A stretch of 64,000 nucleotides of DNA from Anaeromyxobacter paludicola (GTDB lineage Bacteria > Myxococcota > Myxococcia > Myxococcales > Anaeromyxobacteraceae), in the NCBI RefSeq assembly GCF_023169965.1, contig NZ_AP025592.1:310001-374000 (forward strand). The letters are read 5' to 3'. Each line of letters begins with the position of its first letter. Positions within the stretch are counted from its first letter, which is position 1. The position numbers were made by a program, and so were the translations under genes. Shown in pieces: positions 1 through 64,000 of this stretch. The notes under the pieces were generated by a model. It was not told the DNA's origin. It did no database searches and worked only from the letters and a program-made list of their open reading frames with translations.

Positions 1-72
1 CGGGGAGCCCCGAGCTTGAACCGGCGCGGCCGGAGCACGTACAGTGCCGCACCAGAAAAAGGAGCCTGGCAC

Positions 73-1860
73 ATGAAGATGCGAGTCGCCGACTACCTCA
101 CCGACCAGCTCTATCGCGCGGGCGGCGAGCGGGTGTTCCTGATCACCGGCGGCATGATCATGCACCTCACCGACGCGCTGCTGAAGCACGAGCGGCAGCA
201 GTACGTCGCCTGCCACCACGAGGCGGCGGCGGTGATGGCGGCCGACGCCTACGGGCGGTTCACCGGGAAGCTCGGCGTGGCCTACGTGACCGCCGGGCCG
301 GGGGCGCTCAACACCCTCACCGGCGTGGTCGGCGCGTGGGTGGACACCGCGCCCTGCATCATCGTGGCCGGGCAGTCGAAGGTGTCGCAGGCCAAGGTGA
401 CCGGGCCGCGCCAGTTCGCGCTCCAGGGCTTCAACACGCTGCCGATCTTCAGCCAGGTCACCAAGTACGCGGTGATGCTCGACGACGTCCGGACGGTGCG
501 CTACCAGGTGGAGCGGGCGATCCACGAGGCCACCACGGCGCGGGTCGGCCCGGTCTGGATCGAGGTCCCGGTGGACATCCAGGGAGCCACCTTCGATCCC
601 GACGAGCACCCCGGCTTCACGCCGCCCGCCCCGGAGCTCCTCTCCGGCGCCGCGCTCGACGAGAAGGTGCGCGAGGCGGCCGAGCTCCTGCGGAGCGCCC
701 GCCGCCCCGTGATCCTGGCCGGCGCCGGCGTCCGGCTCGCCAACGCGGTGCAGCCGCTGCTCGACTTCGCCCGCCGGACCAACGTCCCCGTCCTGACCTC
801 CCGCCTCGGGATGGACCTCATCGGCGACGACGACCGGCTCTTCGCGGGGCGGCCGGGCACCTACGGCGACCGGCCCGGCAACTTCGCCGTCCAGAACGCC
901 GACGTGCTGCTCACCATCGGCTGCCGCCTCGGCATCGGCCTCGTCGGCTACGACTACCAGGGCTTCGCGCGCCGGGCGAAGAAGATCATGGTGGACGTCG
1001 ATCCGCGCGAGCTCGACAAGCCGGCGGTGGTCCCGGACCTCCCGATCCGGGCCGACGCGGCGGCCTTCCTGGAGCGGATCTCCCCGCTCGTGGACCGGCC
1101 GGTGGGGAACCCGGCCTGGCTGGAGCAGATCCAGACCTGGCGCCGGCGTTACCCGGTGGACGAGCCTTCCTACGCGGCGGAGACGAAGGGGATCAACTCC
1201 TACCACTTCACCCGGCTGCTCTCGGAGCGCATGCCGGCCGACGCCGTCTTCGTCCTCGACACCGGCTCCTGCTTCCACGTCCACGCCCAGGCCTTCCAGG
1301 TGAAGGCCGGCCAGCGTCACATCATCACCGGCGGCCTCTCGACCATGGGGTACGTGCCGGCAGTGGTGGGCGTGGCGGCGGCGCACGAGGGGCGGGACGT
1401 CTACTGCGTCACCGGCGACGGCTCGCTGCAGATGCACCTGCAGGAGCTGCAGACCATCAAGCACCACGCCTACCCGGTGAAGCTGATGGTCTTCAACAAC
1501 GACGGCTACCTGCTCATCCGGCACACCCAGAAGAACTTCATGGAGGGCCGCTACATCGGGGAGAGCCCGCGCACCGGCGTGAGCTTCCCGGACCTCCGCA
1601 AGCTCGCCGACCTCTACGGCATGCACTACGTCCGGATCGGGAGCGAGGCCGAGGTGGACGGCGGCCTCGCCGAGGTGATGGCGCACCACGGGCCGGTGCT
1701 CTGCGAGGTGATCACCCCGGCCGAGCAGCTGCTCGCGCCGCGCGTGGCGTCGAAGAAGCTCGACGACGGGTCGATGATCTCGATGCCGTACGACGACATG
1801 TTCCCGTTCCTCCCGCGCGAGGAGTACGCCGAGAACCAGGTCTGGGACCGGATCACCTGA
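73..1860 (+). CDS. ThDP-dependent enzyme, acetolactate-synthase-like (sugar-cluster type)
   Basis: 595 residues with the three-domain layout of the acetolactate synthase/pyruvate oxidase family. The N-terminal ThDP pyrimidine domain has the catalytic glutamate (E50, in CHHEAAAV), the central domain covers about 195-330, and the C-terminal diphosphate domain has the GDG...NN motif (GDG about 448-450, NN about 475). ATG 73 is chosen because an AAAAAGGAG ribosome site lies 8 bases upstream; an in-frame TTG at 16 only adds a basic low-complexity stretch. No small regulatory subunit is nearby, which argues against a valine/isoleucine role. It converges on a sugar reductase-aldolase-dehydrogenase operon and shares the locus with rfbG/rfbH. 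A YerE-like role, adding a decarboxylated 2-oxoacid unit to a nucleotide-4-ketosugar, is therefore inferred. The donor substrate is not known. Confidence 0.85.
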   Translation: MKMRVADYLTDQLYRAGGERVFLITGGMIMHLTDALLKHERQQYVACHHEAAAVMAADAYGRFTGKLGVAYVTAGPGALNTLTGVVGAWVDTAPCIIVAGQSKVSQAKVTGPRQFALQGFNTLPIFSQVTKYAVMLDDVRTVRYQVERAIHEATTARVGPVWIEVPVDIQGATFDPDEHPGFTPPAPELLSGAALDEKVREAAELLRSARRPVILAGAGVRLANAVQPLLDFARRTNVPVLTSRLGMDLIGDDDRLFAGRPGTYGDRPGNFAVQNADVLLTIGCRLGIGLVGYDYQGFARRAKKIMVDVDPRELDKPAVVPDLPIRADAAAFLERISPLVDRPVGNPAWLEQIQTWRRRYPVDEPSYAAETKGINSYHFTRLLSERMPADAVFVLDTGSCFHVHAQAFQVKAGQRHIITGGLSTMGYVPAVVGVAAAHEGRDVYCVTGDGSLQMHLQELQTIKHHAYPVKLMVFNNDGYLLIRHTQKNFMEGRYIGESPRTGVSFPDLRKLADLYGMHYVRIGSEAEVDGGLAEVMAHHGPVLCEVITPAEQLLAPRVASKKLDDGSMISMPYDDMFPFLPREEYAENQVWDRIT

Positions 1861-1890
1861 GGCGGGCCGGCCGGACGGCGCCGGGCGCCG

Positions 1891-2940
1891 CTACCGCACC
1901 CGGTGCCACGCCACCGTGCGCTGGATGGCCGAGGCGAGGTCGATGCGGGCCTCGAGCCCGAGCTCGCGGCGGGCGCGGCCGAGGTCGGGCACGAGCCGGG
2001 TCTTCTGGACCGCGGCCCCGCCGGCGTTGAGCCGCACCTCGGGCCGGGGCGAGAACTGGGCGGCGATGAGCTGGGCGAGCGACTCGAGCGTCACCGCCTC
2101 CGGGCTCCCCACGTTGTAGGCCCGGCCGGGCACGCCGGCGACGAGCGTCCGCAGGAGCCAGAAGGCCGCCTCGCTGCCGTAGAGATAGCTGCGCACCGTC
2201 TGGCCGTCGCCGAGCACGCGGATGGCCTGGCCGGTCATGGCGTCGCGCAGGAAGTCGGTCACCGCCCACGGCCGGTCGAGCTGCATGAAGGGGCCGACGA
2301 AGGCGAACGGGCGCGCCGTCACCACCGGCACCTTGTACTGGCTGCGGGCCGCCCCGCAGAGCGTCTCGGCGTAGCGCTTGGCCTCGCCGTACGCGGAGCC
2401 GACCTCGCCCACCGGCGGGGCCTCGGCGGCCGCCTCGGAGAGGGCGGGGTGCTCCGGCCCCTGCCGGCCGCTCACGAGCGCCGAGCTCAGGTTGAGCAGG
2501 CGCGAGAAGGAGGAGCAGCGGCCCACGGCCCGCAGCACCGCGGAGGTGCCGTTGGCGATGAGCTCCATCGTCTCCACCGGCTCGGTGGCGTGCGCGCGGT
2601 TGTCCGGGCTCGCCGCGGCGTGGACCACGAAGCGGGTGTCCTGCGGGATCTCGACCACGTGGCGCACGTCGGCCTTGAGGAGCGCGACGTCCGGGCGCCC
2701 CGCCAGGTGCGGGAGCTCCATCGAGAACCGGTCGGTGCTGCGGGAGAGGAGGGTGAGCCCGACGCCGTAGCCGTGCTCGTCGTTGAGGCAGGCCACCAGC
2801 TCGGCGAGCCAGGTGCCCATGAAGCCGGTGCCGCCGGTCACGAGCAGCCGGCTGCCCTTGAGCTCCGAGAGGAGCCCCTCGCGGCCCTGGAGGGCGTCGC
2901 GGCAGTCCTGGCGGACGAGGTCGATCGCGCGCGGGGTCAC
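1891..2940 (-). CDS. NAD-dependent epimerase/dehydratase family (extended SDR) sugar reductase
   Basis: 349 residues. The Rossmann nucleotide motif GGTGFMG lies at about 36-42 and the catalytic pair Y184/K188 in YGEAK, so this is a complete extended short-chain dehydrogenase of the sugar nucleotide type. The GTG start at 2940 overlaps the stop of the aldolase gene by four bases (GTGA), so it is translationally coupled to it and is third in the dmpF-like/dmpG-like/SDR operon. In yersiniose synthesis a reductase (YerF) reduces the ketone created by the ThDP enzyme YerE; this gene could be the counterpart here. A 4-keto reductase or a 5-epimerase is also possible. Family assignment is firm, the substrate is inferred. 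Confidence 0.85.
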
Positions 2941-3956
2941 GCCGCCTCCCCCTTGCTCTTGCGGGCGAGGTCGCTCGCGACCTCGATGATGAGGTCCTCC
3001 TGCCCGGCGACCACCCGGCGCCGGCCGAGCTCGAAGAACACGTCGCGCGGGTCCACGCCGAACTGCTTCGCGGCCCGGTCCACCGGCTTGGAGAAGGCGG
3101 AGAAGACGCCCGAGAGGCCGCTCACGATGCTGGTGGAGGAGATGGTCGGCACCACCTTCATGAGCTGCTTCTCGGCGAGGTCGGCGGCGTCGAGCAGCTT
3201 GTAGAGGTCGATGCCGGTCTCGAACCCGAGCCGGTGGAGCACCGCCACCAGCACCTCGAGCTGGGTGTTCCCGGCGCCGGCGCCGAACCCGCGCGCGCAG
3301 CCGTCGAGGATGGTGGCCCCCGCGCGGACCGCGGCGATGGAGTTCGCGACCGCCATGCCGAGGTTGTTGTGCCCGTGGAAGCCGACCGGGATGGAGAGCC
3401 CGGCGCGCAGCGCCTCGACCCGCTCGGTCACGTCCTCGGGGAGGTAGTGGCCGGAGGAGTCCATGAAGACGAGCGCCTCGGCGCCGTACGACTGCATCTT
3501 CCTGGCCTCCTCCACCAGGACCGGGACCGGCGCCATGTGCGACATCATCAGGACGCCGTACACCGCCCGGCCGCGCTGGCGGGCGTAGCCGATGTGGCGC
3601 TCGGTGATGTCGGCCTCGGTGCAGTGCGAGGCGACGCGGACCAGGTCCACGCCGGCGTCGATCGCCGGGACGAGGTCGCGCTCGATGGTGGCGAAGCCGG
3701 GGATGACGTGGATGCCGAGCTTGGCGCGCTTCAGGTGCTCGCGCGCGACCCGGAGCATCTCGGCGTCGGGGCAGGCCGACTCGCCGAGCTGCAGCGACGA
3801 GGCGCCCACGCCGTTGCCGTGCCCGACCTCGACGATGGGGATGCCGGCCTGGTCGGCGGCGGCGCAGTAGGCGGCCACCTGGGCCGCGGTGAGCTGGTGC
3901 GAGACCGCGTGGTTGCCGTCGCGCAGCGACGGGTCGCTGATGAGGATGGTGGACAT
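2937..3956 (-). CDS. 4-hydroxy-2-oxovalerate aldolase-like (DmpG family) pyruvate aldolase
   Basis: 339 residues, the usual DmpG length. The HMGL-like TIM barrel carries R12-D13...H16 in SLRDGNHA and the metal ligands H194/H196 in GFHGHNN, so the class II metal-dependent aldolase site is intact. The family reversibly cleaves 4-hydroxy-2-oxopentanoate to pyruvate and acetaldehyde and channels acetaldehyde to a partner acylating dehydrogenase. That partner is encoded two bases upstream. The setting is an O-antigen island, with no meta-cleavage genes such as a catechol dioxygenase, hydratase or decarboxylase. This suggests synthetic use: making a hydroxylated 2-oxoacid as donor for a ThDP sugar-branching enzyme. 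Start ATG 3956 is fixed by the tight spacing to the upstream gene. Confidence 0.9.
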
Positions 3957-3958
3957 GG

Positions 3959-4861
3959 TTACCCCCGGGCCCCGTGACCGAGCCGGTCCCAGTTGCGCGC
4001 GTACTCCTCGGCCATGGCGAGCGCGGCGCAGTTGATGATGTCGAGGTTGCCGGCGTAGGCGGGCAGGTAGTCGCCGAGCCCGCGCACGCGCACCATGGTC
4101 ACGATGCGCCCGTTCTCGAGGAGCGGGCCGACGATGACCTCGTACCCCGGCACGTAGCGCCGGATCTGGGCCGCCACGTCGCGCAGGAAGGCGGTGAAGC
4201 CCTCCACGTCCGGCTTCGCCACCTTGGCGAGCACGGTGGTCTGCATGTTGATGCAGGGCTCGGCCGGGTTGAGGTTGAGGATGGCCTTGGCGCGGCGGCA
4301 GCCCGAGAAGCGGCGGATGCCGGTCTCGGTGGTGTGGATGTACTCGTCGAGGTTGCGCCGCGTCGCCGGGCCGGCGCTGCGCGAGGCGATGCTCGAGACC
4401 ACCTCGATGTAGTCGATGTCGGCGTGGGTGCGGCCGAGCGCCCAGGCGATGGGGATGGACGCCTGGCCGCCGCAGGTGATCATGTTGACGTTCTTGTGGC
4501 CGAGCGCCTCCTCGAGGTTCACCGCCGGGACCGCGAGGACGCCCAGCTTGGCGGGCGTGAGATCGACCGCGATCTTCCCGAGCCGCTCGAACACCGGGGC
4601 GTGCCGCACGTGGTCGGCCGCCGAGGTGGCGTCGAAGACCAGGTCGCAGCAGTCGGGGTTGGCCTCGATGTAGCCGATGCTCTCGCTCGAGACCGGGACG
4701 CCGAGGCTCATGGCCTTGCTGATGCCGGGGGAGGAGGCGCTCCGGCCGACGAAGGCGGTGCACTCGAGCCAGTCGGAGCGGAGCACCTTCACGAGGAGAT
4801 CGGTGCCGATGTTGCCGGTGCCGAGGATGGCGACCTTGAGCTTCCGGGGGGCGTTGCTCAT
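3959..4861 (-). CDS. Acetaldehyde dehydrogenase (acylating)-like, DmpF family
   Basis: 300 residues. The NAD-binding GTGNIGTD motif is at 14-21 and the catalytic cysteine at C130 in MITCGGQAS, with the family signatures around VFDATSA and SAGPATRRN. The enzyme interconverts acetaldehyde and acetyl-CoA with NAD(H) and normally forms a channelling complex with the DmpG aldolase, encoded two bases downstream. It is the first gene of a three-gene minus-strand operon. A GGAGG ribosome site lies 11 bases before ATG 4861, and a TATAGT -10-like hexamer at 4906-4911 could serve it. In this sugar cluster it probably supplies acetaldehyde from acetyl-CoA (inference). Confidence 0.9.
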
Positions 4862-5000
4862 GCGGGGGTGGACCTCCGCCGAATCGGGGGTGCGAGGGGG
4901 CCGGGACTATAGCACACCGGGTCCGGGTCACGACCTCGGGGCAGGGGGGCGGCCGGCGTGGACATCCCCCCGGGGATGCACTAAAAAGCCCAGTCCTGCG
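4862..5000. promoter_or_regulatory. Divergent intergenic region between the dmpF-like and rfbG genes
   Basis: This 139-base gap separates two divergent operons of the sugar module. On the minus strand TATAGT (4911 to 4906) matches the -10 consensus at five of six bases, but no good -35 sits 16-18 bases upstream. A perfect 7-base inverted repeat, CATCCCC/GGGGATG, separated by two bases, lies at 4963-4978 just before rfbG and could be an operator. It is followed by an A-run, not a T-run, on the rfbG strand, so it is not a terminator for that strand. No Shine-Dalgarno is evident for rfbG. Confidence 0.35.
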
Positions 5001-6098
5001 ATGACCTTCGACGATCTGCGCCAGGCCTACGCCGGGAAGCGCGTCCTCCTCACCGGCCACACCGGCTTCAAGGGCGGCTGGCTCGCGCTCTGGCTCGAGT
5101 CGCTGGGGGCCCGGGTGACCGGCTTCGCCCTCCCGCCGCCCACGAGCCCCTCCTTCTTCGAGGACTGCGGGGTGGCCCAGCTCTGCGAGCACGTCCTCGG
5201 GGACCTCCGCGACCCCGCGGCGGTCCGCGAGGTGGTGCGCCGGAGCCGCCCCGAGGTGGTCTTCCACCTCGCCGCCCAGCCGCTCGTCCGGCTCTCCTAC
5301 GAGAGCCCCGTCGAGACGTTCGAGACCAACGTGATGGGCACCGCCCACCTCCTCGAGGCGCTGCGCCTCGAGCAGCGCCCGGCGGCGGTGGTCGTGGTCA
5401 CGAGCGACAAGTGCTACGAGAACCGCGAGTGGGCCTACGGCTACCGCGAGGAGGACGCCCTCGGCGGCCACGACCCGTACTCGGCCAGCAAGGGCGCGGC
5501 GGAGATCGTGGCGGCGAGCTACCGGCGCAGCTTCTTCGCGCCGGCCCGCCTCGCCGAGCACGGGGTGGCGCTCGCGACCGCCCGCGCCGGCAACGTCATC
5601 GGCGGGGGCGACTGGGCCGCCGACCGGATCGTCCCCGACGCGGCGCGGGCCCTCGCCGCCGGCGTCCCCATCCCGGTCCGCAACCCCGCCTCGGTCCGGC
5701 CGTGGCAGCACGTGCTAGAGCCGCTCGGCGGCTACCTGCTCCTCGGCGCCCGCCTGCTCGGCGCGCCCGACGAGGCGGCCCGCTGCTGCGGCCCCTGGAA
5801 CTTCGGCCCGGCGCCCGAGAGCGCGCGGCCGGTCCGCGACGTCGTCGAGGCCGCCGTCCGCGCCTGGGGCTCCGGGAGCTGGCAGGCCACCCCGCAGGTG
5901 GGCGCGCCGCACGAGGCCGGCCTGCTCCGGCTCGCGATCGAGAAGGCCGTCTCGCAGCTCGCCTGGCGCCCCCGCTGGGAGCTCGAGGAGGCCGTGGGCC
6001 GGACCTTCGCCTGGTACCGGGCGCGCCACGAGGGCGCCGGCCCCGCGGCGATGCGCGACCTCTCCCTCCGCCAGATCGGCGAGTACCTCTCCGCCTAG
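5001..6098 (+). CDS. rfbG: CDP-glucose 4,6-dehydratase
   Basis: 365 residues, the normal size for RfbG. The N-terminal [14 protein letters not shown] stretch (19-32) is a diagnostic RfbG version of the SDR glycine motif, followed by [14 protein letters not shown] and a YSASKG catalytic Tyr/Lys. It converts CDP-D-glucose to CDP-4-keto-6-deoxyglucose, the entry step to 3,6-dideoxyhexoses and their branched derivatives. ATG 5001 matches the family N-terminus. It is followed 17 bases later by rfbH and then by a ThDP enzyme, so these three genes look like one operon. The CDP-glucose-forming cytidylyltransferase (rfbF/ddhA) is not next to it and was not seen in this window. Confidence 0.95.
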
Positions 6099-6115
6099 AC
6101 GAGACGAACCAGACC

Positions 6116-7492
6116 ATGAGCGACCTCACCAAGCCGGGCAGCACCGAGCGCCAGCGCGCGCTCACCTCCGAGATCCTCGAGCGCGTCCGCGAGCTGGCCC
6201 AGCTCCGGCTCGAGTCGGAGCCGCCCTTCGTCGCCGGCGAGACGCCGGTCCGGTACGCCGGGCGCGTCTACGACGCCGCCGAGATGGTGAACCTCGTGGA
6301 CAGCGCGCTCGAGTTCTGGCTCACGGCGGGGCGGTACGCGAAGCGGCTCGAGGCCGACCTCGCCGCCTTCTACGGCCTGCGGAGCGCCTCGCTCGTCAAC
6401 TCCGGCTCGAGCGCCAACCTCCTCGCCTTCTCGGCGCTCACCAGCCCCGAGTGGAAGGAGCGGCGCATCCGCCCGGGCGACGAGGTGATCACCGTCGCCG
6501 CCGGCTTCCCCACCACCGTCGCGCCCATCCTGCAGTACGGCGCGGTCCCGGTCTTCGTGGACGTCTCGCTCCCGACCTACAACGTGGACGTGAGCCGGCT
6601 CGAGGACGCGCGGTCGCCCCGGACCAAGGCGGTGTTCCTGGCCCACACCCTCGGGAACCCGTTCGACCTCGAGGCCGTCACCGCCTTCTGCAAGAAGCAC
6701 GGGCTGTGGCTGGTCGAGGACAACTGCGACGCGAACGGCTCGCTCTACCAGGGCCGGAAGACCGGCACCTTCGGCGACCTCTGCACGCTCAGCTTCTACC
6801 CGCCGCACCACATGACCACCGGCGAGGGCGGGGCGGTGCTCGCGCGGGACGCCCGGATGGCGACCGTGGTGGAGAGCATCCGCGACTGGGGTCGCGACTG
6901 CTGGTGCCCGTCCGGCAAGGACAACACCTGCGGCAAGCGGTTCTCCTGGCGGCTCGGCGACCTGCCGTCGGGCTACGACCACAAGTACACGTACAGTCAC
7001 CTCGGCTACAACCTGAAGCTCACCGACCTGCAGGCCGCGGTGGGCGTGGCGCAGCTCCAGAAGCTCGAGGGCTTCGGCCGGGCGCGGCGCGAAAACTGGG
7101 CCTTCTTCCGCGAGGCGCTCGCCGGGCTGGAGGAGTTCTTCGTCCTCCCCGAGCCGACCCGCGGCGCCGACCCGAGCTGGTTCGGCTTCCTCCTCACGGT
7201 CCGCGAGGGCGCGCCCTTCACCCGCGAGGAGGTGGTGCGGGAGCTCGAGGACCGCAAGATCCAGACCCGCATGCTCTTCGCCGGGAACCTGGTGCGCCAG
7301 CCGGCCATCACCGCGCTCGCCGCCGACGCCCGCGAGGTGGGCGCGCCGGCGCCGTTCCGCGTGGCCGGTCCGCTCACCCAGACCGACGCCATCATGAGCC
7401 GCAGCTTCTGGTGGGGCGTCTACCCCGGCATCGGGGCCGCCGCCCGGGAGTACATCGCCGAGACGCTCACCCGGTTCGTCCGGTCGCGCTGA
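6116..7492 (+). CDS. rfbH: CDP-4-keto-6-deoxyglucose-3-dehydrase (E1), RfbH
   Basis: 458 residues, DegT/DnrJ/EryC1 fold. Two features identify it as RfbH rather than an aminotransferase. The PLP-binding lysine is replaced by histidine (H231 in SFYPPHHMT). The [2Fe-2S] cysteines are present with the exact E1 spacing: C204-X57-C262-X1-C264-X7-C272. The enzyme forms PMP adducts and, with an iron-sulfur flavoprotein reductase (E3, DdhD/AscD), removes the C3 hydroxyl to give CDP-3,6-dideoxy-4-ketohexose. No E3 gene lies in the window, so it must be elsewhere or be replaced by another reductase. It sits between rfbG and the second ThDP enzyme. Confidence 0.96.
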
Positions 7493-7532
7493 CCCGCGGC
7501 CGGCGGACGCGCCCGCGGGCGCGGAGGATCGC

Positions 7533-9287
7533 ATGGCCGAGTACAAGGTGTCCGACTACGTGGTGGACCACCTCGAGGCCGAGGGGGTCACCTGCGCCTA
7601 CGAGCTCGCCGGCGGCATGCTGGCCCACCTGCTCGACTCGTTCGCCCTGCGCCGGACGGTGCGGCTCGTCAGCATGCACCACGAGCAGGGGGCGGGGTTC
7701 GCCGCCGAGGGGCACGCCCGGATGACCGGCGTGCCCGGGGTGGCGCTCGCCACGAGCGGCCCGGGCGCGACCAACCTCCTCACGGCGATGGGGAGCTGCT
7801 ACTTCGACAGCACGCCGGCGGTCTTCCTCACCGGGCAGGTCAACCGGCACGAGCTCAAGGGCGACCGGCCCATCCGCCAGCTCGGGTTCCAGGAGACGGA
7901 CATCGTCGCCATGGCCCGGCCCATCTCCAAGGGCGCCTGGCGCGCCGGCGCGGGCGAGGAGGTGCCGGGGCTGCTGGCGCGCGCCTTCGAGCTGGCCCGC
8001 GGCGGCCGGCCCGGGCCGGTGCTCCTCGACCTGCCCATGGACGTGCAGCGGCTCACCGTCGAGGCGCCGCCGCCCGCGCGCCGGGAGCGGCCGGGCCCGC
8101 GGCCGGAGCGGGTGCCCGCCTCGTCCGTGGACGACCTCCTCGCGGCGCTCCGCCGGAGCGAGCGGCCCCTGCTGCTCGCGGGCGGCGGGATCCGGAGCGG
8201 CGGCGCCGGCGCGCTCTTCGCCCGGGCGGCGGAGCGGCTCGGCATCCCGGTGGTCCACTCGCTCATGGGGCGCGACGCGCTCCCGTTCGAGCACCCGCAG
8301 AGCTTCGGGATGATCGGCTCGTACGGGAACCGCTGGGCCAACCACGCGCTCGGCGAGTGCGACCTCCTGCTCGTGGTGGGGAGCCGGCTCGACATCCGCC
8401 AGACCGGCACCGACACCGAGGGGCTCGCCCGGCGGCCCATCTTCCAGGTGGACTGCGATCCGGGGGAGATGAACAACCGGGTCCGCGGGGTCCACGCCGT
8501 CTGCGCCGACGTGAAGGACTTCCTGGCCGCCCTGCTCGCCGCGGCGCCCGCGCCGCGCCCGGTGCCCGCCTGGTTCGCCCACCTCGCGGAGCTGCGGGCG
8601 CGCTGGCCGGACGAGGCCGAGCTGGCCGGCGCCCCCGGCCTCAACCCGAACCGCTTCCTGCGCCGCCTCGGCGCGGCGAGCCGGGCCGCCGCCGCCTTCG
8701 TGGTGGACGTGGGGCAGCACCAGATGTGGGCCGGGCAGAGCCTCGCCTTCGCCGAGGGGCAGCGCTTCCTCACGAGCGGCGGCATGGGCGCCATGGGCTT
8801 CGCCCTGCCGGCCGCGGTGGGCGCGAGCTTCGCCTGCCCGGGCCGGCCGATCCTGGCCGTGGCGGGCGACGGCGGCTTTCAGCTCAACGTGCAGGAGCTC
8901 CAGACGGTGGCGACGCACCGCCTGCCGCTCAAGCTCGTCGTGCTGAACAACCGCTGCCACGGCATGGTCCGGCAGTTCCAGGAGAGCTACTTCGAGGGGC
9001 GCTACCAATCCACCGTGGACGGCTACGACGCTCCCGACTTCGCGCGGGTGGCGGCGGCCTACGGGCTCCCCTCGCGGCGGCTCGACGGGACCCTGGAGCA
9101 GGGCGAGGCGGCGCGCGACGCGGCGGCGGCCGAGGCGCTCGCCTGGCTCTGGTCGGACCCGTCCTCGCCGGCGCTGCTCGAGGTGCTCCTGCCGATCGGG
9201 ACGAACGTCTACCCGAAGCTCGCCTTCGGCCGCCCCATCACCGAGATGGAGCCGCTCGCGAAGCCGCTGGAGATGGAGGGGACGTGA
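7533..9287 (+). CDS. ThDP-dependent enzyme, acetolactate-synthase-like (YerE-like candidate)
   Basis: 584 residues, a second complete acetolactate-synthase family protein. The catalytic glutamate is E51 (in MHHEQGAGF), and the GDG...NN ThDP diphosphate motif starts at about residue 445. GGAGG at 7522-7526 supports ATG 7533. It lies 40 bases after rfbH and is probably co-transcribed with rfbG-rfbH. That places it directly after formation of the CDP-3,6-dideoxy-4-ketosugar. In yersiniose biosynthesis YerE, of this family, transfers a pyruvate-derived two-carbon unit to C4 of that ketosugar; this is the best functional guess. It resembles the protein at 73-1860 (both have EGRY and ELQT segments) but is clearly diverged. 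Its 3' end overlaps the convergent glycosyltransferase by 50 bases. Confidence 0.88.
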   Translation: MAEYKVSDYVVDHLEAEGVTCAYELAGGMLAHLLDSFALRRTVRLVSMHHEQGAGFAAEGHARMTGVPGVALATSGPGATNLLTAMGSCYFDSTPAVFLTGQVNRHELKGDRPIRQLGFQETDIVAMARPISKGAWRAGAGEEVPGLLARAFELARGGRPGPVLLDLPMDVQRLTVEAPPPARRERPGPRPERVPASSVDDLLAALRRSERPLLLAGGGIRSGGAGALFARAAERLGIPVVHSLMGRDALPFEHPQSFGMIGSYGNRWANHALGECDLLLVVGSRLDIRQTGTDTEGLARRPIFQVDCDPGEMNNRVRGVHAVCADVKDFLAALLAAAPAPRPVPAWFAHLAELRARWPDEAELAGAPGLNPNRFLRRLGAASRAAAAFVVDVGQHQMWAGQSLAFAEGQRFLTSGGMGAMGFALPAAVGASFACPGRPILAVAGDGGFQLNVQELQTVATHRLPLKLVVLNNRCHGMVRQFQESYFEGRYQSTVDGYDAPDFARVAAAYGLPSRRLDGTLEQGEAARDAAAAEALAWLWSDPSSPALLEVLLPIGTNVYPKLAFGRPITEMEPLAKPLEMEGT

Positions 9288-10245
9288 CCCCGCCGCCCTC
9301 GCGGGCGCCGGCCGGGCCGAAGTTGAGCCGCTCCCGCTCGACGACGAGCGGCAGGTGGCGCACGTGCGTCTGGATCGAGCCGACGTACTCGCCCAGGATC
9401 CCGATGAAGAAGATCTGGACCGAGCCGAAGAAGTAGATGCCGATGAGCAGCGGCGCGAGGCCGAACTGGAACTCGTTCCAGAAGACCAGCTTCATCACCA
9501 GGTAGGCGAGGGAGATGAGCAGGCTCAGCGCCGCCATGCCGAAGCCGGCCAGGGTGGCGATCCGGAGCGGGGCGCGCGAGTGCTTGGTGAGCCCGAGCAT
9601 CGCCATGTCGAAGAGGGTGAAGAAGTTGTTCTTGGTCTTCCCCTTCTTGCGGAGCGGCTGATCGTAGGGGACGAGGGCCGGCTCGTAGCCCAGCTCCGAG
9701 ATGAGGCCGCGGAAGTAGGGGTTCGGATCGTCGATGCCGCGCAGGAGCTGGATCACCTGCTTGTCGTAGAGGCCGAACCCGGTGAAGTTCCGGATGAGCT
9801 TGGCGTCGGAGATGCGCGCCAGCACGCGGTAGAAGGTCTTCCGCGCCTGGGCCATGACGAAGCCCTCCTCCGTCGAGCGCTTCACGGCCGCGACGATCTT
9901 CGCGCCCGCCTCCCAGCGGCGCAGGAGCTCCGGGATCATCTCCGGCGGATCCTGCAGGTCGGACACGAGCGAGACCACCGCGTCGCCCTCGGCCTGGAGC
10001 ATGCCGTGGTAGGGCGAGCGGATGTGGCCGAAGTTGCCGGCGTTGAGGATGACCTTCACCTTCGGATCGGCCGCGGCGAGCGCGCGCAGGAGGTCCGGGG
10101 TGCGGTCCTTGGAGGCGTTGTCGATGAAGAGGTGCTCGTACTGGTAGCCCGGGAGCCCGTCCATCACCGCCTTCACGCGGCGGTAGACCTCCTCCACGTT
10201 GGCTTCCTCGTTGTAGCAGGGGGTGACGACGGTGATGAGCGGCAT
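9238..10245 (-). CDS. Glycosyltransferase family 2, DPM1/GtrB type with C-terminal membrane anchor
   Basis: 335 residues. The N-terminal GT-A domain begins PLITVVTPCYNEEANVEEVY and has the DXD-like SDLQDPPEMIP segment. Two hydrophobic helices lie at about 230-300, followed by an amphipathic tail. This is the polyprenyl-phosphate sugar synthase layout (transfer of a sugar from a nucleotide donor to undecaprenyl phosphate). It could provide lipid-linked sugar for the GT-C-like membrane proteins encoded just downstream on the other strand. ATG 10245 gives the normal N-terminus; an upstream in-frame start at 10374 only adds unrelated sequence. The last residues are a low-complexity Gly/Pro/Ala/Ser tail that overlaps the 3' end of the convergent ThDP gene. 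Confidence 0.88.
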   Translation of the reverse strand: MPLITVVTPCYNEEANVEEVYRRVKAVMDGLPGYQYEHLFIDNASKDRTPDLLRALAAADPKVKVILNAGNFGHIRSPYHGMLQAEGDAVVSLVSDLQDPPEMIPELLRRWEAGAKIVAAVKRSTEEGFVMAQARKTFYRVLARISDAKLIRNFTGFGLYDKQVIQLLRGIDDPNPYFRGLISELGYEPALVPYDQPLRKKGKTKNNFFTLFDMAMLGLTKHSRAPLRIATLAGFGMAALSLLISLAYLVMKLVFWNEFQFGLAPLLIGIYFFGSVQIFFIGILGEYVGSIQTHVRHLPLVVERERLNFGPAGAREGGGVTSPPSPAASRAAPSR

Positions 10246-10372
10246 GGGCGCGGTCCCGGGCGGAGTTCGGAGGCGCGCGCAGTGTAGCAGATGGCCGCCG
10301 GCGCTCGACCCTTGTTGCCGCCCGCAGGCCGCTCCCGTAATGTCGCCGCGCGATGGGCGAGGCGGGCGCGAC

Positions 10373-11959
10373 ATGAACCTCGAGCGGCTCCTGGACCGGG
10401 CCTTCTGGGCCCAGGACCGGCTCGCCTACAGCCTGCGCCGCCGGGGGTTCGCGGGGACGGCCCGGTTCCTGGCCGGGCGGGCGCTGCGCGCGGAGCGGCG
10501 CGCGCCGCCTCCGCTGGCAACGCAGTACCCGGGCTGGCTCGAGGCGCGCGCGCCGCGGCCGGCCGACCTGGCGCGGGCGCTCGACCGGCTCGCCTGGCGC
10601 CCGCTGGTGTCGATCGTCTCCGACGCCGCGCCCGGCTCACCCCTGGCGCAGAGCCTCGCCGCGCAGGGGTATCCCCGGTACGAGCTCGCGCCGTCGCTCG
10701 CCGCCGCCGCGGGCGAGGTGGTGGGCGCCCTGCGCGCGGGCGACCGCGTCCGGCCCGGTGCGCTGCTCCGGCTCGTGGCCCGGCTGGAGGAGGGGCTCGA
10801 GCTCGGCTACGCCGACCACGACGAGCCCGGGCCGGCGGGGCGCGTGCCCGTGCTGAAGCCCGACTGGTCGCCGGAGCTCCGGGAGGCGGTGGACTACGTG
10901 GGCCGCGCCTGGCTGGCGCGCCGCAGCTTTCTCGCCGCGCTCGGCGGCGATCCCACGCGGTCGCCGGGCTGCCGCGCGCCAGCCGGTGCCCGCATCGGGC
11001 GCGTGCCGGAGGTGCTCTTCCAGCTCGAGGACCGGTCCGGGCCAGCCGCTCCCGGAGCGCGGCCGCCGGAGCTCCGGGGCGACCCGCTCGTCTCGATCGT
11101 CATCCCCACCCGCGACCGCGTCGGGCTCCTGCGCGGGGCGGTGGCGAGCCTGGAGGCCCGGACGCCGCGGCCCCGGTTCGAGCTCGTGCTCGTGGACAAC
11201 GGCAGCGCCGATCCGGAGGCGCTCCGCTACCTGGCCGAGCTCTCCGGCCGCGGGCACCGGGTGGTCCGGCGCGACGCCCCGTTCAACTGGTCGGAGCTGA
11301 GCAACCTGGGGGCGCGCGCCGGGCGGGGCGAGCTCCTGCTCTTCCTCAACAACGACGTCGAGGCGCTCGAGCCGGGCTGGCTCGCGGCGCTGGCGGCCCG
11401 CGCGCAGGACCCGGAGGTCGGCCCCGTGGGCGCGCGCCTCCTCTATCCCGACGGCACCGTCCAGCACGCCGGCGTGATCGTGGGGCAGGGCGGGACCGCC
11501 GGCCACCCGTTCCGCGGCGCCCTGCCCGACGCGCCCGGGCCGCTCTTCGGCCCCGGCGTGGCGCGCGACTGGAGCGCGGTCACCGGGGCCTGCCTCCTGG
11601 TGCGCCGCGAGGTCTTCGAGGCGCTCGGCGGCTTCGACGAGCGGCTCCCGGTCGCCTACAACGACGTGGACTTCTGCCTGCGCGCCCGGGAGCGGGGGCT
11701 GCGGGTCGCCTACGAGCCCGCCGCCACGCTCCTGCACCGCGAGCAGGCCTCGCGGGCGCGGGTGGACCCGTGGCGCGACGGCGTTCGCTTCCGGCGGCGG
11801 TGGCGCGCGTTCCTCGAGGCGGGGGATCCGTACGGGCACCCCGGCCTGGACCTGACGTGGCCGGAGGGGGAGCTGGTGGCCCAGGGAGCGGAGGACGGGG
11901 GCCGGGACCGGCCTCATCCGAGGCGGGCGCGCGGCCGGATGGAGGGGGGGGAGGGATGA
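10373..11959 (+). CDS. Glycosyltransferase family 2 (rhamnosyltransferase-like)
   Basis: 528 residues. The first 230 or so residues are a degenerate domain that still reads like a GT2 fold (RPLVSIVSDAAPG). The second half is an intact GT2 catalytic domain: DPLVSIVIPTRDR, LVDNGSADPEA, FLNNDVEAL as the DXD-like metal motif, and GGFDERLPVAYNDVDFCLR. Such proteins add sugars to O-chains in the cytoplasm. ATG 10373 is chosen because the N-terminus aligns with a helical start; ATG 10340 would add eleven residues. The stop overlaps the next start (ATGA at 11956-11959), so it is coupled to the membrane protein downstream. Confidence 0.85.
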   Translation: MNLERLLDRAFWAQDRLAYSLRRRGFAGTARFLAGRALRAERRAPPPLATQYPGWLEARAPRPADLARALDRLAWRPLVSIVSDAAPGSPLAQSLAAQGYPRYELAPSLAAAAGEVVGALRAGDRVRPGALLRLVARLEEGLELGYADHDEPGPAGRVPVLKPDWSPELREAVDYVGRAWLARRSFLAALGGDPTRSPGCRAPAGARIGRVPEVLFQLEDRSGPAAPGARPPELRGDPLVSIVIPTRDRVGLLRGAVASLEARTPRPRFELVLVDNGSADPEALRYLAELSGRGHRVVRRDAPFNWSELSNLGARAGRGELLLFLNNDVEALEPGWLAALAARAQDPEVGPVGARLLYPDGTVQHAGVIVGQGGTAGHPFRGALPDAPGPLFGPGVARDWSAVTGACLLVRREVFEALGGFDERLPVAYNDVDFCLRARERGLRVAYEPAATLLHREQASRARVDPWRDGVRFRRRWRAFLEAGDPYGHPGLDLTWPEGELVAQGAEDGGRDRPHPRRARGRMEGGEG

Positions 11960-13407
11960 GCTTCTCGACGTGGGAGCGGACCGCGCGCGGAGCGCCCAGG
12001 TTCCCCGCGCTGCCGGCGGGCCGCTCCGGCGGCGCGCGCGGGGGCGCCCTGACGCTGCTGACCACCGTGTCGGCCGCCCTGGTGGCGTGCCTGCCCGCGC
12101 TCGGCGCGGCGCTCTATGTCGCGCGCTCCACCGTGGACGTGCCCTACTACGACCAGTGGCGCTTCGTGCCGCTGCTCCAGAAGCTCGCCGACGGGACGCT
12201 CGGCTGGAGCGACCTCACGGCCCAGCACGACGGTCACCGGGTCATCCTGGCGCGGCTCGTCACGCTCGCCTCCGCCCGCTTCGCGGGGTGGAACAACCTG
12301 GTCGAGGTCTGGGCCGGGTTCGCCTGCCTGGCGGCCACGGCGGGGCTCCTCCTCCGGTGCCACTGGCGCACCGCGCCGCCGGATCGGCCTCCCGCCTGGC
12401 GCCTGCTCTCGGCCCTGCCGTTCCTCTCGGCGCTCTTCAGCTTGAGGCAGTGGGAGAACCTGCTCGCGCCCTGGGCGGCCACCGCCTACGCCGGCGTCCT
12501 CCTCGTCCTGGCCGCGCTCTGGCTCGAGTCGCGCGAGCGACCGCGGACCGCCGCCGCGATGGCAACGGCGGTGGTGGCCTCGCTGACCTTCACCAACTGC
12601 CTGCTGGTCTGGCCGCTCGCCATGGCGCTCCCGTTCCTGGAGCGATGGTGGCCGCGGGACCGCGCGGCGGCCCCGCGGATCTGGCGATCCCTGGCGGTCT
12701 GGACGGCAGGGCTGGCGATCTTCTGCGCGGCGTACTTCAGGGGGTACCAGCTCGCGTCCCAGCAGCTGTCCGGCAGGACCAGCTACCTCATGAGGTTCCT
12801 GGTCGCGCTCGGGACGCCGCTCTCGTACACCCCGGGCGTGATCGCGGGCGGGGCGCTCCCGTTCGACCCCGCGGCCGCGGTGCCCACGGCGGCGCTGCTC
12901 GGCCTCGCGGTGCTCCTGTCGATCGGGCTCTCCATCCTGGCGATGCGCCGGACCGGGAGCGGGGATGTCCCCCTCCTGGTGGCCTTCGCGGGCTTCGGCG
13001 TCGGCTCCGTCCTGCTCCTGGCGCTCGGGCGCTCGAACCTCGGCGTCGGACAGGCCCTCTCCTCGCGGTACACCACCTGGGCCACCGTCGCGGTCGTGGC
13101 GGCCTTGTTCCTGCTGCGCGCCGCCGCCGCGAGCCGCCGGTGGCTGCGCCCGCTCCACGCCGCTGCGGCGATCGGCGTGCTGGCGACGAACCTCGTCGCC
13201 TTCCGGGTCGAGTTCCCCATCGGCGCCTACCGCGGCGCGGGGCTGGCGCGCTGGGCCGAGGTGGTCCGGCACTACCGGACCGCGACCGACGCCGAGCTCG
13301 CCAACCCCCACTACTCGCCCGAGGCCATCCGGGAGTGGAGCCGGATCCTCGAGCGGCTCCGGCTGAGCGCGTTCCGCCACGCCGGCCCGGAGACCGCGGA
13401 CCGCTGA
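11956..13407 (+). CDS. Multi-pass membrane protein, putative GT-C-like glycosyltransferase (paralog of 16944-18365)
   Basis: 483 residues with roughly ten hydrophobic segments. After the first membrane helix (about 30-58) comes a conserved polar loop with D66 (DVPYYDQWRF) and D92 (AQHDGHR). An acidic motif in the first extracytoplasmic loop is typical of GT-C enzymes using polyprenyl-linked donors. The C-terminus is soluble (HYRTATDAELANPHYSP...). The protein at 16944-18365 shares both blocks, roughly 60 per cent identical in the first loop by eye. Start ATG 11956 overlaps the upstream GT2 stop. No characterised family is recognised with certainty; O-chain modification or polymerisation is an inference from context. 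Confidence 0.8.
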   Translation: MSFSTWERTARGAPRFPALPAGRSGGARGGALTLLTTVSAALVACLPALGAALYVARSTVDVPYYDQWRFVPLLQKLADGTLGWSDLTAQHDGHRVILARLVTLASARFAGWNNLVEVWAGFACLAATAGLLLRCHWRTAPPDRPPAWRLLSALPFLSALFSLRQWENLLAPWAATAYAGVLLVLAALWLESRERPRTAAAMATAVVASLTFTNCLLVWPLAMALPFLERWWPRDRAAAPRIWRSLAVWTAGLAIFCAAYFRGYQLASQQLSGRTSYLMRFLVALGTPLSYTPGVIAGGALPFDPAAAVPTAALLGLAVLLSIGLSILAMRRTGSGDVPLLVAFAGFGVGSVLLLALGRSNLGVGQALSSRYTTWATVAVVAALFLLRAAAASRRWLRPLHAAAAIGVLATNLVAFRVEFPIGAYRGAGLARWAEVVRHYRTATDAELANPHYSPEAIREWSRILERLRLSAFRHAGPETADR

Positions 13408-13416
13408 GCTCCCGGA

Positions 13417-15684
13417 TCACCGCCGGCAGGTCCGCTCCCGGACGCAGGTGGCCGCCGAGAGGTCGAGCGCGACGTACGGGCCCGAGGGAACGGTGACCAC
13501 CTCCGGCCGCGCGGCGAGCGCCCGGACCACGCGCGCCGGCGCGAAGCCCGGGGGCCCGCCGTCGGGGCGCAGCAGCGCCGCCGGGGCGACGAGCAGGTCG
13601 AGCCCGGCCCAGGCCAGGTACTGCTCGAACCCGTCCTCGCTCGCGAAGATCGCCTGGAAGCTCCCGCCCATCTGCTCGAAGTCCTCGTACGGGCAGGGGA
13701 GCAGCCGGAGCGCTCCTTCTCCGTCGCCCGGCCCGGCGCGGCTGAACCCGGCGCAGCGGCGGAGCCCGGGGTGCGTGGAGAGGTAGCGCGCGATGGGCGC
13801 CGCCCCCGCCTCCGCGAGCTTGACCCGGGCGAGGTCGGCGTCGCGCGGGAAGGCCCCCCGCGGCGCGCGGCCGAAGGCGCTCGTCCCGGCGTGCCAGGAC
13901 CAGTGCGAGACGAACAGGAGCGGCAGCTGGACGAGGGTGAACGCGAGCGCGAGGGCCGCCAGGAGCTGCCGGGGCACGCCCGCCTCGAGGAGCAGCCCGG
14001 CCGCCCCGACCAGCGCCAGGGCGACCGGCACGGCGAAGTAGTTGCCGTCCGACCCGCCGTCCTCGTGCTTCACGATCACCGTGGCGATCACGATCGCGCC
14101 GAGCGCCAGGGGCGCGACGCCGAGCGCGAAGCGTCGCGGCTCCGGCCGGGAGGAGCGACGTGCGCAGAGGAGGAGCGCGGCCAGCGCGGCGAACAGCGCG
14201 ACGTTCCCGGGCCAGGCCATCTCGTAGTGCACGAGGCCGGAAGGGTCGAAGAGGAGCCGGTACCAGTACCGGGCGAGCGCGGCCGGGCCGCCGTGGAACC
14301 CGGGCGCGCCGGGCGGCTGCAGCAGGCTCCATGGCCAGCGGGGCGCCAGCCCGAGGAGCCGCCAGCCGCCGGACAGGAACGGCAGCGTCGGCACCCCGGT
14401 GAGCAGCCAGGTCCGCAGCAGCAGGCCGGCGAGCCCGGCGGCGCCCACCGCCGCGAGCAGCCAGCCCCCGCGCCGGCTCGCCAGCCCCGGCGCCGGTGGC
14501 CGCGCCGCCTGGCGCGCCCGGAGCGCCGCCGCGGCCGCGAACCCGAGCAGCAGCAGCGGGGCCCAGGCGTAGAGCGTGACCTTCGTCCCGAGCATCCCCA
14601 TCACCGCGAGCGCGGCGAAGGGCGCCTCGGCGGCGCCCGCGCCCCGGGCCCACCGCCACAGGTGCAGGGCCGCCAGGAAGGCGAGGCAGTGGCCCAGGTT
14701 GTCCGACTTGGCCGAGGAGGCCATGTTGGACAGCGCCGGGAGCGTCCCGCAGAGCGCGACGAGCCAGAGCGCCGCGGTGCGCGACGCGCCGTTCTCGCGG
14801 CCGAGCCGGTACAGGGCGGCGAAGGCCACTCCCAGGACGAGCACGTTGAGGGAGAGGAGGAACGCCCGGCTTCCGAGGCCGCCGAGGGGCGCCGCGAGCA
14901 GCTCGAACTGCTTCGGGTAGTAGTAGACGAAGTGGACGAGCCGGAGGTCGTCGAAGAAGGAGCGCGGTCCGAACAGCACGCGCTCGGGGCGGATGCCGTA
15001 CCAGCCGGAGTCGTAGTCCACGGCGACCGCGGCCTTGCCGAACTGGATGGCGAGCAGGACGAGCGCGAAGGCCGCCAGGAGCGCCTCGCGCCGGGGCGCT
15101 CGCCGGAAGGCGCGGAGGGCGGCGCCGGTCATCGTGGGGCGGCTCCGCCGGGTGGCGAGCGCCGCCGCGGCGAGCGCGAGGGCCAGGAGCCGCAGGTGGG
15201 CGAGGCTGCCGAAACCGGCCAGGGAGGCGGCGCAGACGAGCGCGGTCCAGGCGGCGACGCCGCAGAGGAAGGACTCGAGGACCTCCTGCAGCTCCGGCAA
15301 CGTCCGTGCCAGGCCGGCGCGCTTCCGGAGCCACGCGCCGGCGCCGGCGAGCGCCTCCACGTAGAGCAGGGCGGCCAGCGCCGGGAGCAGCATGGCGCGC
15401 AGCTGCAGGTAGGCCGCCGCGGCCGCGATGCCGACCGCGACGGTCGGCGCCCGCGTGCCCCAGAGAGACACGGCGGCCGCGAGGAGGAGGAAGAGGGCGG
15501 CGACCTCGAGGCCCCCTTCGACGACGGAGGGCTGCCGCAAGTGCCAGCCGTACACGCCGAGCAGCAGGTGCCGGAGGGGCAGCCAGAGGAACGGGAGCGC
15601 GAGGAGGCTCGCCAGGACGAGCGGCGCGCGACGGGCGGGGCAGGGAGGCGGCGCGGGAGCGACGAGCTGCCGCGCCGGCCTCAC
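13417..15684 (-). CDS. Large multi-pass membrane protein, putative GT-C (GT39/83-like) glycosyltransferase
   Basis: 755 residues, about a dozen hydrophobic helices in the first 600 residues and a soluble C-terminal portion ending in a cysteine-containing tail. A loop after the helices near residue 230 contains VDYDSGWYG, a plausible catalytic acidic motif of the GT-C fold; FVYYYPKQFELL follows. GTG 15684 overlaps the gmhB stop by four bases (GTGA), fixing the start; reading further upstream gives only arginine-rich translation of the gmhB region. It is the last gene of the heptose operon and converges on the membrane protein ending at 13407. A role in transferring a lipid-linked sugar on the periplasmic side is likely but not proven. 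Confidence 0.8.
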   Translation of the reverse strand: MRPARQLVAPAPPPCPARRAPLVLASLLALPFLWLPLRHLLLGVYGWHLRQPSVVEGGLEVAALFLLLAAAVSLWGTRAPTVAVGIAAAAAYLQLRAMLLPALAALLYVEALAGAGAWLRKRAGLARTLPELQEVLESFLCGVAAWTALVCAASLAGFGSLAHLRLLALALAAAALATRRSRPTMTGAALRAFRRAPRREALLAAFALVLLAIQFGKAAVAVDYDSGWYGIRPERVLFGPRSFFDDLRLVHFVYYYPKQFELLAAPLGGLGSRAFLLSLNVLVLGVAFAALYRLGRENGASRTAALWLVALCGTLPALSNMASSAKSDNLGHCLAFLAALHLWRWARGAGAAEAPFAALAVMGMLGTKVTLYAWAPLLLLGFAAAAALRARQAARPPAPGLASRRGGWLLAAVGAAGLAGLLLRTWLLTGVPTLPFLSGGWRLLGLAPRWPWSLLQPPGAPGFHGGPAALARYWYRLLFDPSGLVHYEMAWPGNVALFAALAALLLCARRSSRPEPRRFALGVAPLALGAIVIATVIVKHEDGGSDGNYFAVPVALALVGAAGLLLEAGVPRQLLAALALAFTLVQLPLLFVSHWSWHAGTSAFGRAPRGAFPRDADLARVKLAEAGAAPIARYLSTHPGLRRCAGFSRAGPGDGEGALRLLPCPYEDFEQMGGSFQAIFASEDGFEQYLAWAGLDLLVAPAALLRPDGGPPGFAPARVVRALAARPEVVTVPSGPYVALDLSAATCVRERTCRR

Positions 15685-16244
15685 GGCGCGACCATCCGAT
15701 CGCCGATCCAGGCCGCGGCGGCGGGCAGATCGGCGACGACGGCGTCGCTCGGGGTGCCGGGTGGCTGCCGGGCGCCGTGCCCGGTCCGCACCAGCACCGC
15801 CGCGCAGCCCACCCGGCGCGCCGCCTCCAGATCCGAGGCCTTGTCGCCCACCAGGAAGGAGCGGCCCAGGTCGAGCGCGTGCCGGCGCGCCGCCTCGAGC
15901 AGCATGCCGGGGGAGGGCTTGCGGCAGTCGCACGCGGTCCGGTAGCGGCCCACACCTTCGGTCGGGTGGTGCGGGCAGTAGAGCAGGTCGTCCCAGTCGG
16001 CGCCGTCGGCCCGCAGGAGCTCCCGGAGCCGGGCGTGGATCCCGGCGAGCTCCTCCTCAGAGCAGAGCCCGCGCGCGACCGCCGACTGGTTGGTCACGAC
16101 CACCACCGCGAGCCCGAGCTCCCGCAGGCGGCGCACCGCCGCGGCGGCACCCGGGATCAGCCGGACGTCCTCCGCCCGATGGAGGTGGTGCACCTCCTCG
16201 ATGAGCACGCCGTCGCGGTCGAGGAAGGCGGCCCTGCGGGTCAC
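15681..16244 (-). CDS. gmhB: D-glycero-D-manno-heptose 1,7-bisphosphate 7-phosphatase
   Basis: 187 residues, HAD superfamily, histidinol-phosphatase subgroup. FLDRDGVL near the N-terminus supplies the nucleophile and acid aspartates, TNQS is motif II, and the Cys/His zinc-site block CPHHPTEG...CDCRKPSPGM is typical of GmhB. It dephosphorylates D-glycero-D-manno-heptose 1,7-bisphosphate at C7. The start is GTG 16244, in a GTGA overlap with gmhA, and its own stop overlaps the next gene in the same way. With gmhA, hddA and hddC in the same operon it belongs to the GDP-heptose branch. Confidence 0.94.
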   Translation of the reverse strand: MTRRAAFLDRDGVLIEEVHHLHRAEDVRLIPGAAAAVRRLRELGLAVVVVTNQSAVARGLCSEEELAGIHARLRELLRADGADWDDLLYCPHHPTEGVGRYRTACDCRKPSPGMLLEAARRHALDLGRSFLVGDKASDLEAARRVGCAAVLVRTGHGARQPPGTPSDAVVADLPAAAAWIGDRMVAP

Positions 16245-16828
16245 GCGCCGGCGCGCTCCGAAAGCGAGGACTCGACGAGGCCGCAGAGGATGTGACCGAG
16301 GGTGATGTGGCTCTCCTGGATCCGCGGGGTCGCCCGGGAAGGCACGGCGAGGAGCAGGTCGCAGGCGGAGGCGCAGCGGCCCCCGCCCTCGCCCGTGAGC
16401 GCGACGGCGAACGCCCCCAGCGTCCGGGCCCGCGCGAGCGCGCTCACGACGCCTTCGGAGTCGCCGCTGGTCGAGATCCCGAAGACCACGTCGCCCGGCT
16501 CGACCCAGGCCTCGACCTGGCGGACGAAGACCTGATCGTAGCCGTAGTCGTTCGCGATGGCGGTCACGGCGGAGGTGTTGGTGTGGAGGGCGATGGCTCG
16601 GAGCGGCGCGCGCTCGCGCCGGTAGCGGCCCAGGAACTCCGCCGCGAGGTGCTGGGCGTCGGCCGCGGAGCCGCCGTTGCCGAAGAAGACCAGCTTCTTG
16701 CCGGCGCGCAGGGCCGCCGCCGCCCGCTCCGCCGCCTGCGCCACCGCGGCACACAGGGCGTCGCTCCACGCGCGCTTCACCGCGATGCTTTCCTCGAGCT
16801 CCTGGCGGACCTGCGCAGTCGTGCTCAT
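16241..16828 (-). CDS. gmhA: Sedoheptulose 7-phosphate isomerase
   Basis: 195 residues, SIS-domain protein of normal GmhA size. Signature segments FGNGGSAADAQHLAAEF (about 49-65), STSGDSEGV and the C-terminal ESHITLGHILC helix with the catalytic Glu/His are all present. It converts sedoheptulose 7-phosphate to D-glycero-D-manno-heptose 7-phosphate, the first committed heptose step. It lies 115 bases downstream of the membrane protein gene on the same strand, so it may have its own promoter or be read through from hddA/hddC. Confidence 0.95.
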   Translation of the reverse strand: MSTTAQVRQELEESIAVKRAWSDALCAAVAQAAERAAAALRAGKKLVFFGNGGSAADAQHLAAEFLGRYRRERAPLRAIALHTNTSAVTAIANDYGYDQVFVRQVEAWVEPGDVVFGISTSGDSEGVVSALARARTLGAFAVALTGEGGGRCASACDLLLAVPSRATPRIQESHITLGHILCGLVESSLSERAGA

Positions 16829-16943
16829 CCTCGGCTCTCCGTGATCGCGCCAGGCGCCTGGACGGCGCTGGCGACCCCTGAACGGCGGGAGGGTAGCACG
16901 GCGGGGCGACCCGTGCCGGACCCGGTGGGTGGCCGGGGCGCGA

Positions 16944-18365
16944 TCACGGCCGCGGTCCCGGACCGCCGCGGAACGCGCTGAGCCGCTGCCGTTCCAGCGA
17001 GGCCGACCACTGCCGGATCAGCCCGGGAGGGAAGTGCGGGTTCGAGAGCGCCTCGTCGCTCTGGGTGCGGTAGGCGCGGACGCGCTCCGCCCACCCGTGC
17101 AGCCACCCGGCGCGGAACTTCGCCATGTGGAGCTCGCGGTGGATCGCGACCGCGTTGGCCACCAGGGCGAACGCGAGCAGGCCCCAGCGCGCCGAGCCGA
17201 GCGCACGGGGCGCGGGCTCCCGGGCTCCCCGCCGGGTCGCGGCCAGCAGCGCGGCGGCGAGGACCATGGTCACGGACGTCGTGTAGCGGGACGAGGCCGC
17301 CTGCCCCAGCCCCAGGGAGGACCGGCCGAGCGCCAGCATCGCCACCGAGCCCAGGCCGAAGAGGCCCATCGCCACGTACAGATCGTAATCCGCCACGAGC
17401 TGGGCCCTCCGCCGCGGGTCGAGGCAGACCAGCAGCGCCGCGAGCACGAGGACGCCCAGACCGAGAGAGAGCGGCACGCCGGTGAGGGGCGTCACCGCGC
17501 TCGTTCCGGAGATCACGCCGCGATCCGGCGAGAGCGCCGTCCCGAGCGCGACGAGGAAGCGCAGCGCCACCGGGCCGGGGCCGGCCCCGGAGCGAGCCAG
17601 CAGCGTGTCGTAACGGTAGAAGTAGGCGGCCAGCACCGCCGCCGCGGTCGCGATCCAGGGCAGGCAGCGGCGGAGGGTCGCGCGCAGCGCCGGAAGCACG
17701 GGCGCGCCGGGGCGGTGGGTCCGGAGGAACACCTGCACCACCACCACCGGCCAGACCAGGAAGCCGTTGGTGAACGTCAGGCTCGCGAGCGTGGCCGACG
17801 TCACGGCGGCGATCCACCGCCCGCGCTGCACCAGGGCGAACGTGAGGATCACGAGGAACTCGAGGGAGAACATGCAGAGCGCCCAGGGGGCGATGAGGTT
17901 CTCCCACTGGCGCAGCCCGAAGACGATCGACGCCAGGGCCACCGGGCAGAGCGCCAGCCAGGCACGGCCCGCGGCCGGGCCCGCCGCCCGCGAGAGCAGC
18001 CAGCCGAGCAGCAGCCCGGTCGCGGCGAGGAAGGCGAACCCGCCCCACACCTCCCACAGGATGTTCCAGCTCGTGAGCCGGGCGGAGGCGAGGATGGCGA
18101 GCCGGGTGGTCACGATCCGGTGACCGTCGTGCTGCGCCACCAGGTCCGAGAGCGCGAGGGCCCCGGCGCGCCACTTCTCGATGAGCGGGATGAACCGCCA
18201 CTCGTCGTAGAAGGGGACGTCGGTGGCGATGGCGCGCACGTACCGGAACGCCACCAGGGCGGGCAGCAGCGCCACGGCCCAGGGCAGCGCCAGCGCCGCC
18301 CGCGACCGCCAGCCGGCGACGGCGCCTGCCGCGGCGCCCGCGCCGGCGCTCGCCTCTCCGATCAT
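16944..18365 (-). CDS. Multi-pass membrane protein, putative GT-C-like glycosyltransferase (paralog of 11956-13407)
   Basis: 473 residues with about ten hydrophobic segments. It shares with the protein at 11956-13407 the loop DVPFYDEWRF, the AQHDGHR block, FGLRQWENL, RYTT near the last helices and the C-terminal YRTQSDEALSNPHF segment. The two genes are therefore a diverged duplicate pair, placed on opposite strands of the island. Start ATG 18365 overlaps the hddC stop (ATGA); the in-frame start at 18392 would extend back into hddC. No experimentally known homolog is recognised. Two copies with the same polar loop suggest two related sugar transfers or a polymerase and a ligase-like partner (inference). 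Confidence 0.8.
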   Translation of the reverse strand: MIGEASAGAGAAAGAVAGWRSRAALALPWAVALLPALVAFRYVRAIATDVPFYDEWRFIPLIEKWRAGALALSDLVAQHDGHRIVTTRLAILASARLTSWNILWEVWGGFAFLAATGLLLGWLLSRAAGPAAGRAWLALCPVALASIVFGLRQWENLIAPWALCMFSLEFLVILTFALVQRGRWIAAVTSATLASLTFTNGFLVWPVVVVQVFLRTHRPGAPVLPALRATLRRCLPWIATAAAVLAAYFYRYDTLLARSGAGPGPVALRFLVALGTALSPDRGVISGTSAVTPLTGVPLSLGLGVLVLAALLVCLDPRRRAQLVADYDLYVAMGLFGLGSVAMLALGRSSLGLGQAASSRYTTSVTMVLAAALLAATRRGAREPAPRALGSARWGLLAFALVANAVAIHRELHMAKFRAGWLHGWAERVRAYRTQSDEALSNPHFPPGLIRQWSASLERQRLSAFRGGPGPRP

Positions 18366-19078
18366 GACCCGCGAGCGGGACTCGCCGCCCACTCCCGGAA
18401 CGCCGCCAGGCTCTCCGGGATCCCGATGTCCTCGAAGGCGCCCGCGTGCCGGAACACGCCGACCGGCGCGCCCGCGGCGAGCAGCCCGGGCAGGGTCTCG
18501 CGCTCGAAGGAGACGGCGCGGCCGGCCGGGATCGCCTCGATCACCCGCCGCTCGAGCAGGTAGACGCCGGCGTTGATGAGCCCCGGCGCCCGCTCCGGCC
18601 GCTTCTCCTCGAAGCCCGTGAGCCGGTCGCCCTCGACCACCAGCCGGCCGAAGCGCGAGGCGTCCTCCCGCGGCACCGCCGCGAGCGTGGCGGCGGCCCC
18701 GGCGGCGAGGTGCGCCGCCAGCATCGCCGCCACGTCCACGTCCACGTAGGTGTCGCCGTTCAGCACCAGGGCGCGGTCGCCGAGGAAGGGGAGGGCGAGC
18801 CGCAGCGCGCCGGCGGTCCCGAGCGGCTCGGGCTCGCGCACGCAGCGGGCCGCCACGCCGAAGCGGGCGCCGTCGCCGAAGTGCGCCTCGATCACCTCCG
18901 ACTTGTAGCCGGTGCTGAAGACCACCTCGCGCACCCCGCAGGACCGCAGGTGCGCCACCACGAGCTCGAGGAACGGGCGCCCCCCGACGTCGGCCATGGG
19001 CTTCGGCCGCGTGGCCGAGACCTCCGGCAGCCGGGTGCCGAAGCCTCCGGCCAGGATCACCGCCGCGGGCAGCGTCAC
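18362..19078 (-). CDS. hddC: D-glycero-alpha-D-manno-heptose 1-phosphate guanylyltransferase
   Basis: 238 residues, sugar nucleotidyltransferase fold. The N-terminal AVILAGGFGTRL motif, a KPM segment, and LNGDTYVDVD with the metal aspartate are visible. The short length and the adjacent hddA and gmhAB point to HddC, which activates heptose 1-phosphate with GTP to GDP-D-glycero-alpha-D-manno-heptose, rather than to an RfbF- or GalU-type enzyme. GTG 19078 lies in a GTGA overlap with hddA. A mannose- or glucose-specific relative cannot be excluded from sequence alone. Confidence 0.87.
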   Translation of the reverse strand: MTLPAAVILAGGFGTRLPEVSATRPKPMADVGGRPFLELVVAHLRSCGVREVVFSTGYKSEVIEAHFGDGARFGVAARCVREPEPLGTAGALRLALPFLGDRALVLNGDTYVDVDVAAMLAAHLAAGAAATLAAVPREDASRFGRLVVEGDRLTGFEEKRPERAPGLINAGVYLLERRVIEAIPAGRAVSFERETLPGLLAAGAPVGVFRHAGAFEDIGIPESLAAFREWAASPARGS

Positions 19079-20142
19079 CGGGGCCTCGCGTACCGCAGCG
19101 CGCGCGGGGTCATGTCGGGCGGGCGCCCCTGGTCGAGCTTGAGGAACCAGCTCTGCACGCCGTGGTCCACGAACTCGAAGTCCACCACCTTGCCGCCGGC
19201 CTGCTCGAGCGCGCGCGAGACGAGGTGCTTCTTGCGGAAGTCGCAGAAGAGCAGCAGGTAGCCGCCGCCACCGGCGCCCAGGATCTTGCCGCCGAGGGCG
19301 CCGCTCTCGCGGGCCACCCGGTAGAGCTGGTTGATCTCGTCGGGGACGGCGCGCGGGTTCATCTGCTGCTTCGCCAGGAAGGCGTCGTGCAGGAGCCGGC
19401 CGAACCGGTCGAGCTCGCCGCGGACCAGCGCGTCCTTCATCTCGAGGGTGAGCCGCTTCAGCTCGTGCAGCGCCTCCAGCGCCCCCGCCTCGGCCCGCTT
19501 GTAGCGCTCGACCTGGTAGTCGATGAGCCCCTCCGACGGGCGCGTCCGGCCGGTGAAGCAGAGCACGAGGTGATACTCCAGCTCGCGCACGACGTAGTCC
19601 TCGAGCCGGAGCGGGTTCACCACCGTCTGCGCGGCCGAGAACTCGATGAGGTTGAAGCCGCCGAAGGCCGCGGCGTACTGGTCCTGCTTGCCGCCCTTGA
19701 TGCCGAGGTCCCGGCGCTCGATCTCGTAGGCCAGCTCGGCCATCTCGTACTTGCCGAGGTGGATGCCGAGGTACTTCTTGAGCAGCGCCACCATGGCGAC
19801 GCACATGGTGGAGGACGACCCCAGGCCGGAGCCGGGGGGCGCGTCGCTGTGGAGGAAGATGTCCACGCCGCGGTCGAGCTGGAACCGCTTCAGCACCGCC
19901 CGGACCAGGGAGAGCTCGCCGTCGGTCCGGAACACCTCGTCCACGCCGTAGCGGGCGTCCACGTCGTAGTCGAGGGACTGGATGGCGACGCCGTCCTCCG
20001 GCCGCTCCGAGAGCGAGGCGTAGGCGTACTTGTTGATGGTCGCCGACAGCACCACCCCGCCGTGCTGCTCGAGGTAGGGGGACACGTCGGTGCCCCCGCC
20101 GCAGAAGCTGATGCGCAGGGGCGCCTTGACCCGGACGATCAC
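19075..20142 (-). CDS. hddA: D-glycero-alpha-D-manno-heptose 7-phosphate kinase
   Basis: 355 residues, GHMP kinase. RVKAPLRISFCGGGTD at the N-terminus is the HddA/LmbP signature, GSGLGSSST (about 105-113) is the ATP-binding loop, and GAGGGGYLLLF is motif 3. It phosphorylates C1 of heptose 7-phosphate. The alpha-anomer HddA kinase, not the bifunctional HldE, defines the GDP-heptose branch known from S-layer glycan synthesis. GTG 20142 overlaps the upstream gene's stop (GTGA) and its own stop overlaps hddC. Confidence 0.93.
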   Translation of the reverse strand: MIVRVKAPLRISFCGGGTDVSPYLEQHGGVVLSATINKYAYASLSERPEDGVAIQSLDYDVDARYGVDEVFRTDGELSLVRAVLKRFQLDRGVDIFLHSDAPPGSGLGSSSTMCVAMVALLKKYLGIHLGKYEMAELAYEIERRDLGIKGGKQDQYAAAFGGFNLIEFSAAQTVVNPLRLEDYVVRELEYHLVLCFTGRTRPSEGLIDYQVERYKRAEAGALEALHELKRLTLEMKDALVRGELDRFGRLLHDAFLAKQQMNPRAVPDEINQLYRVARESGALGGKILGAGGGGYLLLFCDFRKKHLVSRALEQAGGKVVDFEFVDHGVQSWFLKLDQGRPPDMTPRALRYARPR

Positions 20143-20759
20143 GCCTTCCCCCGCTCGCCGCCGGGACGGTTCTCGCGCTTCCAGGGGGTCGCGCCGCGCG
20201 CCCGGGCCTGCAGCTGCGCGCCGCGCTCGTAGGCCACGAGGTAGGCGAGGGTGGCGGGGTAGGCGAGGGCCTTGAGCGCCGCCGAGACCAGGCCGGAGCG
20301 CTGCCCGCCGGCCTGGCGCAGCGAGCTCTCCATGCGCCAGCGCAGGTGGGCCGCGAGCAGGTGCGAGTTCTTCACGTCGAGCGGGAACCAGTCGAAGTTC
20401 TCGTTCACGCCGTAGAGGGCCCCGGCTCCGACCGCCGGCGCGAGCGCCTTCAGCTTCCAGTAGCCCGGCTCGTCGGCGAGGAGCACGAAGGCGCGGTCGA
20501 AGCGCTCGGCCCGGAGCCGCTGGACGAACGCCGGCTTCGGTCCCTCGTTGGGGACGTACTCCACCCCCTCGCGGCGCGGGAGCGACTCCTGCGCGCCGCG
20601 CCGCACCAGCACCGAGAGGCGGCTGTTCGGGAACTTCTCCCGCAGCCCGTCCACGAGCCGGGTCACGCGCGGCATGGAGCCCGAGCCGATGACCAGCACC
20701 TTGTCGCCGTCGCGGCCGCCGTCGAGCGGCGCCAGGAACTGCAAGGGTCCGAGCTTCAC
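20139..20759 (-). CDS. Hypothetical protein resembling an N-terminal half of a GT9 heptosyltransferase
   Basis: 206 residues. A Rossmann-like first half (KVLVIGSGSMPRVTRLVDGL, SVLVRRG, RFDRAFVLLADE) is laid out like the N-terminal domain of GT9 ADP-heptose:LPS heptosyltransferases, but no C-terminal donor-binding domain follows. Instead there is a hydrophobic helix (AYPATLAYLVAYERG, about 170-184) and a basic tail. It may be a membrane-associated remnant or a distinct short family. It is coupled by GTGA overlaps at both ends, so it is clearly a maintained operon member. Function unknown; the GT9 link is only a pattern resemblance. Confidence 0.7.
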   Translation of the reverse strand: MKLGPLQFLAPLDGGRDGDKVLVIGSGSMPRVTRLVDGLREKFPNSRLSVLVRRGAQESLPRREGVEYVPNEGPKPAFVQRLRAERFDRAFVLLADEPGYWKLKALAPAVGAGALYGVNENFDWFPLDVKNSHLLAAHLRWRMESSLRQAGGQRSGLVSAALKALAYPATLAYLVAYERGAQLQARARGATPWKRENRPGGERGKA

Positions 20760-23700
20760 GCGGTCTTCCTCCCCTCGTGCTTTCGAGCCAGCGCGGCCCG
20801 GTACTCTTCCTCGAGGGCCGCCACGATCGCGGGCCAGGAGTAGTGGTCCTCGACGAGCCGGCGGGCCTCCCCCGCGAGGCGGGCGCCGAGGGCCGGGTCG
20901 CGGAGCAGCCGGAGCGTCTGCTCGGCGAAGGCGGCCGGGTCGTCGGCGAGGAGCAGCTCCCGCTCGTGGGCCACCGCGAGCCCCTCGGCGCCCGGCGAGG
21001 TGGAGACGCAGGGCACGCCCGCGGCGAAGGCCTCCATCAGCTTCACCCGGACCCCCGCGGCGACGCGGATGGGCGAGACGAAGGCGCCGGCGGTGGCGTA
21101 GACCTCGCGCAGGTCGGGGACGAACCCGAGCACCTCGACCCGCGGGTCGTCGGCGAGGGCCCGGATCTCCGGGGGCGCGTGGGGCCCGACCACCCGCAGG
21201 CGGACCTCGGGATCGCGCCGGTGCAGTTCCGGCAGCACCCGGCGGGCGAAGTGGAGCAGCGCGTCGGCGTTGGGCCGGTGCTGGAAGTTGCCCACGAAGA
21301 GCGCGGTGCGGCCGTCGGGCCGGCGCTCGAGCCCGCTCCAGGCGGCCACGTCCACGCCGGTGGGGGCGCGGTCGGAGACGGTCACGCCGGGGCCGGCGTA
21401 GGCCCGCAGGAGCTCCGCGTCGCGCGGGGTGACCGCGAGCACGAGGTCGAAGCGGCGCAGCGCCTCGAGCTCGAAGCGGAAGAGGCGCAGGTAGCGCTGG
21501 TAGGCGAGCGCGCTCCCCACCGTGCCCCGCTCGGCGAGGGCGTGGCGGTAGGCCGACATGAAGGCGATGTCGTGCTCGGTGAGCGCCGTCACCCGGCCGC
21601 GCGCGTAGCGGGCGTAGGGCGCCATGTGCGTGTACTCCACCTGCAGCACGTCGGGGTCGAACCGCTCGACGTGCTCGCCCAGGAGCCGCTGGAAGGCGAG
21701 CTGCTGGAACTCGGTCACCTCGCCCGGGTCGAGGAGCCCCCCGCGCTTCGGCGACGGGTCGCGCACCAGGAGCTTCACCTCGGCGCAGAGCTCTTGGAGG
21801 TGCCGCCCGCCCTCGAGCTGCTCCTCGTTGTCCACGAAGCCGACGACGCTCACGGCGTGGCCGCGCCGCGAGAGCTCGCGGACCACGTTGTACATGCGCA
21901 CCGCCCCGCCGTGCTGGACCGGGTAGAGGTGGTACGGCGCGACCATCGTCACCTTGAGCGGCTCGCCGCCGGCCCGGCGGGGCCGGAGCGCCCGCGCCGG
22001 CCGCGGGTCGGCGCCGGCGTCGGTGCAGTCGAGGATCTCCCGCAGGCTCGGCCCCTCGGCCCGCTCGCGCAGCCGCCGCGCCAGGGCCCGCGGCGCCCGC
22101 GCGCAGGCGCGGCCGATGGAGCGGACCCCCTTCAGCCCGAAGTCGCGGCTCCAGGCCCAGGCGATGCGCGGGAGCGCCCCGGCGTGCTCGGCCAGGAGAT
22201 CGAGGTCTCGCAGGTTGGCCCAGTGGAGGAGCAGCGTGTTGCGCCGGGTGATCTCCTCGACGTAGCCCTCGCCGAAGACGCGGCGGCTGGTGGTCCGGTG
22301 GTCGTGCCAGACCTTGCTCGCCGGCGCGAAGAGCACCTTCCAGCCGCGCGCCCAGGCCCGCAGCGAGAGGTCGGAGTCCTCGCAGTAGAACGGGTCGTAG
22401 AGCAGGTCGAGGCCGCCGAGCTCCACGAACTTGCGCTTGTCGAAGGCGGCGGCGCCACCGCCGGCCCAGAGGATGGGGATGGGGCGGGCGTCCTGGCCGG
22501 GCGGCACCGGGTCGTGCCGGAACTCGATCCGGCCGTTGGCCCAGCGGGCGCGGGCGAGCCCGGTCTCCTCCTGCCGCTTGCCGGGCGCCATCAGGATCTG
22601 GCTCGCGACCGCGAACAGGTCGGGGTCCTCCGCGAAGGGCGCGAGCAGCGGCGCGAGGAAGTCCCGCTCGACCCGCATGTCGTTGTTGAGGAGCACGAGC
22701 ACGTCGTGCCGCACCGCCGGGACCCCGAGGTCGTTGCCGGCCGAGAAGAACCAGTTCCGGGCGAGCGGCAGCACGTCCACGTCGGGGAAGCGCTCGCGGA
22801 GCAGCTCGACGCTGCCGTCGTCCGAGCCGTTGTCCACCACCAGGAGCTGGTGGCCGCCGCCCGCCTCGGCGAGCGCCGCCTGCAGGTGGGGGACGTTCTT
22901 CTCGAGGAGATCGCGGCCGTTGTAGTTGAGGACGAGGACGGTGGCGTGGCGGTGGTCGGGCGGGACCAGGCTCGGGAGCCGCGGGCGGCGGGGCAGGAGG
23001 CGCCCGGCGAGCTCGGCCCCGACGGCGGCGGCGCCGAGCCCGGCCGCGAGCGGCACGGCGGCGGCGGCGGCGATGGGCGGCAGGAGCGCCCGCCCGGCGC
23101 GGCGCAAGAGGGAGCGCCGCGGCGCCGCGGCGACGGGCTCCGGCGCGCGGAGCGCCTGGCGCGCCCGGCCGAGCTCGGCGTCGAGCGACTGCGCCCAGCG
23201 GGTCCGTTCCTCGAGCTCCCCCTGGAGGCGCCGCACCTCGGCGCCGGCGGTTCCGAGCTCGGCCTCGAGCCGCCGCGCCCAGGCGGTGCGGTCCTCCGCC
23301 TCGGCCTCCGCCCGGGCGAAGTCGGCGCGCGACTTCTCGAGCTCGGCGAGGGCGCGCTGGAGGTGCTGCTCGCGCGTGCGGAGCACGTTGCCCGCCCCCT
23401 CGGGCAGGAAGACCAGCTCCTCGAGCGCGACGGGCCCGTCGCTGCAGACCGCGACGGCGTAGTGGGTGCCGGCGGCGGCCTCCTCGGGCGAGGGCGAGCT
23501 CGCGCGGGCGAGCTTCGCCGCTCCGACCGCGCTGGCCGGTCCGCCCGCGCCGATGACGAGCGCCGGGACGTGGTTTTGCAGGTAGAGGCCGACGTGCGGG
23601 AAGAAGCCGCGGAGGAAGGCGTCGAACTCCGGGACGTCGAACTCGCGCACGTGGAAGGCGTTCTCCTCGTGCCGCTCGTCCGTGTAGTAGCGCCGGTTCG

Positions 23701-24100
23701 GCGTGGAGACGACGAAGGCGCCGCCCGGGGCGAGCAGCCGGCGGACCTCGCGGAGCACCGCCTCCTGCTCCGCGACGTGCTCGATCATCTCGAAGCAGAC
23801 GACGAGGTCGAAGGAGGCGTCGGGGAGGGGGACGCTCCGGGCGTCGCCCTGGAGGTAGCGGAGGTTCGGCGCGGCGTACCGCTCGGACGCCCAGGCCACC
23901 GCCTCGGCGGAGAGGTCCACCCCGGTCACCGCGGCCGCCACGCCGGCCAGCCGGTGGGCGCCGTAGCCGGCGCCGGTGCCGAGGTCGAGGACCCGCTTCC
24001 CCGCGGCGAGCGGCTCGACGAAGAGGTAGCGCGAGTAGTGCTCGGCCCACAGGTCGCCCTCGACCTGCCCGGGGATGAGCCGCTCCCCTGTGAATTCCAT
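20756..24100 (-). CDS. Three-domain fusion: SAM methyltransferase - GT2 - GT4 glycosyltransferase
   Basis: 1114 residues. Residues about 1-200 are a class I methyltransferase with VLDLGTGAGYG and a DLVVCFEMIEHV segment. About 215-300 is a charged, probably coiled-coil linker, then a hydrophobic patch. About 350-630 is a GT2 domain (TVLVLNYNGRDLL, VVDNGSDDGS, LLNNDMRV). About 710-1110 is a GT4/GT-B domain (MVAPYHLYPVQHGGAVRM, FVGNFQHRPNAD, FVSPIRVAAGVRVKLMEA, with the Glu of the family). Such fusions build and cap O-chains; a methyl cap can control length, but that is inference. ATG 24100 has GGAG six bases upstream. It is the first gene of the leftward operon and has a strong divergent promoter. 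Confidence 0.88.
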   Translation of the reverse strand: MEFTGERLIPGQVEGDLWAEHYSRYLFVEPLAAGKRVLDLGTGAGYGAHRLAGVAAAVTGVDLSAEAVAWASERYAAPNLRYLQGDARSVPLPDASFDLVVCFEMIEHVAEQEAVLREVRRLLAPGGAFVVSTPNRRYYTDERHEENAFHVREFDVPEFDAFLRGFFPHVGLYLQNHVPALVIGAGGPASAVGAAKLARASSPSPEEAAAGTHYAVAVCSDGPVALEELVFLPEGAGNVLRTREQHLQRALAELEKSRADFARAEAEAEDRTAWARRLEAELGTAGAEVRRLQGELEERTRWAQSLDAELGRARQALRAPEPVAAAPRRSLLRRAGRALLPPIAAAAAVPLAAGLGAAAVGAELAGRLLPRRPRLPSLVPPDHRHATVLVLNYNGRDLLEKNVPHLQAALAEAGGGHQLLVVDNGSDDGSVELLRERFPDVDVLPLARNWFFSAGNDLGVPAVRHDVLVLLNNDMRVERDFLAPLLAPFAEDPDLFAVASQILMAPGKRQEETGLARARWANGRIEFRHDPVPPGQDARPIPILWAGGGAAAFDKRKFVELGGLDLLYDPFYCEDSDLSLRAWARGWKVLFAPASKVWHDHRTTSRRVFGEGYVEEITRRNTLLLHWANLRDLDLLAEHAGALPRIAWAWSRDFGLKGVRSIGRACARAPRALARRLRERAEGPSLREILDCTDAGADPRPARALRPRRAGGEPLKVTMVAPYHLYPVQHGGAVRMYNVVRELSRRGHAVSVVGFVDNEEQLEGGRHLQELCAEVKLLVRDPSPKRGGLLDPGEVTEFQQLAFQRLLGEHVERFDPDVLQVEYTHMAPYARYARGRVTALTEHDIAFMSAYRHALAERGTVGSALAYQRYLRLFRFELEALRRFDLVLAVTPRDAELLRAYAGPGVTVSDRAPTGVDVAAWSGLERRPDGRTALFVGNFQHRPNADALLHFARRVLPELHRRDPEVRLRVVGPHAPPEIRALADDPRVEVLGFVPDLREVYATAGAFVSPIRVAAGVRVKLMEAFAAGVPCVSTSPGAEGLAVAHERELLLADDPAAFAEQTLRLLRDPALGARLAGEARRLVEDHYSWPAIVAALEEEYRAALARKHEGRKTA

Positions 24101-24125
24101 CGAGATCTCCCCGTCCGAACTCCCG

Positions 24126-24155
24126 GTTCTAGTCGAGGGCTCCGCGAGGTGTCAA
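24126..24155 (-). promoter_or_regulatory. Sigma-70-type promoter for the leftward heptose/glycosyltransferase operon
   Basis: On the minus strand TTGACA (24155 to 24150), an 18-base spacer, then TAGAAC (24131 to 24126). The -35 is a perfect consensus match and the -10 matches four of six. Transcription would start near 24119, about 20 bases before ATG 24100, leaving room for its GGAG site. The sequence is almost the mirror image of the promoter at 24185-24214. Confidence 0.7.
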
Positions 24156-24184
24156 CGAACGTAACCTCCCGGAATTTCCTCGCG

Positions 24185-24214
24185 TTGACACCCTCGCGGA
24201 CCGCGCGCTAGAAC
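24185..24214 (+). promoter_or_regulatory. Sigma-70-type promoter for rfbA and the rightward rhamnose/export operon
   Basis: TTGACA (24185-24190), an 18-base spacer, then TAGAAC (24209-24214). Start of transcription is expected near 24221, ahead of AGGAG at 24230-24234 and ATG 24240. It shares TTGACACC, TCGCGGA and TAGAACC with the divergent promoter at 24126-24155, so both arms of the cluster should be transcribed at similar strength. Confidence 0.7.
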
Positions 24215-24239
24215 CCGGCGACCCAGCTCAGGAGTCCCC

Positions 24240-24995
24240 ATGAAAGGCGTCGTGCTCGCCGGCGGCACCGGCTCTCGGCTGTTCCCCCTCACCAAGGTGA
24301 CCAACAAGCACCTCCTGCCGGTCGGCCGGGAGCCGATGATCTACCACCCCGTGAGGAAGCTCGTCGGGGCCGGGATGACCGAGATCCTGATCGTCACCGG
24401 GGTCGAGCACATGGGGGACGTGGTGAACCTGCTCGGGTCCGGCAAGGACTTCGGCTGCCGCTTCACCTACAAGGTGCAGGACGAGGCCGGCGGCATCGCC
24501 CAGGCGCTCGGGCTCGCCGAGAACTTCGCCGGCGGGGACCCGCTCTGCGTGATCCTGGGCGACAACGTGTTCCAGGACGACCTCGCCCCGTTCGCGCAGC
24601 GCTTCGCCCGCCAGAAGAAGGGCGCGCGCATCGTCCTCAAGCAGGTCTCCGACCCGCAGCGGTTCGGCGTGGCCGCCGTGAAGGGCGATCGGATCCTCGG
24701 GATCGAGGAGAAGCCGAAGGCGCCCAAGAGCGACCTCGCCGTCACCGGCATCTACTTCTACGATGCGCGGGTGTTCGACCTCATCCGCAAGCTCAAGCCG
24801 TCGGCGCGCGGCGAGCTCGAGATCACCGACGTCAACAACGGCTACCTGGCGAGGCGGCAGCTCTGCTTCGAGACCTTCCAGGGCTGGTGGACCGACGCCG
24901 GCACCTTCGAGTCGCTCAAGCTCGCCACCGAGCTCGTCACCTCGGCTCCGCCGGCGCCCTCCGGCGCCCGCCGCGCGCGCAACCGCGCGGCCTGA
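24240..24995 (+). CDS. rfbA: Glucose-1-phosphate thymidylyltransferase (short form)
   Basis: 251 residues, shorter than the 290-residue enterobacterial RmlA and like the short forms of other phyla. VVLAGGTGSRLFPLTKVTNK (4-23) is the nucleotide-binding signature, ILGDNVFQDD holds the metal aspartate, EEKPKAPKSD and GYLARRQL are typical. It makes dTDP-glucose, the first step of dTDP-L-rhamnose synthesis. The C-terminus ends in a short Ala/Pro/Arg tail. It is followed by rfbC, rfbB and rfbD. Confidence 0.93.
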   Translation: MKGVVLAGGTGSRLFPLTKVTNKHLLPVGREPMIYHPVRKLVGAGMTEILIVTGVEHMGDVVNLLGSGKDFGCRFTYKVQDEAGGIAQALGLAENFAGGDPLCVILGDNVFQDDLAPFAQRFARQKKGARIVLKQVSDPQRFGVAAVKGDRILGIEEKPKAPKSDLAVTGIYFYDARVFDLIRKLKPSARGELEITDVNNGYLARRQLCFETFQGWWTDAGTFESLKLATELVTSAPPAPSGARRARNRAA

Positions 24996-25019
24996 ACGTT
25001 CACAGGGGGACCCCTCCGC

Positions 25020-25487
25020 ATGGCGCAGAAGCTCATCGACGGCGTTCGCGTGAAGCAGCTCAAGGTCATCCCCGACGAGCGCGGGCGGCTCATGGAGATG
25101 CTCCGGCGGGACGACGAGGTCTTCCTCGAGTTCGGCCAGACCTACCTCACCACCATGTACCCGGGGGTGACCAAGGCCTGGCACTACCACAAGCTGCAGC
25201 ACGACAACTTCGTGTGCGTGCGGGGCATGATCAAGCTCGTCCTCTTCGACGAGCGGGACGGCTCGCCGACGCGCGGCACGGTGAACGAGTTCTTCCTCGG
25301 CGATCACAACGCGCAGCTGGTCGTCATCCCGCCGAACGTCTGGCACGGGTTCAAGAACATCGGCGAGACCGAGTCGCTCATCGTGAACATCGTGACGAAG
25401 CCGTACGACTACCAGTCGCCCGACGAGTACCGGCTCCCGGCGCACGAGAACCACATCCCGTACGACTGGGCCCGGAAGGACGGCTAG
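25020..25487 (+). CDS. rfbC: dTDP-4-dehydrorhamnose 3,5-epimerase family protein (RmlC-like cupin)
   Basis: 155 residues, shorter than the usual 180. The cupin core is visible: DERGRLMEMLRRDDEVF, AWHYHKLQHDNF (where RmlC has its catalytic histidine), VCVRGMIKLVLFD, and IPPNVWHGFKNIG. It fills the rfbC slot between rfbA and rfbB, so a 3,5-epimerase role in dTDP-L-rhamnose synthesis is likely. The short C-terminus and AWHYHK instead of the common RGLHYQ mean a 3-epimerase or 3,4-isomerase variant is also possible. Confidence 0.82.
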   Translation: MAQKLIDGVRVKQLKVIPDERGRLMEMLRRDDEVFLEFGQTYLTTMYPGVTKAWHYHKLQHDNFVCVRGMIKLVLFDERDGSPTRGTVNEFFLGDHNAQLVVIPPNVWHGFKNIGETESLIVNIVTKPYDYQSPDEYRLPAHENHIPYDWARKDG

Positions 25488-25493
25488 GCCGCG

Positions 25494-26507
25494 ATGAACG
25501 TCCTCCTCACCGGCGGGGCCGGCTTCATCGGCTCGAACCTCGTGCGCTGGCTGCTCGCGAACCGGCCGGAGTGGCGGGTCGTCAACCTCGACAAGCTCAC
25601 CTACGCCGGCAACGCCGAGAACCTGGCCGACGTGGTGGGCCACCCGCGCTACCGCTTCGTGCGGGGCGACGTCGCGAACGGCGAGCTCGTGGCCGACCTC
25701 CTCGCCACCGAGCGGATCGACGCGGTGATGCACCTCGCGGCCGAGAGCCACGTGGACCGGTCCATCCTCACCCCCGCGGTCTTCGTCGAGACCAACGTGG
25801 TCGGCACGCAGATGCTGCTCGAGGCGGCCCGCGCGCGCGGCGTGGCGCGCTTCCTCCACGTCTCCACCGACGAGGTCTACGGCTCGCTCGGGCCCACCGG
25901 GTACTTCACCGAGGAGACCCCGCTCGACCCCTCGAGCCCCTACTCGGCCTCGAAGGCCGGCTCCGACCTCCTGGCGCTCGCCTACGCGCACACCTTCGGG
26001 ATGCCGGTGGTGGTGACCCGCTGCTCCAACAACTACGGGCGCTACCAGTTCCCGGAGAAGCTCATCCCGCTCATGATCGCGAACGCGATCCGCGACCTGC
26101 CGCTGCCGGTGTACGGCGACGGCCGGAACGTGCGCGACTGGATCCACGTCGAGGACCACTGCGCCGGCCTGGTGGCGGCGCTCGAGCGCGGCAAGGCGGG
26201 CGAGGTCTACAACTTCGGCGCGTCGAGCGAGCGCGAGAACATCCGCATCGTCGAGGGCGTGCTCGACGCCCTGGGCAAGCCGCGCAGCCTCATCACCTAC
26301 GTGAAGGACCGGCCCGGCCACGACCGGCGCTACGCCATCGACGCCGCCAAGGCGCGCCGCGAGCTGGGCTGGGCGCCGCGCTGGACCTTCGAGGACGGCC
26401 TCGCCGACACGGTGACCTGGTACCGCGAGCACCGGGACTGGTGGGAGCGGGTCATCTCCGGCGAGTACCTGCGCTACTACGAGAAGCAATACGGGGACCG
26501 CCGGTGA
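25494..26507 (+). CDS. rfbB: dTDP-glucose 4,6-dehydratase
   Basis: 337 residues. TGGAGFIGSN (6-15) binds NAD, HLAAESHVDRSI and the STDEVYGSL segment carry the RmlB catalytic residues, and YSASKAGSD is the Tyr/Lys pair. It converts dTDP-glucose to the 4-keto-6-deoxy intermediate. It lies six bases after rfbC and overlaps rfbD by GTGA at 26504-26507. Confidence 0.96.
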   Translation: MNVLLTGGAGFIGSNLVRWLLANRPEWRVVNLDKLTYAGNAENLADVVGHPRYRFVRGDVANGELVADLLATERIDAVMHLAAESHVDRSILTPAVFVETNVVGTQMLLEAARARGVARFLHVSTDEVYGSLGPTGYFTEETPLDPSSPYSASKAGSDLLALAYAHTFGMPVVVTRCSNNYGRYQFPEKLIPLMIANAIRDLPLPVYGDGRNVRDWIHVEDHCAGLVAALERGKAGEVYNFGASSERENIRIVEGVLDALGKPRSLITYVKDRPGHDRRYAIDAAKARRELGWAPRWTFEDGLADTVTWYREHRDWWERVISGEYLRYYEKQYGDRR

Positions 26508-27403
26508 GGGTCGCCGTGACCGGCGCGAACGGGCTCCTCGGCGGCGAGGCCGTGGCGCTGCTCGCGCCGGCGCACGAGGTGCTCGCCGTGGGCCGCGGCG
26601 CCTGCCGGCTGCCGCCGGGGCGCCACCGCTGGGCGGAGGCGGACCTCGGGGACGGGCGCTCCGTCGAGCGGGCCCTGCGCGAGTTCCGCGCCGAGGCGGT
26701 GCTCCACGCCGGCGCCATGACCGACGTGGACGCCTGCGAGCGCGACCCGGAGCAGGCCTGGCGCGTCAACGCCGGCGGGACCGAGCAGGTGGCCCGCGCC
26801 TGCCGCGCGCTCGGGGCGCGGCTGGTGGCCGTCTCCACCGACTACGTGTTCGACGGCGAGGCCGGCCCCTACCGCGAGGAGGACGTCCCGAACCCGCGCG
26901 GCGCCTACGCCCGCTCGAAGCGCGTGGGGGAGGAGGCCGCGCTCCTGCTCGCCCCGGACTGCGCGGTGGCCCGGGTGGCGGTGGTGTACAGCGGCCGCCC
27001 CGGCGCGAAGAGCACCTTCGCCACGCAGATCGTCGAGCGGCTGTCGCGCGGGGAGCCGGTCCGGGCGTTCTGCGACCAGCTCGTCTCGCCGACGCTGGCC
27101 GCCAACGCCGCTGCCATGACCTGCGAGCTGCTCCTCGGGACCTCGTACCGCGGCGTGCTGCACACGAGCGGCGCCACGGTGGTGGACCGCGTCGAGTTCG
27201 CGCGCCGGGTCGCGGCCCGCTTCGGCCTCGCGGGGGAGATCGTGCCGGTGAGGGTGGCCGACGTGCAGCTCGCGTCGCCGCGCCCGCTCCGGAGCGGGCT
27301 GGTCGTGGATCGGGCCCGCGCCCTCCTGCGCGCCCAGCCGCTCGAGCTCGCGGCGCAGCTCGACCGGTTCCACGCGGAGTGGCAGGCGAGGCCGGCCCGG
27401 TGA
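26504..27403 (+). CDS. rfbD: dTDP-4-dehydrorhamnose reductase
   Basis: 299 residues. VTGANGLLGGE near the N-terminus, the RmlD blocks AGAMTDVDACE and STDYVFDGE, then YARSKRVGEEA with the catalytic Tyr/Lys. It performs the last step to dTDP-L-rhamnose with NAD(P)H. GTG 26504 is fixed by the overlap with rfbB; the gene in turn overlaps the transporter gene (GTGA at 27400-27403). Confidence 0.95.
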   Translation: MRVAVTGANGLLGGEAVALLAPAHEVLAVGRGACRLPPGRHRWAEADLGDGRSVERALREFRAEAVLHAGAMTDVDACERDPEQAWRVNAGGTEQVARACRALGARLVAVSTDYVFDGEAGPYREEDVPNPRGAYARSKRVGEEAALLLAPDCAVARVAVVYSGRPGAKSTFATQIVERLSRGEPVRAFCDQLVSPTLAANAAAMTCELLLGTSYRGVLHTSGATVVDRVEFARRVAARFGLAGEIVPVRVADVQLASPRPLRSGLVVDRARALLRAQPLELAAQLDRFHAEWQARPAR

Positions 27404-28197
27404 ACGCCCTCTCGCGCCCCTTCGTGGAGCTCTACCGCTTCCGGGAGCTCCTCGCCCTGCTGGTCGGGCGGGACCTCAAGGTCCGCTACAAGCGGAGCGT
27501 GCTGGGGATGTTCTGGTCCCTGCTCAACCCGCTCCTGCAGATGGTGGTCTACACGCTCGTCTTCTCCACCATCATGAAGGTGGGCGTGCCGCAGTTCCCG
27601 GTCTTCCTGCTCTCCGGGCTCCTGCCCTGGACCCTCATCTCGGTCTCGAGCATCGCCTCGGCGCACGCGCTCCTCAACAACCAGGGGCTGATCCGCAAGG
27701 TGGCGGTGCCGCAGGCGGTCTACCCGATCGCGGTGGTCGGCTCGAAGCTGGTGGACCTGCTCCTCTCGCTCGTGCCGCTCGCCCTCCTCGCCGCGCTCAT
27801 GGGCCGGGTGCCCGGCCCGAGCTGGCTCATGCTCCTCCCGGCGCTCGCCTTCGCGACCGCCTTCACCGCCGGGCTGTCGCTGCTCTTCAGCTCGCTCATG
27901 GTGTTCTTCCGGGACACGCGGCACCTCATCGACATCCTCTTCCAGGTCTGGTTCTACCTGACCCCGGTCATCTACCCCGCGAGCTACCTCGAGAAGCTCC
28001 CGTACCCGGCGGTGCGCCGGGCGCTCGAGCTCAACCCGGCCGCCCCCATCGTCCGCTGCTTCCAGAGCGCCATCTACGACGGGCGCGTCCCCGACCCGCG
28101 CACGCTGCTCCTCGCCGCCGGCTGGGCCGCGCTCTCGCTCGGCGCCGGGCTCGCGATCTTCGAGCGGGTGCAGGACCGCCACATCCACTACTTCTGA
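27400..28197 (+). CDS. wzm: O-antigen ABC transporter, membrane component
   Basis: 265 residues, ABC-2 family permease with six predicted helices. The N-terminal amphipathic segment FRELLALLVGRDLKVRYKRSVLG and the LFQVWFYLTPVIYP motif are typical of Wzm/KpsM/TagG proteins. With the ATPase encoded five bases downstream it flips completed undecaprenyl-linked O-chains across the inner membrane. GTG 27400 is preferred for its GTGA overlap with rfbD; GTG 27379 would add seven residues. Confidence 0.93.
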   Translation: MNALSRPFVELYRFRELLALLVGRDLKVRYKRSVLGMFWSLLNPLLQMVVYTLVFSTIMKVGVPQFPVFLLSGLLPWTLISVSSIASAHALLNNQGLIRKVAVPQAVYPIAVVGSKLVDLLLSLVPLALLAALMGRVPGPSWLMLLPALAFATAFTAGLSLLFSSLMVFFRDTRHLIDILFQVWFYLTPVIYPASYLEKLPYPAVRRALELNPAAPIVRCFQSAIYDGRVPDPRTLLLAAGWAALSLGAGLAIFERVQDRHIHYF

Positions 28198-28201
28198 GAC
28201 G

Positions 28202-28969
28202 ATGCCCGGCTCCCTCTCCTTCCAGCACGTCTCGATCTGCTTCCGGATGCACCGGGAGAAGGTCAACACGCTCAAGGAGGCGATCCTCGGCCGCTTCCGG
28301 CACCTCGGCGCCGCCGACGAGCTCTGGGCGGTGAAGGACGTGAGCTTCGACGTCCGGCCGGGCGAGTCGGTCGGGCTCATCGGGCACAACGGCTCCGGCA
28401 AAAGCACCCTCCTCAAGATGGCCGCCGGCGTGCTCAAGCCGACCCGGGGCACGGTGCGGGTGGACGGCCGCGTCTCGCCGATGATCGAGCTCGCCGCCGG
28501 CTTCGACCCCGACCTCACCGGGCGCGACAACGTCTTCCTGAACGGCGCGCTCATGGGCTACAGCCGCAAGGAGATGGCCCGGAAGTTCGACCGGATCGTC
28601 GAGTTCAGCGAGCTCGGCGAGCTCATCGACATGCCGGTGAAGAACTACAGCTCGGGCATGTACGCCCGGCTCGGGTTCGCCATCGCCGCCGACGTCGAGC
28701 CGGAGATCCTGATCATCGACGAGGTGCTCGCGGTGGGCGACGAGCGCTTCCAGGCCAAGTGCATGGAGCGGATCCGCGCCATCCGGGCGAGCGGCTGCAC
28801 CATCTTCTACGTGTCGCACGGCATGGACTCGGTCGAGGAGCTCTGCGGTCGGGTGCTGGTGATGCACCACGGCGAGCTGGTGTTCGACGGGCCGCCGGTG
28901 CCGGCCATCGCCCGCTACCGCGAGCTGCAGGGCTTCTCGCCGCCCGCGCCCCACAGCCGCGCCGGCTAG
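28202..28969 (+). CDS. wzt: O-antigen ABC transporter, ATPase component
   Basis: 255 residues. Walker A GHNGSGKS starts at about residue 61, the signature is NYSSGM, Walker B is ILIIDEVLAVGD, and the switch histidine is in VSHGMDS. The protein ends shortly after the nucleotide domain, so it lacks the C-terminal carbohydrate-binding domain of Wzt proteins that recognise a chain-terminal cap. Its stop overlaps the convergent GT2 stop (28966-28969). Confidence 0.94.
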   Translation: MPGSLSFQHVSICFRMHREKVNTLKEAILGRFRHLGAADELWAVKDVSFDVRPGESVGLIGHNGSGKSTLLKMAAGVLKPTRGTVRVDGRVSPMIELAAGFDPDLTGRDNVFLNGALMGYSRKEMARKFDRIVEFSELGELIDMPVKNYSSGMYARLGFAIAADVEPEILIIDEVLAVGDERFQAKCMERIRAIRASGCTIFYVSHGMDSVEELCGRVLVMHHGELVFDGPPVPAIARYRELQGFSPPAPHSRAG

Positions 28970-29898
28970 GACGCGCCGCCGCCCCCGCGCCGGAGCCCGG
29001 CCCGGGCGAGCAACCGGTCGCCCGCCGCGAGCAGCCCCGCGCCGGCGCCCCGCAGGTGGGCCCCCGCGAGCCGGCCCCGCCCGCGCGCGAGCGCGAGCGG
29101 CGCGGCCACCCCGGCCCGCCAGGCCGCCAGGAGCGGCGCCGCCGCGAGCACGAAGGGCACCGGCCAGTGCGCCGCCACGAAGCGCAGGTGGTTGCGGGCG
29201 AGCCAGTACTTCTGCCGGGGCGAGCCCGCGCCGAAGCTCTTGCCGAACCCGTGGAGGGCCCGGGCGCCCGGCACGTAGCGGGACTCGAAGCCCCGGCGCG
29301 CCGCCCGGAGCGACAGGTCGGCGTCCTCGTAGTAGGCCCAGTAGCCCGGGTCGAAGAGGCCGATCTCCCGCAGCGCCTCGGCCCGGCAGAGGAGGGCGCC
29401 CCCGGTGAGCCCCGCCACCGGCCCCTCCGGCCGGCGCAGCGCCGCGACCGGCAGGCCGAAGTCGCGGTCCTTCACCCGCCCGAGCCGGTCGAGCACGAGG
29501 CCGGTCGAGTTCACGCGGTCGGGCGCGTCCCCGAGGAGCAGGAGCCCGCCGAGCAGCGCCGCCCGGGGGTGGGCCTCGCCGGCGGCGACGAGGGCCGCGA
29601 GCCACCCCGGCTGCACCACCACGTCCGGGTTCACCACGCCGAGCCAGCGGGCCCCGGCCTCGAGCCCCCGCCGCAGCCCCACGTTGTTCGCCTCGGCGAA
29701 GCCGGCGTTGCGCCCGAGCGGCAGCCACCCCACGCCGGGGAACCGGGCCACCGCCGCCGCGCTCGCGTCGGCGGAGCCGTTGTCCACCACGAGGACCTCG
29801 GGGCGGGGCGACTGGGCGAGGAGCGCCTCGAGGCAGGCGGGGAGCAGCGCGGCGCCGTTCCAGTTGACCACCACGATGAAGGCGCCGGGGTCGGCCAT
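28966..29898 (-). CDS. Glycosyltransferase family 2, rhamnosyltransferase-like
   Basis: 310 residues. VVVNWNGAALLPACLEALL, VVDNGSADASA, NAGFAEANNVGL and VVNPDVVV (metal motif) form a standard GT2 catalytic domain; FDPGYWAYYEDADLSLRA is the acceptor-side block. Such WbbL-like proteins often add rhamnose from dTDP-rhamnose, which is made by the neighbouring genes. ATG 29898 is used rather than GTG 29916. It is the only minus-strand gene between wzt and the sugar-phosphate transferase. Confidence 0.87.
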   Translation of the reverse strand: MADPGAFIVVVNWNGAALLPACLEALLAQSPRPEVLVVDNGSADASAAAVARFPGVGWLPLGRNAGFAEANNVGLRRGLEAGARWLGVVNPDVVVQPGWLAALVAAGEAHPRAALLGGLLLLGDAPDRVNSTGLVLDRLGRVKDRDFGLPVAALRRPEGPVAGLTGGALLCRAEALREIGLFDPGYWAYYEDADLSLRAARRGFESRYVPGARALHGFGKSFGAGSPRQKYWLARNHLRFVAAHWPVPFVLAAAPLLAAWRAGVAAPLALARGRGRLAGAHLRGAGAGLLAAGDRLLARAGLRRGGGGAS

Positions 29899-29941
29899 CG
29901 CGACCGGCGGTAACACGCGCCACCCGGAGGGTCAAGGCAGG

Positions 29942-29971
29942 TTGGTTCAATTGGCGCGGGGCGCGTAGTAG
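29942..29971 (+). promoter_or_regulatory. Probable promoter of the polyprenyl sugar-phosphate transferase gene
   Basis: TTGGTT (29942-29947), an 18-base spacer, then TAGTAG (29966-29971); an overlapping TAGATT (29969-29974) is an alternative -10. The layout copies the TTG-N18-TAG promoters at 24.1-24.2 kb. AGGAGG at 29987-29992 then lies in the leader of the gene starting at 30006. Confidence 0.45.
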
Positions 29972-30005
29972 ATTCCGGTCGCCGCCAGGAGGCGCGCGCG
30001 ACCTC

Positions 30006-31439
30006 ATGCTCAAGCAACAGGCCAGGCTGGTCTCGACGGGGCTCCGGCTCTGGGACCTCTGCATGCTCTCGGTGGCGTTCCCCATCGCCTACCGGGTGCG
30101 CGACGCGCTGCCCCGCTTCGGGCTCACGCTGCCCGGCGCCGACGAGCTCCCGGGCCTCTACCCCATCTCGCGCTACTACGGCCTCCTCGTCACCTCCCTG
30201 CTGCTCTGGATCGCGGCGGCGCGCTGGTCGGCGGTCTACCAGGCCTACCGGACCCGCCCGCTCTGGGTGGAGCTGTGGCGCATCGCCCGCTCGCTCCTGC
30301 TGGTGGCGGTGGCGGTGGCGGCCATCGGCTTCGCCCTCCACCAGAGCGACGTCTCCCGCAGCTTCGTCGCCGTCTACTACGCGGTGGTCTTCGCGCTGGT
30401 GCTGGCGCACCGGGTCGGGCTGCGGCTCCTCGCCCGGGCCGCCCGCCGGCGGGGCTACAACACGCGCTCCTACGCCGTGGTCGGCTCGGGCGACCTGGGG
30501 CTCGGGATCGTCCACGCCGTCGCCGCCCACCCGCACTGGGGGCTGGTCTTCGCGGGCTGGATCCTCGAGGAGGGCACGCCGGCCCCGCGGGAGGGGCGGG
30601 TGCTGGGCGGGCTCGCCGAGCTCGGCGCCATCCTGGAGCGGGAGGTGCTCGACGAGGTGGTCTTCGCCGTCCCGCGCGAGCAGCTCGCCACCATCGAGCA
30701 GGCGGTGCACCAGTGCGAGGAGCAGGGGGTGGGCGCGAAGGTCTGCCTCGACCTCTTCCCGCGCCGGGTCGCCCGCCTGGAGCTGGAGGAGCTCGAGGGC
30801 GTGCCGGTCCTCTCCTTCACCACCATCCCCCAGGACGCCATCGCGCTCTTCGCGAAGCGGGCCTTCGACATCGTGGTGAGCGCGCTCGTGCTCCTGCTCG
30901 GCGCCCCGGTCTTCCTGGCCATCGCCGCGGCGGTGAAGCTCGACTCGCGCGGGCCGGTCTTCTTCCGCCAGCGCCGGGTGGGCCTCAACGGGCGCGAGTT
31001 CACGCTCCTCAAGTTCCGCTCCATGGTCTCCGGCGCGGAGCGGCTGCACCAGAAGATGCGGCGCCGGAGCCAGGTGTCGGGGCCGGTCTACAAGCACGCC
31101 CAGGACCCGCGCATCACGCCGGTGGGGCGCTGGCTGCGGCGCACCTCGCTCGACGAGCTGCCGCAGTTCTGGAACGTCCTCAAGGGCGAGATGAGCGTGG
31201 TCGGGCCGCGGCCGCCCATCCCGGAGGAGGTGCGGGAGTACCAGCGCTGGCAGCGGCGCCGCCTCAGCATGAAGCCCGGGATCACCTGCACCTGGCAGGT
31301 GAGCGGGCGGAGCGAGATCGACTTCGAGCGCTGGATGGCGCTCGACCTCGCCTACATCGACAACTGGTCGCTCTGGCTCGACCTGCGCATCTTCCTCCTC
31401 ACCATCCCGGCGGTGCTGACGGGGAGGGGCGCCCGCTGA
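30006..31439 (+). CDS. Undecaprenyl-phosphate sugar-1-phosphate transferase (WbaP/WcaJ-type PNPT)
   Basis: 477 residues with the full-length PNPT layout: four hydrophobic helices in the first 150 residues, a central Rossmann-like domain (SYAVVGSGDLGLGI), then the catalytic bacterial sugar transferase domain from about 280. The catalytic part has KRAFDIVVS, the LLKFRSMV and RTSLDELPQFWNVLKGEMS blocks, VGPRPP and the terminal KPGITCTWQVSGR. It starts lipid-linked O-chain synthesis by moving a hexose-1-phosphate to undecaprenyl phosphate; the sugar cannot be told from sequence. The last four bases overlap the next gene (CTGA). Confidence 0.93.
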   Translation: MLKQQARLVSTGLRLWDLCMLSVAFPIAYRVRDALPRFGLTLPGADELPGLYPISRYYGLLVTSLLLWIAAARWSAVYQAYRTRPLWVELWRIARSLLLVAVAVAAIGFALHQSDVSRSFVAVYYAVVFALVLAHRVGLRLLARAARRRGYNTRSYAVVGSGDLGLGIVHAVAAHPHWGLVFAGWILEEGTPAPREGRVLGGLAELGAILEREVLDEVVFAVPREQLATIEQAVHQCEEQGVGAKVCLDLFPRRVARLELEELEGVPVLSFTTIPQDAIALFAKRAFDIVVSALVLLLGAPVFLAIAAAVKLDSRGPVFFRQRRVGLNGREFTLLKFRSMVSGAERLHQKMRRRSQVSGPVYKHAQDPRITPVGRWLRRTSLDELPQFWNVLKGEMSVVGPRPPIPEEVREYQRWQRRRLSMKPGITCTWQVSGRSEIDFERWMALDLAYIDNWSLWLDLRIFLLTIPAVLTGRGAR

Positions 31440-32047
31440 CGCCCGACCTGCGGCGGCGCGTCGAGGAGGCGGCGGCGGTCCTGCGCGCCGGCGGCCTCGT
31501 CGCCTATCCCACCGAGACCTTCTACGGGCTCGGCGCGCTCGCCTCCTCCCCGGAGGCCATCGCCCGGCTCGCCGCCGCCAAGCTCCGCCCGGAGGGGAAG
31601 CCGCTCCCGCTCCTCGCCGCCACGCCCGAGGCGGCCTTCGCCGTCGCGGCGCGGGTGACGCCGCTCGCGGCCCGGCTCGCCGCCCGCTTCTGGCCCGGCC
31701 CGCTCACGCTGGTGCTCGAGGCGGCGCCCGGGCTCGCGCCCGAGATCACCGCCGGCGCCGGGACGGTGGCCGTGCGGGTGCCCGGCAGCGAGGTGGCGCG
31801 GGAGCTCTCCCGGCTCGCGGGAGGCCCCCTCATCTCGACCAGCGCCAACCTCTCCGGCGGCCCGCCCCCGGCCCGGGCCGAGGCGCTCGACCCCGCCCTG
31901 CGCGCCCGGCTCGACCTCGTCCTCGACGCCGGGCCCACGCCCGGGGGACTCGCCAGCACGCTCGCCGACGTCACCGGGGCGGCGCCGCGCCAGGTGCGCG
32001 CCGGGGCGGTGCCCTGGGCGGAGATCCTGGCCGCCGCCGGAGGCTGA
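31436..32047 (+). CDS. Sua5/YciO/YrdC family protein, L-threonylcarbamoyladenylate synthase-like, apparent CTG start
   Basis: 203 residues with the YrdC fold: GGLVAYPTETFYGLG near the N-terminus, KLRPEGKPLPLL (the KxR-type nucleotide site), FWPGPLTLVLE, and PLISTSANLSGG. TsaC/Sua5 proteins make threonylcarbamoyl-AMP for tRNA t6A modification; the shorter YciO relatives are less certain. No ATG, GTG or TTG exists in frame upstream of the conserved domain. CTG 31436 overlaps the previous stop as CTGA and has a GGGGAGGGG stretch six bases before it, so a CTG start is the best reading. Confidence 0.82.
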   Translation: MTPDLRRRVEEAAAVLRAGGLVAYPTETFYGLGALASSPEAIARLAAAKLRPEGKPLPLLAATPEAAFAVAARVTPLAARLAARFWPGPLTLVLEAAPGLAPEITAGAGTVAVRVPGSEVARELSRLAGGPLISTSANLSGGPPPARAEALDPALRARLDLVLDAGPTPGGLASTLADVTGAAPRQVRAGAVPWAEILAAAGG

Positions 32048-32075
32048 TCCGGGCGCCCGGACGGCGCGGCTTCGC

Positions 32076-32105
32076 TTGCGCCCCTCGCTCCCGGTGGGCT
32101 AGGTT
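32076..32105 (+). promoter_or_regulatory. Probable promoter of the DUF1015 gene
   Basis: TTGCGC (32076-32081), an 18-base spacer, TAGGTT (32100-32105). It belongs to the same TTG-N18-TAG pattern as the promoters at 24.1-24.2 kb. Transcription would start within a few bases of GTG 32115, so the mRNA may be nearly leaderless. Confidence 0.45.
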
Positions 32106-32114
32106 CCGGCACCC

Positions 32115-33455
32115 GTGGCCGCCATCGCGCCATTTCGCGGAATCCGCTTCGCCACCGCTCGCGCGGGCCGGCTCGGCGAGCTCATCTCCCCGCCGTACGA
32201 CTGCATCTCGCCGGGGCAGCAGGAGCAGCTGCTGGGGCGCAGCCCGTACAACGTCACCCACCTCATCCTCGGCAAGGAGAAGGCCGGCGACGGGCCGGGG
32301 GAGAACAAGTACACGCGGGCGGCGCACACCTTCCAGGACTGGCTCGCCGAGGGGATCCTGCGGGTCGATCCCAGGCCCGCCATCTACCCCTCGGAGCAGT
32401 CGTTCACCGCGCCCGACGGCCGCCGGCTCACCCGCCGCGGCGTGATCGTCGCCTGCCGGCTCACCGACTATCGCGAGGGGCTCGTCATCCCCCACGAGAA
32501 GACGCTCTCCGCGCCCAAGGTGGACCGGCTCGAGCTCATCCGGAACGTGAAGGCGAACCTCTCGCCGGTGTTCGGCTTCTACCAGGACGACCTGCACGAG
32601 GTGACGGGGGCCGTCGCCCCCTCCGCGCTCGAGACCATCGCCGAGGCGATCTCGGACGACGGGGTGCACCACCGGCTCTGGCGCGTGGACGACCCCGCGG
32701 TCATCGCCACCGTCCGCGAGATCCTCGCGCCGAAGCGCGTGTTCATCGCCGACGGCCACACGCGCTACGAGACCGCGCTCACCTACCGCGACGAGCTCGA
32801 CCGGGCGCGGCCGGGGCTGCCGGAGGACGGCGGGCACCGCTACGTGCTCATGTACCTCTGCGCGACGAGCGACCCGGGCGTGGTCATCTACCCGACGCAC
32901 CGGGTGGTCTTCGGCCTGCCGGACCTGGAGCTCTCGACCCTGCTGCCCCGGCTCGAGCGCTGGTTCCGGGTGGAGACGCTCGAGGAGGACGTGCGGCGCA
33001 CCGCCGGCCGGGCCTGGGCGGTGTCGAAGCTCGCCGAGCACGGCGGCAAGTCCACCGCCTTCCTGATGGTGAGCGCCGCCGACCAGAAGGCGCGCGTCCT
33101 CACGCTGCGCGACGACGCCGACCTCGGCATCCCCGAACTGCCGCGGAACGACACGCTGCGCGCGCTCGACGTCGAGATCCTCCACGGGCTGATCTTCGAG
33201 CACGTGCTCGGCCTCTCGCTCGACGCCCAGGAGCACGAGCGGAGCCTCGGCTTCGTGCGCGACACCGGCGAGGCCATCCACGGCGCGCTCGCGGGCCGCT
33301 ACCAGCTCGCCTTCGTGGTGAACCCCACCCCGATGTGGCAGGTGCAGGCGGTCGCCGACGCCAGCGAGACCATGCCCCAGAAGAGCACCTTCTTCTACCC
33401 GAAGCTCGCGACCGGCATGGTGATGCGGGCGGTGGACCCCGCCGAGCGGCCGTAG
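32115..33455 (+). CDS. DUF1015 family protein
   Basis: 446 residues, the standard length. Family landmarks are PFRGIRFA at the start, [59 protein letters not shown] and the C-terminal [17 protein letters not shown]. The biochemical role of the family is not established; it is widespread and cytosolic. GTG 32115 matches the family N-terminus. Confidence 0.9.
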
Positions 33456-33514
33456 GGCGGGCGGACGCCCGGTCGCCCGGAGCGCGCGAGACGCGCTCCC
33501 CTTCCGCGAAGGAC

Positions 33515-33535
33515 CCGATTGCGCTAGACAATCGG
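33515..33535. promoter_or_regulatory. Perfect dyad just upstream of hemB
   Basis: CCGATTG (33515-33521), seven bases, CAATCGG (33529-33535): a perfect 7-base inverted repeat three bases before ATG 33539. It encloses TAGACA (33525-33530), which could be a -10 element. It may be an operator overlapping the promoter or an RNA hairpin next to the start codon. Confidence 0.45.
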
Positions 33536-33538
33536 TCC

Positions 33539-34564
33539 ATGCCATTCCCCCAGGAACGACCGCGCCGCCTCCGCCGCACCGAGGCCCTGCGCGGCCTGGT
33601 CCGCGAGACCACCCTCGCCCCCGACGACCTCATCCTCCCGCTCTTCGCCGCGCCCGGCCAGAAGGTCCGGCGGCCGGTCGGCAGCATGCCCGGGGTCTTC
33701 CAGCTCTCGGTGGACGAGGTGGTGGCCGAGGCGCAGGCGGCCTACGACGCGGGCGTCCGCTCCGTCATCCTCTTCGGCATCCCCACCCGCAAGGACGCCA
33801 CCGGCACCTCCGCCTGGGACGACGCCGAGCCGGTGCAGCAGGCGGTGCGCGCGCTGAAGGAGCGAGTGCCCGGCCTGGTGGTGATGACCGACGTCTGCAT
33901 GTGCGAGTACACCGACCACGGCCACTGCGGCGTGCTCAAGCCGGCCAAGGTCGGCGCCCCCGGCTCCGAGCTGGTGGTGGACAACGACGCCACCCTCGAG
34001 CTCCTGGTGAAGGAGGCGGTCTCCCACGCCCGCGCCGGCGCCGACGTGGTCGCGCCCTCCGACATGATGGACGGCCGGATCGGCGCCCTCCGGGCCGGGC
34101 TCGACCAGGCCGGCTTCGACGACGTGCCCATCATGTCCTACGCGGCGAAGTACGCCGGCGCCTTCTACGGCCCGTTCCGCGACGCCGCCGAGAGCGCGCC
34201 GGTGGCCGGCGCCGGGATCCCCAAGGACCGCAAGGGCTACCAGATGGACCCCGCCAACGCCCGCGAGGCGCTGCGCGAGGTGGCGCTCGACGTGGCCGAG
34301 GGCGCCGACATGCTGATGGTGAAGCCGGCGGTGCCGTACCTCGACGTGGTCCGCCAGATCCGCGACCGCTACGACCTGCCGCTCGCCGCGTACCACGTGT
34401 CGGGCGAGTACGCGATGATCAAGGCGGCGGCCCGGAACGGCTGGATCGACGGCGAGCGGGTGCTGCTCGAGACGCTCCTCTGCTGCCGCCGCGCCGGCGC
34501 CGACCTCATCCTCACCTACGGCGCGGTCGAGGCGGCCCGGCTCCTCACCGGCCGCCGGCCTTGA
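33539..34564 (+). CDS. hemB: Delta-aminolevulinic acid dehydratase (porphobilinogen synthase)
   Basis: 341 residues. The zinc-site cysteines are in [14 protein letters not shown], so this is the zinc-dependent type. The two active-site lysines are K204 ([16 protein letters not shown]) and K262 ([12 protein letters not shown]). It condenses two 5-aminolevulinate molecules to porphobilinogen for haem synthesis. No Shine-Dalgarno precedes ATG 33539, and a perfect dyad sits right before it. The stop overlaps the next gene (TTGA). Confidence 0.97.
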
Positions 34565-34773
34565 GCGAGCCGCTCTACAAGGTGGTGGAGGTCTCCCCGG
34601 TGACGGAGGAGAGCCTGGAGCGCGTCCTCAACGAGCGCGCCGGACAGGGCTACGGCTTCGAGTCGATCCACTTCGTCATGCGCGAGGGCTCGCACCGCCC
34701 CGCCATGGCGTACCTGTTCTTCACGCGCGGGGGCGACGAGGAGCCGGAGCCCCCCGCGCCCGCCGAGGCCTGA
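34561..34773 (+). CDS. Small conserved-looking protein (DUF4177-like)
   Basis: 70 residues: an alternating strand-helix-strand pattern ([42 protein letters not shown]) followed by an acidic/Pro tail. The length and layout resemble DUF4177 proteins, of unknown function. TTG 34561 overlaps the hemB stop (TTGA); there is no Shine-Dalgarno, so translation probably depends on hemB. It ends one base before the next gene. Confidence 0.65.
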
Positions 34774-34774
34774 G

Positions 34775-35311
34775 ATGCCCGACCCCCGCCGCGAGGGATC
34801 GCCCTACCCGAAGGCCGACCTCACGCTGCGCGGGCTCGCGCGCGCCGCCGACTTCACCCTGGCGTTCCTGGTGGCGCGGCTCGGCCACGACCACGAGCTC
34901 GGCATCCTGCTGGCGGCGCTCTACCTGCTCGCCGCCGACGGGCTCATGCACGGGCAGTCCTTCGGCAAGCGCATGTTCGGCGTGCGCGCGATGGTGGTCC
35001 CGCGCCGGGCGCCGGTCGGGTGGCGCGAGTCGTTCATCCGCAACGCGCCCTTCGCGGTGGTGGCGCTCTTCGGCGCCGCGCCGCTGCTCTGGATCGCGCT
35101 CCCGGCGGTGGCCATCGCCGTGCTCGGGTACGAGAGCTGGCGGGTGCTGCGGGATCCGCTCGGGCTCCGGCTCGGCGACGCCCTCGCCGACACGCAGGTG
35201 GTCGACGCCAAGGTGGTCTCGCGCATCGAGGTGCGGGTGCTCCCCGACCTCGGCGCCGCGGCGCCCACGCCCGAGGGGCCGTCCGCCAGCTCGGCGCGCC
35301 TGCGCCAGTAG
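34775..35311 (+). CDS. RDD family membrane protein
   Basis: 178 residues. The RDD layout is visible: LRGLARAADFTLAFLVARL with the Arg and Asp of the first helix, HGQSFGKRMFGVRAMV between helices, and further hydrophobic segments at about 88-120. The C-terminal 40 residues are soluble and Ala/Pro/Ser rich. RDD proteins are small inner-membrane proteins of mostly unknown role. It sits between hemB and the tandem ATP-grasp gene on the same strand. Confidence 0.8.
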   Translation: MPDPRREGSPYPKADLTLRGLARAADFTLAFLVARLGHDHELGILLAALYLLAADGLMHGQSFGKRMFGVRAMVVPRRAPVGWRESFIRNAPFAVVALFGAAPLLWIALPAVAIAVLGYESWRVLRDPLGLRLGDALADTQVVDAKVVSRIEVRVLPDLGAAAPTPEGPSASSARLRQ

Positions 35312-35332
35312 CTTCCACGAAGGGGGATCCGC

Positions 35333-37456
35333 GTGCGCATCGCCCTCACCCACAACCTCCGGCTCTCCGACTCCGAGGAGGAGGCCGAGTTCGACACCCG
35401 CGAGACGGTGGAGGCGCTCGCCGGGGCCATCGAGCGGCTCGGCCACCGGGTGGAGCGGATCGAGGTCTCCGGCCCCGCCTCGCGCACCGTGGCCCGGCTC
35501 GAGGCCTACGGCCCGGACCTCATCTTCAACACCGCCGAGGGGCGGCGGGGGCGGTTCCGGGAGGCGTTCTTCCCGGGGCTCTTCGACGAGCTGGCGATGC
35601 CCTACACCGGGTCCGACGCCTACGTCCTCGCGCTCACCCTCGACAAGCAGCTCACCAAGCTCATCCTGGCGCAGCACGGGGTCACCACGCCGCGCTGGCA
35701 GTACCTCGAGGACGCCCGGCAGCTGCAGCCGAACGCGCTCCGGTTCCCGGTGATCGTGAAGCCCAACTTCGAGGGCAGCTCGAAGGGCATCACCCAGGAC
35801 TCGGTGGTGGAGGACCCGCTGGCGCTCCACCGGAGCGTCGAGGACGCCCTCGCCCGGTACCCGTCGGGCGTGCTGGTGGAGGAGTTCATCCGCGGGCGCG
35901 ACGTGACCGTGCCCTTCCTCGAGGCGGCCGCGCGGGAGCGGGGCGGGGTGCTGCAGCCGGTGGAGTACGTGGTGGACGAGGCGATCGCCGGCGCGCGCCG
36001 CCACGCCATCTACGACTACGCCCTCAAGACCGCCCTCGACCAGGCGGTCTCGGTGCGCGCGCCGGCCCGGCTCGCCCGGGCCGAGGCGCAGCGGATCCGC
36101 GACCAGGCCGAGGCCGTGGTGCGGGTGCTCGGCATCCGCGACCTCGCCCGGATGGACTTCCGCGTCGGCGACGACGGCCAGGTCCACTTCCTCGAGGTGA
36201 ACGCGCTGCCCTCGCTCGAGGCCGGCGCCTCGATCTACGCCGCGGCGGCGCTGGAGGGGCTCCACAGCGACGCCGTGCTCGGGGCGGTCATCGACAGCGC
36301 CGTGGCCCGCTGGAACATCGCCGATCCGCGCTCGCGCCGCGGCCGGCCGCGCCGGGCGGAGCGGCTCAAGGTGGGCTTCGCCTACAACGTGAAGCGGCTC
36401 ACCCCCGAGCCCTCGGGCGAGCAGGACGACGAGGCCGAGTACGACGCCCCGAAGACGCTCCAGGCCATCCGCGAGGCCATCGCGAGCTACGGCCACGAGG
36501 TGGTGGACCTCGAGGCGACGAGCGACCTGCCGCTCGTGCTCGCCTCCACGCCGGTGGACGTGGTCTTCAACATCGCCGAGGGCTTCAAGGGGCGCAACCG
36601 CGAGTCGCAGGTCCCGGCGCTGCTGGAGCTCCTCGACATCCCGTACACCGGCTCCGACCCGGCGGCGCTCTCGGTGGCCCTCGACAAGGCGCTCGCGAAG
36701 CGCATGGTGCGCGCCCACGGCATCCTCACCCCCGACTACCTCGTGATGCACAGCGGGAAGGAGCGGCTGCCCAAGGAGCTGTCCCGCTTCCCGCTCCTCG
36801 TGAAGCCGGTCGCGGAGGGCACGAGCAAGGGGGTCACGCGCAAGTCGGTGGTGCGCAACGAGGACGAGCTGCGCCAGGTCGCGCGCGAGGTGATCCAGAA
36901 GTACCGGCAGCCGGCGCTCGTGGAGCAGTACGTCGCCGGGCGCGAGTTCACGGTCGGCCTCCTCGGCGAGCGGCGGCCGCGGGTGCTGCCGCCGATGGAG
37001 ATCGTCTTCCTCGACGCCTCCGACCCGACCCCCATCTACTCCTTCGACCTCAAGCAGGACTGGAGCGACCAGCTGCGCTACGAGGTCCCGGCGCGGCTCT
37101 CGCCCCGCGAGCTGGAGCGGCTGGAGCGGGCGGCGCGCGAGGTGTTCACCGCGCTCGGCTGCCGCGACGTGGCCCGGGTGGACTTCCGCATGGACGCCGA
37201 GGGGCGGCTCTTCTTCATCGAGTCGAACCCGCTCCCGGGGCTGGCGCCCGGCTGGAGCGACCTCGTGCTCATCGCCCAGGCGGCCGGCATCGAGTACCGG
37301 GCCCTCATCGGCGAGGTGCTCTCCTTCGCCATCCGGCGCTACCAGGAGCGCGAGCGCGAGCGGGTCCGGGAGCGGCGCGCCCAGGCCGCCGCCTCGCGCG
37401 AGGGCGCCGGCGGGGCGAACGGCGTGACCGCGGCCCCCGACGGCGAGGGAGGGTAG
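35333..37456 (+). CDS. Tandem D-Ala-D-Ala-ligase-like protein (two ATP-grasp enzymes fused)
   Basis: 707 residues containing two full Ddl-type ATP-grasp units, about 1-335 and 343-690. Each has a FN(T/I)AEG...GR.RE block, a PYTGSD segment, an LDK..K lysine motif, a VKP lysine of the ATP site and a C-terminal metal motif (FLEVNALP; FIESNPLP). Both halves look catalytically intact. Family members join two amino acids, or an amino acid and a hydroxy acid, with ATP. Real Ddl is normally a single unit of about 300 residues, so this is probably not the cell-wall ligase. GTG 35333 follows a GGGGGA site. A P1 peptidase gene starts four bases after the stop. Confidence 0.85.
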   Translation: MRIALTHNLRLSDSEEEAEFDTRETVEALAGAIERLGHRVERIEVSGPASRTVARLEAYGPDLIFNTAEGRRGRFREAFFPGLFDELAMPYTGSDAYVLALTLDKQLTKLILAQHGVTTPRWQYLEDARQLQPNALRFPVIVKPNFEGSSKGITQDSVVEDPLALHRSVEDALARYPSGVLVEEFIRGRDVTVPFLEAAARERGGVLQPVEYVVDEAIAGARRHAIYDYALKTALDQAVSVRAPARLARAEAQRIRDQAEAVVRVLGIRDLARMDFRVGDDGQVHFLEVNALPSLEAGASIYAAAALEGLHSDAVLGAVIDSAVARWNIADPRSRRGRPRRAERLKVGFAYNVKRLTPEPSGEQDDEAEYDAPKTLQAIREAIASYGHEVVDLEATSDLPLVLASTPVDVVFNIAEGFKGRNRESQVPALLELLDIPYTGSDPAALSVALDKALAKRMVRAHGILTPDYLVMHSGKERLPKELSRFPLLVKPVAEGTSKGVTRKSVVRNEDELRQVAREVIQKYRQPALVEQYVAGREFTVGLLGERRPRVLPPMEIVFLDASDPTPIYSFDLKQDWSDQLRYEVPARLSPRELERLERAAREVFTALGCRDVARVDFRMDAEGRLFFIESNPLPGLAPGWSDLVLIAQAAGIEYRALIGEVLSFAIRRYQERERERVRERRAQAAASREGAGGANGVTAAPDGEGG

Positions 37457-37460
37457 GGGC

Positions 37461-38615
37461 GTGGCCGATCCCGCCCCCGCCCCGGAGCGGCGCCTCCGCG
37501 CCCGCGAGCTCGGCATCCCGCTCGGCCGCTACCGGCCGGGGCGCTTCAACGCCATCACCGACGTGGCCGGCGTGAAGGTCGGCCACTGCACCCTGGTCCA
37601 CGGCGCGGGCCCCCTGCAGCCGGGGCGCGGGCCGGTGCGCACCGGGGTCACCTGCATCCTGCCCAACCCCACCAACGTGTTCGAGGAGCGGGTGGTCGGG
37701 GGCGGCTTCATCCTCAACGGCGCCGGCGAGGTCTCCGGCCTCACCCAGCTCATGGAGTGGGGGCTCATCGAGACCCCCATCTTCCTGACCAACACCCTCT
37801 CCGTCGGGGCGGTGTCGGACGCCGCGGTGAAGTGGATGGTGGAGCGGTACCCCGGCATCGGGGGCGAGCACGACGTCATCATCCCGCTCGTGGGCGAGTG
37901 CGACGACTCGTGGCTCAACGACATCGCCGGCGGGCACGTGCACGAGGAGCACGTCCGCCAGGCCATCGAGACGGCCGCCGACGGCCCCGTGCCCGAGGGG
38001 AACGTGGGCGGCGGCACCGGCATGATCACCTGCGACTTCAAGGCCGGCATCGGCACCGCGAGCCGGAAGCTGCCGCAGGCGCTCGGCGGCTACACGGTCG
38101 GCGTGCTGGTGATGAGCAACTTCGGCGTGATGCGGCAGCTCCGCGTGGGCGGGCTCCCGGTGGGGGAGCTGCTCGAGCCGCGGTACGCCAGCCTGCCCCG
38201 GCGCGTGAACAACTACGGCTCGATCATCGCGGTGGTCGCCACCGACGCGCCGCTCATCACCCACCAGCTCAACCGGCTCGCCAAGCGGGCGGCGCTCGGG
38301 GTGGGGCGGGTCGGCTCCTCGGCCATGCACGGCTCGGGGGAGATCATGCTGGCGTTCTCCACCGCCAACATGGTGCCGCGGCAGACGCGCAAGATGGTCT
38401 ACCGGGTGAAGATCCTGCTCGACCAGCGGCTCGATCCGCTCTACGAGGCGGTGATCGAGGCCACCGAGGAGGCGATCCTGAACGCGCTCTGCATGGCCGA
38501 GGACATGGAGGGCGTGAACGGCAACCTCTCGCGGGCGCTCCCGCTGCACGAGGTGCGCGCGATGGCCTCCCACTGGCAGCGGCTCGTCGCCGGCGGGCGG
38601 CGCGGCCAGGATTAG
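37461..38615 (+). CDS. P1 family (DmpA-type) self-processing aminopeptidase
   Basis: 384 residues. NAITDVAGVKVGHCTL at the start, VGGGTGMITCDFKAGIGTASR and NNYGSIIAVVATDAPL are the DmpA/BapA family landmarks. S254, following the glycine in NYGSII, is the expected autoproteolysis site and nucleophile of the beta subunit. The family cleaves N-terminal residues from D- or beta-amino acid amides and peptides. It is four bases after the tandem ATP-grasp gene, so a make-and-break partnership on unusual dipeptides is conceivable (inference). Confidence 0.9.
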   Translation: MADPAPAPERRLRARELGIPLGRYRPGRFNAITDVAGVKVGHCTLVHGAGPLQPGRGPVRTGVTCILPNPTNVFEERVVGGGFILNGAGEVSGLTQLMEWGLIETPIFLTNTLSVGAVSDAAVKWMVERYPGIGGEHDVIIPLVGECDDSWLNDIAGGHVHEEHVRQAIETAADGPVPEGNVGGGTGMITCDFKAGIGTASRKLPQALGGYTVGVLVMSNFGVMRQLRVGGLPVGELLEPRYASLPRRVNNYGSIIAVVATDAPLITHQLNRLAKRAALGVGRVGSSAMHGSGEIMLAFSTANMVPRQTRKMVYRVKILLDQRLDPLYEAVIEATEEAILNALCMAEDMEGVNGNLSRALPLHEVRAMASHWQRLVAGGRRGQD

Positions 38616-38637
38616 CGGCGCGGCCCGCGGCCGGCCG

Positions 38638-38646
38638 TGCTATAGA
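38638..38646 (+). promoter_or_regulatory. Extended -10 promoter of the 38-residue basic protein gene
   Basis: TGCTATAGA at 38638-38646 is an extended -10 element (TG-N-TATAGA, five of six for the hexamer). No convincing -35 lies 17-18 bases upstream, which fits the extended -10 class. AGGAG at 38671-38675 and ATG 38684 follow. Confidence 0.5.
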
Positions 38647-38683
38647 AGGCCGCCTCAACGGTCTCTTCACAGGAGTGGTTCGC

Positions 38684-38800
38684 ATGGCCCGTTCCAAGAG
38701 CAAGCACGTCCGCCTCATCATGAAGCGCCGCCAGGCCTGGAAGGCCCGCAAGAAGCGCCAGAAGGCCGCCAAGAAGGCCTCCGGCGGCGCGAAGAAGTAG
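38684..38800 (+). CDS. 38-residue very basic protein
   Basis: MARSKSKHVRL at the start, then a Lys/Arg/Ala helix-like stretch ending GGAKK; about half the residues are Lys or Arg, with no Asp or Glu. AGGAG lies eight bases before ATG 38684 and an extended -10 lies upstream, so it is expressed as its own unit. The composition is that of a small ribosomal or RNA/DNA-binding protein. I do not recognise the family for certain. It sits directly upstream of the tRNA-Ala promoter. Confidence 0.72.
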   Translation: MARSKSKHVRLIMKRRQAWKARKKRQKAAKKASGGAKK

Positions 38801-38815
38801 GCGGCAGAAACCCCC

Positions 38816-38844
38816 TTGACGCGAATCGCGAGGGGGGTTACAAA
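38816..38844 (+). promoter_or_regulatory. Promoter of tRNA-Ala
   Basis: TTGACG (38816-38821), a 17-base spacer, TACAAA (38839-38844). Transcription should start near 38851, about 38 bases before the mature tRNA. The strong -35 fits a stable RNA gene. Confidence 0.65.
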
Positions 38845-38888
38845 GCCGCCTCCTTCGGGGCGATGCCCTCCGAGGAACCAGAAAGTCT

Positions 38889-38964
<76 letters not shown>

Positions 38965-38980
38965 ATTCAGTAGCGGCATC

Positions 38981-39021
38981 GAGCGGGCGCTCCGGGCAAC
39001 CAGGGCGCCCGCTCTCCTTTT
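38981..39021 (+). terminator. Rho-independent terminator of tRNA-Ala
   Basis: GAGCGGGCGC (38981-38990) pairs perfectly with GCGCCCGCTC (39005-39014), followed by TCCTTTT. The ten-base GC stem with a T-rich tail, 16 bases after the CCA end, should stop the tRNA transcript. It lies 20 bases before the next gene. Confidence 0.8.
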
Positions 39022-39040
39022 CGGCTATCTCCAGGGGCCC

Positions 39041-40309
39041 ATGACCGCGCCGCGCCTCCTGCTCCTCGCCCCCACCCAGAGCTACCGCACCGACGACTTC
39101 CTCGCGGCCGCCGCCCGCCTCGGCGTGCCGGTGGTGGTGGGGACGGATCGCTGCCACCGGATCGAGGAGACCTTCGGGGAGGAGCAGGGGCTCTGGTCGC
39201 TCGACTACCGGAAGCCGGAGCACGCGGCCGAGCAGATCGCGGCGGCGGCGCGGCAGGAGCCCATCGCCGGCATCGTGCCGGTGAACGAGACCACGGCCGT
39301 CATCGCCGCCCTGGCGGCGGAGCGGCTCGGGCTCCCCTGGAACCCGCCCGACGCGGCGCTCCGGGCCGCCGACAAGGCGGCGCAGCGGACCCGGCTGGCC
39401 GAGGCCGGGCTGCCCGTCCCGGCCTTCCGCGCCTTCCGGCTCGACGGCGACCCCGAGGCGGCCGCGGCGTCGGTGACTTACCCGTGCGTCCTCAAGCCGG
39501 TGGTGCTGTCGGCGAGCCGCGGCGTCATCCGGGCCGACGACCCGGCCGGCTTCGTCGCCGCCTGGCGGCGCATCGAGCGGATCCTGCGGGAGGCCCGGAC
39601 CGAGCGGCGGGCCGCCGGCGCCGAGGCGGCGCGCACCGTGCTCGTGGAGGCGTTCGTCCCCGGGGCGGAGGTGGCGGTCGAGGGGCTCCTGCGCGGCGGC
39701 GCCTTCGAGCTGCTCGCGCTCTTCGACAAGCCCGATCCGCTCGACGGTCCCTACTTCGAGGAGACGCTCTACGTCACCCCGTCGCGCCACCCGGCCCCGC
39801 TCCAGCGGGAGATCGCCCGGCTCACCGGCGAGGCCTGCCGCGCGCTCGGGCTCAGGGAGGGGCCGGTCCACGCCGAGCTGCGGCTCCCGCCCGCCGGGCC
39901 GGTGATCCTCGAGGTGGCCGCCCGCTCCATCGGCGGCCTCTGCGCCCGCACGCTCCGGTTCGGGGCGGGCATCTCGCTCGAGGAGCTCCTGGTGTGCCAC
40001 GCGCTCCGGCTGCCGCTCGCGTCGCTGCAGCGGGAGCGTCGCGCCGCCGGGGTGATGATGATCCCCATCCCGCGCGCCGGGATCCTGCACGGCGTCGGCG
40101 GGCTCGACGAGGCGAAGGCGGTGCCGGGGGTGGAGGACGTGGTGGTCACCGCGCAGGAGGGGCGCGAGGTGGCGCCGCTCCCGGAGGGCGACTGCTACTT
40201 CGGCTTCATCTTCGCGCGCGGGGAGGCGCCGGCCGAGGTGGAGGCGGCGCTGCGGGCCGCCCACGCGCGGCTGCGCATCGACATCCGCGCGCCGCTGCCC
40301 ATGGTGTGA
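39041..40309 (+). CDS. ATP-grasp ligase, L-amino acid ligase/carboxylase-like
   Basis: 422 residues: an N-terminal Rossmann-like domain (LLLLAPTQSYRTDDFLAAA), then an ATP-grasp domain with YPCVLKPVVLSASRGV and the metal-binding EVAARSIGG, and a C-terminal domain like that of amino acid ligases (AAGVMMIPIPRAGILHGVGG). It would form an amide or peptide bond with ATP. The substrate is unknown. ATG 39041 lies just beyond the tRNA terminator. It converges on the radical SAM gene. Confidence 0.82.
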   Translation: MTAPRLLLLAPTQSYRTDDFLAAAARLGVPVVVGTDRCHRIEETFGEEQGLWSLDYRKPEHAAEQIAAAARQEPIAGIVPVNETTAVIAALAAERLGLPWNPPDAALRAADKAAQRTRLAEAGLPVPAFRAFRLDGDPEAAAASVTYPCVLKPVVLSASRGVIRADDPAGFVAAWRRIERILREARTERRAAGAEAARTVLVEAFVPGAEVAVEGLLRGGAFELLALFDKPDPLDGPYFEETLYVTPSRHPAPLQREIARLTGEACRALGLREGPVHAELRLPPAGPVILEVAARSIGGLCARTLRFGAGISLEELLVCHALRLPLASLQRERRAAGVMMIPIPRAGILHGVGGLDEAKAVPGVEDVVVTAQEGREVAPLPEGDCYFGFIFARGEAPAEVEAALRAAHARLRIDIRAPLPMV

Positions 40310-40324
40310 TCCGAGGCGCTGGGC

Positions 40325-40341
40325 TTCACCTGCCAGGTGAA
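40325..40341. repeat. 17-base palindrome after the ATP-grasp gene
   Basis: TTCACCTG-C-CAGGTGAA, a perfect 8-base dyad with one central base, 15 bases after the ATP-grasp stop. There is no T-run after it. It could be an operator-like site in an odd convergent position, or part of a transcript end structure. Confidence 0.5.
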
Positions 40342-40389
40342 AGAGGACCCGGACCCGACCGTGCATCCGCGCTCTCTCAGCCCTTCGTC

Positions 40390-40422
40390 AGCGGAGCCAA
40401 CTGGCCCGCGGTCGGCTCCGCT
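40390..40422 (-). terminator. Hairpin between convergent ATP-grasp and radical SAM genes
   Basis: AGCGGAGCC (40390-40398) pairs with GGCTCCGCT (40414-40422): a perfect nine-base stem that touches the stop of the radical SAM gene. No T-tract follows on either strand, so termination is only likely, not certain. Confidence 0.4.
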
Positions 40423-41789
40423 CAGCAGAACCAGCTCTCGGTGAGCCGGGGCGTGAAGCGCCGGTCCCGGGCCCGCGTCACGTGCTGGTGGACCCGCCCG
40501 GCCGCCGCCAGCGCGAGCGCCTTCACCGCCGCCACGGTCTCGAGCGGATCGGCGCCGGCCGCGGCCCGCTCCTCCACGAGGCCGGCGACCTTCGCCTGGA
40601 GCGCGTCCATGCGCGGGTCGGGGTGGGCCCAGCGGAAGGTGAGGGCGGCGGGGTCGAGCGCCGCGCCGGCGAAGGCGGGGTCGCGCAGCAGGAGCGAGCC
40701 GGGCGGGACCAGGAGCCGGATCGAGAGCTGCACCGGATCGAGCTGCGGCAGCCAGCCGCGCTCCTCGAACGTCTGGAGGAGGTCGAGGTAGTCCTCGAGG
40801 GTGGACCAGGGGGTGAACGGGAGCAGCGAGGGGCGCAGCGCGACGCCCGTCTCCGCGCAGAGCTCGAAGGCGCGCAGCGCGTCGGCGCGGGTGTGCCCCT
40901 TGTCGAGCTTCGCGAGCACCCGGTCGGAGAGCGACTCCACCGCCGAGGTCACGAAGAGCGCCCCGAGGGCCCCGAGCTCGGCCACGAGGAGCGGGCGGCG
41001 CAGCAGGTGCTCCACCTTGGCGGTGTAGTCGAAGGTGACCGCCGGGAAGCGGGCGTGGAGCGCGCGGGCCACCCTCAGGGCGTGGCCCGGGCCGTTCAGG
41101 AAGTCCGGATCGCCGAAGGTCACATGGGTCGCGCCGGCCGCCACGAGCTGGGCCACGTCGGCGAGGACCGCCTCCACCGGGACCACGAAGAGCCGGCCGC
41201 CGTAGAGCGGGGGGATGGGGCAGTGGCGGCAGCGGTGGAGGCAGCCGCGCGTCGCCTCGGCGTACCCGGCCACCCGGAGCCCGCGCGCGTCCTGGAGGTG
41301 GGCGTAGCGCTCGAGCGGGGGGAGGCCTTCGCGCGAGGGGACGGGGAAGTCCAGCCGCCGCAGCGTCGCCGCTCCGGCGCCGTCCTGGACGAAGCGCGAG
41401 AGGTCCTCGCCGCGCTCGGCCGCCTCGGCGAGCCGCACCAGCTCCTCCTCGCACTCGCCGCCCAGCACCGCGGCCGCCCCGGCGGCGCGCAGGAGCGCCG
41501 CGTGCAGCGGGGCGTAGAGCCCGTGGAAGACGACGAGGGCGGCCGGGTTGAGGGCGCGCACCCGCGCCGCGGCGGCGAGCGCCAGCTTGAGCGCGGTGTG
41601 CATCGGGACCGCGAACGCGACGAGCCGCGCGCGGCGGACCGCGGCCTCGTCGAGCGGCTCCAGCGACAGGTCGAGGGCCGCCGGCCGGAAGCCCGCGCGC
41701 GCCAGGAAGGCGCGCGGCAGGGCGAGGCCGAGCGGCTGGTGCCCGAGCTCGTACGTCGAGAGGAGGAGGATGTCGCCGTCGGCGCGCAT
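40422..41789 (-). CDS. Radical SAM protein with N-terminal B12-binding-like domain
   Basis: 455 residues. The [4Fe-4S] cysteines are C183, C187 and C190 (TRGCLHRCRHC), in the CxxxCxxC arrangement. The N-terminal 170 residues have the alternating strand pattern of a cobalamin-binding domain but lack the DxHxxG histidine motif, so B12 would bind base-off without it or not at all. FGDPDFLNG and LFVTSAVESLSD are typical of the B12-radical SAM (methylthiotransferase/Elp3-like) relatives. Substrate unknown. Start ATG 41789, 12 bases after the yggX stop on the same strand. Confidence 0.82.
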   Translation of the reverse strand: MRADGDILLLSTYELGHQPLGLALPRAFLARAGFRPAALDLSLEPLDEAAVRRARLVAFAVPMHTALKLALAAAARVRALNPAALVVFHGLYAPLHAALLRAAGAAAVLGGECEEELVRLAEAAERGEDLSRFVQDGAGAATLRRLDFPVPSREGLPPLERYAHLQDARGLRVAGYAEATRGCLHRCRHCPIPPLYGGRLFVVPVEAVLADVAQLVAAGATHVTFGDPDFLNGPGHALRVARALHARFPAVTFDYTAKVEHLLRRPLLVAELGALGALFVTSAVESLSDRVLAKLDKGHTRADALRAFELCAETGVALRPSLLPFTPWSTLEDYLDLLQTFEERGWLPQLDPVQLSIRLLVPPGSLLLRDPAFAGAALDPAALTFRWAHPDPRMDALQAKVAGLVEERAAAGADPLETVAAVKALALAAAGRVHQHVTRARDRRFTPRLTESWFC

Positions 41790-41801
41790 GGCGCGCAGGG
41801 G

Positions 41802-42080
41802 CTACTTCTTGGCGGCGGGGGGCTGGTAGTCCGGCGGGAGCTGGGCGCCCTCGCCGAAGAAGAACTGCTCAGCCTGCTGGAACAGGATCTCGTTGGAACG
41901 GGGATCGGCGGGCGACAGCCGGTACTCGTTCATGATCATCTTGAAGTACTCGAGCCACAGCTTCCAGGCGTCCTGGGAGATGCTGTCGTAGATCCGCTGG
42001 CCGAGCTCGTTCGGGAAGGGCTTGAAGGAGAGACCGGGGAGCTCCTTGCCGAGCTTCTTGCACATCACCATGCGCGCCAT
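41802..42080 (-). CDS. yggX: Probable Fe(2+)-trafficking protein
   Basis: 92 residues. [17 protein letters not shown] matches the YggX N-terminus with its single cysteine, followed by [19 protein letters not shown] and [14 protein letters not shown]. The usual protein is about 90 residues; the C-terminus here is a short Pro/Lys tail. YggX protects iron-sulfur proteins and helps iron delivery. TATCTT (42095 to 42090) could be a -10 placed so close to ATG 42080 that the message would be nearly leaderless. Confidence 0.92.
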
Positions 42081-42207
42081 AGGGTCCCGAAGATAGGCGA
42101 AACCGGGGCGCGTTGCACGGCCTAGCTGGTGCCTCGACGGCCGGTCCGCGCGCGGCCCCGCGCCGCGCCGGTTCCAGTCGCTTGGGGCGCCAGCCCCGAC
42201 GCTTGCG

Positions 42208-42411
42208 CTACGCGAGCAGCGAGGTCGGCGCGACGGCCAGGGCGCGGGCGAGCGACTCGAGGGTGTCGAGCGGGGGGGTGCGCTGGCCGCGCTCGAGCAT
42301 CGAGATGTAGGAGACCGAGAGGCCGGCCTTCGAGGCCAGGATCTCCTGGGACAGCTTGCGGCGAAGCCGCTCGCTCTTGAGGTTGACGGCGAACTTTTCG
42401 GCGAGAGCCAT
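42208..42411 (-). CDS. XRE-family helix-turn-helix regulator
   Basis: 67 residues, essentially a single HTH_3 domain: [33 protein letters not shown], with the family E-R-G turn. It should bind DNA as a dimer. Two dyads of the form TTGCGG-N3-CCGCAA, one perfect and one partial, lie 45-81 bases upstream of ATG 42411, so autoregulation is plausible. Confidence 0.88.
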
Positions 42412-42455
42412 GGGGATGCCTCCGTGCTGGTGGGCCCCTCGTCAGGAGGGGCATT

Positions 42456-42470
42456 TTGCGGATTCCGCAA
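42456..42470. promoter_or_regulatory. Putative operator TTGCGG-N3-CCGCAA upstream of the XRE gene
   Basis: Perfect six-base arms separated by ATT. A degenerate copy (TTGCGG-AAG-CCGttc) follows at 42478-42492, two helical turns away. A second perfect copy lies inside the neighbouring response regulator gene at 42664-42678. The best candidate ligand is the XRE protein encoded just downstream. Confidence 0.45.
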
Positions 42471-42529
42471 TTCCGTTTTGCGGAAGCCGTTCGTTGGGCA
42501 CACCTTCTAGCACGGAGAGCGGAAACGTT

Positions 42530-43279
42530 CTAGCCCTTGCTTGTCCCTTCCTTGCGGGGCCGGCTGGGCAGCGGCACCCCGAAGCGCTTGAGCAGCCTGC
42601 GCATGGCGAAGTAGGAAACCCCCAGCTTTTCGGCCAATCCGCGCGCATCCCCCTCGTAGAGCTTTGCGGAAGCCGCAAGGTATCGCTGCGCCGCGACGTG
42701 GAACGGGATCACCGCCTCGCGGTCCTGCGGAACCCGCAGCCCGGGCAGCGAGGTGCTCATTCCGGCGAGCCGGGCGAGGCGGCTGCGGGCCTCCTCGGCC
42801 TCCGCGTGGCTGCGCTCGATGAGCTTCGCGAGCCGCCGCCGGTCGATGGCGAGCTCGAGCGCGTGCTCGAACCCCTCCATGTCGTTGAGCTCGTGGAAGT
42901 GGTCGGCGCCGGCCATCATCGCCGCCACCGCCTCGGTGGCGCGCGCTCCCGCGGTGTAGGCGAGGATGGCGAGGTCGCTGCGGCGCGGGCGCACCTCCTC
43001 GATGACCTCGAGCCCGCTGCGGCGCGGCATGCCGAGGTCGATGGCGAGGACGGTGGTCTCGGGCGAGAGCTGCTCGGAGACCTCCTCCCCGTCGCGGGCG
43101 ATCCGCAGCTTGAAGCGCGGGTAGCGGCCCAGCACCGCGGCGCGAGGCCGGCCCGGGATCTGGGCCAGGTGCTCGCGCAGGAGGTCGAGCCGGTGCTGGT
43201 CGTCGTCGGCGATGAGGAGCACGTGGTCGTGCTCCTCGGGGCGATCCCACTTGGCGGTCTTTCGGTCTCTGGCGGTCAT
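42530..43279 (-). CDS. Response regulator with atypical receiver and Fis-type HTH
   Basis: 249 residues. A receiver domain occupies about 20-150 with the acidic pair in IADDDQ, phospho-acceptor D81 (AIDLGMP) and the Thr in LAYTAGA. The conserved lysine near the end is missing (GADHFHELND where GADDYLTKP is usual), so phosphorylation output may differ. The C-terminus (about 205-245) has a Fis-like helix-turn-helix: GLAEKLGVSYFAMRRLLKRFGV. ATG 43279 overlaps the moeA stop (ATGA). No histidine kinase is nearby. Confidence 0.82.
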   Translation of the reverse strand: MTARDRKTAKWDRPEEHDHVLLIADDDQHRLDLLREHLAQIPGRPRAAVLGRYPRFKLRIARDGEEVSEQLSPETTVLAIDLGMPRRSGLEVIEEVRPRRSDLAILAYTAGARATEAVAAMMAGADHFHELNDMEGFEHALELAIDRRRLAKLIERSHAEAEEARSRLARLAGMSTSLPGLRVPQDREAVIPFHVAAQRYLAASAKLYEGDARGLAEKLGVSYFAMRRLLKRFGVPLPSRPRKEGTSKG

Positions 43280-44517
43280 GCGAGGTCGGACGGGGCGGCG
43301 GGGTCGAGGGTGGGCGGGGCGACCAGGATGGCGGAGACGCGGGCGCCGCGCCGCAGCCGCTCCGCGCCGGCCGGGAGCACGGCCAGGGCCTGGTGGCCGG
43401 TGACCGAGGTGAGGTGGCCGCTCTCCTGCGTGGCGAGCGGCTCCACCCAGAGCGCGCCGGCCTCGACGCGCGCCCGGGCGCGGAGGAACACGGTCAGGCC
43501 GGCCGGCTTGGCCCAGGGCACGGCGAGCCGCGCCGGCAGCACCGCCCGGCCGTTGCCGGGGAGCCCCGCCAGCGCGCGCAGCGCGGGCCGGACGAAGAGC
43601 TCGAAGGTGACGAGGGCGCTCGCCGGGTTCCCGGGGAGCCCGAAGACCGCCGCGCGCGGCGAGGCGCCGAAGGCGACCGGCTTGCCCGGCCTCATGGCCA
43701 CGCGCCAGAAGTCGAGCGAGAACCCGGCGCGCTCGAGCGCGGGCCGGACGAGGTCGCGCTCGCCGACCGACACACCGCCGCTCGTGAGGAGCACGTCGGC
43801 GAGGGCGGCGCCGGCGAGGGCGCGGTCGAGCGCCTCCGCCTCGTCCCCGGCGATGGGGAGCAGCGTGGGCTCGGCGCCCGCCTCCCGGCACGCGGCCGCG
43901 AGGGCGTGGCTGTTGGAGTCGCGGATCTGGCCGGGCCGGAGCGCGCCGTCCACCGGGACGAGCTCGCTGCCGGTCGCGAGGATGGCCACCCGGGGGCGCC
44001 GGTGGACCGCCACCTCGGTCCGCCCCAGCGCGGCGAGGAGCCCGACCGCGCCGGCGTCCACCACCGCGCCGCGCGGGAGCGCGACCGCGCCCTCGCGCAG
44101 CTCGGCCCCGGCGGCCCGGACGAACCGGCCCTTCACCGCCGCGCGCCGGAAGATCGCGCGCCGGCCGCGCCGCTCGACCTCCTCCTGCATCTCCACCGCG
44201 TCGGCGCCGGGCGGGATGGCGGCGCCGGTGAAGATCCGGCAGCACGCGCCGGGCGGGAGCGGGCGGTCCGCGGGCGCGCCGGCGAAGACGTCGAACGCGA
44301 CCGGCAGGCCGGCGCCCGGGGCGGGCGCGTCGGCCGCGCGCAGCGCGTAGCCGTCCATGGACGCGTTGTCGAAGGGGGGCGAGGGGCGGCCCGCGACGAC
44401 CGCCTCGGCCAGGGCGCGGCCGCGGGCCTCGGCCAGGGGGACGCGCTCGCCCTGGAGCGGCGCGCGGGGGCGGAGCGCGTCGAGGATTCGCCGGAGGGCG
44501 GCGTCGGGGGTGAGCAC
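43276..44517 (-). CDS. moeA: Molybdopterin molybdenumtransferase
   Basis: 413 residues with normal MoeA layout. PPFDNASMDGYAL (about 48-60), GAAIPPGADAVEMQEEV, ILATGSELV, GGVSVGERDLV and FGLPGNPASALV are the family signatures, including catalytic aspartates. It inserts molybdate into adenylylated molybdopterin. GTG 44517 is preceded at eight bases by TAGAAT, a good -10 element, and by no Shine-Dalgarno, so the message may be leaderless. Confidence 0.95.
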   Translation of the reverse strand: MLTPDAALRRILDALRPRAPLQGERVPLAEARGRALAEAVVAGRPSPPFDNASMDGYALRAADAPAPGAGLPVAFDVFAGAPADRPLPPGACCRIFTGAAIPPGADAVEMQEEVERRGRRAIFRRAAVKGRFVRAAGAELREGAVALPRGAVVDAGAVGLLAALGRTEVAVHRRPRVAILATGSELVPVDGALRPGQIRDSNSHALAAACREAGAEPTLLPIAGDEAEALDRALAGAALADVLLTSGGVSVGERDLVRPALERAGFSLDFWRVAMRPGKPVAFGASPRAAVFGLPGNPASALVTFELFVRPALRALAGLPGNGRAVLPARLAVPWAKPAGLTVFLRARARVEAGALWVEPLATQESGHLTSVTGHQALAVLPAGAERLRRGARVSAILVAPPTLDPAAPSDLA

Positions 44518-44600
44518 GGCCGGTCATTCTAGTGTGCACGCCGGTGGGTGGCCGGTGCTTTCGCGCGGCCCGGCGTCCGCCGAACGGCTACACTCCCGCC

Positions 44601-47054
44601 ATGCCAGACAAGGATCTCGCCGACCGCCGCCGCGAGCGGCTCGTCGCCCAGCTGCGCGAGGGCGCCGGCCAGCCCGCCTCCATCGGCGAGCTGATGCAGA
44701 AGGCCCGCATCCACCCGGGCGAGCGCACCGAGGTGAAGCGGGTGCTGCGCGACCTGACGCGGGAGGGGCTGGTGCTCCGCGCGGGCAAGCGGTTCTGGCT
44801 GCGGGGGGCCGAGAAGCCCGCGGCCGGGCCCAGGTCCGGCGGCGGCCGGCCTTCGCGCCCGGCGGCGGAGCCGGAGCGGCGGGCGCGGCCCCCGGCGGCC
44901 CTCTCCCGCGGCGCCGGCCTCCTCGGCACGCTCACCCGCCACCGCGACGGCTACGGCTTCGTGGCCCGCGTCGATCGGGCAGGGGAGGACGTGTTCGTGC
45001 CGCCGCCCGAGGCCGAGAAGGCGCTCGACGGCGACCTCGTCCGCATCGACATCGTGCCGGGCCGCGACGGCCGCACCATGGGGCGCATCCTCGAGGTGGT
45101 GGAGCGGCGCCGCCGCACCATCATCGGCACCTACCACGACCGCGGCGCCTCGAGCTTCGTGCTCCCGTCGGACGAGCAGCTGGAGGGGCCGGTCCCGGTG
45201 CCCCGCTCGCGGCTCGCCGTGGACGGCGAGGTGGTGAAGGTGGCCCTGGACCCGGAGTCGCGGGCACTCGAGGGGGAGGTGGTGGAGCGGGTGGGCCGCC
45301 CCGGGGATCCGAAGGTGGAGGTGCTCAAGGTCGCCTACGCCAAGGGCTTCTCCGACCTCTTTCCGCCGGAGGTCCGCATCGAGGCGCAGGCCATCCCCGA
45401 CGAGGTCACGCCCGAGGACCGGCGCGGCCGCCGCGATCTCACCGCGATGCGGCTCGTCACCATCGACGGGGAGGACGCGCGGGACTTCGACGACGCGGTC
45501 CACGTGGAGCGGCTCCCCGGCCGCAAGGGCTACCGGCTGACGGTCGCCATCGCCGACGTCTCCCACTACGTGCGGCGCGGCAGCGCGCTCGACGCCGAGG
45601 CGCTCCGGCGGGGGACCAGCGTCTACTTCCCGATGCAGGTCCTGCCGATGCTGCCGGAGAAGCTCTCGAACGGCATCTGCTCCCTCAACCCCGAGGTGGA
45701 CCGGCTCTGCATGGTCGCCGACATGACGCTCGACGCCCAGGGCCGGCCGGTCTCCGCCGAGATCTACGAGGCGGTGATGCGCAGCGCCGCCCGCTGCACC
45801 TACACCGACGTCGCCCGCATGCTCGCCGGCGAGAAGGTGCCGCGGCGCGAGTTCCTGCGGCAGGACTTCGAGCTCATGGCCGAGCTGCAGGAGAAGCTCA
45901 CCGGGCTGCGGCAGCACCGCGGCTCCATCGACTTCGACCTGCCCGAGGCCAAGGTGGTGCTCGACGCGGCGGGCGACGTGCTCGGGATCGAGCGCCGGCC
46001 GCGCAACCGGGCGCACCGGATCGTCGAGGAGTTCATGCTGGCCGCCAACGAGGCGGTGGCGCGCCACTTCGGCAGCCGCTCGGTGCCGACCATCTACCGG
46101 GTCCACGGCGAGCCCGACGAGGAGAAGCTCGCCGCCTTCCTCGACCTCGCCCGCACGCACGGCTTCGAGGTGCCGGCCGACGAGGCGGCGCTCACGCCCA
46201 AGGCGCTCAACGCGCTGCTGGCCCGCTTCGAGGGCCACCCGCAGCAGCGGGCGCTGAACCAGCTCCTGCTCCGCTCGATGATGCAGGCCATCTACAGCCC
46301 GGAGAACATCGGCCACTACGGGCTCGCCGCCGAGCACTACCTCCACTTCACCTCGCCCATCCGGCGCTACCCCGACCTCGTGGTGCACCGGCTCCTGCGC
46401 GAGGAGTGGGCGGCCCCGGTGGAGGCGGCCGAGGGCGAGGCGCCGCGCGGGAAGGCGCGGCGGGGCGGGCGCGTCTTCGGGCGCACCAGCCCGGCCGAGC
46501 TCGAGCGCATGGCGGCCCTCGCGAGCGAGCGCGAGCGCGCGGCCATGCAGGCGGAGCGCGAGATCGCCTCGTTCTACGCGGCGCTCTTCATGAAGGACAA
46601 GGTCGGGCAGCGCTTCCCGGGCGTGGTCGCGAGCGTGGTCGAGTTCGGCCTGTTCGTGGAGATCGGCGAGTGGCTGGTCGAGGGGCTCGTGAAGGTGGAG
46701 GACCTCGGCGAGGGGTTCCAGTTCGACCCGGAGCAGCACGCCCTGGTCCAGCCGGGCACCGGCCGCGCCTTCCGGGTGGGCGACGAGCTCGAGATCGAGG
46801 TGCTCGCCGCGAGCCCGCTCCGGCGCCAGATCGACCTCGGCCTGGTGGAGGGCGGCGAGGTGTTCCGGGGCGTGCCGCGCGAGCGGGGCGGCCGGGGCGG
46901 AGGGAAGGGCGGCCGGCGGGAGCGGCTCGAGGTGCCGCGGGCCGGCGGCAAGGCCGCCCGGCACGGGAAGCGCGACGAGGGCCGCCCCGGGAAGAAGGGC
47001 GCCCGCGCCGGCGGGGGCAAGCCGCGCGGCAGGAAGGGTGGTCGGGGGCGCTGA
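44601..47054 (+). CDS. rnr: Ribonuclease R
   Basis: 817 residues. An N-terminal winged-helix part (about 10-70), cold-shock domains with GYGFVARVDR, the RNB catalytic motif DGEDARDFDDAV (289-300) with four aspartates, HYGLAAEHYLHFTSPIRRYPDL, and an S1 domain near 665-750 are present. The last 70 residues are a Gly/Lys/Arg-rich tail, longer than usual. It degrades structured RNA 3' to 5'. No Shine-Dalgarno precedes ATG 44601; TACACT at 44589-44594 is placed as a -10 would be for a leaderless transcript. Confidence 0.95.
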   Translation: MPDKDLADRRRERLVAQLREGAGQPASIGELMQKARIHPGERTEVKRVLRDLTREGLVLRAGKRFWLRGAEKPAAGPRSGGGRPSRPAAEPERRARPPAALSRGAGLLGTLTRHRDGYGFVARVDRAGEDVFVPPPEAEKALDGDLVRIDIVPGRDGRTMGRILEVVERRRRTIIGTYHDRGASSFVLPSDEQLEGPVPVPRSRLAVDGEVVKVALDPESRALEGEVVERVGRPGDPKVEVLKVAYAKGFSDLFPPEVRIEAQAIPDEVTPEDRRGRRDLTAMRLVTIDGEDARDFDDAVHVERLPGRKGYRLTVAIADVSHYVRRGSALDAEALRRGTSVYFPMQVLPMLPEKLSNGICSLNPEVDRLCMVADMTLDAQGRPVSAEIYEAVMRSAARCTYTDVARMLAGEKVPRREFLRQDFELMAELQEKLTGLRQHRGSIDFDLPEAKVVLDAAGDVLGIERRPRNRAHRIVEEFMLAANEAVARHFGSRSVPTIYRVHGEPDEEKLAAFLDLARTHGFEVPADEAALTPKALNALLARFEGHPQQRALNQLLLRSMMQAIYSPENIGHYGLAAEHYLHFTSPIRRYPDLVVHRLLREEWAAPVEAAEGEAPRGKARRGGRVFGRTSPAELERMAALASERERAAMQAEREIASFYAALFMKDKVGQRFPGVVASVVEFGLFVEIGEWLVEGLVKVEDLGEGFQFDPEQHALVQPGTGRAFRVGDELEIEVLAASPLRRQIDLGLVEGGEVFRGVPRERGGRGGGKGGRRERLEVPRAGGKAARHGKRDEGRPGKKGARAGGGKPRGRKGGRGR

Positions 47055-47064
47055 GGCGCCGGGG

Positions 47065-47391
47065 TCAGTGCTCGCGCTTGCCCGGGGGCCGCAGCGCCTC
47101 CAGGAAGCGCAGCGCGTGCTCGAGCGCGGAGTGACCCGGAGCCGCCTCGGGGCGAGCCCAGAGGACCTGGGCGGCCGGCTGGAACGACGAGGCGGCCGGG
47201 TCGGCGTCGTCGAGCACCAGCGCCAGCTGCTGCTCGCCCATGGCGCGGAAGAACGGCTCCCAGCCGCAGCGGGTCGCGGCCGGATCCCCGCCCGAGGTGA
47301 GGGCGGGGCGGCCGTCCGCCAGCGCCGGGGAGAGCGCGTGGAAGCCGGCGAAGTGGATGATCTCGCCGCGATCGTCGGTCGCGAGCTTCAT
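47065..47391 (-). CDS. Hypothetical protein
   Basis: 108 residues, acidic to neutral, no membrane segment or signal peptide. Visible segments are IIHFAGFHALSPALAD, MGEQQLALVLDDADPA and LEHALRFLEALRPP. No family recognised. It is convergent with rnr (ten bases between stops) and follows the OmpA-like gene on the same strand. Confidence 0.5.
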   Translation of the reverse strand: MKLATDDRGEIIHFAGFHALSPALADGRPALTSGGDPAATRCGWEPFFRAMGEQQLALVLDDADPAASSFQPAAQVLWARPEAAPGHSALEHALRFLEALRPPGKREH

Positions 47392-47441
47392 GGGCGGATC
47401 CTAGCGGCCGTCGACCGGCCGCGCCCCGAGGACTGGAGCGA

Positions 47442-47486
47442 CGCGAGGTCGGGCCACCGCCACGGGGGCGGCGGCCCGACCTCGCG
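47442..47486 (-). terminator. Long GC hairpin downstream of the OmpA-like lipoprotein gene
   Basis: CGCGAGGTCGGGCC (47442-47455) pairs perfectly with GGCCCGACCTCGCG (47473-47486), with a nested CCGCC/GGCGG stem in the loop. Fourteen plus five base pairs make it the strongest hairpin seen in the window. It starts six bases after the lipoprotein stop but has no T-tract, so it may be a U-less terminator or a 3'-end protector. Confidence 0.5.
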
Positions 47487-47491
47487 CGCGA

Positions 47492-48343
47492 TCACTGCGG
47501 GATGACGAACTCGACGCGCCGGTTCGCGTCGCGGCCGGCCGGCGTCTTGTTGTCGGCCACCGGGCGGGTCTCACCGAAGCCCTTGGCGCTGAGCCGGCTC
47601 GCCTCGACGCCCTTCTTCACGAGGTAGGCCCGCACGGCCTCGGCGCGGCCCTTCGAGAGCTTCAGGTTGCTCGCGGCGCCGCCCACGTCGTCGGTGTGGC
47701 CCTCCACCACCACGTGCTTCACCTCGGGGTGCTGCTTCAGCACCGTCGCAACCTCGTCGAGCAGCGCGTGCGACTGGGTCTTGATGCGGGTCTTGCCGGT
47801 GTCGAAGAACACCTTCTCGGTCAGCTCGAGCTTCTTCTCGGTGACGGAGACGCGCGGGGGCGGCGCGGGCGGCGCGATGGTGTAGGCGGCCGTGGACTCG
47901 GCGCTCGGCGGCGCGCCGGGCGCGATGGCGATGGCGCGGACGGTGGTGTCCTTCGAGACGGTGATGGGGCCGGTGTAGACCGGGGAGTCCGCCGTCGGGG
48001 CGCTGCCGTCCGTGGTGTAGTGGATGACCGCGCCGGGCGTGGCGCTGGTGATCGTCACCTGCTGGGCGCCGGTGAAGTGGCCCGGGGCCGGGTCGAAGCT
48101 CGCCGCGGCGGCCGGCTCGGGCGCGGGCGGAGGAGGAGGCGGCGGAGGCGGCGTGGGGGTCGGCGTCGGAGCCGGCGCGGGGGCGGCGGCGACCGGCTGG
48201 CTGGGCTGGCAGGGATACTGGCAGGGATTCCCGCAAGGCATGCAGATGGTGGCGGGCGCCGGAGGCGGGTTGGCGCCTTGCCTCATGCCGCCGGCGCAGC
48301 CGGCGATGCCGAGGAGGGTGAAGGCGGCCAGGAGCTGTCTCAT
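47492..48343 (-). CDS. OmpA-family outer-membrane lipoprotein with chitobiase-like domain
   Basis: 283 residues. A lipoprotein signal peptide ends at C16 (LLGIAGC). A Cys-rich stretch (C34, C37, C41, C45) and a long Pro/Ala/Thr spacer follow. About 85-150 is a chitobiase/hexosaminidase C-terminal-like domain (GAVIHYTTDGSAPTADSPVYTG). About 165-283 is an OmpA peptidoglycan-binding domain (VFFDTGKTRIKTQS, EGHTDDVGGAASNLKLSKGRAEAV, RRVEFVI). It should anchor the outer membrane to peptidoglycan. Confidence 0.9.
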   Translation of the reverse strand: MRQLLAAFTLLGIAGCAGGMRQGANPPPAPATICMPCGNPCQYPCQPSQPVAAAPAPAPTPTPTPPPPPPPPPAPEPAAAASFDPAPGHFTGAQQVTITSATPGAVIHYTTDGSAPTADSPVYTGPITVSKDTTVRAIAIAPGAPPSAESTAAYTIAPPAPPPRVSVTEKKLELTEKVFFDTGKTRIKTQSHALLDEVATVLKQHPEVKHVVVEGHTDDVGGAASNLKLSKGRAEAVRAYLVKKGVEASRLSAKGFGETRPVADNKTPAGRDANRRVEFVIPQ

Positions 48344-48412
48344 CGCGGGTTCTCCTTGCTAGGGGGTGGATCCGGGCGAGCCGCAAGGGTACCAACATTG
48401 CCGGAGCGTGAG

Positions 48413-48430
48413 CCCAACCAGATGGGTTGG
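48413..48430. repeat. Inverted repeat between the divergent OmpA-like and TauE genes
   Basis: CCCAACC-AGAT-GGGTTGG: perfect seven-base arms around four bases in the 159-base gap between two divergent genes. It could be an operator or a leader hairpin. Nothing else clear is seen in the gap apart from a GAAAGG sequence just before ATG 48503. Confidence 0.35.
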
Positions 48431-48502
48431 CGGTCCCGGCGCACCCACGGTAAATTGGCGGCGCGCGGCGGTGGGGGACGGCCGCGGAACGAAAGGTCGC
48501 CG

Positions 48503-49285
48503 ATGGCCCCACCGCTCCTCGGAGCTTCCGACGCCCACCTCTGGCCGCTCCTCGCCCTGGCGGGGTTCGTGGCCGGGGTCATCAACGCCATCGCGGGCGG
48601 GGGCTCCCTGCTGAGCTTCCCGACCCTGCTCCTCACCGGCATGAGCCCGGTGATGGCCAACGCCACCAACACCCTGGCCCTCTGGCCGGGGACGCTCTCG
48701 AGCGTGTACGCCTACAAGCGGCACATCGGCGAGGAGCGGCGCCGGGCCTGGGTGCTGTCGCTGCCTTCCCTCGCGGGGGGGCTCGCCGGCTCGTGGCTCC
48801 TCTTGCACACGCCCGAGAAGGCCTTCCGCGCGGTGGTCCCCTGGCTCATCCTCTTCGCTTGCGGCCTGCTGTCGCTCCAGGGCCCCATCGCGCGGTGGAT
48901 CAAGGGGCGGCAGGCGAGCGGCGCCACCGCCGTCCCGGCCAGCCTCTGGGTGAGCCAGCTCCTCATCGCCATCTACGGCGGCTACTTCGGCGCCGGGATC
49001 GGCATCCTGATGCTGGCCGGCATGGCCATCTTCCTGCCGGACACCATGCAGCACGCCAACGCGCTCAAGGTGCTCTTCTCCTGCCTCATCAACGGGATCG
49101 CCGCGCTCTACTTCCTCGGGATGGGCGCGGCGGCGCTGCCGCAGGCCGGGCTCATGGCCGTGACCTCCATCGTCGGCGGCTACGCCGGGGCGCACCTCGC
49201 CCAGCGCATGCCGGCCCGGGTCATGCGGGTGGTGGTGATCTCGTTCGGCGTCGTGGTGGCGGGCCGGCTCTTCTACACGGGGTGA
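48503..49285 (+). CDS. TauE/SafE family membrane permease
   Basis: 260 residues, about eight hydrophobic helices. GFVAGVINAIAGGGSLLSFPTLL near the N-terminus and YGGYFGAGIGILMLA in the second repeat are the two family motifs. Members export sulfite, sulfoacetate or other organic anions; the substrate here is unknown. ATG 48503 follows GAAAGG. It converges on the CBS gene. Confidence 0.9.
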   Translation: MAPPLLGASDAHLWPLLALAGFVAGVINAIAGGGSLLSFPTLLLTGMSPVMANATNTLALWPGTLSSVYAYKRHIGEERRRAWVLSLPSLAGGLAGSWLLLHTPEKAFRAVVPWLILFACGLLSLQGPIARWIKGRQASGATAVPASLWVSQLLIAIYGGYFGAGIGILMLAGMAIFLPDTMQHANALKVLFSCLINGIAALYFLGMGAAALPQAGLMAVTSIVGGYAGAHLAQRMPARVMRVVVISFGVVVAGRLFYTG

Positions 49286-49292
49286 GCGCGGG

Positions 49293-49329
49293 GCCGGGGA
49301 GGCGGGCTCACGGCCCGCGACGCCCCGGC
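49293..49329. terminator. Nested hairpin between the convergent TauE and CBS genes
   Basis: Outer arms GCCGGGG (49293-49299) and CCCCGGC (49323-49329), inner arms GCGGGC (49302-49307) and GCCCGC (49313-49318). It lies eight bases after the TauE stop and 20 bases from the CBS stop. It lacks a clear T-tract but is suitably placed to end both transcripts. Confidence 0.4.
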
Positions 49330-49349
49330 TTGGACCGCGCCGGCCGGCC

Positions 49350-49787
49350 TCACCGCCCCGCCTGGCACTCCTGCGCGAACGCCACCAGCGCCTCGAGGGC
49401 GTTGGTGGTGGTGAAGATGCCGACCAGCCCTCCGGCCTCGTCCACCACCAGCACGCCGTTCAGCTTGCGGTCGTGCAGGAGGCGCGCCGCCTCGGTGATG
49501 TCGGTCTCGGCCTTCACCGTGTGCGGGCTCGGGTTCATCGCCTCGGAGACCGGCGTCTTGCCGAGCAGGTACTGCACCTCCCAGTGATCGAGGGAGGTCG
49601 CCTTGCTCGGCATGTACGAGAGCAGCATCTTCTCGGTCACCACGCCGGCCACCTTGCCGCCCTTCATCACCGGCAAGCGGCGGATGTTCTTCTCCTTGAG
49701 GAGGTGGACCGCCTCGACGATCGAGGCGTCGGTCTCGATGGTCACGGGGTTCCTGGTCATCCAGCGTCCGACGGAGGTCTTTTCCAT
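49350..49787 (-). CDS. Tandem CBS-domain protein
   Basis: 145 residues made of two CBS motifs: TRNPVTIETDASIVEAVHLL...RRLPVMKGGKVAGVVTEKML (about 9-60) and SPHTVKAETDITEAARLLHD...NGVLVVDEAGGLVGIFTTT (about 82-130). Such stand-alone pairs sense adenine nucleotides. ATG 49787 lies directly after the livF stop, so it is the last gene of the liv operon and might link transport to energy state (inference). Confidence 0.88.
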   Translation of the reverse strand: MEKTSVGRWMTRNPVTIETDASIVEAVHLLKEKNIRRLPVMKGGKVAGVVTEKMLLSYMPSKATSLDHWEVQYLLGKTPVSEAMNPSPHTVKAETDITEAARLLHDRKLNGVLVVDEAGGLVGIFTTTNALEALVAFAQECQAGR

Positions 49788-49788
49788 T

Positions 49789-50502
49789 TCAGATCCCGAG
49801 GTAGGCCTTCTTCACGTGCTCGTTGCCGAGGAGCTCTTCGCCCGGGCCCGACATTACCACCCGGCCGGTCTCCAGGACGTACGCTCGATGCGAGATTCGC
49901 AGCGACTGGAACACGTTCTGCTCCACCAGCAGGATGGTCACGCCCTGGCGGTTGATCTCGGTGATGATGTCGAAGATGTTCTTGACGAACAGCGGCGAAA
50001 GGCCCAGCGAGGGCTCGTCCAGCAGCAGCAGCCGCGGGTTGCCCATCAGGCCGCGGGCGATGGCGAGCATCTGCTGCTCGCCCCCGGACATGGTCCCGCC
50101 GAGCTGCCTCTCGCGCTCCTTGAGCCGCGGGAAGAGCGTGAAGGCCCGCTCGAGGTTCCGCTCCCGGTCGGCGCGGGTGTTCCGGGGGTAGGAGCCCATC
50201 CGGAGGTTCTCGAGGACGGTCATCTCCGGGAAGATCTTGCGCCCCTCCGGCACCTGGATGACGCCGCGGGCGACGACCTCGTGCGACGCCAGCCGGGTGA
50301 GGTCCTCGCCGGCGAAGCGGAGCGTCCCCGCGCCGGGGCGGACCAGGCGCGACACGTTCTTGAGGGTGGTGGACTTCCCGGCGCCGTTGGAGCCGACGAC
50401 GGTCACGATCTCGCCCTGGCGCACCTCGAGGTCCACGTCCCAGAGCACGCGCAGGTCGCCGTAGCTGAACGACAGCTTCGAGATCTCGAGCAGCGCGCTC
50501 AC
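49789..50502 (-). CDS. livF: Branched-chain amino acid type ABC transporter, ATPase LivF
   Basis: 237 residues. Walker A GSNGAGKST, signature MSGGEQQMLAIARGL, Walker B LLLLDEPSLGLSP, and the LivF-specific C-terminus ending in HVKKAYLGI. With LivG it powers uptake of leucine/isoleucine/valine or related amides. GTG 50502 overlaps the livG stop (GTGA). Confidence 0.94.
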   Translation of the reverse strand: MSALLEISKLSFSYGDLRVLWDVDLEVRQGEIVTVVGSNGAGKSTTLKNVSRLVRPGAGTLRFAGEDLTRLASHEVVARGVIQVPEGRKIFPEMTVLENLRMGSYPRNTRADRERNLERAFTLFPRLKERERQLGGTMSGGEQQMLAIARGLMGNPRLLLLDEPSLGLSPLFVKNIFDIITEINRQGVTILLVEQNVFQSLRISHRAYVLETGRVVMSGPGEELLGNEHVKKAYLGI

Positions 50503-51221
50503 GGGGCGTCTCCCAGGTAGGCGGCCACCACCTCCCGGTTCTCCACCACCTCGCGGGGCAGCCCCTCCGCCAGCTTCTCCCCGGAGTTGAGCACCACCAC
50601 CCGGTCGGAGATCCGCATGATGGCCTTCATGTCGTGCTCGATCACCATCTGCGTCAGGCCGCGCCGCTTGAGCTCGAGGATGAGCAGGATGATCTCCTCG
50701 CTCTCGGCCGGGTTGAGCCCGCCCATCACCTCGTCGAGCAGCACCAGCTCCGGCCCGGTGGCGAGGACGCGCGCCACCTCGAGCTTCTTGCGCTCGCCGA
50801 TGGGGAGCCCGCCCGCCTTGAAGCGCGCCTTGTGCGCGAGCTTCACCACCTCGAGCTGCTCCATGGCCCGCTCGCGCGCCACCGCGAGCCGGTTCGTCCG
50901 GGCGAGCGCGCCGACCATGACGTTGTCGAGCACCGAGAGCTTCGCGAGCGGCCGCACCTTCTGCCAGGTGCGCGCCATGCCCAGGTGGCAGACCTTGTCC
51001 GGCGGCAGGCCGTTGATGACGCGCCCCTTGAACACCACCTCGCCGCGCGACGGCGGGTAGAAGCCGGTGATGCAGTTGAAGAGGGTGGTCTTCCCGGCGC
51101 CGTTCGGCCCGATGAGCCCCAGGATCGCCCCCTGCTCCACCGAGAAGGAGACGTCGGAGTTGGCGGCGAGGCCGCCGAAGAACCGGCTCACGTGCCGGAT
51201 CTCGAGCAGGGGCGCGCTCAC
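50499..51221 (-). CDS. livG: Branched-chain amino acid type ABC transporter, ATPase LivG
   Basis: 240 residues. Walker A GPNGAGKTT, a signature LPIGERKKLEVARVL in LivG style, Walker B LVLLDEVMGGLNP, and the LivG end with VVAAYLG. It pairs with LivF. GTG 51221 lies in a GTGA overlap with livM. Confidence 0.94.
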   Translation of the reverse strand: MSAPLLEIRHVSRFFGGLAANSDVSFSVEQGAILGLIGPNGAGKTTLFNCITGFYPPSRGEVVFKGRVINGLPPDKVCHLGMARTWQKVRPLAKLSVLDNVMVGALARTNRLAVARERAMEQLEVVKLAHKARFKAGGLPIGERKKLEVARVLATGPELVLLDEVMGGLNPAESEEIILLILELKRRGLTQMVIEHDMKAIMRISDRVVVLNSGEKLAEGLPREVVENREVVAAYLGDAP

Positions 51222-52291
51222 GCCGCCCTCCGGCGCGCCAGCGCGTGGCGCACGAACCCGAGCACCCCGTCGGGCATGAAGAGGATCACCACCACCACCA
51301 GCACGCCGTAGATGAGCGCGTGGGCGTGGGCCAGGTTCTCGCGGAGGAACTGCCCGGTCGGCGACGACTCGGAGACCAGCCCGATCCGGAAGAGCCCCTC
51401 CGCGATCAGGTTGGACCGCAGCGCCTCCGAGAGCGGCACCAGCACCAGCGAGCCGACCATCGGCCCGAGGATGGTCCCGATCCCGCCGATGATGCAGATG
51501 AGCACGATCTGCACCGAGACGTCGATGCCGAGCGCGGCGGCCGGGTCGATGAAGCCCACGTAGACCGCGTAGTAGGCGCCGGCCCAGGCGGTGAAGACCG
51601 CCGAGATGGCGAGGGCGACGTTCTTGTAGAGGGAGAGGTGGATCCCGAGCGAGTGGGCGGCGTCCTGGTCCTCGCGGATGGCCTGGAAGTAGTAGCCGAG
51701 CTTGGAGCCCTGCACCGCCCAGTTCACCAGGATGACCGCCACCGCGAGCGCGAGCCCGCCGTAGTAGAAGGGCACCTTGGTGGAGAAGTCGGTCACGAGG
51801 TACGAGCCCACCTTGAGCGGCGGCACCTCGGTGGCGAGGATGCCCTCGGCGCCGTTGGTGGCGTCCTTCCAGTTGAGCACGATGAGCCGGAGGATCTCGG
51901 CCATCGCGATCGAGGCGAGCACGAAGTAGGGGCCCCGGAGCCGGAAGGTGATGCTGCCGATGACGAGCGCCAGCAGGAGCGCGACGGCGATCCCGGCGAA
52001 GACGCCGTACCAGGGCGGCACCTGCTTGAACTGCATCAGCATCATCGTGGTGTAGGCGCCCGCGCCGAAGTAGGCGGCGTGGCCCACCGAGTACTGGCCG
52101 GTGTAGCCGCCGAGCACGTTCCAGGCCTCCCCCATGATGATCGAGAGGAAGAGGAGCACCATCATGTGCAGCGCGTAGGGGCTGTCGAGGAAGCGCGGGA
52201 GGGCGACCAGCCCGGCGAGGACCAGGAGCCAGGCGACGAGGGCCGGGGCGGAGACGGCGCGGCCGGGGCTGGAGGGGGTGGCGTCCATCAC
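51218..52291 (-). CDS. livM: Branched-chain amino acid type ABC transporter, permease LivM
   Basis: 357 residues with eight to nine hydrophobic helices. GQYSVGHAAYFGAGAY and the FRLRGPYFVLASIAMAEILR block are LivM hallmarks, and the central AIREDQDAAHSLGI loop contacts the ATPase. GTG 52291 overlaps the livH stop; ATG 52288, one codon later, is an equally possible start. Confidence 0.94.
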   Translation of the reverse strand: MMDATPSSPGRAVSAPALVAWLLVLAGLVALPRFLDSPYALHMMVLLFLSIIMGEAWNVLGGYTGQYSVGHAAYFGAGAYTTMMLMQFKQVPPWYGVFAGIAVALLLALVIGSITFRLRGPYFVLASIAMAEILRLIVLNWKDATNGAEGILATEVPPLKVGSYLVTDFSTKVPFYYGGLALAVAVILVNWAVQGSKLGYYFQAIREDQDAAHSLGIHLSLYKNVALAISAVFTAWAGAYYAVYVGFIDPAAALGIDVSVQIVLICIIGGIGTILGPMVGSLVLVPLSEALRSNLIAEGLFRIGLVSESSPTGQFLRENLAHAHALIYGVLVVVVILFMPDGVLGFVRHALARRRAA

Positions 52292-53154
52292 ATCCTCGAC
52301 TTGCCGAGGAGACCGGCCGGCTTGAAGAGGAGCACGAGGAGGAAGAGCACGTAGACCACGAGCTCCTTCAGCCCCGAGGAGATGTAGACGGCGGCGAGCG
52401 ACTCCGTCGCCCCGATGACGATGCCCCCGAGGGTCGCGCCGATGACGCTCCCCATCCCGCCCAGCACCACGATGACGAACGCCTTGAGGGTGAAGGCGCC
52501 GCCCACCTGCGGGTAGATGTAGTAGGTGGGCGAGATGAGCGCGCCGGCGGTTCCGGCCAGCGCGGCGCCGAGCCCGGTGGCGATGACCGACATCCGGCGC
52601 ACGTTCACCCCCATGAGCTGGGCGGCCTCCCGGTCCTGCGCGGTGGCGCGGATGGCCTGCCCGGTGTCGGTCCGGATGAGGAACCAGTAGAGCGCGGCGG
52701 TGAGGGCGGCGGTGATGGCGAACGAGATCCCGAGCGGCTTCGAGATGGAGAGGCCGAGGAGCTGGAAGGCGCCCGAGGAGTAGCTGGTGGTCAGGATCTT
52801 GTAGTCGGAGGTGAAGAGCAGCATCGCCGTGTTGCTCATGACGAGGCCGAGCCCGATGGTGAGCAGGATCTGGTTCTGCGGCAACGCGTCGAGGACCCGG
52901 TTGATGAAGACCCGCTGCAGCACGGCCCCGAGCAGGAACATGGCCGGCATGACCAGCAGCACCGAGAGGAAGGGGTCGATCCCGAGCAGGGTGAAGGCGA
53001 AGAAGGTGAGGTACATCCCGACCATCAGGAGGTCGCCGTGCGCGAAGTTGATGACGCGCATGACGCCGAAGATGATGGTGAGCCCGATGCCGATGAGGGC
53101 GTAGACGCCGCCCACCAGTACGCCGCTGATGAGGGACTGCAGGAAGACCGTCAT
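52288..53154 (-). CDS. livH: Branched-chain amino acid type ABC transporter, permease LivH
   Basis: 288 residues, about eight helices. GGVYALIGIGLTIIFGVMRVINFAHGDLLM near the N-terminus and the ATAQDREAAQLMGVNV loop are diagnostic. It is the first structural gene of livHMGF. No periplasmic binding protein (LivJ/K) gene follows or precedes it in this window. ATG 53154 overlaps the stop of a possible leader peptide (ATGA). Confidence 0.94.
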   Translation of the reverse strand: MTVFLQSLISGVLVGGVYALIGIGLTIIFGVMRVINFAHGDLLMVGMYLTFFAFTLLGIDPFLSVLLVMPAMFLLGAVLQRVFINRVLDALPQNQILLTIGLGLVMSNTAMLLFTSDYKILTTSYSSGAFQLLGLSISKPLGISFAITAALTAALYWFLIRTDTGQAIRATAQDREAAQLMGVNVRRMSVIATGLGAALAGTAGALISPTYYIYPQVGGAFTLKAFVIVVLGGMGSVIGATLGGIVIGATESLAAVYISSGLKELVVYVLFLLVLLFKPAGLLGKSRM

Positions 53155-53213
53155 CCGGGGTGGGGCCCGGCGGGCAGGGTAGGGGAACGGGGCGCGGAGA
53201 GCCTCTTCACCAT
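53151..53213 (-). CDS. Possible 20-residue leader peptide before livH
   Basis: A small frame MVKRLSAPRSPTLPAGPHPG starts at ATG 53213 and stops at 53151, with its TGA overlapping the livH start (ATGA). A perfect AGGAGG lies at 53224-53229, ten bases before the ATG; livH itself has no comparable site. It may be a translational coupling leader. It is proline-rich (5 of 20) rather than rich in Leu/Ile/Val, so classical attenuation by branched-chain amino acids is not obvious. Confidence 0.4.
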   Translation of the reverse strand: MVKRLSAPRSPTLPAGPHPG

Positions 53214-53364
53214 GCGGGGCGAGCCTCCTGGGAAGTTCACCCTACGGAAATGCACCCGAAAAGCTCGTCCTCGAAAGGGGGCGCCCCTGAGTGGGCCGCC
53301 CGGGGGCGTCCGGGGGCGGCAGGCCGGCGCGCCGAGCACCGGGCAGGTCTGGTGTCGGGCGGGC

Positions 53365-53399
53365 AAAAAAAGAGGCGCCCGCGTTTCCGCGGGCGCCTC
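53365..53399 (-). terminator. Rho-independent terminator of the porin gene
   Basis: On the minus strand GAGGCGCCCGCG-GAAA-CGCGGGCGCCTC followed by seven T residues (the A-run at 53365-53371). A perfect 12-base stem with a four-base loop and U-tract, 35 bases after the porin stop at 53434. It also separates the porin unit from livH. Confidence 0.92.
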
Positions 53400-53433
53400 G
53401 GAGCCGGCCGGAGCCGGGGTCAGCCTTCCCAGC

Positions 53434-54903
53434 CTAGAAGCTGAACTGGGTGTTGAACGAGTACTGCTGGTGCTCGACGGTGGTCGTGGGAACCGCGGCC
53501 TGGGCCTTGACGGCCGGCTTGCCCGGGTCGGCGGTCTGGGGGTTGGCCGCGACGGCCGCGATGGCCGGGGTGGCGACCGTCTGCACGTACGTCGAGCGGG
53601 TGTCGAGGACCTCGACCGAGAACTTCCAGTTCTTGCTGGCGTTGAAGATGATGCCGCCCTCGAGCTGGACGTTCTTGCCGAGCACCTGCGTCGAGCCGCC
53701 GGCCGCGTAGCCGTTGAGCGTGCCGCTCGTGTAGACGAGGTCGGAGTACTTCGGCTGCTCGATGCCGGCGCCGGCGATCACCTGGAACATGTCGTGCGGG
53801 GTGATGGTCAGCTGGCCCCACATGCCCTGCTCGTAGACCGCCTTGTAGTCCTGCAGCTTGGCGTTGGCGTCCGTCGTGCTGCCGTTCGTCGCGGTGGTGC
53901 CGATGACGGTCGGGAAGAAGGTGCTCGAGAAGTACATGTTGAGGTCTTCACCGGCGAAGGCCTCGCCCTTGAAGGCCACGAGCGGCTGGGTGTTGCCGGG
54001 CAGCGAGAAGGGGATGGAGAGCTGCACGTCGGCCGCGGTGATCCAGCGGGTGATGTCCTTGTCGTTCCCGGACGGGTTCGTGACCGGCGTGGGGTTCACC
54101 GTGAAGCGCTCCTTGCTGTAGTGGCCGGAGACGCCGAGCTCGAGCACGGTCTTGTTGTTGGCCTTGAAGAGGCCGGACACGCGGGCCTCGAGGGCCGGCA
54201 TGCGGGAGCGGTTGCCAGGCCCAAGGGTCGTGGTGCCCTGGTCCGGGCTGAGCGGATCGAGCACGGCCACGGCGTAGGTCAGGCCGGCCGATTCGCCGAA
54301 GACGTCCTTGCCGAGCTCACCGTAGAGCTTGACCTGCGGCGAGCGGGTGTACAGGTTGCCGGCGCCCCAGAACAGCGGGTTCGCGACGTACGCGACGCTG
54401 GTCGCGAAGAGCGGCGCGACGAGGCCATAGTCCTGGCCGGCGAGGAGGGTCACGGGGCCGACCGGCGTGGACCAGGTCGCGGTACCGTAAGCCAGACGGA
54501 GGCGGGGGTCCGGGCGGTACCACTCGGAGTTGGAGGTGCCGTTGGGGAAGCCGCCCTGGAAGTCCATCTCGACGACGCCGTTCAGCTTCGCCCCGAGCGC
54601 CTCAGGCATTCCGATACGGAAGCCGATGCGGGACTGCCTGGCGTTCCCGAGGAACTGACCGGTTCCGGCGGGAGCGGCGTAGTTGGTGGTGGCGTTGCTG
54701 TTCGTCGCTCTGAACCCGAAGTCCGGGTTCGCGAACTGGCCAGCGTTCTCGAAGAAGTTGAAGAGGACGAAGCCGTACGGAGTGATGGTCACCAGCGGCG
54801 TGGCGGGAGCAGCCGGCTTCTCCTCGGCCTTCTGCTGTGCGCGCGCGATGAACGGTGTGGACGAGAGCAGTGCAGCTGCGAACAGCGACAGGCTTCTCTT
54901 CAT
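53434..54903 (-). CDS. Outer-membrane porin-like beta-barrel protein
   Basis: 489 residues. A Sec signal peptide (MKRSLSLFAAALLSSTPFIARA, likely cut before QQ) precedes a Lys/Glu/Pro/Ala spacer. The rest is beta-barrel-like: alternating strands with aromatic girdles (FVLFNFFENAGQF, SRIGFRIGMPEAL, NGVVEMDFQGGF). The last residue is Phe (NTQFSF), the BAM recognition signal. No Cys is seen. The gene is visibly less GC-biased than its neighbours, as is common for porins. The solute is unknown; the position next to livHMGF raises an uptake link (inference). Confidence 0.85.
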   Translation of the reverse strand: MKRSLSLFAAALLSSTPFIARAQQKAEEKPAAPATPLVTITPYGFVLFNFFENAGQFANPDFGFRATNSNATTNYAAPAGTGQFLGNARQSRIGFRIGMPEALGAKLNGVVEMDFQGGFPNGTSNSEWYRPDPRLRLAYGTATWSTPVGPVTLLAGQDYGLVAPLFATSVAYVANPLFWGAGNLYTRSPQVKLYGELGKDVFGESAGLTYAVAVLDPLSPDQGTTTLGPGNRSRMPALEARVSGLFKANNKTVLELGVSGHYSKERFTVNPTPVTNPSGNDKDITRWITAADVQLSIPFSLPGNTQPLVAFKGEAFAGEDLNMYFSSTFFPTVIGTTATNGSTTDANAKLQDYKAVYEQGMWGQLTITPHDMFQVIAGAGIEQPKYSDLVYTSGTLNGYAAGGSTQVLGKNVQLEGGIIFNASKNWKFSVEVLDTRSTYVQTVATPAIAAVAANPQTADPGKPAVKAQAAVPTTTVEHQQYSFNTQFSF

Positions 54904-55005
54904 GCGGTTTCTCCCAACATGGCGCGCGGGGACGCGCGGGTAAGCCCTCGGCGGGCTGGCAGGGCTTCTACCACACGTTTCGTGAGGAATACATGGGAAA
55001 CCGCA
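54903..55005 (-). promoter_or_regulatory. Porin leader: long-range repeat able to sequester the start site
   Basis: TGCGGTTTCTCCC at 54903-54915 and GGGAAACCGCA at 54995-55005 are complementary across 79 bases. In the mRNA the upstream arm pairs nine bases, then two or three more past a one-base bulge, with the GGGAGAAACCGCA that contains the ribosome site and the A of the start codon. TATACC (55028 to 55023) is a possible -10 upstream of both arms. This is a candidate translational switch. Confidence 0.5.
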
Positions 55006-55102
55006 GCGTTTGCGCCCGGTTGGGTATAGCCGGCCCCAGCCCCCGGCGGGTACGCGGGGACACCTTCGGTGGGTGATGGCGCGCCGCGGCCGCGCGTCGG
55101 AT

Positions 55103-57490
55103 TCAGCGCTTCAGGGAGATGACCGTCACCGCGTCGCCGCCCTCGTGGCGATCGCCCGGGCGGAACGCCGCCACGTACGGCGAGGACGAGAGCAGCTCCC
55201 GCAGCGAGGCCTTGAGCGCGCCGGTACCGTGGCCGTGCAGCACGAGGCACTCCGCCTCGCCCTCCGAGTAGAGCCGGTCCAGGAACCGCTCCACCGCGCG
55301 GAGCAGCTCCTCCACGCGCATCCCGCGCACGTCGAGCCTCCGATCGGAGAGCGCCAGCCCCGCCGGGCGCGCCTCCTCGGCCCGGGCCAGCTTCTCCTCC
55401 CGGCTCTTCCCGAGCTTCGCCGAGGCGGCCTTGCCCCGGAGCGGGATGAGGTCGGCGAGCGGCCGCCGGATCCTGAGCGGGCCGGCCTGCACGAGCGCCT
55501 CGCCGCCCTGGACCTCGAGCACCTCGCCCTCGCCGCCGAGGGAGGCGAGCCGCACCCGCGCCCCGGGCCGGATCTCCGAGGCGGGGAGGGCCTCCGGCAC
55601 GCTGCGCGCCTGCGCGGCGGCCACCTTCTCCGCCTTCTCCATGGTGGCGGCCCAGGCGTCGAGCTGCTTCGCCGCCTCGCTCACCTTGCGGACCGTCGGG
55701 GCCGCCTGGACCTCGGCGAGGAGGTCCGACACCACCTGCCGCGCCGCCTCGACCTCCTCCGCCATCTGCCGGGCCACCCGCGCCGCGGCCTCGCGCTCCG
55801 CCCGCCGCGCCTCCGCCTCGCGCTCGGCGGCCGCCTTCGCGGAGGCCTCCGCCTGGGCCCGGGCGCGCTCGAGCGCGCTCCGCTCGGCGGCGATGCGGGC
55901 CCGCTCCTCCTCGAGGGAGCGCAGGGCCTCCCCGAGGGCGCCGCCCTGCCCGGTGAGCGCGGCGCGTGCCCGCTCCACCACCCGCTCGGGCAGGCCGACG
56001 CGCCGGGCCACCTCGAGCGCCGACGAGCTCCCGGGGGTGCCGAGGTGGAGCTGGTAGGTGGGGACGAGCCGCTCGGCGTCGAAGCCGACCCGGGCGTTGC
56101 CGTAGCGGGCGTCGGAGAGCGCCAGCGCCTTGAGCTCGTCGAGGTGCGTGGTCACGAGGACCAGCGCCCCCTTCGTCGCGAGCTCCTCCAGGATCGCCGC
56201 CGCCAGCGCGGCGCCCTCGCGGGGGTCGGTGTCGGCCGCGATCTCGTCCACCAGCACGAGCGAGCCCTCGCCCGCGCCGGCCATGATCTCGCGCACCGCG
56301 GTGAGGTGGGCGGTGAAGGTGGAGAGGTCGCGGGAGAGGTCCCCCTTCTCGTCCACCGCGGCCCGGACCTCGTAGAAGAAGGGCAGGCGCGAGCCGGCCG
56401 CCGCCGCGATGGGCAGCCCCGCCCGCGCCATGCAGGCCGAGAGCCCGACCGCGGTGATGGAGACGGTCTTGCCGCCGCCGTTGGGCCCCGAGACCACGAG
56501 GGCCCGGCGCGGCGGCTCGAGCCGCACGTCGCTCGCCACCACCTTCTTGCCCTGCAGGACGAGGAGCGGGTGGCGCAGCGAGAGGAGCGAGAACCCCTCC
56601 GCCACCGGCCCGATCTCCGGCGGGTGCGCGTCGAGCTCGGAGGCGAGCCGCGCCGAGGCCTCGAGCAGGTCGAGCTCCGCCAGCCGCTCGAGGTCGCCCC
56701 CGAGCGCGCCGGCGCGGCCCGCCGCCCGCTCCGAGAGCTCGCGCAGGATCCGCTGCTCCTCCTCGGCCGCCATCGCCGCGGCGATGGAGAGCTCGTTGCC
56801 CATCTCCACCATCGGCTGCGGCTCGACGAACAGGGTCTGGCCCGACTGCGAGGCGTTGTGGACGATGCCGGGCACCTGCGAGCGGGCGCTCGCCAGCACC
56901 GGCAGGACGTAGCGGTCGTTGCGGATGGTGAAGTAGCTGTCGCGCAGGTTGCGCTCCATCTCCGCGTCTGCGAGGAGCGCCTCCACCCGGTTCTTGAGGG
57001 CGCGGTGCAGCCCCCGGACCCGCTCCCGCAGCGACTCGAGCGCGGGGCTGGCGCGGTCGGAGATGGCGCCGGACGGATCGACGGCGCGCTCGATGGCGTC
57101 GGCGAGCCCGGCGCGCTCCGAGAGCCCCTCGGCGAGGGCCCAGAGCCGCGGGCGGGCCGCCGCCCGGGGCGCCAGGGTGGCCCGGGTCCGGACCGCCGCG
57201 CGCTCGAGCGCGGCCACGAGGAGGAGGGCCGCGGGCTCGAGCACGCCGCCGCGGGCCGCGCGGTCGAGCGCCTCCTCGACGGCGCCCACGCTGCCGAGCG
57301 GCAGGGCGAACCGCTCCTCCCCGAGGGCGCGCGCCTCCTCCACCCGGAGCAGCGCCTCGCGGGCGGCGGCCGCGTCGGGCTGGAAGGGCAGGGCGGCGGC
57401 GCGCCGGGCGCCGGCCGGCAGGCGGCAGCGGGCCGCCAGCGCGGCCGTGAGCTCGGGCCAGCCGAGCTCGGCGAGGGTGCGGTCGTTCAT
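55103..57490 (-). CDS. mutS2: Endonuclease MutS2
   Basis: 795 residues. Core helices at 1-300, then the ABC-type ATPase with Walker A GPNGGGKT and Walker B LVLVDEIAADTDP, a coiled-coil (about 500-600), and a C-terminal Smr domain (RRLDVRGMRVEELLRAVERF ... LHGHGTGALK). MutS2 acts on recombination intermediates and stalled or collided ribosomes. Standard length. ATG 57490. It is downstream of dctA and its terminator, so it probably has its own promoter. Confidence 0.95.
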   Translation of the reverse strand: MNDRTLAELGWPELTAALAARCRLPAGARRAAALPFQPDAAAAREALLRVEEARALGEERFALPLGSVGAVEEALDRAARGGVLEPAALLLVAALERAAVRTRATLAPRAAARPRLWALAEGLSERAGLADAIERAVDPSGAISDRASPALESLRERVRGLHRALKNRVEALLADAEMERNLRDSYFTIRNDRYVLPVLASARSQVPGIVHNASQSGQTLFVEPQPMVEMGNELSIAAAMAAEEEQRILRELSERAAGRAGALGGDLERLAELDLLEASARLASELDAHPPEIGPVAEGFSLLSLRHPLLVLQGKKVVASDVRLEPPRRALVVSGPNGGGKTVSITAVGLSACMARAGLPIAAAAGSRLPFFYEVRAAVDEKGDLSRDLSTFTAHLTAVREIMAGAGEGSLVLVDEIAADTDPREGAALAAAILEELATKGALVLVTTHLDELKALALSDARYGNARVGFDAERLVPTYQLHLGTPGSSSALEVARRVGLPERVVERARAALTGQGGALGEALRSLEEERARIAAERSALERARAQAEASAKAAAEREAEARRAEREAAARVARQMAEEVEAARQVVSDLLAEVQAAPTVRKVSEAAKQLDAWAATMEKAEKVAAAQARSVPEALPASEIRPGARVRLASLGGEGEVLEVQGGEALVQAGPLRIRRPLADLIPLRGKAASAKLGKSREEKLARAEEARPAGLALSDRRLDVRGMRVEELLRAVERFLDRLYSEGEAECLVLHGHGTGALKASLRELLSSSPYVAAFRPGDRHEGGDAVTVISLKR

Positions 57491-57534
57491 GGGGAGCGGA
57501 GACTACCCGGCCCGCGCCCACGCCGCACCCCATG

Positions 57535-57566
57535 AAAAAAGGCCGGCGGGGGTGCCCGCCGGCCTT
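57535..57566 (-). terminator. Rho-independent terminator of dctA
   Basis: On the minus strand AAGGCCGGCGGG-CACC-CCCGCCGGCC followed by six T residues (the A-run at 57535-57540). The stem is ten to twelve base pairs with a four-base loop, 28 bases after the dctA stop. Confidence 0.9.
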
Positions 57567-57593
57567 CGTCGCGCCGCTCCGCGGGGAGCGCCG

Positions 57594-58913
57594 CTAGGAG
57601 TTTGCCGCCGGCCGGTCCGCGGCCAGCTCGTGGCCGTCGTTCGCCGCCGCGCCGTCCACCGCCGCGAGGCCGGAGAGCACCCGCCGCGCGTGGGTGACGT
57701 CGAGCTCGCCCTCCCACTTCGACACCGCGACCGAGGCCACGCCGTTGCCGATGAGGTTCGTGATGGCGCGCGCCTCCGACATGAAGCGGTCCACGCCGAG
57801 GAGGAGCGTGAGGCCGGCCACCGGGATGTTGCCGACCGCCGAGAGGGTCGCCGCGAGCGTGATGAAGCCGCCGCCGGTCACCGCCGCCGCGCCCTTCGAG
57901 GTGAGCAGCAGCACCGCCAGGATCTCGAGCTCCTGGACCGTGGAGACCTGGGTGTTGGTGGCCTGCGCGATGAAGAGGGTGGCGAGCGTGAGGTAGATGG
58001 AGGTGCCGTCGAGGTTGAAGCTGTAGCCCATCGGCACGACCAGGCCGACCACCGACTTGGAGCAGCCGAGCTTCTCCATCTTGTTCATCATGAGCGGCAG
58101 GGCCGACTCGGAGGAGGACGTGCCGAGCACGATGAAGACCTCCTCCTTGATGTACCGGAGGAACTTGAAGATGGAGAGGCCGGACCACCACATCACCACG
58201 CCGAGCACCAGGAACACGAAGAGGATGCTCGTCGTGTAGAAGGTCCCGATGAGCTTGGCGAGGCTGAGGAGCGTGTGGATGCCGTACTTGCCGATGGTGA
58301 AGGCCATGGCGCCGAACGCGCCGACCGGCGCCACGCGCATCACGATGCCGACGATCTTGAAGAGGATGCCGGAGAGGCCGTCGATGAACCGGAGCACCGG
58401 CTCGCCCGCCTCCTTCATCCCGGCCAGGGCCACGCCGAAGAGGATGGAGAAGAAGAGCACCTGCAGGATGTCACCCTTGGCGAAGGCGTCGGCGACGTCC
58501 TTCGGGATGACGTTCATGACGAAGTCCACCGTGTTGAGGTGGGCCGAGGGCGACGTGTAGCTGGCGATCGCCTTGGTGTCGAGCGTCGCCACGTTCACGT
58601 TCATGCCGGCGCCGGGCCGCAGGATCTTGCCGACGAAGAGGCCGATGGCGAGCGCGATGGTGGTGAGGATCTCGAAGTAGACGATCCCCTTGAGGCCGAC
58701 GCGGCCCACCTTCTTGAGATCGCCCATCTTGGCGATGCCCGTGACGACCGTGGAGAACACGATCGGGGCGATGAGCATCTTCACCAGCTTGATGAACCCA
58801 TCCCCGAACGGCTTCATCTGCTGGCCGGCGTTCGGGTAGAAGTGGCCCAGGAGCGCGCCCAGGGTCACCGCGATGATCACCTGCAGGTAAAGGCTCTTCC
58901 TGAGACGCTTCAC
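57594..58913 (-). CDS. dctA: C4-dicarboxylate:cation symporter DctA
   Basis: 439 residues, DAACS family. [19 protein letters not shown], the serine-rich re-entrant loop [11 protein letters not shown], and [16 protein letters not shown] are the substrate and sodium/proton site signatures. It imports succinate, fumarate, malate and similar acids across the inner membrane, fitting an acetate/succinate-using anaerobe. GTG 58913 has AAAAAAGGAG six bases upstream. Confidence 0.96.
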
Positions 58914-58974
58914 TTCACGCTCCTTTTTTTTTGAGAACTCCGGAGGGGTGCGCCCAAAGGGGTGGAAGTCCGGG

Positions 58975-59004
58975 ACTCTACGACCCCGAGTGGCTGACAG
59001 GCAA
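58975..59004 (-). promoter_or_regulatory. Probable promoter of dctA
   Basis: On the minus strand TTGCCT (59004 to 58999), an 18-base spacer, TAGAGT (58980 to 58975). Transcription would begin near 58968, leaving a 55-base leader with a run of nine A residues before the ribosome site. It follows the TTG-N18-TAG pattern seen elsewhere in the window. Confidence 0.5.
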
Positions 59005-59089
59005 GGGAGGGGCCTGTCGCGTGAGCGAAGACCCCTTCTGGGGCTAGAGCGCCAGAGCGGTCCTGCCTCTCCGGTCGCAGGTCGATCGG

Positions 59090-59105
59090 GTTGACGACCG
59101 TCAAC
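59090..59105. promoter_or_regulatory. 16-base palindromic operator candidate upstream of dctA
   Basis: GTTGACG-AC-CGTCAAC, perfect seven-base arms, in the gap between dctA and the divergent envelope genes. It is the only clear feature in 59005-59173. It looks like a dimeric regulator site (TetR/GntR type spacing), 85-100 bases upstream of the dctA -35. Confidence 0.45.
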
Positions 59106-59173
59106 GCGCCGGCGTCCCCCGCGTGGCGAGCGCGGCCGCGCGTGCCCACCTTCGATCCGGAGGTGGACCGCTC

Positions 59174-59449
59174 GTGCCGTCCCAGGTTTCTCCGTCGAGC
59201 CGAAACGTCCCGAGGCTGAGCGTGGTCCACGCGCCGGCCCCGTCGCAGTCCCGCCTGACCCTGCTCGCGCGCGCCGCGCTGGTCCGCCTCTGGCTCGTCT
59301 GCCTGAGCGGCTTCGCGCTCGCCGGGGCGCTCCTGGCGCTCCTGCCGGTGATCTGGCGGCGGGCGCCGGTGGGCCGGCGGCTGCACCCGCCCCGGCGCGA
59401 GGCGCGCGTCATCCCGCTCGCGCCGCCCCGCCGCGCCAACCACTCCTGA
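59174..59449 (+). CDS. Possible small single-pass membrane protein
   Basis: 91 residues from GTG 59174, with GGAGG at 59159-59163. One hydrophobic segment ([22 protein letters not shown]) sits between basic flanks, and an Arg/Pro-rich tail follows. It ends 18 bases before the GT4 gene on the same strand. No family recognised; composition is compatible with chance high-GC reading, so confidence is moderate. Confidence 0.4.
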
Positions 59450-59467
59450 GCGCGTGAGGGTCCGGCC

Positions 59468-60574
59468 GTGCGGATCGGCATCGTGACCGAGCACTACGGC
59501 CCCGGGAGCTCGGGCGTGGTGGATCACGTCCGGCACTTCGCTCGCGAGGCGCGGCGGCTCGGCCACGCGGTCAAGATCGTGACCGGCGGCGCCCCGGCCG
59601 GCTGCGCCCCGGAGGACGGGCCGGAGGTGATCCGGCTCGGCTCCTCGCGGCCGCTCCTCCACGGCGGCGCCCTCACGCGGGTCTCGACCGGGCTCGGCAC
59701 CTCCCGCGCGATGCGCGAGGTGCTGGCCCGCGAGCGGTTCGACGTGGTCCACGTCCACTGCCCGCTCACGCCGGTGCTGCCGCTGCTGGCGCTCCACCAC
59801 GCCACCGGGCCGGTGGTCGGCACCTTCCACGGGCAGTTCCGGCCCTGGCTCCCGCTCCGGCTCGGGCGCGGGGTGCTGCAGCGGTACCTCGACCGGCTCG
59901 ACGCGGCCGTCGCGGTCTCGCGCGCCTGCCTCACCGCCCTGCGCGGCCGGCTGCGCGCCGACTTCGCCATCATCCCGAACGGCGTGGACCTGGAGCGCTT
60001 CGCGCGCGGGCGGCGGCTCCGCCGGTACGACGACGGGCGGGTGAACGTGCTGTTCGCCGGGCGGCCCGAGCCGCGCGGCGGGCTCGACCGGATGATCGCC
60101 GCCTTCCTGGTCCTCCGCGCGCAGCTCGACTGCCGGCTGCTCGTGCTGGGGGAGGGGCCGCTCCTCCCGCGCTACAAGGCGCTCGTGCCGGTCGAGGCCC
60201 GCGAGGAGGTGGTCTTCGCGGGCGAGGTGGGCGACGCGCGCCCGGACTGGTTCGCGACCGCCGACGTGGTCTGCGCCCCGACCCGGAGCGCCACCTTCGG
60301 CATGCCGCTCCTCGAGGCGATGGCGGCGGGCAAGCCGGTGATCGCGTCGGACGTGGACGGCCACCGCGAGGTGCTGCGCCAGGGGCGCGAGGGGGAGCTG
60401 GTGGACCCCGACGACGAGCGCGCCTGGGCGCGGGCCATCCTGCGGGCGACGCGCGAGCCGGCCCGGGGCGCGGCGCTGGGCGAGCGGGGACGGCAGACGG
60501 CCCAGCGGTACGCCTGGCCGGTGGTGGCGCGGGAGGTGCTCGCGCTGTACCGCTCGATCGGCGTGAGGGGGTAG
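59468..60574 (+). CDS. Glycosyltransferase family 4
   Basis: 368 residues, GT-B fold. The N-terminal domain starts MRIGIVTEHYGPGSSGVVDHV; VSRACLTAL, IIPNGVDLERF, NVLFAGRPEPRGGLD and the ATFGMPLLEAMAAGKPVIASD segment with the Glu motif are typical of PimA/PimB-like enzymes that glycosylate lipids or glycans. It starts at GTG 59468. It is followed by a flippase-like membrane protein, suggesting a glycolipid pathway (inference). Confidence 0.9.
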   Translation: MRIGIVTEHYGPGSSGVVDHVRHFAREARRLGHAVKIVTGGAPAGCAPEDGPEVIRLGSSRPLLHGGALTRVSTGLGTSRAMREVLARERFDVVHVHCPLTPVLPLLALHHATGPVVGTFHGQFRPWLPLRLGRGVLQRYLDRLDAAVAVSRACLTALRGRLRADFAIIPNGVDLERFARGRRLRRYDDGRVNVLFAGRPEPRGGLDRMIAAFLVLRAQLDCRLLVLGEGPLLPRYKALVPVEAREEVVFAGEVGDARPDWFATADVVCAPTRSATFGMPLLEAMAAGKPVIASDVDGHREVLRQGREGELVDPDDERAWARAILRATREPARGAALGERGRQTAQRYAWPVVAREVLALYRSIGVRG

Positions 60575-60611
60575 GGCCCCGCGGAGCTTGCGGCCGGTCA
60601 GCTCCGGCGCG

Positions 60612-61634
60612 ATGCTGCCCGCCCGCGCACGACCGCCGGAGACCCCGTTGAGCACGAGCCCCGCCGAGCGCCAGCGCGCCGAACCGCCCCGACGCCTCGC
60701 CGGCCCCGCCGTGCAGCTCCTCGGGCTGCTGGTGCTCCTCGCCTTCGGGATCCTGGCGCTCGAGCGGGTGGATCGGGCGGCGCTGCGGCGGGCGCTCTCG
60801 GGCGCGGAGGTCTGGCCGCTCGTCCTCGCCACCGCCGGCAACTTCGGCGCCATCGCGCTGCAGGCCGCCCGCTGGCGCGCCCTCGTCCAGCCCGCGGCGC
60901 CGCGGGTGCGCTACCGGGACGCCTGGCTCAGCCTCAACGCCGGCTACGCCGTGGGGCTCGCGCTCCCGGCCCGCACCAACGACGTGGTGCGGATCCACCT
61001 GCTCGCCCGCCGCAGCGGCGCCTCCATGGCCGCGCTGGCCGGCACCGCTGCCATCGACCACCTGGTCGGCGGCGTCACCCTGCTCGCGCTGCTGGTCGCG
61101 GCGCCGCTGCTCGCCCCGCTCCCGCGCTGGGCGAGCCACGCGGCGCTGGGGGCGCTGGGGGCGCTCGCGGCGGGGGGGCTCGCGATCTGGCTGCTCCGGC
61201 CGCGGGGGCGGGGGGCGCCCTCGCACGGCGGCCTCTCCGGCTTCGTCGGGCGGCTGCGGCACGGGCTGCTCGCGGCCGAGACCCCGGCCGCGCTCGCCCG
61301 CTCCGCCGCCTTCGCCCTCGGCAGCTGGGGCGCGGAGCTCGTCATCGCGCTCCTCGCGCTCCGGGCCTTCCACCTCCCCACCACGCCGGAGACGGCGCTG
61401 CTCTGCGTGCTCGCCACCACGCTCTCGGCGGCGGCCTCGGTCTCGCCCGGCAACGCCGGCGCCTTCGAGCTCTCGGCGGTCCTGGCGCTGGCGAGCCTCG
61501 GCGTGGCGCACGCGCCGGCCCTCGCCTTCGCCCTCGGCTACCACCTCGTCCACCTCCTGCCGGTGGCGGTGGCGGGGGGAGGGTGGCTCCTCCTCTCCCA
61601 GGCCCGCCGCGCGCTCCCCGGGGGAGCGCGATGA
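60612..61634 (+). CDS. Lysylphosphatidylglycerol synthase-type membrane protein (UPF0104/AglD family)
   Basis: 340 residues, about eight hydrophobic helices. GYAVGLALPARTNDVVRIHLLARR, AIDHLVGG and SAAASVSPGNAGAFELSAVLAL are the family motifs. It lacks the soluble synthase domain of MprF, so it may be a flippase or a GT partner. ATG 60612 is used; TTG 60648 has a better GGAGA site five bases upstream and may be the true start. Confidence 0.85.
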   Translation: MLPARARPPETPLSTSPAERQRAEPPRRLAGPAVQLLGLLVLLAFGILALERVDRAALRRALSGAEVWPLVLATAGNFGAIALQAARWRALVQPAAPRVRYRDAWLSLNAGYAVGLALPARTNDVVRIHLLARRSGASMAALAGTAAIDHLVGGVTLLALLVAAPLLAPLPRWASHAALGALGALAAGGLAIWLLRPRGRGAPSHGGLSGFVGRLRHGLLAAETPAALARSAAFALGSWGAELVIALLALRAFHLPTTPETALLCVLATTLSAAASVSPGNAGAFELSAVLALASLGVAHAPALAFALGYHLVHLLPVAVAGGGWLLLSQARRALPGGAR

Positions 61635-61719
61635 GCGGGTCGCCGCGGCCGCGGGCCTGTAAGATGCAGCCGGACGGTCCGCCCGGCGCGGCGCCCCCGA
61701 ACCCCCGGAGCCCGAGAAG

Positions 61720-62994
61720 ATGAACGCCGATCGCAAGGGCCGCCCCGCGGCCCGCTCCAAAGTCCGCCCCGCGGCGCGCTCCAGCGCCCGCCCCGCTCCC
61801 TCGCGGCGCCCGCGCGCCCTCGTCCGGAGCGGGCTCGACCTGCTCGTGGACACCGGCTTCGAGGCCCTGCGCGGGCTCGCGGTGGGGCTGGTGTGCAACC
61901 CGACCGCCGTGGACCGCCGGCTCCGCCACGCCGCCGACCTCCTGCACGGGGCGAGGGGGGTGAAGCTCCGCGCGCTCTTCGGCCCCGAGCACGGCGTCCG
62001 CGGGGACGCGCAGTACATGGCCGCCGTGGGCCACGAGCACGACGCCCGCACCGGCGTGCCGGTCCACTCGCTCTACGGCCCCACCGTGGACTCCCTCACG
62101 CCCGCGCCGGAGCAGCTCCACGGGCTCGACGCGCTGGTGTTCGACATCCAGGACGTCGGGGCCCGCTACTACACCTACCAGGCCACCATGATGCTCTGCA
62201 TGGAGGCGGCGGCGCGGGCCGGCATCGGCTTCGTGGTGCTCGACCGGCCGAACCCCATCGGCGGCGTGGAGGTGGAGGGGCCGGCGCTGCGGAAGGGCTT
62301 CGAGAGCTTCTGCGGCCTGCACGACCTCGCCCCGCGCCACGGGCTCACGGTGGGGGAGCTGGCGGGGCTCTTCCGCGCCGAGCGGGGGCTCGACCTGAAC
62401 CTCCTCGTGGTGCCGTGCCGCGGCTGGCGGCGGCGCCAGCGCGCCCGCGACACCGGCCTCCCCTGGGTCTTCCCCTCGCCCAACATGCCCACGCCGGAGA
62501 CGGCGCTCGTCTACCCGGGGATGTGCCTGCTCGAGGGCACCAACCTCTCCGAGGCGCGCGGCACCACCCGGCCGTTCGAGCTGTTCGGCGCGCCCTGGCT
62601 CGACGGCGCCGGTCTCGCCGAGGCGCTCGCGGCGGAGCGGCTGCCGGGGGTCGGCTTCCGCCCGGTGAGCTTCGTGCCCGCCTGGGACAAGCACGCCGGG
62701 GAGCGGTGCCACGGGGTGGAGCTGCAGGTGACCGACCCGGAGGCGTTCCGCCCCTTCCGCACCGGGCTCGCCTGCGTGGCGCTGGCGCGCGCCCAGGACC
62801 CGGCCCGATTCCGGTGGCGGACCGAGCCGTACGAGTACGTGCAGGACGTCCCGGCCTTCGACCTCCTCTGCGGGTCGGACCGCGAGCGCCGCGGGCTGGA
62901 GGCGGGGCGCTCCTGGCGGGAGCTGGCGCGCGCCTTCGCCCCGGAGGAGCGGGCCTTCGCGCGGCGGCGCGCCCGGTTCCTGCGTTATCCCTGA
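61720..62994 (+). CDS. NamZ-type exo-beta-N-acetylmuramidase (DUF1343/GH171)
   Basis: 424 residues. After a basic 40-residue leader that is not a signal peptide, the DUF1343 core shows GLVCNPTAVD, LFGPEHGVRGD, LVFDIQDVGARYYTYQ, VLDRPNPIGG, PSPNMPTPETALVYPGMCLLEGTNLSEARGTTRPF. NamZ enzymes release MurNAc from peptidoglycan fragments. Cytoplasmic recycling is suggested by the missing signal. It is followed four bases later by nadD. Confidence 0.9.
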   Translation: MNADRKGRPAARSKVRPAARSSARPAPSRRPRALVRSGLDLLVDTGFEALRGLAVGLVCNPTAVDRRLRHAADLLHGARGVKLRALFGPEHGVRGDAQYMAAVGHEHDARTGVPVHSLYGPTVDSLTPAPEQLHGLDALVFDIQDVGARYYTYQATMMLCMEAAARAGIGFVVLDRPNPIGGVEVEGPALRKGFESFCGLHDLAPRHGLTVGELAGLFRAERGLDLNLLVVPCRGWRRRQRARDTGLPWVFPSPNMPTPETALVYPGMCLLEGTNLSEARGTTRPFELFGAPWLDGAGLAEALAAERLPGVGFRPVSFVPAWDKHAGERCHGVELQVTDPEAFRPFRTGLACVALARAQDPARFRWRTEPYEYVQDVPAFDLLCGSDRERRGLEAGRSWRELARAFAPEERAFARRRARFLRYP

Positions 62995-62997
62995 GCC

Positions 62998-63558
62998 ATG
63001 GCCCGCGAGATCGCGCTCCTGGGCGGGTCCTTCAACCCGCCGCACGTCGGCCACCTGATGGCCGCCTACTGGACCCTCGCCACGCAGGACGTGGCCGAGG
63101 TCTGGCTCATGCCCGCCTACCAGCACCCCTTCGGGAAGGAGCTCGCGCCCTTCGAGGATCGGCTCGAGATGTGCCGCATCGCCGCGCAGGCGCTCCGCGG
63201 CGTGCACGCCTGCGGCGCCGAGGCGGAGCTGGCGGGCGACCCGCTCGTGGGCAAGACGGCGCGCGTGCTGGAGCACCTCGCGAAGAAGCACCCCCGCGAC
63301 CGGTTCGCGCTCGTCCTCGGCACCGACATCCTGCCCGACACCGCGAAGTGGTACCGGTTCGACCGCGTGAAGGAGCTGGCGCGCATCGTCGTGGTGGGGC
63401 GCGAGGGCTACCCCGAAGGCGCCGAGACGCTGCCGCTCCTGCCGCGCGTCTCCTCGACCGAGATCCGGCAGCGGCTGTCGCGCGGCGAGGACGCCTCGCC
63501 CTTCGTGCCGCGCAAGGTGCTCGCGTACCTGCAGGAGCGGGGGCTGTACCGGGGCTGA
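62998..63558 (+). CDS. nadD: Nicotinate-nucleotide adenylyltransferase
   Basis: 186 residues. GGSFNPPHVGHLMAAY (9-24) is the nucleotidyltransferase HxGH motif, and LPRVSSTEIRQRL is the ISSTxIR signature. It makes deamido-NAD from nicotinate mononucleotide and ATP. ATG 62998 follows the muramidase stop by three bases. Confidence 0.94.
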   Translation: MAREIALLGGSFNPPHVGHLMAAYWTLATQDVAEVWLMPAYQHPFGKELAPFEDRLEMCRIAAQALRGVHACGAEAELAGDPLVGKTARVLEHLAKKHPRDRFALVLGTDILPDTAKWYRFDRVKELARIVVVGREGYPEGAETLPLLPRVSSTEIRQRLSRGEDASPFVPRKVLAYLQERGLYRG

Positions 63559-63560
63559 GC

Positions 63561-64000
63561 TCAGCGGCGGAGCGCCCGCGCCACCGCGCGGGCCTTCGCG
63601 GGATCGAGCCCCCCGGCGCGCGCGAGCCTCACGAGCCGCCGCGAGAGGAGCCGGTAGATCTCGCGGTCCTCGCCCGTGAGCAGCGCGAGCTGCCGCGCCA
63701 CGGTGCCGGCGTCGCCGCGCGCGGCCGGGCCGGTGAGGGCGCCCGGGAGCCCGCGGGCCGCGAGGTTCTCGACGGCGCCGCGCAGCAGCGGCACGAGGGC
63801 GGGGAGGGCGGCCCGGGGCGGCGCGCCGGCCCGCTCCCAGCACTCGGCCGCCAGCGCCGCGAGCGCCATGGCGAGGTTGGAGGCGACGACCGCCGCGGCG
63901 TGGTAGCGCGCCCGGCCCCGCTCCGGCACCGCGATCGGCCTTAGCCCGAGGTCGCGCGCGGCGCGGCCGAGGAGCCGCCTCGCGGCCGCGTCCCCGGCGA
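63561..64000 (-). CDS. DUF2520 domain protein, 3' part (runs off the window end)
   Basis: About 146 C-terminal residues are visible and the frame is open to the last base, so the start lies beyond 64000. RARYHAAAVVASNLAMALAALA, ALTGPAARGDAGTVARQL and the helical ending match the C-terminal domain of Rossmann-like/DUF2520 proteins, related to NADP-dependent 6-phosphogluconate dehydrogenase-type oxidoreductases. Function unknown. The stop is two bases from the nadD stop (convergent). Confidence 0.85.
   Translation of the reverse strand, partial: AGDAAARRLLGRAARDLGLRPIAVPERGRARYHAAAVVASNLAMALAALAAECWERAGAPPRAALPALVPLLRGAVENLAARGLPGALTGPAARGDAGTVARQLALLTGEDREIYRLLSRRLVRLARAGGLDPAKARAVARALRR

Follow-up and report, generated by a model that had tools for sequence, protein, structure and literature searches.

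The window, by which we mean the whole 64-kb stretch of DNA analysed, contains a gene with a GTG start at 35333..37456 (+ strand) that encodes a 707-residue protein predicted to be a tandem ATP-grasp ligase of the D-Ala:D-Ala ligase (Ddl) fold. Half 1 (H1, approximately residues 1-331; 35333..36325, + strand) carries the motifs EAEFD, FNTAEGRRGRFREAF, VKPNFEGSSKG, RMDFR and EVNALPS, and half 2 (H2, approximately residues 344-673; 36362..37351, + strand) carries EAEYD, FNIAEGFKGRNRE, VKPVAEGTSKG, RVDFR and ESNPLPG. Between them lies a low-confidence interdomain linker (approximately residues 332-343; 36326..36361, + strand; pLDDT ~40 in the AlphaFold2 model). A Pfam search returned two matches to PF07478 (Dala_Dala_lig_C) in the protein. 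The AlphaFold2 model had a mean pLDDT of 87.7 and a pTM of 0.51, the latter leaving the relative placement of the two halves unsure. In structure comparison, residues 1-328 of the model matched Thermus Ddl (Z 32.5, 296 residues, 2.4 Å) and residues 341-668 matched Pseudomonas DdlB (Z 34.2, 297 residues, 2.3 Å); the structure-library matches mainly span H2, with fewer rows for H1 at similar Z. As modelled, the ligase is two complete Ddl folds in a single chain, and the Pfam matches and predicted folds together bear out the two fused, complete Ddl-like ATP-grasp units claimed in the first-pass annotation.

The same annotation placed a P1 peptidase gene four bases past the ligase, in agreement with both the coordinates and a full-length S58 match. 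The gene (37461..38615, + strand), which has a GTG start 4 bases past the ligase stop, encodes a 384-residue P1/DmpA-type aminopeptidase (MEROPS S58) that matches PF03576 (Peptidase_S58) with 395 bits over residues 30-355 and shows full-length homology to 2DRH (334 bits), DmpA (1B65; 266 bits) and BapA (244 bits). Self-processing is predicted at Gly253-Ser254 (GGC TCG, 38217..38222, + strand) within NNYGSIIAVVATDAPL, where Ser254 aligns with DmpA Ser250. The residues E146, N220, S254, S292 and G293 correspond to DmpA Glu144, Asn218, Ser250, Ser288 and Gly289, the active-site residues named in PMC9570944, and G253-S254, E146, N220, S292 and G293 are invariant in 16 ligase-linked P1s. Two other DmpA residues, Gln216 and Tyr146, are not kept in the alignment, where the window P1 has Met and Asp, respectively; since Tyr146 is substituted in most of the sequences compared in PMC9570944, it is not family-defining, and the S58 membership of P1 stands. 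No signal peptide was obvious in the P1 sequence when read by eye, which suggests that the enzyme is probably cytoplasmic. Some S58 enzymes carry the annotation D-aminopeptidase.

We aligned 31 tandem relatives with identity down to 55%. All 31 share the same ATP-grasp residues, in H1 and H2 alike: K105/K452, K143/K491, E147/E495, K232/K574, R273/R615, D275/D617, E288/E630 and N290/N632. The preset test, which looked for a half without the ATP-grasp residues, thus found none; neither half is dead by that criterion, and we rejected a degenerate H1 or H2 on the basis of the invariant catalytic residues and the two Ddl folds. Both halves look active. The genome encodes a canonical Ddl (L115) elsewhere, and in the alignment with it FNxAEG replaces the HG motif of Ddl in both H1 and H2, the catalytic Lys of the DdlB Lys215-Tyr216 pair is followed by Thr233 in H1 and Gln575 in H2, and the Ser281 region of DdlB falls in an indel. 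Tyr216 of Ddl shapes the choice between D-Ala and D-Lac. With the D-Ala-site landmarks altered, FNxAEG in both halves and the genome's own Ddl elsewhere, neither half is, judged by sequence, a canonical Ddl, and we consider it very likely that the tandem enzyme is not a D-Ala:D-Ala ligase. Its NCBIfam label is therefore an annotation trap. The protein, probably not a Ddl, is so labelled because its whole-protein scores, each summed over two stretches that span the two halves, pass the cut-offs (PRK01372, 314 against 243; TIGR01205, 270 against 245.65); the single-domain relatives score 91-152 against the cut-off of 243.

The origin of the fusion was addressed with a tree of 90 domains (IQ-TREE, LG+C20), in which L115 was the sole row used as canonical Ddl reference. 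The 28 H1 domains group together without exception (support 100/100), the H2 clade (100/90) includes three single-domain genes, and the single-domain relatives closest to the tandem form a clade with support 89/91. L115 is placed away from the H1 and H2 clades, and some of the other rows are long branches. The simplest reading is a single fusion before the spread across Myxococcota, Bdellovibrionota and two Elusimicrobiota-labelled genomes.

The genes upstream of the ligase, which encode ALAD, a small DUF protein and an RDD protein (33542..35311, + strand), are in synteny with it across many, not all, Myxococcota. The block is not beside the ligase in distant Myxococcota and Bdellovibrionota loci, and we therefore regard these genes as neighbours rather than parts of the module. 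On the other side, a tRNA (38889-38961) and a small basic ORF separate P1 from an L-amino-acid-ligase-type ATP-grasp protein (39041..40309, + strand; ATP-grasp_4 and LAL_C2 in Pfam). This third ATP-grasp ligase is present as first annotated, but the role in the system then suggested for it did not hold up: it belongs to another ATP-grasp family (LAL_C2) and was found next to the tandem/P1 pair within the same genus only, and we rejected it as a module part. The response regulator, GGDEF, NTP transferase, ABC ATPase and trypsin-like protease genes by distant loci, and NusA/IF-2 and Lon/ClpX/trigger factor near the Elusimicrobiota ligases, were also set aside as lineage-specific or housekeeping, with no functional lead.

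The ligase and P1 were then followed across genomes. In Myxococcota, 114 of the 156 genomes carry both the tandem gene and P1, 2 the tandem only, 1 P1 only and 39 neither. The 192 Bdellovibrionota genomes divide into 31 with both (the tandem gene or, in G240, its half-2 form), 0 with the tandem only, 6 with P1 only and 155 with neither, and the corresponding counts in the Elusimicrobiota-labelled group are 2, 0, 2 and 116. Fisher P values, which ignore shared ancestry, were 3e-33, 4e-30 and 8e-4, respectively. In Myxococcota, P1 orthologs were defined by scores >430 bits, because weaker paralogs exist. At this score limit the Myxococcota exceptions are G028 and G156, which have the tandem without a P1 ortholog, and G098, which has P1 without the tandem; G156 may be no exception, since a P1 fragment lies at the contig end directly past its tandem gene (L126). 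Myxococcus xanthus (L062) has the pair. Both genes are missing from g5 and g6, two genera in the family to which the window belongs, from the small-genome genus g39 and from G128. At the level of loci, P1 accompanies the ligase in 91 of 112 cases; in 90 it follows on the same strand, and in one (L105) it adjoins on the opposite strand. The two reading frames overlap or are separated by ≤20 bases in 45 of the 81 measurable loci; P1 lies 2-8 kb from the ligase in 15 loci, chiefly of Myxococcaceae, and in 8 loci it was not found in the available downstream DNA of 3-8 kb. The tandem ligase and P1 are a real, conserved pair with strict genomic coupling in three phyla; conservation of the pair, proposed as a check at the outset, is thus seen in both co-occurrence and adjacency. 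The two proteins are almost certainly coupled in function. A limited literature search found no publication on a tandem Ddl/P1 pair, and the pairing appears to be undescribed, its component families being already known.

The single-domain relatives of the ligase are linked to another gene, that of lysine 2,3-aminomutase (KamA), an enzyme whose product is a beta-amino acid. Three Polyangiales genomes have KamA and then directly two unfused ligase genes (these KamAs reach 477-492 bits with the lysine 2,3-aminomutase model, whose cut-off is 525), and in Elusimicrobiota KamA adjoins the single-domain ligase in 5 of 14 loci. A KamA that passes the family cut-off is present in each of the 14 Elusimicrobiota genomes that have the single ligase and in 14 of the other 106 (P 6e-11, uncorrected for ancestry); one of the former 14 carries P1. 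On plasmids of Thioflavicoccus and Bradyrhizobium, KamA also adjoins single ligases that are more distantly related; the rhizobial-plasmid ATP-grasp proteins are long-branch relatives in mixed contexts, which we used as weak support only. Both the L117 and the L191 KamA align over their full length with the lysine 2,3-aminomutase 2A5H and keep Asp293, Asp330 and Lys337, of which we take the two aspartates to bind the lysine side chain in 2A5H. At the level of titles and abstracts, we found no publication on a link between KamA and an ATP-grasp ligase. Given the tie of the single-domain relatives to KamA, this ligase branch probably handles a beta-amino acid, e.g., beta-lysine.

For the tandem gene itself, KamA adjacency is confined to one lineage, three related Sandaracinaceae-group loci where KamA is divergent beside it; P1 was not seen near these loci, of which only L099 has sufficient downstream DNA. 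The 64-kb window has no KamA gene, and the window genome has two, ~156 kb from the tandem/P1 pair. KamA is present in 152 of the 156 Myxococcota genomes, so that its co-presence with the tandem there says nothing, and we discarded KamA presence or absence as a test in Myxococcota or Bdellovibrionota because it is nearly universal and hence uninformative. Most Bdellovibrionota genomes with the tandem and P1 also carry KamA. Among the genomes with both genes, G192, G221 and G344 gave no KamA match, and G167 and G449 gave matches below the cut-off only.

Our main reading, to which we assign a probability of about 0.5, is that the tandem ligase and P1 form an obligate make-and-break module whose product is not D-Ala-D-Ala and whose hydrolase is P1. 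The ligase would use ATP at two Ddl-type sites, via acyl-phosphates, and would join small amino-acid substrates other than D-Ala plus D-Ala through one or two amide bonds; most likely, one of these substrates is a beta-amino acid or is unusual in some other way. The S58 enzyme, translated together with the ligase, would process itself at Gly253-Ser254 and hydrolyse the N-terminal residue off the ligase product, either for control of the pool or for return of the building blocks. We think it likely that the ligase product is the substrate of P1, and propose more tentatively that this product contains a beta-amino acid. Carnosine-type beta-aminoacyl dipeptides are among the substrates that DmpA and BapA hydrolyse, and S58 enzymes also form beta-alanyl dipeptides (PMC9235088). 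This beta-aminopeptidase activity, together with the KamA link of the single-domain relatives, favours a short peptide that contains an unusual amino acid, probably beta-linked; this peptide may serve as an osmolyte, a storage compound or a metabolite. The first-pass annotation suggested a small system for making and recycling an unusual di- or tripeptide, and the strict co-occurrence and adjacency in three phyla support that idea. To our knowledge, little has been established about what S58/P1 aminopeptidases act on in nature, although they are employed in the synthesis of carnosine and beta-peptides; the ligase that accompanies one P1 lineage across three phyla offers a concrete route to a natural substrate. 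It is possible, if rather doubtful, that the pair marks a widespread undescribed metabolite, a beta-amino-acid peptide (possibly of beta-lysine) made by the double ATP-grasp ligase and turned over by the S58 enzyme; if true, this metabolite would be a physiological substrate for the S58 peptidase family.

The substrates could also be ordinary alpha-amino acids, the product being an L-alpha di- or tripeptide or an amino-acid amide that serves as a compatible solute or store, with P1 as its aminopeptidase. The substrate range of DmpA-type S58 enzymes extends to L- and D-alpha-aminoacyl amides, and the activity on L-aminoacyl amides would suit such a product, as would the tandem/P1 genomes without KamA. 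The NAGGN osmolyte operon, with its dipeptide synthase and aminopeptidase, is a precedent (PMC8070244). The tie of the closest single-domain ligases to an aminomutase, however, argues for a beta-amino-acid substrate in the branch, and we consider the alpha-amino-acid product rather unlikely. The aminomutase also bears on the order of the two enzymes, because the partners are nearly complementary: the single ligase goes with KamA (14/14) and seldom with P1 (1/14), and the tandem goes with P1. P1 might accordingly stand upstream in the pathway, where it would supply the ligase, in KamA's place, with an unusual amino acid cleaved off peptides or amides. We give this order a slim chance, as most Bdellovibrionota genomes with the pair carry KamA as well and no uptake gene was seen recurring at the tandem/P1 loci.

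A role in the cell wall, where the ligase would make a D-Ala-D-X terminus or a D-dipeptide and P1 would remove D-aminoacyl products in the manner of Van ligases or Ddl isozymes, draws on Ddl and Van ligases being the best matches of the halves in both sequence and fold, and on the D-aminopeptidase annotation mentioned above. It is at odds with the canonical Ddl elsewhere in the genome, with Thr233/Gln575 at the Tyr216 position and FNxAEG for HG in both halves, and with the tree, where the canonical Ddl reference L115 falls outside the groups formed by the halves. Moreover, mur, van and penicillin-binding-protein genes were not noticed as recurrent neighbours at the tandem/P1 loci, and the apparent lack of a P1 signal peptide points the same way. 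The modification of cell-wall precursors, also raised in the first annotation, thus finds little support, and we consider it improbable. Finally, the two genes might be housekeeping-like and share an old neighbourhood but no substrate. The synteny of ALAD, DUF, RDD and ligase over much of Myxococcota does imply that some of the gene order is simply old, but exactly these two genes are jointly present or absent in three phyla, and their reading frames overlap where other neighbours differ, which makes mere neighbourhood very improbable.

The make-and-break reading can be set against known systems. The tandem shares with Ddl (EC 6.3.2.4) and the Van ligases the fold and the ATP/Mg-binding residues, present in both halves, and differs from them in having two units per chain, FNxAEG for HG and no Tyr at the Tyr216 position, in being separate from the genome's own Ddl and in its strict coupling to P1. 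P1 resembles DmpA, BapA and PH0078 (2DRH) in full-length homology, the Gly-Ser processing site and the five active-site equivalents; unlike DmpA, it has Met at Gln216 and Asp at Tyr146 and is genomically tied to a ligase. In common with lysine 2,3-aminomutase (AblA/KamA) systems, the single-domain relatives adjoin KamAs close to lysine 2,3-aminomutase, whereas the window pair is without an adjacent KamA. In the cyanophycin system, CphA (an ATP-grasp and a Mur-ligase domain) is a two-site ATP-dependent peptide synthetase encoded beside a dedicated hydrolase, CphB (S51); the arrangement of a two-site ligase gene beside a hydrolase gene is alike, but no relation to the tandem/P1 pair was detected beyond the ATP-grasp fold. 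ATPGD1 is an animal enzyme of another ATP-grasp subfamily and, unlike the tandem, is not paired with an S58 enzyme. Described as carnosine synthase (PMC3407494), it provides the ATP-grasp side of a likeness in which an ATP-grasp enzyme makes, and an S58 enzyme hydrolyses, a beta-aminoacyl dipeptide (PMC3407494, PMC9235088). The NAGGN osmoprotectant operon likewise encodes a peptide synthase with an aminopeptidase (PMC8070244), but its ligase and peptidase belong to other families. By analogy, the putative tandem/P1 module resembles the NAGGN, cyanophycin and carnosine make-and-break systems and belongs to none of them.

The radical SAM gene at 40374-41786, on the minus strand, matches NF040546 (CUAEP/CCAEP-tail (seleno)protein) with 645 bits. 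Its standard open reading frame is closed by an in-frame TGA after ...TESWFC, and readthrough of this TGA with selenocysteine would give the tail CUAEPTAGQLAPLTKG, which runs up to the next TGA. A 12-bp stem-loop located 3' of the TGA is a candidate SECIS element, with a fold z-score of only -1.07 and no Rfam match at the gathering threshold. Since readthrough leads to the CUAEP tail and a stem-loop follows the TGA, the gene probably encodes a selenoprotein that was truncated by standard gene calling.

Upstream of the tandem Ddl-fold ATP-grasp ligase gene, the region 33542-35311 contains genes for ALAD, for a 68-aa protein that has no match in Pfam and for an RDD-like membrane protein; the synteny of this block, 5' of the tandem ligase, spans much of the Myxococcota. 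On the other side, a tRNA gene (38889-38961) precedes a plus-strand gene (39041-40309) whose product is an L-amino-acid-ligase-type ATP-grasp protein (LAL_C2); a counterpart at the equivalent position was found solely in another locus of this genus (L035). In Myxococcales from peatland, the gene of the P1 (S58/DmpA-type) aminopeptidase is followed by a third ATP-grasp gene, this one glutathione-synthetase-like (L101:11567-12628, plus strand, and similar loci), and locus L124 carries an additional Ddl-like gene upstream of the tandem gene. Additional ligases from differing families occur repeatedly next to the ligase-peptidase pair at these loci.

P1 is apparently in two pieces or two frames in two peatland MAGs (L110:4931-5804 and L112:5414-6438), reflecting decay, a frameshift or an assembly error. 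Genome G240 (L157:6979-10773, minus strand) keeps only the C-terminal unit of the tandem ligase, overlapping P1, and the N-terminal unit was possibly deleted. An apparent transposase gene lies directly upstream of the retained unit.

The lysine 2,3-aminomutase family (KamA), which partners single-domain relatives of the tandem ligase, is represented in the A. paludicola genome that holds the window by two adjacent, divergent genes ~156 kb from the pair (L201:4775-7362). A Bradyrhizobium plasmid operon (L183:4282-9047) encodes a lysine 2,3-aminomutase-like protein, a gamma-glutamyltransferase, a 7TM protein and an ATP-grasp ligase. A Thioflavicoccus plasmid cluster (L182:4587-10068), comprising diaminobutyrate transaminase, SbnA-like diaminopropionate synthase, ornithine cyclodeaminase, Ddl-like ATP-grasp and KamA genes, looks like an undescribed amino-acid or small-peptide pathway.
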